Below, piece after piece: positions 1 to 29,750 of a stretch of 29,750 bases of DNA. The notes under the pieces were generated by a model that worked only from the letters and a program-made list of their open reading frames with translations, was not told the origin of the DNA and made no database searches. The position numbers and the translations under genes were made by a program. The stretch comes from a virus. Each line of letters begins with the position of its first letter. Position 1 is the first letter of the stretch. The DNA is taken from the IMG/VR virus record IMGVR_UViG_3300023273_001196, positions 1 to 29,750 of that record; one strand, written 5' to 3'.

Positions 1-430
1 TTAGCTTAATATGCTGTTGCATGCCAGCATCATCCACATAAAAGTCATAGTTAGGATAACTTATATCCCAACCACCAGCCTGCTTCCACCACTCGAAACT
101 GGCAGCATCAGGTCTGTAAATTAAAGTAATCCAACAGTCCGGATATGTTTTGATGATATCATCCAGCATGTAAGCCCACTCGTGACTTTTATGTAAACGA
201 CATCCTGAACCAGTGTATGGAGCATCCAGTACAGCTGGATCCAAACTGGCAGGAAATTCCATGCCGGTGCCAAAGTAAGCACCAACATGACCGGAATATT
301 GGTTATGAGTATATGTTCTTTGGGGTATGCGGTCTGATGTGTCGTAGAGTCTGCTTGACTCTATGTCTTGGCTAACGCCACTCCAGCGACTACCAGGCAC
401 ACCCGTGAAGAAATGTCTTCGAGGGAGCAT
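1..430 (-). CDS. P-loop-like hypothetical protein, truncated by the window edge
   Basis: The gene starts at an ATG at 430 behind AGGAAAATT and reads leftward off the window, so about 143 N-terminal residues are visible. They begin MLPRRHFFTGVPGSRWSG, where GVPGSRWSG resembles the phosphate-binding loop of sulfotransferase-like P-loop proteins. A later KSHEWAY segment and a YPDCWITLIYRPD strand also fit that fold loosely. Its ACTAAATA motif at 487-494 and a palindrome at 462-473 lie in the gap behind the methyltransferase gene. Family assignment is an inference from one loop; the gene itself is well supported by its start, ribosome site and uninterrupted frame. Confidence 0.7.
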   Translation of the reverse strand, partial: MLPRRHFFTGVPGSRWSGVSQDIESSRLYDTSDRIPQRTYTHNQYSGHVGAYFGTGMEFPASLDPAVLDAPYTGSGCRLHKSHEWAYMLDDIIKTYPDCWITLIYRPDAASFEWWKQAGGWDISYPNYDFYVDDAGMQQHIKL

Positions 431-461
431 AATTTTCCTGTTGATTATTAGTCAGTGAACT

Positions 462-473
462 AGACCGCGGTCT
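462..473 (-). repeat. perfect 12-bp palindrome in the leader of the truncated gene
   Basis: AGACCGCGGTCT is a perfect inverted repeat in the 55-nt gap between the methyltransferase and the truncated gene. If transcription starts behind the ACTAAATA motif at 487-494, the palindrome lies near the 5' end of the transcript and could form a short hairpin or be a protein-binding site. Confidence 0.4.
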
Positions 474-485
474 GCGTTACCAACT

Positions 486-1163
486 TTATTTAGTACGCCA
501 AACAAAGTACATACGATTATTTGAATCGTTACGTAGGTCTAGTACATCTACGTTAAAATGATCTGCACAGTTAATAATAAAGTTTGAGTTCCAAGGGTAG
601 AATGTAATCCAACGTGCTTCTGGTTTGTCATGTTGATGACCAGGATTAACTCTAAAGAACATTACTGCGCCTGGCGCACAAAGACTTACTGCCTTTTCAA
701 GCTCAGAAAATACTTTGTCTGTGCTACCGAAATTAATACTGCCCAATGCAATGACAACATCAAATTTTAATTCAGTATTAAAACTTAGCAAATCAACTTG
801 CAAGTCAGCATTCGTATTATAGGGATCAATACCAATCAGATTGTGAATCTTACCCTTAAATTCATTATAACCACAACCAATGTCTAGAACATTGCGGGGA
901 TTAAGACTATTAACTTCTTCAATAACTTTAAGACCACTGTATTTGAACTTCTTAGTTTCGGGTTGCCAAACTTCTCCAAAGTACTTGTGTAATACTAGTC
1001 TGTCAATTTCTTCAGTTAACTCATATACTGTTGTAAAATTGGAACTTTCCAGTTCAACATCAAATATGCCACGTACTAATTGTTTAAGTTTTGCATGATT
1101 ACGAACAGCCTGTGGGCTAGTTTGCAACATGTGTTCTACTTCATTAAGAATTTTAAGGTTCAT
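486..1163 (-). CDS. class I SAM-dependent methyltransferase
   Basis: This 225-aa protein has a Rossmann methyltransferase core: motif I VLDIGCG at residues 92-98, an acidic strand end GIDPYN near 111-116, and a motif IV-like FDVVIALGS near 135-143. The first 90 residues are a helical, charged region of unknown role. The start at 1163 has GGAG six nucleotides upstream and a TATAAATA late promoter at 1179-1186, so late expression is likely. The substrate cannot be read from the sequence; the neighbouring SGNH hydrolase and the FkbM methyltransferase make surface-sugar modification one possibility, but nucleic acid or protein substrates are equally open. Confidence 0.85.
   Translation of the reverse strand: MNLKILNEVEHMLQTSPQAVRNHAKLKQLVRGIFDVELESSNFTTVYELTEEIDRLVLHKYFGEVWQPETKKFKYSGLKVIEEVNSLNPRNVLDIGCGYNEFKGKIHNLIGIDPYNTNADLQVDLLSFNTELKFDVVIALGSINFGSTDKVFSELEKAVSLCAPGAVMFFRVNPGHQHDKPEARWITFYPWNSNFIINCADHFNVDVLDLRNDSNNRMYFVWRTK
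487..494 (-). promoter_or_regulatory. late-promoter-like ACTAAATA
   Basis: ACTAAATA on the minus strand overlaps the last codons of the methyltransferase gene and sits about 57 nt before the ATG at 430. It is a variant of the NATAAATA late motif found elsewhere in the window and recurs at 27155 and 28986 in the same relation to downstream genes. Confidence 0.4.
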
Positions 1164-1172
1164 TTCGACTCC

Positions 1173-1186
1173 ACTAAATATTTATA
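1173..1186. promoter_or_regulatory. overlapping divergent late promoters
   Basis: TATAAATA lies on the minus strand at 1179-1186 for the methyltransferase gene, and ACTAAATA on the plus strand at 1173-1180 for the SGNH gene. The two octamers share 1179-1180. TATAAATA is the T4 late -10 consensus. Only one polymerase could occupy this 14-bp element at a time. Confidence 0.55.
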
Positions 1187-1199
1187 ATAGTAGCATATA

Positions 1200-1985
1200 A
1201 TGGTTACAAAATCAATGACAATTTTAATCTCAGGCGGTGACAGTTTTACCTATGGTAATGAACTAGACGACTGCACTCCGAAAAGTTTTAGTGAATATAC
1301 ATGGGCTGCTAACCTCGCAACTCATTTAGGCATGAGCTATGACTGTACTGCCTGGGGAGGACATGGTAACAGTGCTATAGCACGTAGAACTATGACAGCA
1401 TGTCAAAAACACATAGAACAAGGGCACGACATATTTGTAACTGTAATGTGGAGTTATCCTAGTCGCTATGAGTTTCGTTTTAGATATGATACCCATGAAC
1501 ATGAAAGTCCTTGGTGTACTATAACTCCCTGGACACATGAACGTGATCAAAATGTTATTTTAGATGCTTTTAAGAACTTTAAAGAGACCATCTTTGATCA
1601 TTATAAACGTAACCAACTTACTGCTCAAACAACAGGTATAGCAGACTTCAGTGAACATTTCTTTAAGGATGTGGGTGACAGCGAGTACTGGGAACTTTAT
1701 ACTAGCATCAAAGAGATGGTATTCCTACAGGACTGGTTGAAACAACGTAACATAGATTATCTGTTTACATATGTTGACGATTGCTTATTCAAACATAATA
1801 CACCACTGGATAGTACACTTAAAACATTGTACGATAGTTTAGATTATACTAAAATATATCTTCCGGATCATTTTGAAGGCTTTTATAAATGGGCACAAGC
1901 TAACAACTATCCATTTGGCGCCACACATCCTCTAGAGCCAGCCCACGTAGATTTTGGATTGAAAATTTTTGCGTTCTTAGAGTAA
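1200..1985 (+). CDS. SGNH/GDSL-type hydrolase-like protein
   Basis: The 261-aa protein opens with GGDSFTYG at residues 12-19, the SGNH block I with the presumed nucleophile Ser15. GGHGNSAIAR near residue 60 fits the Gly/Asn oxyanion-hole blocks, and HPLEPAH near 243-249 supplies a C-terminal catalytic-His candidate. Such proteins act as esterases or deacetylases on sugars and lipids. The ATG at 1200 has no Shine-Dalgarno and lies about 14 nt behind the predicted late start site; an alternative ATG at 1215 gives the block I start MTILISGG. There is no signal peptide, so the protein is cytoplasmic or carried on the virion. Confidence 0.8.
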   Translation: MVTKSMTILISGGDSFTYGNELDDCTPKSFSEYTWAANLATHLGMSYDCTAWGGHGNSAIARRTMTACQKHIEQGHDIFVTVMWSYPSRYEFRFRYDTHEHESPWCTITPWTHERDQNVILDAFKNFKETIFDHYKRNQLTAQTTGIADFSEHFFKDVGDSEYWELYTSIKEMVFLQDWLKQRNIDYLFTYVDDCLFKHNTPLDSTLKTLYDSLDYTKIYLPDHFEGFYKWAQANNYPFGATHPLEPAHVDFGLKIFAFLE

Positions 1986-2072
1986 TAACAGTATATATTA
2001 CAATTTGGAATCATTTAAATACCGGCGAAAGGGGGCCTAATGCCTCATGTAGTTTTCTATTTCCGAGTCATT

Positions 2073-2100
2073 ATGCCTCCCAGTGTTCTCAAGGAGGTAT
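2073..2100 (+). promoter_or_regulatory. hairpin that can bury the phoH ribosome-binding site
   Basis: ATGCCTCC at 2073-2080 can pair with GGAGGTAT at 2093-2100 (8 bp, one G-U), leaving a 12-nt loop. The 3' arm is the very strong Shine-Dalgarno AAGGAGGT of phoH. A TTTAAATA late-like motif at 2014-2021 would start a transcript carrying this leader. Nothing else recognisable was seen in 1986-2072. Confidence 0.55.
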
Positions 2101-2103
2101 TAA

Positions 2104-2826
2104 ATGAGTCGCAAAAGTTACAAACGTTCCAACAAGCAAGATAATATCGTAAACATTGAAAATTATATCCAAAGAAAAAAACAGGTAGTTCTCCTACCAC
2201 GCAGTTTAAACCAAGAAACATACATTGAAACACTACTAGACGAGCGAAACGTTATTGTTTTTGCTACTGGCCCAGCTGGTACAGGTAAAACCATGCTAGC
2301 TGTTATGGCTGCTATTAGAGCACTACGACAAAAAGAAATAGAACGTATTGTAATCACACGCCCTGCTGTGGGTGTGGATGACGAGCGCCACGGCTTTCTA
2401 CCAGGTGATATCAATAGTAAAATGGAACCCTGGACACGCCCTATTTTTGATGTATTCCAGGAGTATTATAGCCCCAAAGAGATAAAAACTATGATTGAGG
2501 AAATGGTTATTGAAATATCACCACTTGCATTTATGCGTGGTCGCACATTTAAAAATAGCTATATTATTGCTGATGAAATGCAGAACGCAACTCCCAATCA
2601 GATGAAAATGCTCTTAACACGCATTGGCGAGGGCAGTCGTATGGTAGTTACCGGCGATATTCAGCAGACAGATCGCAAAGAAGCACAGAATGGGTTATTG
2701 GATTTTAACAAATTGTACCAGTTATATAAACGCAGTGAATACATAAATATGGTAGAGTTCAATTACACTGATATTGAGAGACATCCTGCCGTCAAAGAAG
2801 TTTTAGACATATACGGTGATAAATAA
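2104..2826 (+). CDS. phoH: PhoH-family P-loop ATPase
   Basis: The 240-aa protein has Walker A GPAGTGKT at residues 56-63, Walker B IIADEMQN near 155-162, and a VTGDIQQTD sensor-type segment near 198-206, all diagnostic of PhoH (an ATPase/RNA-helicase-like family). phoH is very common in marine phages; its role during infection is unsettled. Length matches phage PhoH, which lacks the extra domains of host PhoH2. The start is fixed by AAGGAGGTATTAAATG. The last codons, GAT AAA TAA, contain the late promoter of the next gene. Confidence 0.95.
   Translation: MSRKSYKRSNKQDNIVNIENYIQRKKQVVLLPRSLNQETYIETLLDERNVIVFATGPAGTGKTMLAVMAAIRALRQKEIERIVITRPAVGVDDERHGFLPGDINSKMEPWTRPIFDVFQEYYSPKEIKTMIEEMVIEISPLAFMRGRTFKNSYIIADEMQNATPNQMKMLLTRIGEGSRMVVTGDIQQTDRKEAQNGLLDFNKLYQLYKRSEYINMVEFNYTDIERHPAVKEVLDIYGDK
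2818..2825 (+). promoter_or_regulatory. late promoter GATAAATA
   Basis: GATAAATA on the plus strand overlaps the phoH stop codon. The predicted start site is about six nucleotides beyond the motif, followed by TTTGGAG and the ATG at 2849. Confidence 0.55.
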
Positions 2827-2848
2827 TTTATAATTTGGAGATTAATTC

Positions 2849-3442
2849 ATGGCAACCATGTATAAAGTAGCATTAAAATTCCATCAGGAAGCCGCTGGTG
2901 ATGAAAATGCTAAAGTTAAAATCAGTATTGACGGTGTTGAAATAGCCAACGATATAGAAATTGTTTCTACTGATATGAGTAATCCAGATGTGTTGGAGTA
3001 TGTAGTAAGTGCTAGTGATCCCGGCCCTGATGTTTCTATTCCCGTTAAAGTAGAGTTGCTTAATGACTTGTTTATTGACAATGACAACGATAGAAATGTT
3101 TGCTGGTGTGGACTTGGAACACAAGTTGCATACGCCGGAAAATACTACGATCGTTATAAGAAAAAACAAGTAGATGACGGCGTTGTTACAGACGTTGTAG
3201 AAATTCCTAGACTAGCTGGCGATGAAGAAGATGTGGTTAATCCAACAACTGGAGTACCAGTACATGTCACCACATATTTTGTAAAAGAGATTGCCGCTGA
3301 TGCTTATACCTGGCACGATGCTCTAGCATATACTGGTGATGCAAACGGTGAGGTAGAGAGTGACGGTGGTTGGCCACACTACAGAGTAACTTCATCATAT
3401 GTGGAAGTTGCTTTCCCCTCTACTAGTAAATTTAATAACTAG
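2849..3442 (+). CDS. probable virion protein, carbohydrate-binding-like
   Basis: I do not recognise this 197-aa protein with certainty. It is acidic and beta-rich, beginning with KVKISIDGVEIANDIEI, a strand pattern like calcium-dependent carbohydrate-binding modules. A Cys pair, CWCG near residue 89, and a Trp/Tyr-rich C-terminus follow. A late promoter directly upstream and a strong terminator directly downstream mark it as a single-gene late unit, consistent with a structural or adhesive component. The start at 2849 has TTTGGAG seven nucleotides upstream. Confidence 0.7.
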   Translation: MATMYKVALKFHQEAAGDENAKVKISIDGVEIANDIEIVSTDMSNPDVLEYVVSASDPGPDVSIPVKVELLNDLFIDNDNDRNVCWCGLGTQVAYAGKYYDRYKKKQVDDGVVTDVVEIPRLAGDEEDVVNPTTGVPVHVTTYFVKEIAADAYTWHDALAYTGDANGEVESDGGWPHYRVTSSYVEVAFPSTSKFNN

Positions 3443-3460
3443 TATTAAATATTATGCAAG

Positions 3461-3488
3461 AAAAGGGCCCTTTATGGGCCCTTTTTTT
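3461..3488. terminator. bidirectional intrinsic terminator
   Basis: AAAGGGCCC at 3462-3470 and GGGCCCTTT at 3476-3484 form a 9-bp stem with a 5-nt loop, followed by a T tract on the plus strand and TTTTCTT on the minus strand. It ends the plus unit at 3442 and the minus HAD gene whose stop codon lies at 3487. Confidence 0.9.
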
Positions 3489-4101
3489 ATTGCCAACGTG
3501 TACGAGTATGCACATTGCCTGTTACAGTCTCGTACACTTCTCGCCAGTTCTTTACAAACGGAGCATCACCCTCATAGTGTAGGTTAAACGCATGCTCCAT
3601 TACCAAGCTCTTGAGGCCTAATTTTAGACCAAGCTCTGCGTTGGTGGGCTTGTCCTCAATCCAGTACAAGCCACTATCCTTGTACTCTGCTAGGACAGCA
3701 TCTTTGTCTTCACCCGTGTCAAGGAATATGAACTTCTCAAATGTATCCTCACCAAACAATTTGCCTAGATTGCGGATACGCAATTTCTGTGCATGAGCAT
3801 TCTTTGTCATGCTAGTAATAACGTGGAACTTGTATCCCAAGTTAGCTAGTAGCCTAACGTAGTGTTCACTGTCACGTAGTGCCGGCAGGAAGCCCTGTAC
3901 AGCACTCTCGTTAAAGAAGCGTACCAGTTTGCTACCTTCCTCACGCTCTAGTCCATAACGCTTTGCAACGTTATAGATAAAGTTGCCGTTCTCAACCATA
4001 GTATACCCATGGTCTTCCATCCAAATATTAAAAGCGTATTCCCAGTTAAGCAAGACGCCGTCGCAATCGGTGAGTATTAGTTTTGTGTTATTTTCTATCA
4101 T
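3487..4101 (-). CDS. HAD-superfamily phosphatase
   Basis: The 204-aa protein carries HAD motif I TDCDGVL (Asp12 nucleophile, Asp14), a motif II-like HVITSMT near residue 93, and a motif III/IV region with FIFLDTGEDK and YWIEDKPTNAE. The size fits small phage and bacterial 5'-nucleotidase-type HAD enzymes, which dephosphorylate nucleotides or sugar phosphates. No Shine-Dalgarno precedes the ATG at 4101; the sigma-70-like promoter at 4107-4134 predicts transcription beginning at or next to that ATG, so the mRNA may be leaderless. No usable downstream start exists before the catalytic aspartates. Confidence 0.85.
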   Translation of the reverse strand: MIENNTKLILTDCDGVLLNWEYAFNIWMEDHGYTMVENGNFIYNVAKRYGLEREEGSKLVRFFNESAVQGFLPALRDSEHYVRLLANLGYKFHVITSMTKNAHAQKLRIRNLGKLFGEDTFEKFIFLDTGEDKDAVLAEYKDSGLYWIEDKPTNAELGLKLGLKSLVMEHAFNLHYEGDAPFVKNWREVYETVTGNVHTRTRWQ

Positions 4102-4106
4102 ACTTT

Positions 4107-4134
4107 ATAATAGCACGTATCTACTTCTTGTCAA
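4107..4134 (-). promoter_or_regulatory. sigma-70-like early promoter
   Basis: On the minus strand, GGTTGACA, 16 nt, then TATTAT preceded by TGC (an extended -10). The -35 box overlaps the last codons of the 57-aa upstream gene. It would drive the HAD gene. Confidence 0.75.
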
Positions 4135-4294
4135 CCGTTTTTGGCCTGCCTGGTTTTTTACGACCCCAAGGATTGCGGTCTTCTTCTGCTAGCCCACTAT
4201 CGCCTCTAGCACACACGGTAATCTTACCGCCATTTTCCAGATACTCTTGGATTGCCTTATCATATTCTGTTTGCTCTGCATTGTCTTTTCGCAT
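4121..4294 (-). CDS. 57-aa protein with AT-hook-like tail
   Basis: A short ORF with a good ribosome site (GGAGTTAAT before the ATG at 4294). It encodes an acidic N-terminal helix (residues 5-20), then KITVCARGDSG, and a basic end NPWGRKKPGRPKTVDKK. The core PGRPK with flanking lysines matches the AT-hook that binds the minor groove of AT-rich DNA. It is separated from the HNH gene by a structured non-coding stretch and overlaps the promoter of the HAD gene. A small DNA-binding regulator is a reasonable guess; no known family was recognised. Confidence 0.7.
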   Translation of the reverse strand: MRKDNAEQTEYDKAIQEYLENGGKITVCARGDSGLAEEDRNPWGRKKPGRPKTVDKK

Positions 4295-4327
4295 ATTAAC
4301 TCCGTGTGTTTAAATGATTTGTAGAGT

Positions 4328-4451
4328 GTGCCTAGGGCTTCAAAAAAACCACCCTAGGCACTGTTCCTACAGCCTGTTGTTGTGGGCTGGTAAACCCACT
4401 TCTCATCATGGGGTAGCCGTAAACCCCACTAGTCCGCACTCCCTACGGACT
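4328..4451 (-). ncRNA. structured non-coding stretch between HNH and small AT-hook gene
   Basis: About 160 nt without a convincing gene contains several hairpins: a perfect 10-bp stem, GTGCCTAGGG at 4328-4337 with its complement at 4352-4361; CAGCCT at 4370-4375 with GGGCTG at 4384-4389; two similar GGG...GTAAACCC loops near 4384-4425; and AGTCCG at 4431-4436 with CGGACT at 4446-4451. The 5'-most minus-strand stems follow the HNH stop. It could be a leader RNA, a processing or termination cassette, or a remnant of an HNH-linked mobile intron. No known RNA family was recognised. Confidence 0.4.
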
Positions 4452-4456
4452 CGTCT

Positions 4457-4963
4457 CTATGAATACAGTTCCTGTAGCATTGATACAAGATTTCTGCGCT
4501 CCTCTTCGCTGTCAAAGTCAGCTATCATATCAATTACAGTAGCCCAACGCTCTTGATCTGTATTTGTATTACCCTTATTCTCATTCAAGCGTCTACTACG
4601 GATACGCATATTGTCTGGCGTGTCTGCACCACCACGTTCTCTAGGAAGTACATGATCTAGGTTAGGCTCATGCATCTTATCCCTAGTTACCTTATTTTCG
4701 CCTACACCCCAGTCATATGCATACCATTCACCATTTACTGTATAGCCTCTACTGTCTTCTAGGTTATCCGCTATAAACTGCTCTGCTTGTGCTTCAGTCC
4801 ACTTGTACATTTTCTGATACTTGCCTTTAATTTTAATTTTAAACAGAATATCCGGATCGTCATAGTTGTCAACCCAGGAGTCATATAACTCCTGGGTATA
4901 GTATGTACGTTCACAAAAGCCTGTAAAAAATCTACGATTAGCAATTTGTGTGTTGACGTCCAT
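4457..4963 (-). CDS. HNH endonuclease-like protein
   Basis: In this 168-aa protein an HNH signature occupies roughly residues 103-133: LDHVLPRERGGADTPDN followed by RLNENKGN, giving the DH, central Asn and Asn/His-type metal ligands. Zinc-binding CxxC pairs common to many HNH proteins are absent. The start codon overlaps the stop of the ParB-like gene (TAATG), so the two are translationally coupled and probably function together, which argues against a purely selfish homing role. It is followed by the structured stretch at 4328-4451. Confidence 0.8.
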   Translation of the reverse strand: MDVNTQIANRRFFTGFCERTYYTQELYDSWVDNYDDPDILFKIKIKGKYQKMYKWTEAQAEQFIADNLEDSRGYTVNGEWYAYDWGVGENKVTRDKMHEPNLDHVLPRERGGADTPDNMRIRSRRLNENKGNTNTDQERWATVIDMIADFDSEEERRNLVSMLQELYS

Positions 4964-6192
4964 TACGCTGCTACCTGTACTGGTGGAACACGATAAGAAT
5001 TCAAGTACTCATCTGCAATAACTTTGCCTGAGAACTTAATAGGTGCCCAATCAACATCTGGATTGGTAATGCAGATAATCTTGTGCAAACCAGCGGCAAT
5101 TTTTGATTGCTCTGGGATATTAAGATCTTCTGCAGGACCGTCCTTAATTGCACGTTTTGCTTCCAAATGGAATCCGTTACGGATGCCTGTTGGATAACGA
5201 TGCAACAGTGCATCAGTGATTTCCTGATCAACAACATAATGGTTGTTATCTAGTACACCCTCTGCTTCCTGGATCTTAATAAATTCACAAATGCCCCAGA
5301 TGTTAGGAGTTTGAATAGGCGCTTTGTTAAACACTGTAGTGTGAATTGCAATCGCACGTTCGAAAATCTCATGACCATAGTCGTCATAATGGCGTGTAAG
5401 ATTGTACGCACCAGTACATTCCAATGGCTGAGTTTTTACTTCACTGCCCTTTTCAATAAGTTTTGCACCAACGCGGTTCAGGATATTGAAAATGTTGAAA
5501 GCACTTACGAACGAACGGTCAAGTGTTTCCATATCAAAGTTAGCATCCTCATCCTTTTTTGCCATTACAGTTTGTACCATTGCACGATACTTGTCAAACT
5601 CACTAGCAACAAGGCTGTTAAGGTTAACAGCAGTATATTGTGCTACATCATCACTGCGCAATTCGCTAACTTTGTACTCCAGTGGAATATCCCGAATACC
5701 CAATAGCACACAAGCAACAAAGCGGTGCTGTGCATCATTAAGGAAGTACTGATCTGATACTTCACTATAACGTGCAAGTCCCATAAGCACCCATTCAGGA
5801 TTGAACTTAAAAAGCAAATCTTCTACAAGGTGCTGCAACTGAATACCACGTTGTGCCTTGTTGTTCTTAACAACTTTGCTAACTGGCTTGTACTGTTCGT
5901 CGCAGCGAACAAGTCCCTGAGCTTTAAGTTCTTCAGTGTTGATCCAATCAAGATCTACACCCTGCAGGGCACGGCAGCGTTTTAAAACACTGAGTACTAG
6001 GTTACATACTTGGAAAAGAGTTGGATCATCACCAAGTACACTTGTATCTACATACTTGGGAATCTTACTAATAATTTCACGACGTGCTTTACTCTTAATT
6101 GCACGGATATGCTTGCGGTTCATTTTAGGACCAAATACTGCTCCTAGGTCTTCACCGAATAGTTCTTTTGGGTCTACGTTTGGTTGTGACAT
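4963..6192 (-). CDS. ParB/DndB-like DGQHR-type protein
   Basis: A 409-aa protein containing YFLNDAQHRFVACVLLG near residues 149-165, the hallmark of DGQHR/ParB-N-like nuclease or CTPase-fold proteins (here NDAQHR). N-terminal residues are helical and basic; the C-terminus holds a conserved-looking DEYLNSYRVPP. I chose the ATG at 6192, which has GGAG seven nucleotides upstream, over a GTG at 6261 that would lie on the promoter's transcription start. It shares an operon and an overlapping stop/start with the HNH protein. DNA binding or modification sensing is plausible but unproven. Confidence 0.7.
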   Translation of the reverse strand: MSQPNVDPKELFGEDLGAVFGPKMNRKHIRAIKSKARREIISKIPKYVDTSVLGDDPTLFQVCNLVLSVLKRCRALQGVDLDWINTEELKAQGLVRCDEQYKPVSKVVKNNKAQRGIQLQHLVEDLLFKFNPEWVLMGLARYSEVSDQYFLNDAQHRFVACVLLGIRDIPLEYKVSELRSDDVAQYTAVNLNSLVASEFDKYRAMVQTVMAKKDEDANFDMETLDRSFVSAFNIFNILNRVGAKLIEKGSEVKTQPLECTGAYNLTRHYDDYGHEIFERAIAIHTTVFNKAPIQTPNIWGICEFIKIQEAEGVLDNNHYVVDQEITDALLHRYPTGIRNGFHLEAKRAIKDGPAEDLNIPEQSKIAAGLHKIICITNPDVDWAPIKFSGKVIADEYLNSYRVPPVQVAA

Positions 6193-6267
6193 TTTGTTCT
6201 CCATTGGAATGTCTGTTTTACTTTTCAAATAATGGACACTTACGCATATAAGCATGTCCACTCACTT

Positions 6268-6295
6268 ATAATAACATAATAACTTTTTATGTCAA
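6268..6295 (-). promoter_or_regulatory. sigma-70-like early promoter
   Basis: GGTTGACA, 16 nt, TATTAT with extended -10 TGT on the minus strand. The start site would be near 6261, giving a 70-nt leader to the ATG at 6192. Confidence 0.75.
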
Positions 6296-6314
6296 CCTCT
6301 GTCTACACTCATAA

Positions 6315-7037
6315 CTAAATCTTCTTCACATAGTTGAGAACGGTTTCTTTACCACCATGGTAGTTGCTGTTCTGGTGCCGCTTGACACGACCCTTGATGT
6401 TACCGCAACGCATGCCGTCGAAGTCGTTAGCATTGCTGGTAAAGAACACGATCAGATTGTTACCTGTACGAGCATTTACAACGTAGCAGTTCAACTTCTG
6501 GATAAAGTTACAACGAAGCACATCAATCGCAAGCTCTACAGTCTCACCGATCTTACCAACATACTGGCTATCATCTGACAGAACTCGTTGTTGCGCTTCA
6601 ACTGCATCACGCTCCACACTACGAAAGTAGCTCTTGGGCAGACTGGCAACAATGCCAAAGTCATTAGCACTAACACAATCAGCCTTAACGAGATTGAGAA
6701 CACGCTGTTCAAAGTCGTTTATATTACCGCTGATCGCCTTGAGCATAAGACCAGTGTAATAGCTGATGATAGTATCAGCAACTTCATAGTCCTCTTCGTC
6801 GGCAACATTCTCAAACCAAAAATCGTTGCAATTGAAGTTACGAGGCGGAGTTGCATCTGTAATTGTGAACAGCATAAGATGCTTGTTAGCATGCTTGCGA
6901 ATAACGTGTTTGTCGTTCTCATCGTATTCAGCTACGGTATTAGTAACATACTCATCGCCGTTAAGACGGTAGGCCATCACACTCGCAGCCATCACATCGC
7001 GGAGCGGATAAGTAGTATTATAATCAAATCGGGCCAT
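6315..7037 (-). CDS. hypothetical protein with OB-like C-terminus
   Basis: A 240-aa protein of unrecognised family. The C-terminal 60 residues read LIVFFTSNANDF, then IKGRVKRHQ and KETVLNYVKKI, a pattern reminiscent of the terminal beta-strand segment (KGTVKRH..Y.G.KQTVLNRVK) in several phage nucleic-acid-metabolism proteins. This suggests an OB-like or single-strand-binding module, which is inference. ATG at 7037 is preceded by AAGGATCAGAAC and by its own sigma-70-like promoter, so early expression is likely. Confidence 0.7.
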   Translation of the reverse strand: MARFDYNTTYPLRDVMAASVMAYRLNGDEYVTNTVAEYDENDKHVIRKHANKHLMLFTITDATPPRNFNCNDFWFENVADEEDYEVADTIISYYTGLMLKAISGNINDFEQRVLNLVKADCVSANDFGIVASLPKSYFRSVERDAVEAQQRVLSDDSQYVGKIGETVELAIDVLRCNFIQKLNCYVVNARTGNNLIVFFTSNANDFDGMRCGNIKGRVKRHQNSNYHGGKETVLNYVKKI

Positions 7038-7076
7038 GTTCTGATCCTTTTGGTCCTTTAGTTAACTTACTCTCTT

Positions 7077-7104
7077 ATAATAGCATAGGATACGCTTGTG
7101 TCTA
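7077..7104 (-). promoter_or_regulatory. sigma-70-like early promoter
   Basis: TAGACA, 16 nt, TATTAT with extended -10 TGC on the minus strand, 40 nt upstream of the ATG at 7037. It overlaps the start of the divergent oxygenase gene; the same AT-rich core reads TATAAT on the plus strand. Confidence 0.65.
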
Positions 7105-7745
7105 CCATTTCCTGGGAAAAATACAGAAAATATACTGTTGCAAAAATACAACAAGCCACTGTTGAATGGGAACCCTATTGGCACGTGGTTATTGAGGATA
7201 CACTAGATCCAGAGCTGTATGATCTATGTATGCAACATTGGCCCGATATGGCTACTCAAATGAGCCGTACTAACCCTGAGGGATTTAACCAAAACCGTGC
7301 AATCTACATACCTGAAAGCGGCAATATAGACTTTTGGCAAGAATACTACTCTGAGTTTATGGAACATACTGATATACAACAGGCAGTATATGCTTTAGAA
7401 GGGTTAGAGTATGCTGGTGATCGTTGGACAACCAGCAGTCTCTGGGAGGACTATGCTGGCTATGGTGTCAGAAATCATTATGACGGGCATACAATTAATG
7501 TTGCTTGGCAGATATACCTGTACTGTGACGGTGGCGAGCAATGGGGAACTAGCCTAACAGACGAACATGATAATGAGATAAAAAGGTTCCCTTTTGTACC
7601 CAACTTCAGTTGGCTAATGCGTGTGGATGCTTTTGCGTGGCATAGATGTGATCCAATACCCTGCAACTTACGTCAGAGTATTATGACACGTTATATGTAT
7701 AAGTTTAAATCTGGGTTAGTTCAACAAGAGTTGCAGCCAAGTTAA
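7098..7745 (+). CDS. 2-oxoglutarate/Fe(II)-dependent oxygenase
   Basis: The 215-aa protein has the facial triad of the dioxygenase fold: His127 and Asp129 in NHYDGH, distal His182 in FAWHRCD, and Arg192 in LRQSIMTRY for 2-oxoglutarate binding. It resembles the single-domain oxygenases of marine T4-like phages whose substrates are mostly unknown (protein, nucleic acid or sugar hydroxylation). The start is GTG at 7098 with AGGA seven nucleotides upstream. Its last 41 nt overlap the 3' end of the convergent clamp loader gene, so both strands code there. Confidence 0.85.
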   Translation: MSTISWEKYRKYTVAKIQQATVEWEPYWHVVIEDTLDPELYDLCMQHWPDMATQMSRTNPEGFNQNRAIYIPESGNIDFWQEYYSEFMEHTDIQQAVYALEGLEYAGDRWTTSSLWEDYAGYGVRNHYDGHTINVAWQIYLYCDGGEQWGTSLTDEHDNEIKRFPFVPNFSWLMRVDAFAWHRCDPIPCNLRQSIMTRYMYKFKSGLVQQELQPS

Positions 7746-8625
7746 TCTCCTGATCTGCTACCATTGGAATGTTACGCAGGCCCTTGGCAATGATTAGCAC
7801 TGCTTGGTCCTGGCCCTCTTGAGTTTTACTCCAGAGCTCAATGTTGTCATAAGCCCACCTAAAGAACTCTTCCATTTCCTCAGGTCCTACCTGGCTACAT
7901 AGCAGTTTACGAGCCTCTAGTATCTTGCCTTGTTTAAACAAATCAACCACAGCTAATTTATAATCTGCTACACTGGCATCGTTTTCGCCTGGCTGTGTTA
8001 GTTTGTCATCTACTGTATTCATCTGCACTAGGTTAATACACTTGCGTAGATCAGGATAGGTTGCCTTTACATAACTGTCTAGCGTATCAATATCAATCTC
8101 AACACCTTCGGTTACCAGCACTGTAGCGACCCTAGCAGTAAATTCTGTGTGGTCTACCTTCTCAATATGGAACCCCTGACAACGACTATGTAATGCTGGG
8201 ATGATTCTGTTGGGATAGTTACAGGTCATAATAAACCTAACCGTGCTGCTATAATCTTCCATAAGATTACGCAGGGCAGGCTGTGTACTCTGTTGGTTCA
8301 TATAGTCTGCTTCATCAACTAGAACAATTTTTGTATTACCGAACGGCATGGTCTGACAGAAGCCAATAAGCTTGTCAATCCATTCAATCTTACGACCTTC
8401 CTTGCTGCCATTGCTGTATAGCACATCTACATCGTCTACGCCCAGCTGATTAATAAGAATCTTGGCTAGTGTAGTTTTTCCTACGCCTGGAGCACCACTA
8501 AACAACAGGTGTGGAATAGTGCCAGACTTTACCCAAGCATCCACTTGTTTACGCTGTGAATCATCCTTGAAGACGTAATCGTCTACAGTTTTAGGCCTAT
8601 ACTTTTCTACCCAAAGTTCTTTCAT
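7705..8625 (-). CDS. sliding-clamp loader large subunit (T4 gp44-like)
   Basis: A 306-aa AAA+ ATPase with Walker A GAPGVGKT at residues 44-51, Walker B VLVDEAD near 101-107, sensor 1 TCNYPNR, and the SRC arginine-finger motif in LHSRCQG. This is the RFC/gp44 clamp loader that places the sliding clamp on primed DNA in T4-type replication. The gp62 partner subunit is not visible in this window. The start overlaps the FkbM stop by four bases (ATGA), and the 3' end overlaps the convergent oxygenase. Confidence 0.93.
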   Translation of the reverse strand: MKELWVEKYRPKTVDDYVFKDDSQRKQVDAWVKSGTIPHLLFSGAPGVGKTTLAKILINQLGVDDVDVLYSNGSKEGRKIEWIDKLIGFCQTMPFGNTKIVLVDEADYMNQQSTQPALRNLMEDYSSTVRFIMTCNYPNRIIPALHSRCQGFHIEKVDHTEFTARVATVLVTEGVEIDIDTLDSYVKATYPDLRKCINLVQMNTVDDKLTQPGENDASVADYKLAVVDLFKQGKILEARKLLCSQVGPEEMEEFFRWAYDNIELWSKTQEGQDQAVLIIAKGLRNIPMVADQEINLAATLVELTQI

Positions 8626-9389
8626 CGATTAACTGCCTTTTCAATATTATCTGTACGATCTGTTACTGGTGTTAGTTTGGTATCAATTGGCTGTGGTGTA
8701 CATAACCAGTTAAGTACTCCATGCTGTTTTCCAAATACATTTTCTGAATTATGGTTATGGTTTTGTGGATTGTATGTAGCGCATGGTGCCCAATATATAT
8801 TATATGACATGCTAGCAAGTAAGTCAAACACAAAAGGATTCATGTTACTGTCCTGCATTTCAATAAACAGTATAGGTCTGAAGTATGTAATGGTATTTTG
8901 AGCACCTTTGAGTACATTATACTCCATGCCTTCTACATCAATCTTAATTAAATCAATGCGAGGAAAGCCCTGTATGTTATCTAGTTTGGTTTGTACTATT
9001 GATCCACCGGGTCTTACTTTTGTTTTACCATAATCAAATTGGGTGCTAACTTCTTGTACGCTGTCACTGAGGGCAATAGGATTAATACTGATCTTACGTG
9101 CAACGCTGCGGTCCTGCATACCTACGTTTTTTACTAGTAGTTCATGGCATTCTGGATCAGGTTCAAATGCTACAACTTTGCTTACATGGGGAGCAAAGCC
9201 TAGTGTGTGTGAACCAACATTCGCACCTACATCTAAAACAAAACTATCCTTGTCTAGCAGTGCTAGTAGCAGATCAACTTCAAGGTAACAGTATTCTCCA
9301 TAACAATCTAAACTCCGACCAATGGTAAGGTCATCACTAAAGACGTACATGTTACCATGGCGAGTGTTAACTAGTTTTTGATTTCTCAC
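8622..9389 (-). CDS. FkbM-family methyltransferase
   Basis: The 255-aa protein carries motif I LDVGANVGSHT near residues 52-62, AFEPDPECHELLVKN for SAM binding, and IDLIKIDVEGMEYNVLKGA, the FkbM hallmark. FkbM enzymes O-methylate sugars or polyketides and are frequent in marine phages. The start is GTG at 9389, overlapping the end of the 50-aa coiled-coil gene by 23 nt. Its position between replication genes suggests cassette-like insertion into the clamp loader operon. Confidence 0.88.
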   Translation of the reverse strand: MRNQKLVNTRHGNMYVFSDDLTIGRSLDCYGEYCYLEVDLLLALLDKDSFVLDVGANVGSHTLGFAPHVSKVVAFEPDPECHELLVKNVGMQDRSVARKISINPIALSDSVQEVSTQFDYGKTKVRPGGSIVQTKLDNIQGFPRIDLIKIDVEGMEYNVLKGAQNTITYFRPILFIEMQDSNMNPFVFDLLASMSYNIYWAPCATYNPQNHNHNSENVFGKQHGVLNWLCTPQPIDTKLTPVTDRTDNIEKAVNR

Positions 9390-9519
9390 GTTCTAGTTCT
9401 TCAGTAAGTTCTTTGATTCTGATGTATGCTCGCTGTAGTTGAGATTGAAGTTCTTGAACATTACGCACTAGAATTTCTTCCCTAATGTGAGGTGAAGCCG
9501 CATTAGGCATATCAACCAT
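9367..9519 (-). CDS. 50-aa coiled-coil protein
   Basis: A short gene starting at 9519 and overlapping the GroES-like stop by eight bases. It encodes MVDMPNAASPH followed by a continuous heptad-rich helix, residues 12-46, ending in charged ELEREK. It fills the gap between GroES and FkbM in the same direction and is probably translationally coupled. A small scaffold or oligomerisation protein is likely; no family recognised. Confidence 0.6.
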   Translation of the reverse strand: MVDMPNAASPHIREEILVRNVQELQSQLQRAYIRIKELTEELEREKSKTS

Positions 9520-9871
9520 TTACTTGATGCCCCATAGTTGGATTTGTGTATACATCAGTTGGCGCCTCATCGCTTATGCCCAGAATATCATCCGGGTCTA
9601 CTGTGCGATGTGTTTCGCCATTTAGATTAAACCCGCGTGACCAACGACCGTGTGCTACTAGGATCCACTGTCCAACAGTAACATCTTCCTGCTCGTGGCC
9701 AACAGCTACTACTTGAGCCCAGCGTGGATGAATACCACGTAGTTCGCCGTCATCACTGGGTAGAATTAAACCACCTGCTGTACGTACTTCATCAAATTTC
9801 ATTTGCTTTACTAGCACACCATCATGTAGTGGTTTTAATGTGCCTGTGATATTTGTAGTTGATACTGGCAT
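9512..9871 (-). CDS. GroES/gp31-like co-chaperonin
   Basis: The 119-aa protein follows the GroES pattern: LKPLHDGVLVKQ near residues 12-23, the mobile-loop/strand segment TAGGLILPSDDGE, then VVAVGH, VGQWILVAHG and the closing DDILGISDE. Phage co-chaperonins such as T4 gp31 replace GroES on host GroEL for folding the capsid protein. There is a C-terminal extension of about 18 residues relative to GroES. It lies in an operon with a 147-aa protein, one base apart. Confidence 0.88.
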   Translation of the reverse strand: MPVSTTNITGTLKPLHDGVLVKQMKFDEVRTAGGLILPSDDGELRGIHPRWAQVVAVGHEQEDVTVGQWILVAHGRWSRGFNLNGETHRTVDPDDILGISDEAPTDVYTNPTMGHQVNG

Positions 9872-9872
9872 G

Positions 9873-10316
9873 TTAGATCCTTGTTACACCATCTTCATCT
9901 GCTGGATTAGTTCTAGTCTTAACAGTTTGCGTTACTGTTGTTGGGGTTGCTACACTGTCAGTTACTGTTTCGCTTACTACTTGTGACGCAAGAGTTCCTG
10001 ATGGTTTCGCTACTTCGGATTCTGAAGCTTCAACTACGGTAGAGGTGGCTGGTTCATAATCCTCATAAGGATCCTCATCTACAATAGCATGGTTGCCGCT
10101 ATCTGGAATAGTGCCGTCCTGAGGGACCATGGTATTCATTTTGTAATATTCTTTCATTAACTGATCGCGAGTCTTTACAATTGTACCATCACTACGGATT
10201 TCATCACCGCGGGCATTTACATTCATGTTGCCAATAGCTGGAACACGTTCATTTTTTGTAATCATTGCACCAAAGTCAACTGTTTGGCCCCGTGCTGTTC
10301 TATACTTCTTGGCCAT
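9873..10316 (-). CDS. conserved phage hypothetical protein, probably virion-linked
   Basis: A 147-aa protein starting MAKKYRTARGQTVDFGAMI, then NMNVNARGDEI near residues 30-40, a pattern I associate with T4-like marine phages. The C-terminal half (residues 85-140) is disordered and Ser/Thr/Val-rich. A GATAAATA late motif at 10345-10352 and GGAG before the ATG at 10316 indicate late expression, along with the downstream co-chaperonin. Function unknown. Confidence 0.75.
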   Translation of the reverse strand: MAKKYRTARGQTVDFGAMITKNERVPAIGNMNVNARGDEIRSDGTIVKTRDQLMKEYYKMNTMVPQDGTIPDSGNHAIVDEDPYEDYEPATSTVVEASESEVAKPSGTLASQVVSETVTDSVATPTTVTQTVKTRTNPADEDGVTRI

Positions 10317-10344
10317 AATATTCTCCTAATATATGCGTATATTA

Positions 10345-10352
10345 TATTTATC
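10345..10352 (-). promoter_or_regulatory. late promoter GATAAATA
   Basis: GATAAATA on the minus strand contains the TAA stop of the DNA polymerase III alpha-like gene and lies 29 nt upstream of the ATG at 10316. Confidence 0.55.
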
Positions 10353-10869
10353 TTAAAAAATCTTCAACATCTAAATTATAGTATAAACTATCGATCTTGT
10401 GTATGCCTATCAGATACAATACGTAAGAACTAACACTACTACCACGACCCACTCCCCATACTATATTATTTTGTCGCATCGTGTCAACAAAATATCTTAG
10501 GAACTTTAGTAGATCAAGCAAATCACGTTCCTGAAACATTAATAGTTCTTTGCCTACACGCTGCAACTGGTCTTCAGTTTGGCATTGTTCCAAACACCAT
10601 TTAGCAATGTCGAACTCCTGATATTCCACAGGCATATGCCAACACTGTTGGTTAGCTTTATGATATTCATCAGGTGTACACTTTAGATCAGTTGCTGGGG
10701 TTAATGTAGGATAACCACTATATAGTAACTGGTTAGCCTTATTGAACTGATCTACATCACTGATATCCAGAGTATTTAGATCTAAGGCAGGATTGATGTA
10801 TAACGAATGTATTACATCATCTTCACTGAAGATTTGTCTACTGTAACTATCCAGCGTCATCAGGGTCAT
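10348..10869 (-). CDS. DNA polymerase III alpha-like fragment protein
   Basis: The last 60 residues of this 173-aa protein match the DnaE palm entry: a helix FLRYFVDTMRQNNIVWG, then GRGSSVSSYVLYLIG at 141-155 (DnaE: GRGSAAGSLVAYALG), then IDSLYYNLDVEDFL. The protein stops where DnaE would continue to FLNPER and the catalytic aspartates (PDFDIDF), so it cannot polymerise DNA. The upstream 110 residues are not recognisable as the PHP domain. The start at 10869 is supported by AAGGATAACG; the ORF overlaps the upstream gene by 23 nt. It probably retained a binding or regulatory role. Confidence 0.75.
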   Translation of the reverse strand: MTLMTLDSYSRQIFSEDDVIHSLYINPALDLNTLDISDVDQFNKANQLLYSGYPTLTPATDLKCTPDEYHKANQQCWHMPVEYQEFDIAKWCLEQCQTEDQLQRVGKELLMFQERDLLDLLKFLRYFVDTMRQNNIVWGVGRGSSVSSYVLYLIGIHKIDSLYYNLDVEDFLR

Positions 10870-11473
10870 CGTTATCCTTGGGTACAATCCTAGGCTTAAA
10901 TGCGTTTAGCCTAACCACTTTTTTATCTTCTGCCTCAAATTCTAATCCTAGTTCATGCCAGTCTAGTTTTGTAATATTAAGACCGTCCTCGTCTAGGTCA
11001 AAATACTCAATACAAGGCTTATACCAGTATTCTGTATACTCTTTGGTTGTCTCGTCTGCTAGCTGTAAGAGAGTTTCCATATCTCCACTTTCGCAGTCAT
11101 ACGTATGAGTAATACCTTCACCCTGATCGCTAGTTACACCAACACTCTCTACGAGGAATACTTTGTCTAGTATACTATTAAACTTAGTGTATAAGCAAAT
11201 ACTAATCAAATGATCATAGGGTTCATCAGGTAACAAGTGTACTTTACCTTCAAACCCTAGAGCTTTATTGAATGCTTCAGTATGTTCAGGCCCAATCAAA
11301 ATACTGTTATCTAAAATGGTGCTGATATATAACTGGATCCTTTCCAGTGCTGTGTTATAATTCTTAGCAATATTTTTGTTAGGAATTAGGTTAACACTAA
11401 GGTGCCAGGTATTAGGAATTAGTGTATTGTTCACCACAATACAGGCGCTAAAACGTTCTTCTAGTCTAATCAT
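10847..11473 (-). CDS. hypothetical protein
   Basis: The 208-aa protein begins MIRLEERFSACIVVNNTLIPN and contains NTWHLSVNLIPNKN; it is acidic at the C-terminus (DNDDPDD). No catalytic motif is visible. It overlaps the preceding gene by ATGA and the following polymerase III-like gene by 23 nt. The three-gene overlap chain with MazG upstream suggests early or middle expression and a nucleotide- or replication-related role, by context only. Confidence 0.7.
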   Translation of the reverse strand: MIRLEERFSACIVVNNTLIPNTWHLSVNLIPNKNIAKNYNTALERIQLYISTILDNSILIGPEHTEAFNKALGFEGKVHLLPDEPYDHLISICLYTKFNSILDKVFLVESVGVTSDQGEGITHTYDCESGDMETLLQLADETTKEYTEYWYKPCIEYFDLDEDGLNITKLDWHELGLEFEAEDKKVVRLNAFKPRIVPKDNDDPDDAG

Positions 11474-11718
11474 TTTATGTCTATAATTTCATCCCAATCG
11501 TCACCGGAACCTTTGTTTTGTTCCTGTGACTTTTTAATAAGTTCATCGTTACGCTTTTTATTCTCTTCCATATAATCCTCTAGGATCATATGTGCCTGCC
11601 GGACAAGATCAGTATTCCCAAACCGGTAGCCAGCAGCTAGCCGCTTGTTAATATCAGAAATCTTATTAGCTAGTTCCTGGTCTGTTAGTTTACTCAGATC
11701 TGGAGTAAGTGGATGCAT
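11470..11718 (-). CDS. 82-aa helical hypothetical protein
   Basis: Begins MHPLTPDLSKLTDQELANKI and is predicted to be a helical hairpin (residues 8-25 and 37-68) with a charged tail. The MHPLTPDLS opening resembles a small protein I associate with T4-like marine phages, but I cannot name it. Start overlaps the MazG stop (TAATG), so translation is coupled. Confidence 0.75.
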   Translation of the reverse strand: MHPLTPDLSKLTDQELANKISDINKRLAAGYRFGNTDLVRQAHMILEDYMEENKKRNDELIKKSQEQNKGSGDDWDEIIDIK

Positions 11719-12122
11719 TAAAGATCGCCCTGTTTTCGGTTCTCGCTGTAGAAAGCATCAAATTTTCCACCAGGATAGCGAGACTCTAGTTTTTCAACAT
11801 TCATACTTATAATCTCATTTGGATCTACATTAAGAGCACGGCATCCCTGAATCCAATACCAAATGATATCACCAAGTTCACGCTTCATATGGAAGATTGT
11901 TTCATCGTTCATTGGTTTACCCTGGAACAAGCACTTCTTAACAATCTCGCTAAACTCGCCTGTTTCACTGGCAAGTCCGATGCTTGCCGTAAGTAGGCGT
12001 GGCATAGCTACAATTTTTGCAAGTTCCTGATAGCTATTGATTAAACTATCATCAACTTTGCTTTCATTGCTAGTAACCGCGTCTACGAATTCTGCGTATT
12101 TGTTTAAATCAATTTGTGGCAT
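11718..12122 (-). CDS. mazG: MazG-type nucleotide pyrophosphohydrolase
   Basis: The 134-aa all-helical protein carries the paired metal-binding motifs of the MazG/dUTPase superfamily: ExxE at Glu53/Glu56 in SETGEFSE and ExxD at Glu82/Asp85 in RELGDIIWYW. These enzymes hydrolyse NTPs or dNTPs to monophosphate and pyrophosphate; phage MazG may clean up nucleotide pools from degraded host DNA. The Shine-Dalgarno CAGGAG lies in the 3' arm of the terminator hairpin at 12124-12168, an unusual arrangement described separately. Confidence 0.92.
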   Translation of the reverse strand: MPQIDLNKYAEFVDAVTSNESKVDDSLINSYQELAKIVAMPRLLTASIGLASETGEFSEIVKKCLFQGKPMNDETIFHMKRELGDIIWYWIQGCRALNVDPNEIISMNVEKLESRYPGGKFDAFYSENRKQGDL

Positions 12123-12123
12123 A

Positions 12124-12168
12124 AAAAAACTCCTGTAGTCTTTATTATAACTACAGGAGTTTTGTTTT
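12124..12168 (-). terminator. intrinsic terminator whose 3' arm is the mazG ribosome site
   Basis: ACTCCTGTAG at 12129-12138 pairs with CTACAGGAGT at 12151-12160, extended by A/T pairs, with a 12-nt loop and T tracts on both strands. It ends the tail-fibre transcript. Read on the minus strand, the 3' arm CTACAGGAG followed by seven T's and ATG is also the Shine-Dalgarno of mazG. Confidence 0.85.
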
Positions 12169-12172
12169 ACAA
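12144..12172 (-). promoter_or_regulatory. sigma-70-like promoter in the terminator loop
   Basis: TTGTAA, 17 nt, TATAAT on the minus strand; the -10 box is in the hairpin loop. Its transcript would begin within or next to the 3' arm, leaving the mazG ribosome site unpaired. Confidence 0.55.
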
Positions 12173-12180
12173 TAAAAAAA

Positions 12181-12912
12181 TTAAATTGCTTGTAGGACTA
12201 ATTTTTTCCAAATTACTGTACTGCCATCATAACTTGCCGTGCAAACATATAAGTTAGTAGCATCTGTAACCATCATGCCAGCTACATCGCCGCTTTGTCC
12301 AGTATTAGCAGGTGTTCTAATAGAAACTACTGTGCGATTACGAGTTAAGTCATTAACAGCAATGGTTGTTCCACTGTCATCAGTAGTAAACTCAAAAATG
12401 TATGTCCCAGTTGCATCAAAAGTAATCACCTTTGTGCTAGGAACAATGCCCTGTAGACTGTTAGCACCAATTGTTACTGCTGCTGGCAATGTAAGTGTAT
12501 GACTTACACTTGCTACTGCAATCTCTAATCTTATACGACCCAATTTACCACTTGCTGGGAAATTGCTAAATGCTAGGCTGATATTACCGCTAGAAGTAAC
12601 GGTCTGATAGCCACCTTCTGCGTAATTTAGTGTTACTGTGCCGCTAGTTGTTCCCTTTGCTACACGGGTTTCGCTCATATCTCTAAGTTCGAAATCCTGT
12701 AATAGTGCAGCACCACCACTGTTATCTAGTGATGTGCCAGACAGGGCACTCTTAAGAATTACCTTGCTCTGTAAATCCTCAATTTCAGATTTAGCATTGG
12801 TAAAGTTTGTTTTAACATTGGTAAAATTATCTCTGAAGCCCTGGCTATCATTGTCTTGTCCAGCGACTGGAAAATTACCATCTATATTATTGGCATTGAT
12901 ATTTGAAGCCAT
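12181..12912 (-). CDS. tail fibre/adhesin-like structural protein
   Basis: A 243-aa protein with N-terminal NIDGNFPVAGQDNDSQGFRD and DNFTNVKTNFTNAKSEIEDL, a diverged form of the NDNFTELY-type attachment helix shared by the other fibre genes here. The rest is Gly/Ser/Thr-rich beta structure (TVTLNYAEGGYQTV, ITFDATGTYIFEF). The last strand, TNLYVCTASYDGSTVIWKKL, is a typical phage fibre terminal segment. Late motif CATAAATA at 12938-12945 and GGAG before the start support virion expression; the terminator at 12124 ends the unit. Confidence 0.82.
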   Translation of the reverse strand: MASNINANNIDGNFPVAGQDNDSQGFRDNFTNVKTNFTNAKSEIEDLQSKVILKSALSGTSLDNSGGAALLQDFELRDMSETRVAKGTTSGTVTLNYAEGGYQTVTSSGNISLAFSNFPASGKLGRIRLEIAVASVSHTLTLPAAVTIGANSLQGIVPSTKVITFDATGTYIFEFTTDDSGTTIAVNDLTRNRTVVSIRTPANTGQSGDVAGMMVTDATNLYVCTASYDGSTVIWKKLVLQAI

Positions 12913-12937
12913 ACTTCATATCTCCATCGTTATCTAA

Positions 12938-12945
12938 TATTTATG
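12938..12945 (-). promoter_or_regulatory. late promoter CATAAATA
   Basis: CATAAATA on the minus strand, 26 nt before the ATG at 12912 and just behind the stop of the 817-aa gene. Confidence 0.5.
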
Positions 12946-12952
12946 CGTATAC

Positions 12953-15406
12953 TTACCTAAAGACATTCCTTTGTGGGAACTTAATATAAGTATCATCTTC
13001 GTCCAGGTCCGTAAATTTGTCTACATTGGCAAAAAATCTTGTGCCATTACCATCAAATGTTGTTGGAGCATCAAAAGAAGAACTTATTGCAGCTAGATTA
13101 ATATCAAAAGTTGTTTCATCAGTTGTTGTATACTTGCCAGTTTGTTTATTGTAATTTTTACTTAAATTGTTGTCCAGTATGAATCTATCTACTTCGAAAG
13201 TAATAAGTTTTAGGTCTATGTCAGACTGACTGGATCTACGTTCTAATAGATATTTAATACGGTTACTTGTGCCTGGTTTACAATAAACGATTGGGCATGC
13301 TAATTTCCAACCTATGATGGTTCCGTCTTCCTGTTTGTCCTGCATCCAATCAGGCAACACATAACGCTCGAGTATTGCGCTACCAATTTCTGTTTTCATA
13401 CGGTTACGCATATTTTCTATTGCATTCGGAAACGCCACGTAATTGTTTTCATTACTGCTTCTATTAACCGTTGTACTTGCTTTTGGCCAATGAGCATCAA
13501 CTCTAAGAGGATTGCTCCAGCCACTCTGTAAGGTTAGATTTACTGACTGACTTGCTGGCTTTATATTACCTGTCGCAGTATCTATACCTACGCCCTTATC
13601 TACTAGTTCAACATAAACTATTTCATACTTTACATTGCCTGCTGAATCTAAGGATCTTGCTGTTTTAAGGTTACCAAATCTTAGGATATTATTCCAGTGG
13701 TTACGAGCTGTAGCTTCTACATAATCTGTTAATGGAGCAGGGTTAAGACCTGATGCTACTAAGAAACGTAAATCTCGTTGGATACCAAAATAAAAGTCAG
13801 TGGGTCTGTAAATGTCATCTGGATCGAGGTCGTCAGCATTATTGATTAGAGTTTCATAAATGTCTCTCTGGTTCTGTGTACTAAATGCTCTAGCATATAA
13901 ACTTTCATAGGGCTTAATACTGCTATTAACTATTTTTAATGAAAATGTTTTAAATGTATCAATTACACCATCAGCACTAAAGGCTCTTACTGTAAATGTG
14001 AACTGTTTATCAAATGTAGTTTCGTCATAACGCAAGTCGTTTGTATCAAAGAATGTTGTACCTGTATCCAACATAAATGTTTCAAAACTAGCACGGCCCA
14101 CAAGGTATCCTTGATCGTCCAACCTTAAACCATTTGGCAGTTTATTCTTATAACCAGTTTTAAATTCGTATCTAACTGTTCTACCGCTTGTAACCTGAGC
14201 AATAACATTTAGTTCACTGATGTCTCCAGTCCTGATGGTTCCAAGATCACTGTTAGGCCAGGTAAGCTCATAATCAATATCACCTTCAATGGTCACTGTA
14301 AACAATGTCCATTCACTGTAGTATTCTGGATCGTTAGTTTTTCTAACTCTTATAGCAAACTGATAATCATTAGTAGTTGCTGCTTGTTGTGGTATATACC
14401 CTGAAAGCCAGCCGCTTGTGCTATCAAGAACTAATCCAGGTGGTAATTGGAATGTGCCACGATCAAAATCTTCAGCATCAAATCCATATGTGTCACTGTC
14501 AAAGCCAGCACCAGTACCTACACTAATACTATACTCAATTGGATCACCATCAAAATCCTTGCCCACAAACTGATATGCAAAGAAGTTGTCGTGTTTGACT
14601 GTGCCTAAATCCGTTGCTAGTGTTATTAATACTGGACGATGTAGGTTAGTTTGATCTGAGCTAAGTTTGCTATCAATTAAATCACTATCAGCAGTTGGAG
14701 CAAATGTATCTGCTGTAAACAAGTCAGTATCAGCAGTTAATGTATTTCTGCTAGCAACAAACATAGTATAGGTTTTAGTAGCTACCTGTTTGCTGTCACT
14801 TACTTCTGCTGTAAATTCATAAGTCTTATTTTCACTTAGTGTTCTAAAATCATAACTGCCTTCATCAAATGCGTTAACATCGAAGCCGGGCGTACCTGTT
14901 ACAGTGGGCACAGGGTTGATATAACCAAATAGTCTACCAGAACTAGTTAGTGTTAGTCCACCAGGTACATTTCCTGATAGTATACGCCAGGATAGAGTAT
15001 CACCTGGATCAGGGTCTGTAGCAGTTAGTGTAATATCGATCTCGTCACCATCAAACCAGGGTCCTAAATAGGCTGCTGGTAAACTTTCTATTACGGGAGG
15101 ATCCTCACCTGTAACAGTTAGTTCAAATACCCTATCAGCAACTAATCCATCTACGGTATAAGCTCTTACAACAAATCTGCTTGTAGTATCAACACCAACC
15201 TCAGCAGGAACCCCTTGAATAAAATCTTCGCACTTAGGGTAACCTTCGCAACTACCATATGGTGTAATTTGTATACCCCTGGGCAGTGTACCGCTCAAAT
15301 GCTTATAATACTGTGCATTTTCAGCATTTAGTTGTATCTGGTAAAACTCTTGTTCAACAATAGTTCCCAAATCACCAGGAGGTGTAATCCAGATAGGTGC
15401 AGGCAT
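12953..15406 (-). CDS. Ig-like domain tail/baseplate-associated protein
   Basis: The 817-aa protein opens with PAPIWITPPGDLGTI and contains at least four putative-Ig (He_PIG/cadherin-like) repeats, each with the pattern LPxGLxLxxxGxLxGY: near residue 41, near 150, near 335 (LPPGLVLDSTSGWLSGY) and near 430. Residues 510-817 are a separate region with NRIKYLLERRSSQSDIDLK, unlike the repeats. Such proteins decorate tails and bind host glycans. Late promoter at 15428-15435 and GAGGAG before ATG 15406 fit late expression. Confidence 0.82.
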   Translation of the reverse strand: MPAPIWITPPGDLGTIVEQEFYQIQLNAENAQYYKHLSGTLPRGIQITPYGSCEGYPKCEDFIQGVPAEVGVDTTSRFVVRAYTVDGLVADRVFELTVTGEDPPVIESLPAAYLGPWFDGDEIDITLTATDPDPGDTLSWRILSGNVPGGLTLTSSGRLFGYINPVPTVTGTPGFDVNAFDEGSYDFRTLSENKTYEFTAEVSDSKQVATKTYTMFVASRNTLTADTDLFTADTFAPTADSDLIDSKLSSDQTNLHRPVLITLATDLGTVKHDNFFAYQFVGKDFDGDPIEYSISVGTGAGFDSDTYGFDAEDFDRGTFQLPPGLVLDSTSGWLSGYIPQQAATTNDYQFAIRVRKTNDPEYYSEWTLFTVTIEGDIDYELTWPNSDLGTIRTGDISELNVIAQVTSGRTVRYEFKTGYKNKLPNGLRLDDQGYLVGRASFETFMLDTGTTFFDTNDLRYDETTFDKQFTFTVRAFSADGVIDTFKTFSLKIVNSSIKPYESLYARAFSTQNQRDIYETLINNADDLDPDDIYRPTDFYFGIQRDLRFLVASGLNPAPLTDYVEATARNHWNNILRFGNLKTARSLDSAGNVKYEIVYVELVDKGVGIDTATGNIKPASQSVNLTLQSGWSNPLRVDAHWPKASTTVNRSSNENNYVAFPNAIENMRNRMKTEIGSAILERYVLPDWMQDKQEDGTIIGWKLACPIVYCKPGTSNRIKYLLERRSSQSDIDLKLITFEVDRFILDNNLSKNYNKQTGKYTTTDETTFDINLAAISSSFDAPTTFDGNGTRFFANVDKFTDLDEDDTYIKFPQRNVFR

Positions 15407-15427
15407 AGCGACTCCTCTAATTACAAG

Positions 15428-15435
15428 TATTTATC
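15428..15435 (-). promoter_or_regulatory. late promoter GATAAATA
   Basis: GATAAATA on the minus strand, 22 nt upstream of the ATG at 15406 and directly behind the LamG-like gene stop. Confidence 0.55.
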
Positions 15436-16212
15436 TTACAATCCGTAGATGCTTTTGGTGTCGTTATAGTTGCTGGTAACTTCTGCGCCGCTTAATGCAC
15501 GGTTGTATAAACGTATGATACCAATATTACCCTTAAAGTAGTTTTGTCCTGACCCACTTTGATTAGTAATATCGCCACGACCAATTGTTAATAGGTATGA
15601 ATTCACGGCACCTTCTATCCAAGGCACAGCACGAGATACTGCTACTGTTCTGGGTGTTGCGGCATTGGAATAAGACACACCATTGGTACCATCATAACTT
15701 AACACTATCTGTCGCCAACCGCTTCTAGTCGAATACGGACTGATGTTAACAATTGCACCATTCCAAATACCAGCATAGTCATAAGCAAGTCCACCAAATG
15801 GTGCTCGCTCATGTTCTACTAGTGCATAGTGCCAATTGCTGTGGGTAATGTCGCTGGCTTCTGAAACAACTGTACCGCCTTCGTTTGCTAGTGTCCAAGT
15901 TGGATTGTACCATACTTCCAGTGTAAAGTGTGTGGTGCTGTTAAAAGCACTGTACATATTTGGTGTGTAGATGAAGTCGTTAGTACCATCAAAAGAGAAA
16001 CTATTTGTACTGTGAGTTGCTCCATCTATTGTAGCAGTAAATCCGTTACCTGATAAGTCTGTTATAGACGATCCTGATCCTGAGTAACTGCTGGGATCTT
16101 CAGGATTGTAGTATAACTGTATTCCCGAACTTACATAGTTAGGTGCTGAATAACTTTCTGCAACTGTTACTCTTCTTCCAAATGCATATGTACCTGAAAA
16201 ACTACTTAACAT
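15436..16212 (-). CDS. LamG/concanavalin-like lectin tail protein
   Basis: The 258-aa protein has the laminin-G/LamG-like jelly roll: YYNPEDPSSYSGSGSSI, DLSGNGFTATIDGA, FSFDGTNDFI near residues 75-84, FTLEVWYNP and a C-terminal GNIGIIRLYNRALSGAEV. This module binds carbohydrates and is a common distal adhesin on phage fibres. The start at 16212 overlaps the upstream stop (TAATG), making it translationally coupled to the preceding fibre gene. Confidence 0.88.
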   Translation of the reverse strand: MLSSFSGTYAFGRRVTVAESYSAPNYVSSGIQLYYNPEDPSSYSGSGSSITDLSGNGFTATIDGATHSTNSFSFDGTNDFIYTPNMYSAFNSTTHFTLEVWYNPTWTLANEGGTVVSEASDITHSNWHYALVEHERAPFGGLAYDYAGIWNGAIVNISPYSTRSGWRQIVLSYDGTNGVSYSNAATPRTVAVSRAVPWIEGAVNSYLLTIGRGDITNQSGSGQNYFKGNIGIIRLYNRALSGAEVTSNYNDTKSIYGL

Positions 16213-16796
16213 TATGAGTAACTAACCGATGAACCTAATACTGTATAAGTGCCTGATGCGTTTAGAATACTAAATGATACAACATCTATACCACTGCTTG
16301 TGCCACTAGGTGCTGAACCTCCTTGCCAAGTAATAGTCTGTGCTGAACCAGCAATCTGCACTGCTGTTGGCATATATGCTGTGCCACCTTGGGTTAACAC
16401 CAATGTTATTGTTGTAGCATATCCGGTATCGCAGTTTAAGTTAGTAATGTTTGCTGTAAAGTCAGCACTGATACTTGAATGTGAAAAGATATGTCCATTA
16501 TTACAATCATGCACTACTACACCAGTTGCTGCTGTTTTAGTATCATATGATTCTTGAACACCTTGCGAAATAAGCATGGTATCAAATACTGCGCCACTGA
16601 TAGTTTTATTTGTAAGTGTATTAGTGCTTGATGCTGTGATGTAACTACCCAAGTCTGATATTTGTGATTCTGTAATAGATAATGCTGCTTCGTGTGCTGT
16701 CACTGCTGCTTCACTAACACTTAAATTACTAACACTAACTCCAGAGAAGTTTGCTACTGCTGGTAAATCGTATTTTATTGCTTTGTAATTTGCCAT
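16212..16796 (-). CDS. tail fibre protein
   Basis: The 194-aa protein has an N-terminal helix MANYKAIKYDLP, then TNKTISGAVFDTML (a trimer-forming fibre motif TLTNKTI) near residue 60, and a C-terminal beta domain (ATTITLVLTQGGTAYMPTAV) of the kind seen in marine fibre tips. It is coupled on both sides by TAATG overlaps with 15436-16212 and 16796-18826, so the three are co-produced from the promoter upstream of 19586. Confidence 0.85.
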   Translation of the reverse strand: MANYKAIKYDLPAVANFSGVSVSNLSVSEAAVTAHEAALSITESQISDLGSYITASSTNTLTNKTISGAVFDTMLISQGVQESYDTKTAATGVVVHDCNNGHIFSHSSISADFTANITNLNCDTGYATTITLVLTQGGTAYMPTAVQIAGSAQTITWQGGSAPSGTSSGIDVVSFSILNASGTYTVLGSSVSYS

Positions 16797-18826
16797 TATC
16801 TATCCTTTAATAACCAACCTTGTGAAGCGCCGCTATACACTAATGTAAAGCCGGCACGTTCTGTATTTACTGTTAGATCACTTGCTGCTCCTTGTATAGC
16901 ATTACCGTTTCTATCTACAGTAATATTATTTGTATCAGCAGTACCTGCATAGTCAATAATTGAAATTTCATCACCAAAACTTGGACTACCTGGTAACTGT
17001 ATTGTGTGAGCAAAACTTGTTGTATCAATAAAATATCCACGACCACTAACTGCTGCTGTGATTGTGCTACCATCAGCAACAATTACAGATTCCCAGGTTG
17101 TGCCATGACTATCAACATATGCTTTGGTTGCTGCGTCCTGAGGATTGGTAGGATCTGCCATGTTGATAACTTTTGTAGCACTAACATCAACATAACCAGT
17201 ACCCACTGGGTTTAAAACTAGATCGTCATTGCTTCTAGTAGTTCTTACAACGTTATCAAAAACACTTATACCATCAGTACTAAATCTATCTGCTGTAATT
17301 AAATTTGAACTTGTTATGTCGCCAGTAATATTGATATCACCTGTTCCAGTGATGTTATTGCTGTTTAAATCCAATGCACCGCCTAGTTGTGGCGTTGTAT
17401 CCTCAACAACATTAAATATTCCCAAACTTACACCGGACAAAGTGCCTGTAATCGTAACATCAGCATCTAATACAATACTGCCTGATCCGCTTGTTCTAAG
17501 ATTTAAGTTATCGTTAGATCTGGTAGTTGCTACATTGTTATCATTTATTTGGATACCGTCTGTATTTAGGCTTCCTACTGTAACGCTAGCAGTTGTAGTT
17601 GCTCCTCTGGCAGTTACAGTAGCAAGAGTGTCAGCACTGTTAATAGTTAAAGTATCACCGCTCAAACTTGTTGTGACGCTACCACTGCCTATAATTGCTA
17701 GTGTTTCACTGCCACCTATAATTGTACTAACACTACCATCATCTACTAGTGTAAACCCAGCAGTTGTGATAGCATCTACATATTGTTTGTTTACAGCGTC
17801 AGTATTTAATGTTGGAGTTCCAACACCCGTTAACCTGTTGTTGCCAAAATCTATATTTCCCGCAGCGTTAAGAATAATATCACCACTGGACGCATAAATT
17901 GTATTACCGTCTATCTGAAGGTTATCAATATATACACTTGTGAATACGCCAGTGCTTGGAGTTGTTGCTCCAATTGGTGTTCCGTCAATAGCGCCACCAT
18001 TTACATCAATGCTAGTAAATGTGCTTGTCCCTGTGCTTGTAATATTGCCAGTAACGTCTCCAGTTACAGTGCCCGTTAAACCACCTGTAAATGTATCACT
18101 ATATACATTACTCCAGGGTGAACCGCTACTGCCAATATCATACGTGCTAGCAGTACCAGGAAGCATATCACTGGCAATTACACCGTTTATTGTAATAGTA
18201 TCCGATCCTGCATCACCACCAATAAGATTGCCGCCAAGTGTAATGTTACCACTTACGTCTAAATCAGTAAAATAACCTGTTGCCCAGCGTAAACTAGAAC
18301 TGCCAATGTTGTAGGTGCTTCCATTAATAGGTAACAAGCTACTATCGATTCTAGCTGTTACTGTTAGTGTATCAGCTGTAGTATCACCAATATCAGTATT
18401 GCCATTAGCAATCAGAGTTCCATTAAATGTTGCTGCACCTGTAAACGTAGAAGTAGAGGATACTGCCAGTGTGGAACTAAGTGTTGTAGCACCTGTAACA
18501 CTTAGCGTACTGCCCAGAGATGTAGCACCTGTGAGTGTTGATGTTAGATCAACTAGTAGATCTCCTTTAACATGCAGATCGTTACTAATTTCCTGATCAC
18601 CAGTTACTATTAGTTTTCCTGTACCATTAGGATCAATTGTAAGATCCTGGTTTGTATCATCTGTAGATATAGTTGTACCAGTAAACTTAATTCCACTGGG
18701 TGTATCACCGCCCAACTCAGTATAAATTTCTGTGAAATTGTCGTTTATCTTGCTGAACGCATCTCTTAGTAAATCACCGGTACCATCATCTGGATTCGTA
18801 CCAATGTTAATTGTTTGCTTTGCCAT
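16796..18826 (-). CDS. long tail fibre with repeats
   Basis: The 676-aa protein begins MAKQTINIGTNPDDGTGD with DAFSKINDNFTEIYTELGG, the attachment motif shared with the neighbouring 249-aa gene. The body is repetitive: two STYxIGSSxxxW...Y repeats near residues 170 and 225, two TRSNDxLxL segments near 440 and 530, and two DAxxKxYVD fibre motifs near 345 and 565. It ends in a beta domain with ISIIDYAGTADTNNITV. Ribosome site AAGGAG before ATG 18826. It likely forms trimeric fibre shafts. Confidence 0.9.
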   Translation of the reverse strand: MAKQTINIGTNPDDGTGDLLRDAFSKINDNFTEIYTELGGDTPSGIKFTGTTISTDDTNQDLTIDPNGTGKLIVTGDQEISNDLHVKGDLLVDLTSTLTGATSLGSTLSVTGATTLSSTLAVSSTSTFTGAATFNGTLIANGNTDIGDTTADTLTVTARIDSSLLPINGSTYNIGSSSLRWATGYFTDLDVSGNITLGGNLIGGDAGSDTITINGVIASDMLPGTASTYDIGSSGSPWSNVYSDTFTGGLTGTVTGDVTGNITSTGTSTFTSIDVNGGAIDGTPIGATTPSTGVFTSVYIDNLQIDGNTIYASSGDIILNAAGNIDFGNNRLTGVGTPTLNTDAVNKQYVDAITTAGFTLVDDGSVSTIIGGSETLAIIGSGSVTTSLSGDTLTINSADTLATVTARGATTTASVTVGSLNTDGIQINDNNVATTRSNDNLNLRTSGSGSIVLDADVTITGTLSGVSLGIFNVVEDTTPQLGGALDLNSNNITGTGDINITGDITSSNLITADRFSTDGISVFDNVVRTTRSNDDLVLNPVGTGYVDVSATKVINMADPTNPQDAATKAYVDSHGTTWESVIVADGSTITAAVSGRGYFIDTTSFAHTIQLPGSPSFGDEISIIDYAGTADTNNITVDRNGNAIQGAASDLTVNTERAGFTLVYSGASQGWLLKDR

Positions 18827-18836
18827 TGGTCACTCC

Positions 18837-19586
18837 TTATGATGCTGCGTAGTAGGGGATGACATAATCCGTATTGTTTATTTTAACATTCAAATAACCT
18901 GATGGCGTAGCTGGTAATGCATTACCAGCACCAGCTGATCCTACTGTACTCTGAGTAGGTACAATAAAGTTAACAGTTCCGGTACCATTTGGATCTAATT
19001 CAATATCAGCGTTTGATGTATTTGTACTGATTTTATTTAAGTTCAGGTTCAAACTATCCACAGTAACATTAGCAAAACTGGAAAGACCAGTGTCCGTAAT
19101 ACCAGCTGCTGAAAGTGTGCTGCTTACTGTAAGAGAACCTGTCACTGCTACTACACCTGTTCCGGCTGGATCCAAAGTAATATTTTGGTTACTGTTAGCA
19201 CTGCTAATTGTTGCTGCGTTAATAGTGATGTCTTCTGCTGTAAATATTCCTGTTCCAGCATCATAAGTTAACTTGCTTGTAAAGTTAAGTGCGCCGGTTG
19301 TTTCCTCTGTATAAGGTATAGCATGATCTGTTCTGTCAGTAATTACTAGTTCAGCACCAGCTGCGATAACAATATCGCCTGTGCCATTTGGATCTAAAAT
19401 AATATTTCCATTGGAATTTTCACTAATAATGCTATTTCCACTGATAGCAACATTGTTACCAGTTCCTGCTGCTGTAACGCCGTAAAGTTCCGTAAAGTTG
19501 TCGTTTACTTTGTCAAAGGCAGTGCGTAGTGGGTCACCAGTGCCGTCATTCGCTGCGCTACCGATGTTAATTGTTTGTTGAGCCAT
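18837..19586 (-). CDS. tail fibre/attachment protein
   Basis: I place the start at 19586 (MAQQTINIGSAANDGTGDP), where GGAG precedes the ATG, rather than at 19625. The resulting 249-aa protein has DKVNDNFTELYG near residue 35 and repeated SANSNQNITLDPAGTG-type blocks, a compact paralogue of the 676-aa fibre downstream. It heads the fibre operon, with late promoter AATAAATA at 19607-19614. Confidence 0.88.
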   Translation of the reverse strand: MAQQTINIGSAANDGTGDPLRTAFDKVNDNFTELYGVTAAGTGNNVAISGNSIISENSNGNIILDPNGTGDIVIAAGAELVITDRTDHAIPYTEETTGALNFTSKLTYDAGTGIFTAEDITINAATISSANSNQNITLDPAGTGVVAVTGSLTVSSTLSAAGITDTGLSSFANVTVDSLNLNLNKISTNTSNADIELDPNGTGTVNFIVPTQSTVGSAGAGNALPATPSGYLNVKINNTDYVIPYYAAS

Positions 19587-19606
19587 GGTTTGATCTCCTA
19601 TAGTTG

Positions 19607-19614
19607 TATTTATT
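19607..19614 (-). promoter_or_regulatory. late promoter AATAAATA
   Basis: AATAAATA on the minus strand, 21 nt upstream of the ATG at 19586; likely drives the four coupled fibre genes 18837 to 15436. Confidence 0.55.
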
Positions 19615-19634
19615 GATCCGATCAAGCTAGCAGC

Positions 19635-19949
19635 ATGCTAAATATTTGTATGCATATATCTACCTTAATAGAACGAACTAGTTATATCCGCAGGCGAAAT
19701 AATAAAGAGGAAGTTGTTAAAGCCAATAGAAAAATATATGTGTTAAAATGTGATAACTGTCTGACAGAATTTACCAGGTCAAGTAAACAAATGAAGTCAT
19801 CCAGGGCTAACAATTTTGTTACACATGTTTGTGAAAATTGTGATACAAAGCGATTTGCACAAACACGTAGTACAATTAGTAGAAGGATAAATTCTTATGA
19901 TGCGAGTAGCAATATTACTATTGACAGTCTTTTTAACAACCGCCGCTAA
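19635..19949 (+). CDS. zinc-ribbon-like small basic protein
   Basis: A plus-strand gene of up to 104 aa with two Cys pairs, CDNC and CENC, about 30 residues apart, a zinc-ribbon arrangement, within a basic background (RRRNNKEEV). A GCTAAATA motif at 19637-19644 overlaps the first ATG and would place transcription start at the second ATG, 19650, giving a leaderless MHISTL form. The 3' end overlaps the HtrA-like gene by 53 nt in another frame. A nucleic-acid-binding role is inferred. Confidence 0.6.
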   Translation: MLNICMHISTLIERTSYIRRRNNKEEVVKANRKIYVLKCDNCLTEFTRSSKQMKSSRANNFVTHVCENCDTKRFAQTRSTISRRINSYDASSNITIDSLFNNRR

Positions 19950-20925
19950 TGCTAATGACTTTGTAGCATTGGTAGAGAAAACACTTCCAGGAACTTGTGT
20001 AGTTAATGCTGTACAAGAAACAACGGTTATAGATAGCAAAAAAAACTATATAGAAGAATATAAAAACTTGCCTAAAAAGCAAAAATTTTCCCAAGAGGAA
20101 AAAGGAGCATCTGGTACTTGCTTTGTTGTTAAATATAACAACAAAAATTATATTATAACAAACCATCATGTTATAGACAATACTGGCAAGTTATATATTA
20201 GATTTTATAAAGAAATAAAACGCTATCCAGCAAAGATAGTTGCGTCAGACAAAAGAGTAGACATAGCAGTCCTAGAACTATTAGATCAGGAAAAACTAGC
20301 TAACCTGAAATCATTGAACTGGGGTAGTAGCGAAAATCTAAAAAAGGGCGAGGCTGTTTGGGCTATAGGTCATCCACTGGGCTTTGAATACACTGTAACT
20401 ACAGGTGTTGTGAGCAATGAGTCCAGACGCTCGTATGGTGCTTTCCAAGAACTGATACAAACAGATGTGGCAATCAATCAGGGAAATAGCGGTGGCCCGC
20501 TCCTAGATATGGATGGCAAAGTGGTTGGTGTTAATACTATGATTATTAGCAATACAGGCGGGGCTGCAGGCGGACAAATTGGAATTAACTTTAGTGTAAG
20601 TAGTCGAGTAGCCAATTACACTAGTAAGGAATTAATTAAGTCTGGAAAAGTATCTAGAGCAAGAATAGGCATGATATATTTTGCAGATCAGGACACTGGT
20701 ATGGTGAAAATAGTAGAAGTGCCTGAAAATATGCCAGCGAAGATTGCTGGTATTAATAAAGATGACTTCCTGCTAAAACTTAATGATCAAAAGATTCTAG
20801 CTATGGAAGACGTATCATTTGCTATGGATTTCGTAAAGGGTGGCGACAGTGTTAAAATTATTGTTAAACGCGGAGACAGTATATTACTAAAAAATATTGT
20901 AACTATAGAAGCGCCTGCAGACTAA
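19897..20925 (+). CDS. secreted HtrA/DegP-like serine protease
   Basis: The 342-aa protein begins with a signal peptide (hydrophobic residues 3-17, cleavage near AANA), indicating export to the periplasm. A trypsin-like domain shows the triad His91 in TNHHVI, Asp122 in KRVDIAVL and Ser198 in GNSGGP, and the HPLG loop of HtrA proteases. A single PDZ domain occupies residues 250-335. Host HtrA proteases degrade misfolded envelope proteins. AAGGATAAATTCTT precedes the ATG. Lack of a second PDZ makes it DegS-sized. Confidence 0.92.
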   Translation: MMRVAILLLTVFLTTAANANDFVALVEKTLPGTCVVNAVQETTVIDSKKNYIEEYKNLPKKQKFSQEEKGASGTCFVVKYNNKNYIITNHHVIDNTGKLYIRFYKEIKRYPAKIVASDKRVDIAVLELLDQEKLANLKSLNWGSSENLKKGEAVWAIGHPLGFEYTVTTGVVSNESRRSYGAFQELIQTDVAINQGNSGGPLLDMDGKVVGVNTMIISNTGGAAGGQIGINFSVSSRVANYTSKELIKSGKVSRARIGMIYFADQDTGMVKIVEVPENMPAKIAGINKDDFLLKLNDQKILAMEDVSFAMDFVKGGDSVKIIVKRGDSILLKNIVTIEAPAD

Positions 20926-21236
20926 GCACTAAAACTTTCGCCGCAGCCACACTGCGCTGTTGCCATGGGATTCTTTACTTTAAGAAAACTGCCACCTAGT
21001 TCCTGCACATAGTCTATTGTGCTACCCAGCAGGAACATTTCAGCTATAGGATCTACAACCAGTATGTCCTCAATTGGATCACTCCAGTTAACAGAGTCGT
21101 CTGTAGAGTCCTTACTTAGTCCCCAGACATATTGCATGCCACTACAGCCGCCACCCTTGACGCTCAGTGTTACATGTCCTTCAGGACACACTGACTTCAA
21201 GTAGGTTTTCGCTGACTCTGATACTGTTACTAGCAT
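20922..21236 (-). CDS. IscA/ErpA-type iron-sulfur carrier
   Basis: Starting at 21236 (MLVTVSESAKTYL), the 104-aa protein keeps the three ligand cysteines of A-type carriers: Cys31 in KGGGCSGMQY and Cys96/Cys98 in QCGCGESF. Family length is about 107 residues. A-type carriers pass Fe-S clusters to apo-enzymes. The longer reading frame to 21317 is unlikely because it would add a region lacking similarity. It overlaps the convergent HtrA stop by four bases. Late motif AATAAATA at 21356-21363 precedes the pair. Confidence 0.92.
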   Translation of the reverse strand: MLVTVSESAKTYLKSVCPEGHVTLSVKGGGCSGMQYVWGLSKDSTDDSVNWSDPIEDILVVDPIAEMFLLGSTIDYVQELGGSFLKVKNPMATAQCGCGESFSA

Positions 21237-21312
21237 GTTTACAAGTTTCTCCGCAATCACACTCTGACAAAAATTCAGGATCAATAAGAGCTTCGCCTTC
21301 GCAAAACTCCAT
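21181..21312 (-). CDS. 43-aa Cys-rich small protein
   Basis: An ORF not previously obvious, starting at 21312 behind AGGATTTATGGT and overlapping the iscA-like start by 56 nt in another frame. It encodes MEFCEGEALIDPEFL followed by CDCGETC, with Cys at 4, 18, 20 and 24, a possible metal- or cluster-binding cluster. A late promoter at 21356 predicts a leader just upstream. Coding is inferred from context and could still be a by-product of the IscA reading frame. Confidence 0.45.
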   Translation of the reverse strand: MEFCEGEALIDPEFLSECDCGETCKHASNSIRVSENLLEVSVS

Positions 21313-21355
21313 ACCATAAATCCTACCTTTTTTACAGAGGTAAAGTTCCATACTA

Positions 21356-21363
21356 TATTTATT
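21356..21363 (-). promoter_or_regulatory. late promoter AATAAATA
   Basis: AATAAATA on the minus strand overlaps the IF-1 stop region and precedes the Cys-rich ORF and the IscA-like gene. Confidence 0.5.
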
Positions 21364-21580
21364 TGTGTCGAAAACTTATGCGGCCCTGTGTCATATCATA
21401 AGGTGTCATTTCTAGACTTACCTTATCATCTACTAACACATTAATTCTATTAAGCCTCATTTTACCGCTTAAATGAGCTATGATTTCTCTATCATAATCA
21501 TCTAGTTTAACTAGAAATTTACCACCAGGTAAAAGTTTTGTGACTACGCCAAGTAGTTCGAGATATTCTGCTTTAGACAT
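21359..21580 (-). CDS. infA: translation initiation factor IF-1
   Basis: The 73-aa protein aligns with bacterial IF-1 over its full length: [16 protein letters not shown] at the first OB strands, [16 protein letters not shown] in the centre (canonical AHISGKMRKNYIRIL), and [13 protein letters not shown] at the end. IF-1 occupies the ribosomal A site during initiation and helps IF-2 and IF-3. No other translation-factor gene is in the window. Its mRNA starts at GATAAATA (21628-21635) and has a 5' hairpin at 21600-21620; AAGGAT precedes the ATG. Confidence 0.95.
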
Positions 21581-21599
21581 CTTATCCTTAAGAATAGTG

Positions 21600-21620
21600 G
21601 GGGTGGGACTAGCCCACCCC
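21600..21620 (-). promoter_or_regulatory. 8-bp hairpin in the IF-1 leader
   Basis: GGGGTGGG and CCCACCCC form a perfect stem with a 5-nt loop. It lies at the predicted 5' end of the IF-1 mRNA. It could protect the mRNA or terminate the upstream winged-helix transcript, though no U tract follows on the minus strand. Confidence 0.5.
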
Positions 21621-21627
21621 TTTTAAC

Positions 21628-21635
21628 TATTTATC
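21628..21635 (-). promoter_or_regulatory. late promoter GATAAATA for IF-1
   Basis: GATAAATA on the minus strand includes the TGA of the winged-helix gene as TGATAAATA, a stop-embedded late promoter. Confidence 0.5.
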
Positions 21636-21897
21636 AGACGTTCTGAGCTAGGGCACGATAGCCAGCAGCGATAACTGCGCGGCTAGCATTACCTAGACGA
21701 TACTTCTGAGTAACACGGCCCTTTGAGTCTACATGCTCATTGAGGTAGACTGGGAAGCCCTTCATGCGTAGAGCTGAAACGGTGGCACGTGGGTTGCCAA
21801 CGCCAAAGCGAGCACGAATCTGCTTGCCGGTTAGCTCTTCGCCGTTGCGTAGAGCTGAAAGGACACGGTCCTGCTTGGTTACTGTTGCGTTATTCAT
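21634..21897 (-). CDS. small winged-helix DNA-binding protein
   Basis: The 87-aa basic protein shows a winged-helix fold: LTGKQIRARFGVGNPRATVSALRMKGF (helix 2, turn and recognition helix, residues 23-49), then wing strands YLNEHVDSKGRVTQKYRLG. The closing SRAVIAAGYRAL is a second helix. Similar proteins are common in marine T4-like phages. It has the strongest sigma-70-type promoter in the window at 21956-21984, with an inverted repeat that could be its own operator. Confidence 0.82.
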   Translation of the reverse strand: MNNATVTKQDRVLSALRNGEELTGKQIRARFGVGNPRATVSALRMKGFPVYLNEHVDSKGRVTQKYRLGNASRAVIAAGYRALAQNV

Positions 21898-21955
21898 CGA
21901 AGTTTCTCCATAATTGATATAGTGTTAAGATGTAGCCCCATGCTACATATTGGAC

Positions 21956-21984
21956 ATTATACTACTATGTGTATAATGTGTCAA
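21956..21984 (-). promoter_or_regulatory. consensus sigma-70 promoter with inverted repeat
   Basis: TTGACA, 17 nt, TATAAT, perfect at both boxes. ATTATAC at 21956-21962 and GTATAAT at 21971-21977 form an inverted repeat across the -10 and spacer, a possible operator for the winged-helix protein it drives. Confidence 0.85.
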
Positions 21985-21991
21985 TCTTTTT

Positions 21992-22216
21992 CTACATTTG
22001 ACCAAAATCAACTGGTCCAATGCGACTATCATCAGAGCGGTCTCTAAGCCAGATTTCTATATTGTCCGGCTCATCATCATACCATTCTGCATAGACATCA
22101 TATAGATCCAACTGATTGTGATCAGCTAGTCGTCGTTCTACTTGTGTCATCAATGCTCGGGCACTAAACTCTGCCCGAGCATCGACTATATTACTTTCAG
22201 TTTGGCCCGTATTCAT
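21992..22216 (-). CDS. acidic small protein
   Basis: A 74-aa acidic protein, MNTGQTESNIVDARAEF with helices around residues 15-45 and WYDDEPDNIEIWLRDRSDD. It overlaps the preceding 53-aa gene by ATGA and so is coupled to it. Unknown function; small acidic early proteins are often host-takeover factors. Confidence 0.65.
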   Translation of the reverse strand: MNTGQTESNIVDARAEFSARALMTQVERRLADHNQLDLYDVYAEWYDDEPDNIEIWLRDRSDDSRIGPVDFGQM

Positions 22217-22374
22217 TTTACATCTAGTCTGTAAGAGGTCATTGCTACCTTGAGAACTGCTCGAGCAGTCTTCTTGTCTGTCTTTGCATTGCGGACAACA
22301 AAATTGACCGCTCTGTTCCAGTCAAGCTGGAGACCGTAGATTGCCTCATTGGCAGCATATTCAACTTCTGACAT
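22213..22374 (-). CDS. 53-aa hypothetical protein
   Basis: Starts at 22374 behind AAGGACTAATACG and ends in TGA overlapping the next ATG. Encodes a helical, mildly basic protein (EYAANEAIYGLQLDWNRAV, then KTDKKTARAVLK). It is the first gene of the unit behind the promoter at 22411-22438. No family recognised. Confidence 0.65.
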   Translation of the reverse strand: MSEVEYAANEAIYGLQLDWNRAVNFVVRNAKTDKKTARAVLKVAMTSYRLDVK

Positions 22375-22410
22375 CGTATTAGTCCTTGGTTAAGTTTCAA
22401 CAACAACTAT

Positions 22411-22438
22411 ATAATAACACATCTGTGTATGATGTCAA
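22411..22438 (-). promoter_or_regulatory. sigma-70-like early promoter
   Basis: GGTTGACA, 16 nt, TATTATA with extended -10 TGT on the minus strand; drives the 53-aa and 74-aa genes. Confidence 0.8.
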
Positions 22439-22443
22439 CCAGT

Positions 22444-22761
22444 TTATCTGAGGTAATATTGGCAACGGTAAACTGGCTCGTAAACTGTCTGTCGCTTAGG
22501 ATTGACCAACCTTGCAAGACCCTGCAGGAGGCCTGGTACACTGCGAAAATCATCTGGATTAACAGCACGATATTCAGTATAACAGGTTTGAGCGTTGGCG
22601 GGCCTTGGATACCTTACTTCATAAGGAATATCATTGGCTAGGTCATGCCGATAGTTCTGATCTCTGGGGATAATGGTATAGGTATTGCTACCACGGTTAG
22701 GCTGAAAAGCCAAAACCTCAGTGCTTAATACTAAAGCAAATAACAGAGTGACTCTAAACAT
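22444..22761 (-). CDS. secreted small protein
   Basis: The 105-aa protein has a clear signal peptide, MFRVTLLFALVLSTEVLAFQ, with cleavage near residue 18. The mature part is rich in Pro, Arg and Tyr and has two cysteines (QTCYTEY, YRCQYYL) that could form a disulfide in the periplasm. It is coupled to the 65-aa gene by TAATG. Possible lysis or envelope role; unassigned. Confidence 0.7.
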   Translation of the reverse strand: MFRVTLLFALVLSTEVLAFQPNRGSNTYTIIPRDQNYRHDLANDIPYEVRYPRPANAQTCYTEYRAVNPDDFRSVPGLLQGLARLVNPKRQTVYEPVYRCQYYLR

Positions 22762-22958
22762 TAATGGATAGTTGTGTTTTCTGTTTCATGAATATTAATG
22801 CCAGCAAGTTTTAATAGCTCTAAAATTGTACCTGGTACACTAGCTTCGTCATCCCCGTCAGGGATAAAGATGCCTTTAATGCTCCCGTCGCGAGCAAAAA
22901 TAAGTGCGAAATCTTTATCATCCATAATGTCTTCCAATATTCCTTTAACTTCAGTCAT
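22761..22958 (-). CDS. 65-aa hypothetical protein
   Basis: I start at 22958 (MTEVKGILEDI), eight nucleotides behind AAGGA, rather than at 22985, which lies within the promoter. The protein is acidic and contains FALIFARDGSIKGIFIPDGDDE, a beta-hairpin-like pattern. No Ser for a phosphopantetheine arm (DSL motif) is visible, so it is not the carrier protein one might expect near the adenylating enzyme. Confidence 0.65.
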   Translation of the reverse strand: MTEVKGILEDIMDDKDFALIFARDGSIKGIFIPDGDDEASVPGTILELLKLAGINIHETENTTIH

Positions 22959-22975
22959 AATAGTCATCCTTGTAT

Positions 22976-23003
22976 ATAATAACATTTTTTACTTCTAAGT
23001 CAA
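22976..23003 (-). promoter_or_regulatory. sigma-70-like early promoter
   Basis: GGTTGACT, 16 nt, TATTATA with extended -10 TGT on the minus strand. Its -35 overlaps the stop codon of the amidotransferase gene. Confidence 0.7.
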
Positions 23004-24295
23004 CCGTAATTATTGTAACCTGGATGCTGACTACCAAAACCAGCTACCCTTACTGGTATACTTATCGCTCTATCGTCTAAGTACTTGGTTTGTATGGGCT
23101 TTGTACTAGTATTTTTTAAACTAGATGTCGTGTTTATCCATGATTGTACAAGTTCAGTATCATAAAAAACATTGCGTACCTCCATGCCATAACCTAATGA
23201 TACTGTTTCATGATAATCTAGCAGCCTTCTAGATTGCCCACCATAAAAATGCTGCCAGGGAAATACTGTTTTAAGATCAGTAGGCCAGCTGGTAAATTCG
23301 GACTTTCCCTTAAAGATATAATTCTCTAACATTTCATCACTGCCATTGCCCATTAAGATTACACGATTACCGAAACGATTGATTGATTCTTCCCTGATCT
23401 GATTTTGTACTGGCATGCTGGTATTATTTAAAATGCGCTGCCTACGAGCACTTAGATCACTAACCCAATCCTGTCTTTGTGTTATTTCATAATGAGTATT
23501 GTAATTTTTAGAGTATTCCAAAACATCTGCTAATGTATAAGTATCCTCTGCTGGTGCTACATTAAGAGTTATGCTCTGGAACGGCAGTTTATGATCAGTA
23601 AGACAGGCAGCAATGCAAGTGCTGTCATATCCCCCGCTTAAAAATAAAACAGCATCTGGTTTATATCTTTTAAGTATAGCCTGCTCAAACTTTTCAGTGG
23701 CCAGATCCAGATTGTCTACAGTTTGATCCAGATTCCATTTATGAAGTTCAGGATTTACAACTGTCAATGTTTGCGAACTATAGTTGAATCTGTAATGGGT
23801 ATTGTGTGACAGTCTGTTATATTTTTTGGACCAAACTGGATCATCTGTTTTTCTAAACCTAGGACTTGCTGGTTCTTCCATGGGAAATGTACTAAAGTAC
23901 CAGTAACCCTCATGGTCATAATAGTAAATTTGCCTGGTGCTCCAGGTGTCTGTAAAAATGTCAAGGGTTTTGTTACCAGGATCTGCCACTATAAAAAGAT
24001 ATTCGCCATCCAGATACTGGGTAAAATTCTCTCCGTGTTTTTGATATTGTTGTATGCCATAAAAGATATCACTAGGCAAACTAGTATCCCAGTTATAAAT
24101 TTCTCCCAGGAGCATATAGTATTTGCCAGCAGACAGAACTGGCTGTGGTGTATAGGTTCCTGTAATGCTTAACAGATAATGAGTAAGATAAGCACCATCC
24201 AGATCTACAGTCAGATTTGTATCAGGTCCACCAAAACAGAGTAGGTCTTCTATTGGTGTAGGATTAGGATTATTTGTTATTTTGAATGTACACAT
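23000..24295 (-). CDS. asparagine-synthetase-like glutamine amidotransferase
   Basis: The 431-aa protein has both domains of the family. The N-terminal class II glutaminase begins with Cys2 (MCTF), with GEIYNW near 64-69 and an Asp counterpart at 76. The C-terminal ATP-pyrophosphatase domain has LSGGYDST at 219-226, MGNGSDEML near 309 and MEVRN...D..LV. One point is odd: at the oxyanion-hole Asn (N of NGEIYNH) this protein has Leu63. It is shorter than AsnB (554 aa). Substrate may be Asp, or a carboxylate activated by the neighbouring ligase. Starts inside the ligase gene (26-nt overlap). Confidence 0.88.
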   Translation of the reverse strand: MCTFKITNNPNPTPIEDLLCFGGPDTNLTVDLDGAYLTHYLLSITGTYTPQPVLSAGKYYMLLGEIYNWDTSLPSDIFYGIQQYQKHGENFTQYLDGEYLFIVADPGNKTLDIFTDTWSTRQIYYYDHEGYWYFSTFPMEEPASPRFRKTDDPVWSKKYNRLSHNTHYRFNYSSQTLTVVNPELHKWNLDQTVDNLDLATEKFEQAILKRYKPDAVLFLSGGYDSTCIAACLTDHKLPFQSITLNVAPAEDTYTLADVLEYSKNYNTHYEITQRQDWVSDLSARRQRILNNTSMPVQNQIREESINRFGNRVILMGNGSDEMLENYIFKGKSEFTSWPTDLKTVFPWQHFYGGQSRRLLDYHETVSLGYGMEVRNVFYDTELVQSWINTTSSLKNTSTKPIQTKYLDDRAISIPVRVAGFGSQHPGYNNYG

Positions 24296-25604
24296 GGGCT
24301 AATTCAGTAAGTTTCTTCCTATCAACTTTACCAGGCTTTATTAGTGGCAATTCTGTTTCCACGCTACAGTAGGCTATTTTAATATTCAATTCTGATAATA
24401 TATTATCTAGCACACCACTTGTTTCTCCAAAAGTATGGCATTCTAAGAACAAGTATGGTTGTTCTATAGTAGGCATGTCTGGTAACTTTACACCTACGCA
24501 ACATGCTTCTTTAATAAACGGCAACCTTTTTGCCACTCTTTCTATTTCTAGAGGATTTATATCATGACCGCCTTGTGTTAGTAATAGCTTTTTCCTGCCA
24601 ATTATTCGCATGTAACCCTGACTATCTAGTTCAGCTAGGTCGCCTGTTGCGTAATACCCATCCTGAATTGGCTTACCAAATCCTAAACGTTCTACAACAT
24701 ATTTGGCTTCTACTAATATTTCGCCATCAGCATCAATCTTTAAACCTACAGGTTTGCCTATTGTTGTAATTCTTTTTTCTTGTGGATCGTCTATACTGCA
24801 CATATGAGGTTCACTAGTATCAGCTCTGTTACAGTGTTGTATAACCGCACCCTCAATAAGTGATTCCATTTTATAAGCATGATCTACATTAAGAGGTCCG
24901 CCTCCTACATCCCACACTCTAGGACTCAGTTTTTTAAAAGTGCCCTTTGCCAATAAGCTATTACACTGTTCTAATAAAAGTACTTTACTCAGTACCCCGC
25001 TTGTACTAAAAATAACACTGGGCTTGTATTGTATAATATAAACAAAATTATCATATATTTCTGTACTATTACCTATCAGCAAGGTTGCACCAGATGTAAG
25101 GGTACGAACTATACTACTATCTCCCAGTCCAACATTTAAAGGTGTGGCTAGAGTAAGTATACTATCAGTAGGTGCGATTTTTAATCTGTTTGATATGGTA
25201 CGGGCGTGGTCCAACCTATCTTGCTGCGTACTATAAAAAAACTTGGCAAGATCGGTTGTACCACTACTCATACGTATCTGATAACCATCAGACTTGTAAT
25301 AAAATACTTGCTTGATAAAATCTAGTTGTAACCCGGTTTGCTCTGGTGTTACAAATGGATTAACGCAGAAGAAAATCTTTCCTACAAGAGTACATGCTAG
25401 CATTTCTAATACAAGTTCATACCCATTGGGTTTATTAATTACATGAACTTGAGTAAGATCTGGATCTATAGTTTTGCTATGGGCAATAACATCGGCGTAG
25501 AGTTCACTGTAGCTAATTTTCCTAGCAGTACAAATTTCGTGGATAGCCAGATGATCAGGCCTGGCTTCCACATGTTTCAAAATATAATCAAATATTTTAG
25601 ACAT
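24270..25604 (-). CDS. ANL-superfamily acyl/amino-acyl adenylating enzyme
   Basis: The 444-aa protein, started at ATG 25604 (MSKIFDYILK), carries adenylate-forming motifs: A3 SSGTTDLAKF at about 113-122, A5-like DTSEP, A7 YATGDL, A8 GYMRIIGRKKLL with GGHDINPLEIE, and A10 PLIKPGKVDRKKL with its catalytic Lys. No ketosynthase, carrier or condensation domain is attached. Such enzymes convert a carboxylate into an acyl-AMP and often an acyl thioester. The only precursor of its mRNA seen is the tRNA-Ser 3' end, seven nucleotides upstream; there is no Shine-Dalgarno. Confidence 0.88.
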   Translation of the reverse strand: MSKIFDYILKHVEARPDHLAIHEICTARKISYSELYADVIAHSKTIDPDLTQVHVINKPNGYELVLEMLACTLVGKIFFCVNPFVTPEQTGLQLDFIKQVFYYKSDGYQIRMSSGTTDLAKFFYSTQQDRLDHARTISNRLKIAPTDSILTLATPLNVGLGDSSIVRTLTSGATLLIGNSTEIYDNFVYIIQYKPSVIFSTSGVLSKVLLLEQCNSLLAKGTFKKLSPRVWDVGGGPLNVDHAYKMESLIEGAVIQHCNRADTSEPHMCSIDDPQEKRITTIGKPVGLKIDADGEILVEAKYVVERLGFGKPIQDGYYATGDLAELDSQGYMRIIGRKKLLLTQGGHDINPLEIERVAKRLPFIKEACCVGVKLPDMPTIEQPYLFLECHTFGETSGVLDNILSELNIKIAYCSVETELPLIKPGKVDRKKLTELAHVYIQNNK

Positions 25605-25610
25605 AGTCAA

Positions 25611-25700
25611 TGGCGGTGAGGGTGGGATTCGAACCCACGGAACCTGTTAAGGTTCGCACATTTAGCAAACGTGTACTTTCGGCCTCTCAGTCACCTCACC
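25611..25700 (-). tRNA. tRNA-Ser(GCT)
   Basis: Minus-strand cloverleaf with long variable arm, anticodon GCT at the loop TTGCTAA (reads AGC/AGU), acceptor GGTGAGG/CTCACC-type stem with G73 and encoded CCA. The adenylating-enzyme gene begins seven nucleotides beyond the CCA. Confidence 0.93.
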
Positions 25701-25712
25701 TTATTTTCCTTA

Positions 25713-27137
25713 TTAGCTAATTGGTCCCATCGGGATTGGATTAACGGGCATTGTTGTGTACACCGGAGGAGGGGGCGGAGCATATACTGAACTCGGCTCA
25801 CTGGGTGGATTGTTTTTCAAACTATTAGCTTGATTTTGTGCATCACTCTGTCCACGTAGCGCAGTCTTAATGTCGTTATTGTCCATCACGCTATCCATTA
25901 GGATACTCATGCCTGCTGGGTTTTTACCACTGGCAGCGCCACCATAGTTACTTGCTTTCCAACTTACCGCACCTTCACCTCTGGGGAACCAAACATCAAC
26001 TTGTGATGTGGTGTCAAATCTGTTCCAGTGTAGGACCATGTTGTCACCAACATAAACTTCTGCTTCGTTGTCACATGCTACAGCAATAGTATAATAGCCT
26101 TCTAGTGGAATATTAAACTTAACACTGCCTTCCCAGGTAGCACGATTGTCCGTGGGCCACAAACTATTATTGTTCATAAAGTTACAATAGGCACCATTTG
26201 TGACACGATGTAGTTGCGTGTGCTGTCCATTATTTGTTTGGAAGTTGTTTTGTTCAATCATACCTCTGTTAAGAACTGTTAGCTTTGCGCTATTATGACT
26301 AAATGTACCGTTAACACCACTTGGTTTTGTAAGTCCTGTGTTCTTGGGCGCGATGCCATTACAAACTAATGTAGTAACAACAGGAATAACGATACTAGCA
26401 ATAGCAGCACCAACTGTTTCTGGTGTACTCCAAAGCATCCAGTACACGCTCATGCTATTTGCAATACTGGTTGTAATAACACTGTTCAATAGGTCCTTGT
26501 TTACCTGTCCTTTAATACCTGGAATGTTATAAATTACAGGCGTAATAAAGTAAGCAATGCTTGCAGCAGCGCCATAGAATACAATACTAGCACCAGTACT
26601 AGGCAAACTTGCTGCTGCGGCTTTTGCTGCTAAGGCAAAGCCATTAATACTAAAGATACTTGCTTGATTTGGGTCTTCAGGGCCTTTATAAGTAAACGCT
26701 AGAATAACGCCTGTGCTGAGTGCGCTGCCTAGTGCTAGACTACAAGCATTTGCACTTACCCATTCATATGCTTCTTCGCCATACTTTACTACTGCTTCGG
26801 CACCTTCTTCTAGATAATGTTCAGTTGTTTTAAGACCGTCTTGATATTCTTTTGGTAAGCTGTCCCAACCCTCTTGTAAAAGGGTAGTGCTCAAATCACC
26901 TGCATTGTGTGTTACAGTAGCTACAGTTGCCTGAGGATTTGCTGCTAGACTATAACTGTAGTTGTAAGCATCTGTAAGTGCTTTGCTTGTGTCTTTGTAA
27001 GCATCGCTAGCATAGTGTTCGGTTGGCTGAATAACATTATCGTCAACCCACCCAGTAGCACTATTTACAGCGTCTTTTGTATCGTTATATGCTTTCTCAA
27101 TATCTTTACCCCACGTGGATGGATTATACCAGCTCAT
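25713..27137 (-). CDS. large membrane-active/virion-like protein with Pro-rich tail
   Basis: I do not recognise this 474-aa protein. Residues 1-125 form amphipathic helices (DIEKAYNDTKDAVNSA). Residues about 130-275 are hydrophobic with several candidate membrane helices (LALGSALSTGVILAFTY, VVTTLVCNGIAP), a layout like pore-forming or tape-like proteins. Residues about 330-420 are a beta domain with GYYTIAVACDNEAEVYVGDN, resembling PA14-type modules. The end is disordered and Pro-rich (PPPPPVY). A late motif upstream suggests a virion component. ATG at 27137 behind AGGAG. Confidence 0.75.
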   Translation of the reverse strand: MSWYNPSTWGKDIEKAYNDTKDAVNSATGWVDDNVIQPTEHYASDAYKDTSKALTDAYNYSYSLAANPQATVATVTHNAGDLSTTLLQEGWDSLPKEYQDGLKTTEHYLEEGAEAVVKYGEEAYEWVSANACSLALGSALSTGVILAFTYKGPEDPNQASIFSINGFALAAKAAAASLPSTGASIVFYGAAASIAYFITPVIYNIPGIKGQVNKDLLNSVITTSIANSMSVYWMLWSTPETVGAAIASIVIPVVTTLVCNGIAPKNTGLTKPSGVNGTFSHNSAKLTVLNRGMIEQNNFQTNNGQHTQLHRVTNGAYCNFMNNNSLWPTDNRATWEGSVKFNIPLEGYYTIAVACDNEAEVYVGDNMVLHWNRFDTTSQVDVWFPRGEGAVSWKASNYGGAASGKNPAGMSILMDSVMDNNDIKTALRGQSDAQNQANSLKNNPPSEPSSVYAPPPPPVYTTMPVNPIPMGPIS

Positions 27138-27154
27138 TGATTTCTCCTAAAATA

Positions 27155-27162
27155 TATTTAGT
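27155..27162 (-). promoter_or_regulatory. late-promoter-like ACTAAATA
   Basis: ACTAAATA on the minus strand, 18 nt before the ATG at 27137, abutting a perfect palindrome. Same variant as at 487-494 and 28986-28993. Confidence 0.45.
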
Positions 27163-27179
27163 GCCCTGAGCTCAGGGCA
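27162..27179 (-). terminator. 18-nt perfect palindrome downstream of tRNA-Gly
   Basis: TGCCCTGAGCTCAGGGCA folds into a 7-bp stem with a 4-nt loop right behind tRNA-Gly(GCC). It may end or process the tRNA transcript, or bind a protein next to the late promoter. Confidence 0.5.
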
Positions 27180-27184
27180 GTATT

Positions 27185-27258
27185 TGGAGCGGGTAGACGG
27201 GAACGATCCGTCGTCTACACGTTGGCAACGTGTCGTAATACCTTTATACCATACCCGC
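27185..27258 (-). tRNA. tRNA-Gly(GCC)
   Basis: Cloverleaf with acceptor GCGGGTA/TACCCGC, anticodon GCC in loop TTGCCAA, T73 and encoded CCA. Its acceptor stem equals that of tRNA-Gly(TCC) at 28994. Confidence 0.93.
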
Positions 27259-27308
27259 AAACTTAGTTCTTAGTATTTACTTCAATGCCTTGACACGTTT
27301 AAAAAGTT

Positions 27309-27382
27309 TGGCTGGGGAACCTGGATTCGAACCAGGATTTCAAGAGTCAAAGTCTTGCGCTCTACCGTTGAACTATTCCCCA
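27309..27382 (-). tRNA. tRNA-Gln(TTG)
   Basis: Acceptor TGGGGAA/TTCCCCA, anticodon TTG in loop CTTTGAC, G73 and encoded CCA. Confidence 0.93.
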
Positions 27383-27384
27383 AT

Positions 27385-27392
27385 GATAAATA
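27385..27392 (+). promoter_or_regulatory. late promoter GATAAATA (plus strand)
   Basis: GATAAATA just beyond the 5' end of tRNA-Gln, reading rightward into the HNH gene leader (27399-27455), which also contains a GGTG...CACC hairpin. Confidence 0.5.
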
Positions 27393-27455
27393 AAAGTGAG
27401 GATCGCGGTGCTACCAACACCCACCCTCTCTAACGTCTAATAAGGAGACACCAGC

Positions 27456-27947
27456 ATGACTATTTACTGTCAACAATGTAATACCCCCATTAAATCCAAA
27501 TACGCTAAGAAGTTCTGTAATTCTTCTTGTGCTGCTACATATAATAATACAGGAAAACGTCGTCACGGTCAACCAAAAAATGACTGTTTAGTGTGTGGCG
27601 AAAAAACAAGAAGCGCCAGAGAAAAATATTGTTCGAAAACTTGTTTTGGATTAAAACACACAAAATATACTGAAGAAGATCGTAAACGTTTAAACCGTGA
27701 ATCCTTTATGCGTTATTACATGCGTAAGAAGAAACAAACACCCCCTGACGCTGACTTTGGTAAGATAAAAGAGATATATCTTAACTGCCCTGCTGGATAT
27801 GAAGTAGATCATATCATACCAGTTAGTAAGGGCGGTTTACATCATCAAGATAATCTCCAATATCTTACCATTAATGAGAACCGTCGCAAAAGCAACAGTT
27901 TAAATTGGCGATCCCGGTTCGACTCGAACGAACGACCCACAGCTTAG
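27456..27947 (+). CDS. zinc-finger HNH (homing-type) endonuclease
   Basis: The 163-aa protein has two Cys-rich zinc fingers (CQQCN...FCNSSC, residues 5-24; CLVCGE...YCSKTC, 44-63), a basic linker and an HNH core EVDHIIPVSKGG near residues 118-129 with NLQYL and NENRR. This is the layout of free-standing phage homing endonucleases. It lies antisense to the flanking tRNAs, and its last 42 nt run through the tRNA-Arg gene on the other strand. AAGGAGACACCAGC precedes the ATG. Confidence 0.9.
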   Translation: MTIYCQQCNTPIKSKYAKKFCNSSCAATYNNTGKRRHGQPKNDCLVCGEKTRSAREKYCSKTCFGLKHTKYTEEDRKRLNRESFMRYYMRKKKQTPPDADFGKIKEIYLNCPAGYEVDHIIPVSKGGLHHQDNLQYLTINENRRKSNSLNWRSRFDSNERPTA

Positions 27948-27982
27948 AAGGCTGTTGCTCTATCCAGCTGAGCTACGGGACC
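27906..27982 (-). tRNA. tRNA-Arg(TCT)
   Basis: Acceptor GGTCCCG/CGGGATC (one G-U), anticodon TCT in loop CTTCTAA (reads AGA), G73 and encoded CCA. Overlapped on the plus strand by the HNH gene end. Confidence 0.93.
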
Positions 27983-27991
27983 TTAACTTGG

Positions 27992-28010
27992 TGACCCCAC
28001 GATAGGGTCA
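27992..28010. other. hairpin between tRNA-Met and tRNA-Arg
   Basis: TGACCC at 27992-27997 pairs with GGGTCA at 28005-28010 (7-nt loop), followed by AAATTTT on the plus strand. It is a candidate processing or termination signal inside the tRNA array. Confidence 0.35.
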
Positions 28011-28015
28011 AATTT

Positions 28016-28090
28016 TGGTGCGCCCTGAGAGAATCGAACTCCCCACAAGACCGTTATGAGCGGCCGGTTCTACCACTGAACTAAGAGCGC
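28016..28090 (-). tRNA. tRNA-Met(CAT)
   Basis: Acceptor GCGCTCT/AGGGCGC with paired 1-72 (so elongator rather than initiator), anticodon CAT in loop CTCATAA, A73 and encoded CCA. A CAT anticodon could also be a modified Ile(AUA) tRNA, which the sequence alone cannot exclude. Confidence 0.85.
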
Positions 28091-28096
28091 AAAATT

Positions 28097-28181
28097 TGGT
28101 GCCCACTGCCGGACTCGAACCGGCAATCCCTAAGGAGACAGATTTTAAGTCTGTTGCGTATACCTATTTCGCCAAGTGGGC
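28097..28181 (-). tRNA. tRNA-Leu(TAA)
   Basis: Long variable arm, anticodon TAA in loop CTTAAAA, acceptor GCCCACT/AGTGGGC, A73 and encoded CCA. Confidence 0.93.
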
Positions 28182-28224
28182 AATTCTTTCTTTGTGCTTC
28201 CTTGCTATTGCTTCTGGTAAAAAA

Positions 28225-28300
<76 letters not shown>

Positions 28301-28306
28301 TATGTA

Positions 28307-28382
28307 TGGTGGAGAATATCAGGTTCGAACTGATGACCTACGGCTTGCAAAGCCGTCGCTCTCCCAACTGAGCTAATTCCCC
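28307..28382 (-). tRNA. tRNA-Ala(TGC)
   Basis: Acceptor GGGGAAT/ATTCTCC, anticodon TGC in loop TTTGCAA, A73 and encoded CCA. First tRNA behind the promoter at 28396-28424. Confidence 0.93.
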
Positions 28383-28395
28383 AAAACATTCTATT

Positions 28396-28424
28396 ATAAT
28401 AGTATATTATTTAGTTACTGTCAA
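28396..28424 (-). promoter_or_regulatory. sigma-70-like promoter of the tRNA array
   Basis: GGTTGACA, 17 nt, TATTAT on the minus strand, starting transcription about seven nucleotides before tRNA-Ala. It sits right after the HNH gene stop at 28426. Confidence 0.8.
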
Positions 28425-28425
28425 C

Positions 28426-28977
28426 CTATCTAACATAAATTTCTGCTTCCCATTCTCCAAAAAAATCCACCCAACTTGGATGATCCACAGTGATAGGAAA
28501 CTTACGACGATTGGCAAGAAGCTGCCAGTACGTGGGCCGGTATGGCCGCTGCCTAGGTACAAAGGTGTCCCGGGGCATACGGTTACCTTTTGCATTGTTA
28601 CAACTCTTACAACTCATAACAACATTTTCCCAGGTATGTTCGCCACCTTTGCTTCTAGGAATAACATGATCGTATGTGGTCTGCTTTAGCTCTAGTGGTG
28701 TTTCGCAATACTGACACATACCATGATCTCTGTAATAAACAGTGTCACGGGCAAAACGTACATTCTCACGAATACGTGTTCCTTTATTCCGTGCTACAAC
28801 TGCGGGCCAGTTCATTTCCAGTGTAGGATGTCCAATCTTACGATTGTAATTGTACACTGCATGCATATTACCATTAAAGATACGTGTGATAGCATCTTCA
28901 CTTGGAATTGTATGTAAAGGAAAGATGCTTACTGGCATATAGTTTGCATTAAGAACTAGTGTGCGTAAACCAATCAT
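28426..28977 (-). CDS. HNH endonuclease (RTLVLNA-type)
   Basis: The 183-aa protein begins MIGLRTLVLNANYMPVSIF and holds a treble-clef HNH: CQYC near residue 91, then YDHVIPRSKGGEHTWENV, and CKSCNNAKGNR near 128-138 with the second Cys pair. This family is widespread in bacteria and phages and may not be mobile. Upstream ACTAAATA (28986-28993) suggests late use; the ribosome site is weak (TAGCAGTAAC). Confidence 0.88.
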   Translation of the reverse strand: MIGLRTLVLNANYMPVSIFPLHTIPSEDAITRIFNGNMHAVYNYNRKIGHPTLEMNWPAVVARNKGTRIRENVRFARDTVYYRDHGMCQYCETPLELKQTTYDHVIPRSKGGEHTWENVVMSCKSCNNAKGNRMPRDTFVPRQRPYRPTYWQLLANRRKFPITVDHPSWVDFFGEWEAEIYVR

Positions 28978-28985
28978 GTTACTGC

Positions 28986-28993
28986 TATTTAGT
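28986..28993 (-). promoter_or_regulatory. late-promoter-like ACTAAATA
   Basis: ACTAAATA between the tRNA-Gly(TCC) 3' end and the HNH gene ATG at 28977; directly abuts the tRNA end at 28994. Confidence 0.4.
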
Positions 28994-29067
28994 TGGAGCG
29001 GGTAAGGAGAATCGAACTCCTGTCATCAGATTGGAAATCTGAGGTAATACCATTATACGATACCCGC
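28994..29067 (-). tRNA. tRNA-Gly(TCC)
   Basis: Acceptor GCGGGTA/TACCCGC, anticodon TCC in loop TTTCCAA, T73 and encoded CCA. Confidence 0.93.
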
Positions 29068-29074
29068 AATTTTA

Positions 29075-29257
29075 CTAACTCATCTTACTAACAGGTGCAC
29101 TGCCTGTGAAGATCTTGTGCTTGTTCTTATACTCGAGTTCAGCAATACGCTTTTCCAAACCTTTAGCCTGTCTCCAATTTAGGAAACTTACTACGAGTAA
29201 GCAAATAATTGAGATGCTTAGAAAAATAACACTTGAATATTGTAGTACGTCAATCAT
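29075..29257 (-). CDS. 60-aa single-span membrane protein
   Basis: The ATG at 29257 follows AGGAGATAGAT. Residues about 10-29 (VIFLSISIICLLVVSFLN) form one membrane helix, followed by a cytoplasmic helix with RQAKGLEKRIAELEYKNKHK, a possible short coiled coil. It sits between tRNA-Val and tRNA-Gly. Small bitopic phage proteins of this type are often accessory or lysis-related; no family recognised. Confidence 0.75.
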   Translation of the reverse strand: MIDVLQYSSVIFLSISIICLLVVSFLNWRQAKGLEKRIAELEYKNKHKIFTGSAPVSKMS

Positions 29258-29274
29258 ATCTATCTCCTAAAAAA

Positions 29275-29350
29275 TGGTGGGCGATGACAGGCTCGAACTG
29301 CCGACATCCACGGTGTAAACGTGGCGCTCTTCCAACTGAGCTAATCGCCC
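29275..29350 (-). tRNA. tRNA-Val(TAC)
   Basis: Acceptor GGGCGAT/ATCGCCC, anticodon TAC in loop TTTACAC, A73 and encoded CCA. Confidence 0.93.
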
Positions 29351-29351
29351 C

Positions 29352-29427
<76 letters not shown>

Positions 29428-29438
29428 ACACTTTTAAT

Positions 29439-29467
29439 ATACTACTATTACTTATACTAGGTGTCAA
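29439..29467 (-). promoter_or_regulatory. sigma-70-like promoter
   Basis: GGTTGACA, 17 nt, TAGTAT on the minus strand, about 12 nt before tRNA-Asn; drives Asn, Val and the membrane protein. Confidence 0.7.
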
Positions 29468-29473
29468 CCTTTT

Positions 29474-29750
29474 TTAAAACCTAGTTGTCAAAGGAATATT
29501 ATATTCTTCTAGAGCAGGTCGCCAAGCAAAGAAGCTAGGACCGTGACTCATAATAGGCTGCTTGCCTTCTTGCCAACGCTCATTGCTGAGAATGTCCCAC
29601 TGAAACTGATGTACCATTTCATGTGCAAGTGCAGCAACACAGATTCCTTTAAACGGAAACTTTTTTGTAAGGATGATCTCGTGTACACGGAACTCGTCAT
29701 TTTCAACACGCCCGTCACACATACCCCAAACACCTTTATTACGACGCACT
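29474..29750 (-). CDS. SprT-like zinc metalloprotease, 5' end beyond the window
   Basis: The visible 91 residues contain an HExxH zinc site in ALAHEMVHQFQWD near residue 43 and a third ligand candidate in SHGPSFFAW, as in SprT/SPRTN peptidases. The lead-in WGMCDGRV...FRVHEIILTKKF matches the SprT region ahead of the active site, but the reading frame is still open at the window edge, so the N-terminus is probably missing. SprT proteins act on DNA-bound or crosslinked proteins; phage members have unknown targets. Confidence 0.8.
   Translation of the reverse strand, partial: VRRNKGVWGMCDGRVENDEFRVHEIILTKKFPFKGICVAALAHEMVHQFQWDILSNERWQEGKQPIMSHGPSFFAWRPALEEYNIPLTTRF

Follow-up and report, generated by a model that had tools for sequence, protein, structure and literature searches.

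Overlapping genes for an ANL-fold adenylate-forming enzyme and an AsnS-fold protein with an altered glutaminase site in a large myovirus-like phage

Background

AsnB and human ASNS (TIGR01536) combine a class II glutaminase domain with a PP-loop synthetase domain, and Lys449 is the catalytic lysine of AsnB. The AsnS fold can also work without glutamine hydrolysis, as in the beta-lactam and carbapenam synthetases, which have a tyrosine at the position of AsnB Glu348. MenE (o-succinylbenzoate-CoA ligase) and EntE are ANL enzymes, and the exosortase-A EPS clusters are a bacterial context in which both an ANL enzyme and an AsnS-type amidotransferase are found. In phages, genes annotated as 'asparagine synthase' are commonly listed under nitrogen metabolism. 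Glutamine is bound in AsnB by Arg49, Asn74, Glu76 and Asp98 (PMC11296641).

The window analyzed here is a virus record of 29,750 bases, and the analysis covers that fragment. It contains two overlapping genes encoding P0002, an ANL-fold enzyme, and P0001, an AsnS-fold protein. No paper describing this ANL/AsnS-fold pair was found in the literature. The two proteins are known kinds of enzyme, in varied form, in an unusual phage locus.

Results and discussion

Gene layout

The phage is large and myovirus-like. The window holds 11 tRNA genes (ARAGORN) and encodes a PhoH-like protein and a clamp loader; among phages, these proteins come closest to those of large myoviruses, PA5oct for example (50.7% identity). 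A sequence-only reading had described overlapping ANL and AsnS-like genes sharing 26 nt, with the motifs of both enzymes; its coordinates were right, and ORFs, profiles and models bear this description out (Table 1). Both reading frames are intact and lie on the minus strand. P0002 starts with an ATG at 25604, while an alternative TTG in the same frame, at 25610, would adjoin the tRNA-Ser gene; the start of P0001 is fixed by its N-terminus, MCTFKITN, which is common to the P0001 family. The overlap as such is not special, since overlaps also occur between several other adjacent genes of the window. GC3 and codon usage of the pair fall inside the range of the window's other genes and therefore give no sign of recent import. 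A scan of the window for promoter-like sites (25 versus 15.4 expected) and terminators (3 versus 3.2 expected) was uninformative.

The small ORF downstream of P0001 may be co-transcribed with the pair. In agreement with the earlier remark that no carrier protein is visible, PF00550 (PP-binding) was unmatched in the six frames of the 29.75-kb fragment, and a carrier may be encoded elsewhere. The small ORF was itself considered as a carrier protein and was rejected by profile; no phage homologue of it was found.

Table 1. Position of the P0002/P0001 pair, of adjacent features and of the residues discussed in the text
Feature	Coordinates	Strand	Basis or remark
P0002, ANL-fold adenylate-forming enzyme, 444 aa	24270..25604	-	PF00501, menE profile, AlphaFold, viral relatives
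P0001, AsnS-fold ATP pyrophosphatase with degenerate class II glutaminase domain, 431 aa	23000..24295	-	PF00733, Foldseek, viral relatives
Overlap of P0001 and P0002 reading frames, 26 nt	24270..24295	-	ORF coordinates
tRNA-Ser(GCT), directly upstream of the pair	25611..25700	-	ARAGORN
Acidic small ORF, 74 aa, 14 nt downstream of P0001	22761..22985	-	without known domain
Cys2 codon, P0001 (AsnB Cys1 equivalent)	24290..24292	-	family: Cys 44/53, Ser 9/53, the Ser in some tandem paralogues
Leu41 codon, P0001 (AsnB: Arg49, glutamine binding)	24173..24175	-	Leu 53/53
Leu63-Gly64 junction, P0001 (AsnB Val73-Asn74 deleted)	24104..24109	-	gap 53/53
Asn317 codon, P0001 (AsnB: Glu348)	23345..23347	-	Asn 44, Ser 8, His 1 of 53
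PP-loop SGGYDS, P0001 residues 220-225	23621..23638	-	alignment; Asp and Ser invariant 53/53
ANL phosphate-binding loop A3, SSGTTDLAK, P0002 residues 113-121	25242..25268	-	alignments; usual SGTTG here SGTTD
ANL A7 motif TGD, P0002 residues 320-322	24639..24647	-	invariant in alignment
ANL A10 catalytic lysine K426 (PGKVDRKK)	24327..24329	-	invariant in alignment

P0001 and its family

P0001 matched PF00733 (E=6.5e-8) and asn_synth_AEB (TIGR01536; E=8e-18), the latter with 64.7 bits, far under the cut-off of 267.1 bits. Its AlphaFold model, for which related sequences were included, is of usable quality (pLDDT 76, pTM 0.80) and has the full two-domain AsnS architecture. The best PDB matches of this model in Foldseek were human ASNS, AsnB and beta-lactam synthetase (E 1e-16 to 1e-20), and carbapenam synthetase was also matched. 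Like AsnB and ASNS, P0001 carries SGGxDS and GxGxDE motifs and, as do most members of its family, the N-terminal cysteine; unlike them, it has no equivalents of Arg30, Arg49, Asn74 and Glu348, and its C-terminus is shorter. The beta-lactam and carbapenam synthetases (Foldseek E about 1e-14 to 1e-18) resemble P0001 in that the Glu348 position is replaced in both. On the other hand, P0001 has Asn317 there (Asn, Ser or His in the family) and not tyrosine, the N-terminal cysteine is usually kept and a beta-lactam context is absent. Matches of the pair to the exosortase-associated profiles ligase_PEP_1 (TIGR03098, 52 versus 592 bits) and XrtA amidotransferase (TIGR03108, 19.7 versus 817 bits) were weak and did not reach the cut-offs.

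Relatives of P0001 with 39-56% identity occur in 48 IMG/VR records, whereas no member turned up when 84,980 bacterial and archaeal genomes were scanned by pattern, a method that can miss distant forms. The T4-like context of these relatives and a homologue in a cyanophage suggest that this is a family of marine phages. The cyanophage protein, the 'asparagine synthase' QFG06388 of Synechococcus phage S-SCSM1, is a distant but full-length homologue (26.6% identity, 94% coverage) in which, by reading, the Arg49 and Glu348 equivalents are also missing. It differs from P0001 in keeping Asn74, within NGQIYN, and no ANL gene is present in the whole 229-kb S-SCSM1 genome. Asparagine is never mentioned in the main text of the S-SCSM1 paper. 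Within the family tree P0001 was placed on a long branch and without firm support (88/84).

Tandem AsnS-fold paralogues were observed in IMG/VR records L001, L002, L011, L015, L017, L023-L025, L028 and others. In one clade of these the PP-loop SGG is changed to SSG, and several members have serine for the N-terminal cysteine, which suggests that the paralogues may have diverged in function after duplication.

The glutaminase site of P0001

The glutaminase site was compared in 53 full-length family members aligned with E. coli AsnB (K-12 genome). In all 53, Arg49 is replaced by Leu, Asn74 is deleted and Glu348 is replaced, and nine have Ser for Cys1, which makes a glutamine-fed amidotransferase unlikely. 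The Arg30 position is Gly in every member. Judging by these residues, P0001 is probably not an ordinary glutamine-dependent amidotransferase, and the label 'amidotransferase' should be dropped or qualified. A conventional enzyme of this kind, working downstream of an acyl-activating ANL and amidating the activated carboxylate with ammonia from glutamine, would account for the full two-domain architecture and for the residues that are kept, namely Cys2, Gly75, the Glu76 equivalent (53/53) and mostly that of Asp98 (43/53). We nevertheless consider it unlikely, since in addition to the losses at the glutamine site, an enzyme that makes its own acyl-AMP needs no ANL, and the related protein c4, described below, has no glutaminase domain at all.

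The synthetase side of the protein gave a different picture. The PP-loop residues Asp238-Ser239 (AsnB numbering) and the Asp and Glu of GxGxDE are kept in 53/53 members, including those only 39% identical to P0001, so ATP use by P0001 is plausible. The Lys449 position is not conserved in the family, in a C-terminal region where the alignment is unsure, and with the Glu348 position also not conserved even amide formation is uncertain. Because several catalytic residues are lost, these two included, the AsnS-fold protein could have altered catalysis or none at all and act as a partner that binds, scaffolds or regulates the ANL, which would then be the sole enzyme; the tandem clade with SSG in its PP-loop points the same way. 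Invariance of the ATP-site residues across the family and the SGGYDS retained by P0001 argue against this possibility, and we hold it to be quite unlikely.

P0002 and its relatives

P0002 matched PF00501 (E=3e-10, 39.9 bits, above the 29.9 cut-off) and the menE profile TIGR01923 (E=2e-23). The best PDB matches of its AlphaFold model (pLDDT 81, pTM 0.79) were MenE, EntE and other ANLs; the model was guided by ANL rows, so that its fold match is not independent evidence, while the profile matches are. In an alignment with 24 other ANLs (25 in all), the invariant residues K121 (A3), D322 (A7 TGD), R337 (A8) and K426 (A10) were all present in P0002, as they are in MenE and EntE. P0002 departs from these two enzymes, to which it is 18-27% identical, in lacking about 45 residues of the N domain near position 100, in reading CNRAD for the A5 motif YGMTE and in having Leu for the A8 hinge Asp. 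Further departures are SGTTD in A3 and Val for the A4 His. At the acid position of A5, a motif of the adenine pocket, P0002 has Asp in place of the usual Mg-binding Glu. Despite the shortened N domain, the adenylation core is retained. Inactive pocket residues in both enzymes would have counted against the sequence-only reading; the glutaminase pocket of P0001 is abnormal, but the PP-loop and the core residues of the ANL are intact.

Scans of IMG/VR with the whole protein or a C-terminal fragment gave no relatives of P0002, and an alignment of bacterial ANLs gave distant ANLs only. A fragment of the A3 region gave three, and the alignment with these raised the total to six IMG/VR records, 33-40% identical to P0002, three of them nearly identical to each other. 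Two ANL relatives also exceed the PF00501 cut-off, and the one in record L145 carries an in-frame TGA. The relatives have the same shortened N domain and Leu hinge as P0002, but their A5 motifs, LARAE, YGQRE and YGIAE, carry Glu as the acid.

The best bacterial ANLs were 21-33% identical to P0002, with no P0001-like gene within their 6-kb flanks. A bacterial origin of the pair was considered and rejected, these ANLs being distant and without such a neighbour, and the P0001 family being absent from the pattern-based genome scan.

A variable locus in T4-like phages

Most of the records with relatives are fragments, which limits the negatives that follow. An ANL was found in 0/48 P0001-family records with PF00501 and in 0/44 with a specific ANL profile (L145 and L150 as positive controls); likewise, the P0001 family was found in 0/6 ANL-relative records. 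The window is the sole place where both families occur together, and there they lie outside the T4-like locus, next to tRNA genes.

In the relatives, both families sit among T4-like head and tail genes (PHROGs: head-tail adaptor, head closure, sheath stabiliser and terminase subunits). These loci are usually arranged as gp13-gp14-gp15-(2OG oxygenase-like)-PP-loop c1-AsnS-fold (1-2 copies)-gp16-c4-gp17-gp18, and the surrounding head and tail genes indicate that the locus is probably expressed late. The slot between gp16 and c4 was visible in 34 loci. It is empty in 25; in five (5/6 ANL records) it contains the ANL gene, overlapping c4 by 8 nt; and in four it contains a gene for a DegT-type sugar aminotransferase (PF01041, 3e-28) followed by an AsnS-fold gene that overlaps c4 by 1 nt. 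In five further loci an AsnS-fold gene comes after c4 with a 19-nt overlap, and the AsnS-fold family overlaps c4 in nine loci. The c4 protein has the motifs SGGIDST and GGGGDE, is without a glutaminase domain and matched the P0001 profile with an hhalign probability of 82%, over only 69 columns; these features make it probably a lone AsnS-type synthetase domain.

The ANL and P0001 families are alternative residents of one variable T4-like late-gene locus, and an ANL gene overlapping that of a glutaminase-less AsnS-type synthetase is thus a recurrent arrangement. Homologues that never co-occur would have counted against the sequence-only reading: the exact two families are never together elsewhere, yet the ANL relatives overlap the AsnS-like c4. 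Since the ANL-c4 pair recurs, a functional link between ANL and AsnS-type enzymes is supported, although the exact pair of the window is unique.

That uniqueness would also be expected if the two genes were unrelated cargo lying side by side beside a tRNA gene, each acting alone or with other partners, so that their pairing has no functional meaning. In agreement with this, L031 and L032 carry isolated single-copy AsnS-fold genes, likewise abutting tRNA genes. Against it are the overlap of the two frames in the window and the overlaps with c4, that of the ANL being exactly 8 nt in all five records, which place both families in one shared neighbourhood. We regard an accidental pairing as less likely than not, but only slightly less likely than the explanation favoured below.

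Possible reaction and acceptor

The related T4-like locus also holds an Asp/Arg hydroxylase gene, and its genes c6 and c9 read like a 2OG oxygenase and a glycosyltransferase, respectively, neither with a Pfam match. Standalone AsnS-fold copies are flanked by 2OG oxygenases too, and in L147 a radical-SAM-like ORF was read by eye in the related locus. The oxygenases, the hydroxylase and the radical-SAM-like ORF could belong to a RiPP-like peptide tailoring system in which a peptide, or a side chain of a phage protein, is cyclised or amidated by the AsnS-fold enzyme in the manner of lasso cyclases. P0001 matched NCBIfam models of macrolactam and lasso cyclases weakly, but the scores were far under the cut-offs (13.3 versus 300 bits) and no precursor peptide was recognised, making peptide tailoring very improbable.

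The S-SCSM1 homologue belongs to a gene cluster that encodes GDP-mannose/GDP-fucose enzymes, fucosyltransferases and glycosyltransferases. Passages in two papers on pelagimyophages and cyanophages give alteration of the host surface as a likely, not a tested, effect of their glycan genes (PMC7029224, PMC9602691). Taken with the DegT aminotransferase, the S-SCSM1 glycan cluster makes an amino sugar a reasonable acceptor. The earlier proposal that the pair changes the host surface has a circumstantial link to surface or glycan modification; its alternative, modification of phage DNA, was not upheld, as no supporting gene was found.

The explanation that we favour, tentatively and as a possible one, is that the pair is an accessory biosynthetic cassette, shared with marine T4-like phages, for glutamine-independent acyl-AMP ligation onto an amine, possibly that of an amino sugar in an envelope or virion glycan. 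Each enzyme would activate a carboxylate as acyl-AMP; the ANL would load or hand over one acyl group, and the AsnS-fold enzyme would join a second acyl-AMP to an amine not derived from glutamine, by analogy with beta-lactam synthetase, which uses its substrate's own amine. More speculatively, the amine may be carried by an amino sugar within a glycan of the host envelope or the virion, and the product would be an N-acylated or amidated sugar formed late in infection. Besides the folds, the residue losses and the shared slot, the hydroxylase, c6 and c9 genes of the T4-like locus and the 2OG oxygenases beside standalone copies are counted in its favour. The earlier suggestion that the pair activates and amidates a carboxylate is kept here in part: two acyl-AMP-type folds as one unit, without a carrier, are consistent with it, but an amidotransferase fed by glutamine is not retained. 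Several observations stand against ligation onto an amine. The two families co-occur in the window only, and in the window itself no glycosyltransferase or sugar aminotransferase was identified; Cys2 is kept in 44/53 members, which a fully dead glutaminase would not require; the Lys449 and Glu348 positions are not conserved, which makes amide formation itself uncertain; and P0002 has both the Glu to Asp change in A5 and the shortened N domain.

A wider form of the same proposal, which we think rather improbable, is that a swappable locus in marine T4-like and larger phages encodes AMP-forming enzymes not related to one another (ANL, glutaminase-defunct AsnS-fold, c4 and c1) which jointly form glutamine-free amide or acyl links on a glycan or virion component. 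The pair in the window would then be a minimal two-gene version, a phage-specific acylation pathway without bacterial counterpart. If the ligation model is true, marine phages possess an exchangeable set of acyl-ligating enzymes, and the resulting modification of the surface or the virion could be found by mass spectrometry. The nitrogen-metabolism label is probably wrong for the P0001 family, given that glutamine-binding residues are gone and that the genes lie in a late-gene locus with ANL, sugar aminotransferase, PP-loop proteins and oxygenases.

Other genes of the window and of related contigs

The 474-aa protein encoded at 25713-27137 (-) is 96% and 92% identical to genes in IMG/VR records L043 and L044, and blastn revealed no other similarity between the window and the stretches of about 17 kb around these copies; it resembles an independently mobile gene lying between tRNA genes. 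The window also encodes a homologue of translation initiation factor IF-1 (21359-21580, -; PF01176, E=3.9e-19), a GroES-like co-chaperonin (9512-9871, -; Cpn10, 1.8e-9) and an IscA/HesB-type Fe-S protein (20922-21242, -; PF01521, 1.3e-12). The ORF at 19897-20925 (+) reads by eye like a secreted DegP/HtrA-type serine protease with a signal peptide. The ORF at 10348-10887 (-) matches phrog_11127 (2.5e-43), a phage DNA polymerase family just 171 positions long, which suggests that the polymerase gene at 10348-11473 (-) is split or fragmentary.

Among the related contigs, L053 (140-5389) has a standalone AsnS-fold gene directly after two 2OG-Fe(II) oxygenase genes (6e-17 and 6e-8) and two tRNAs, and a second PP-loop protein, with SGGVDST, is encoded downstream. 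In L025 (13280-14982, -), and also in L011, L016 and L021, two ORFs resemble an ABC transporter permease and an NMT1/THI5-type substrate-binding protein; they lie on the opposite strand between terminase and tail sheath genes in these T4-like contigs. In L150 (11833-14469), a homing-endonuclease-like ORF interrupts the frame of the terminase large subunit, as an intein or intron would.
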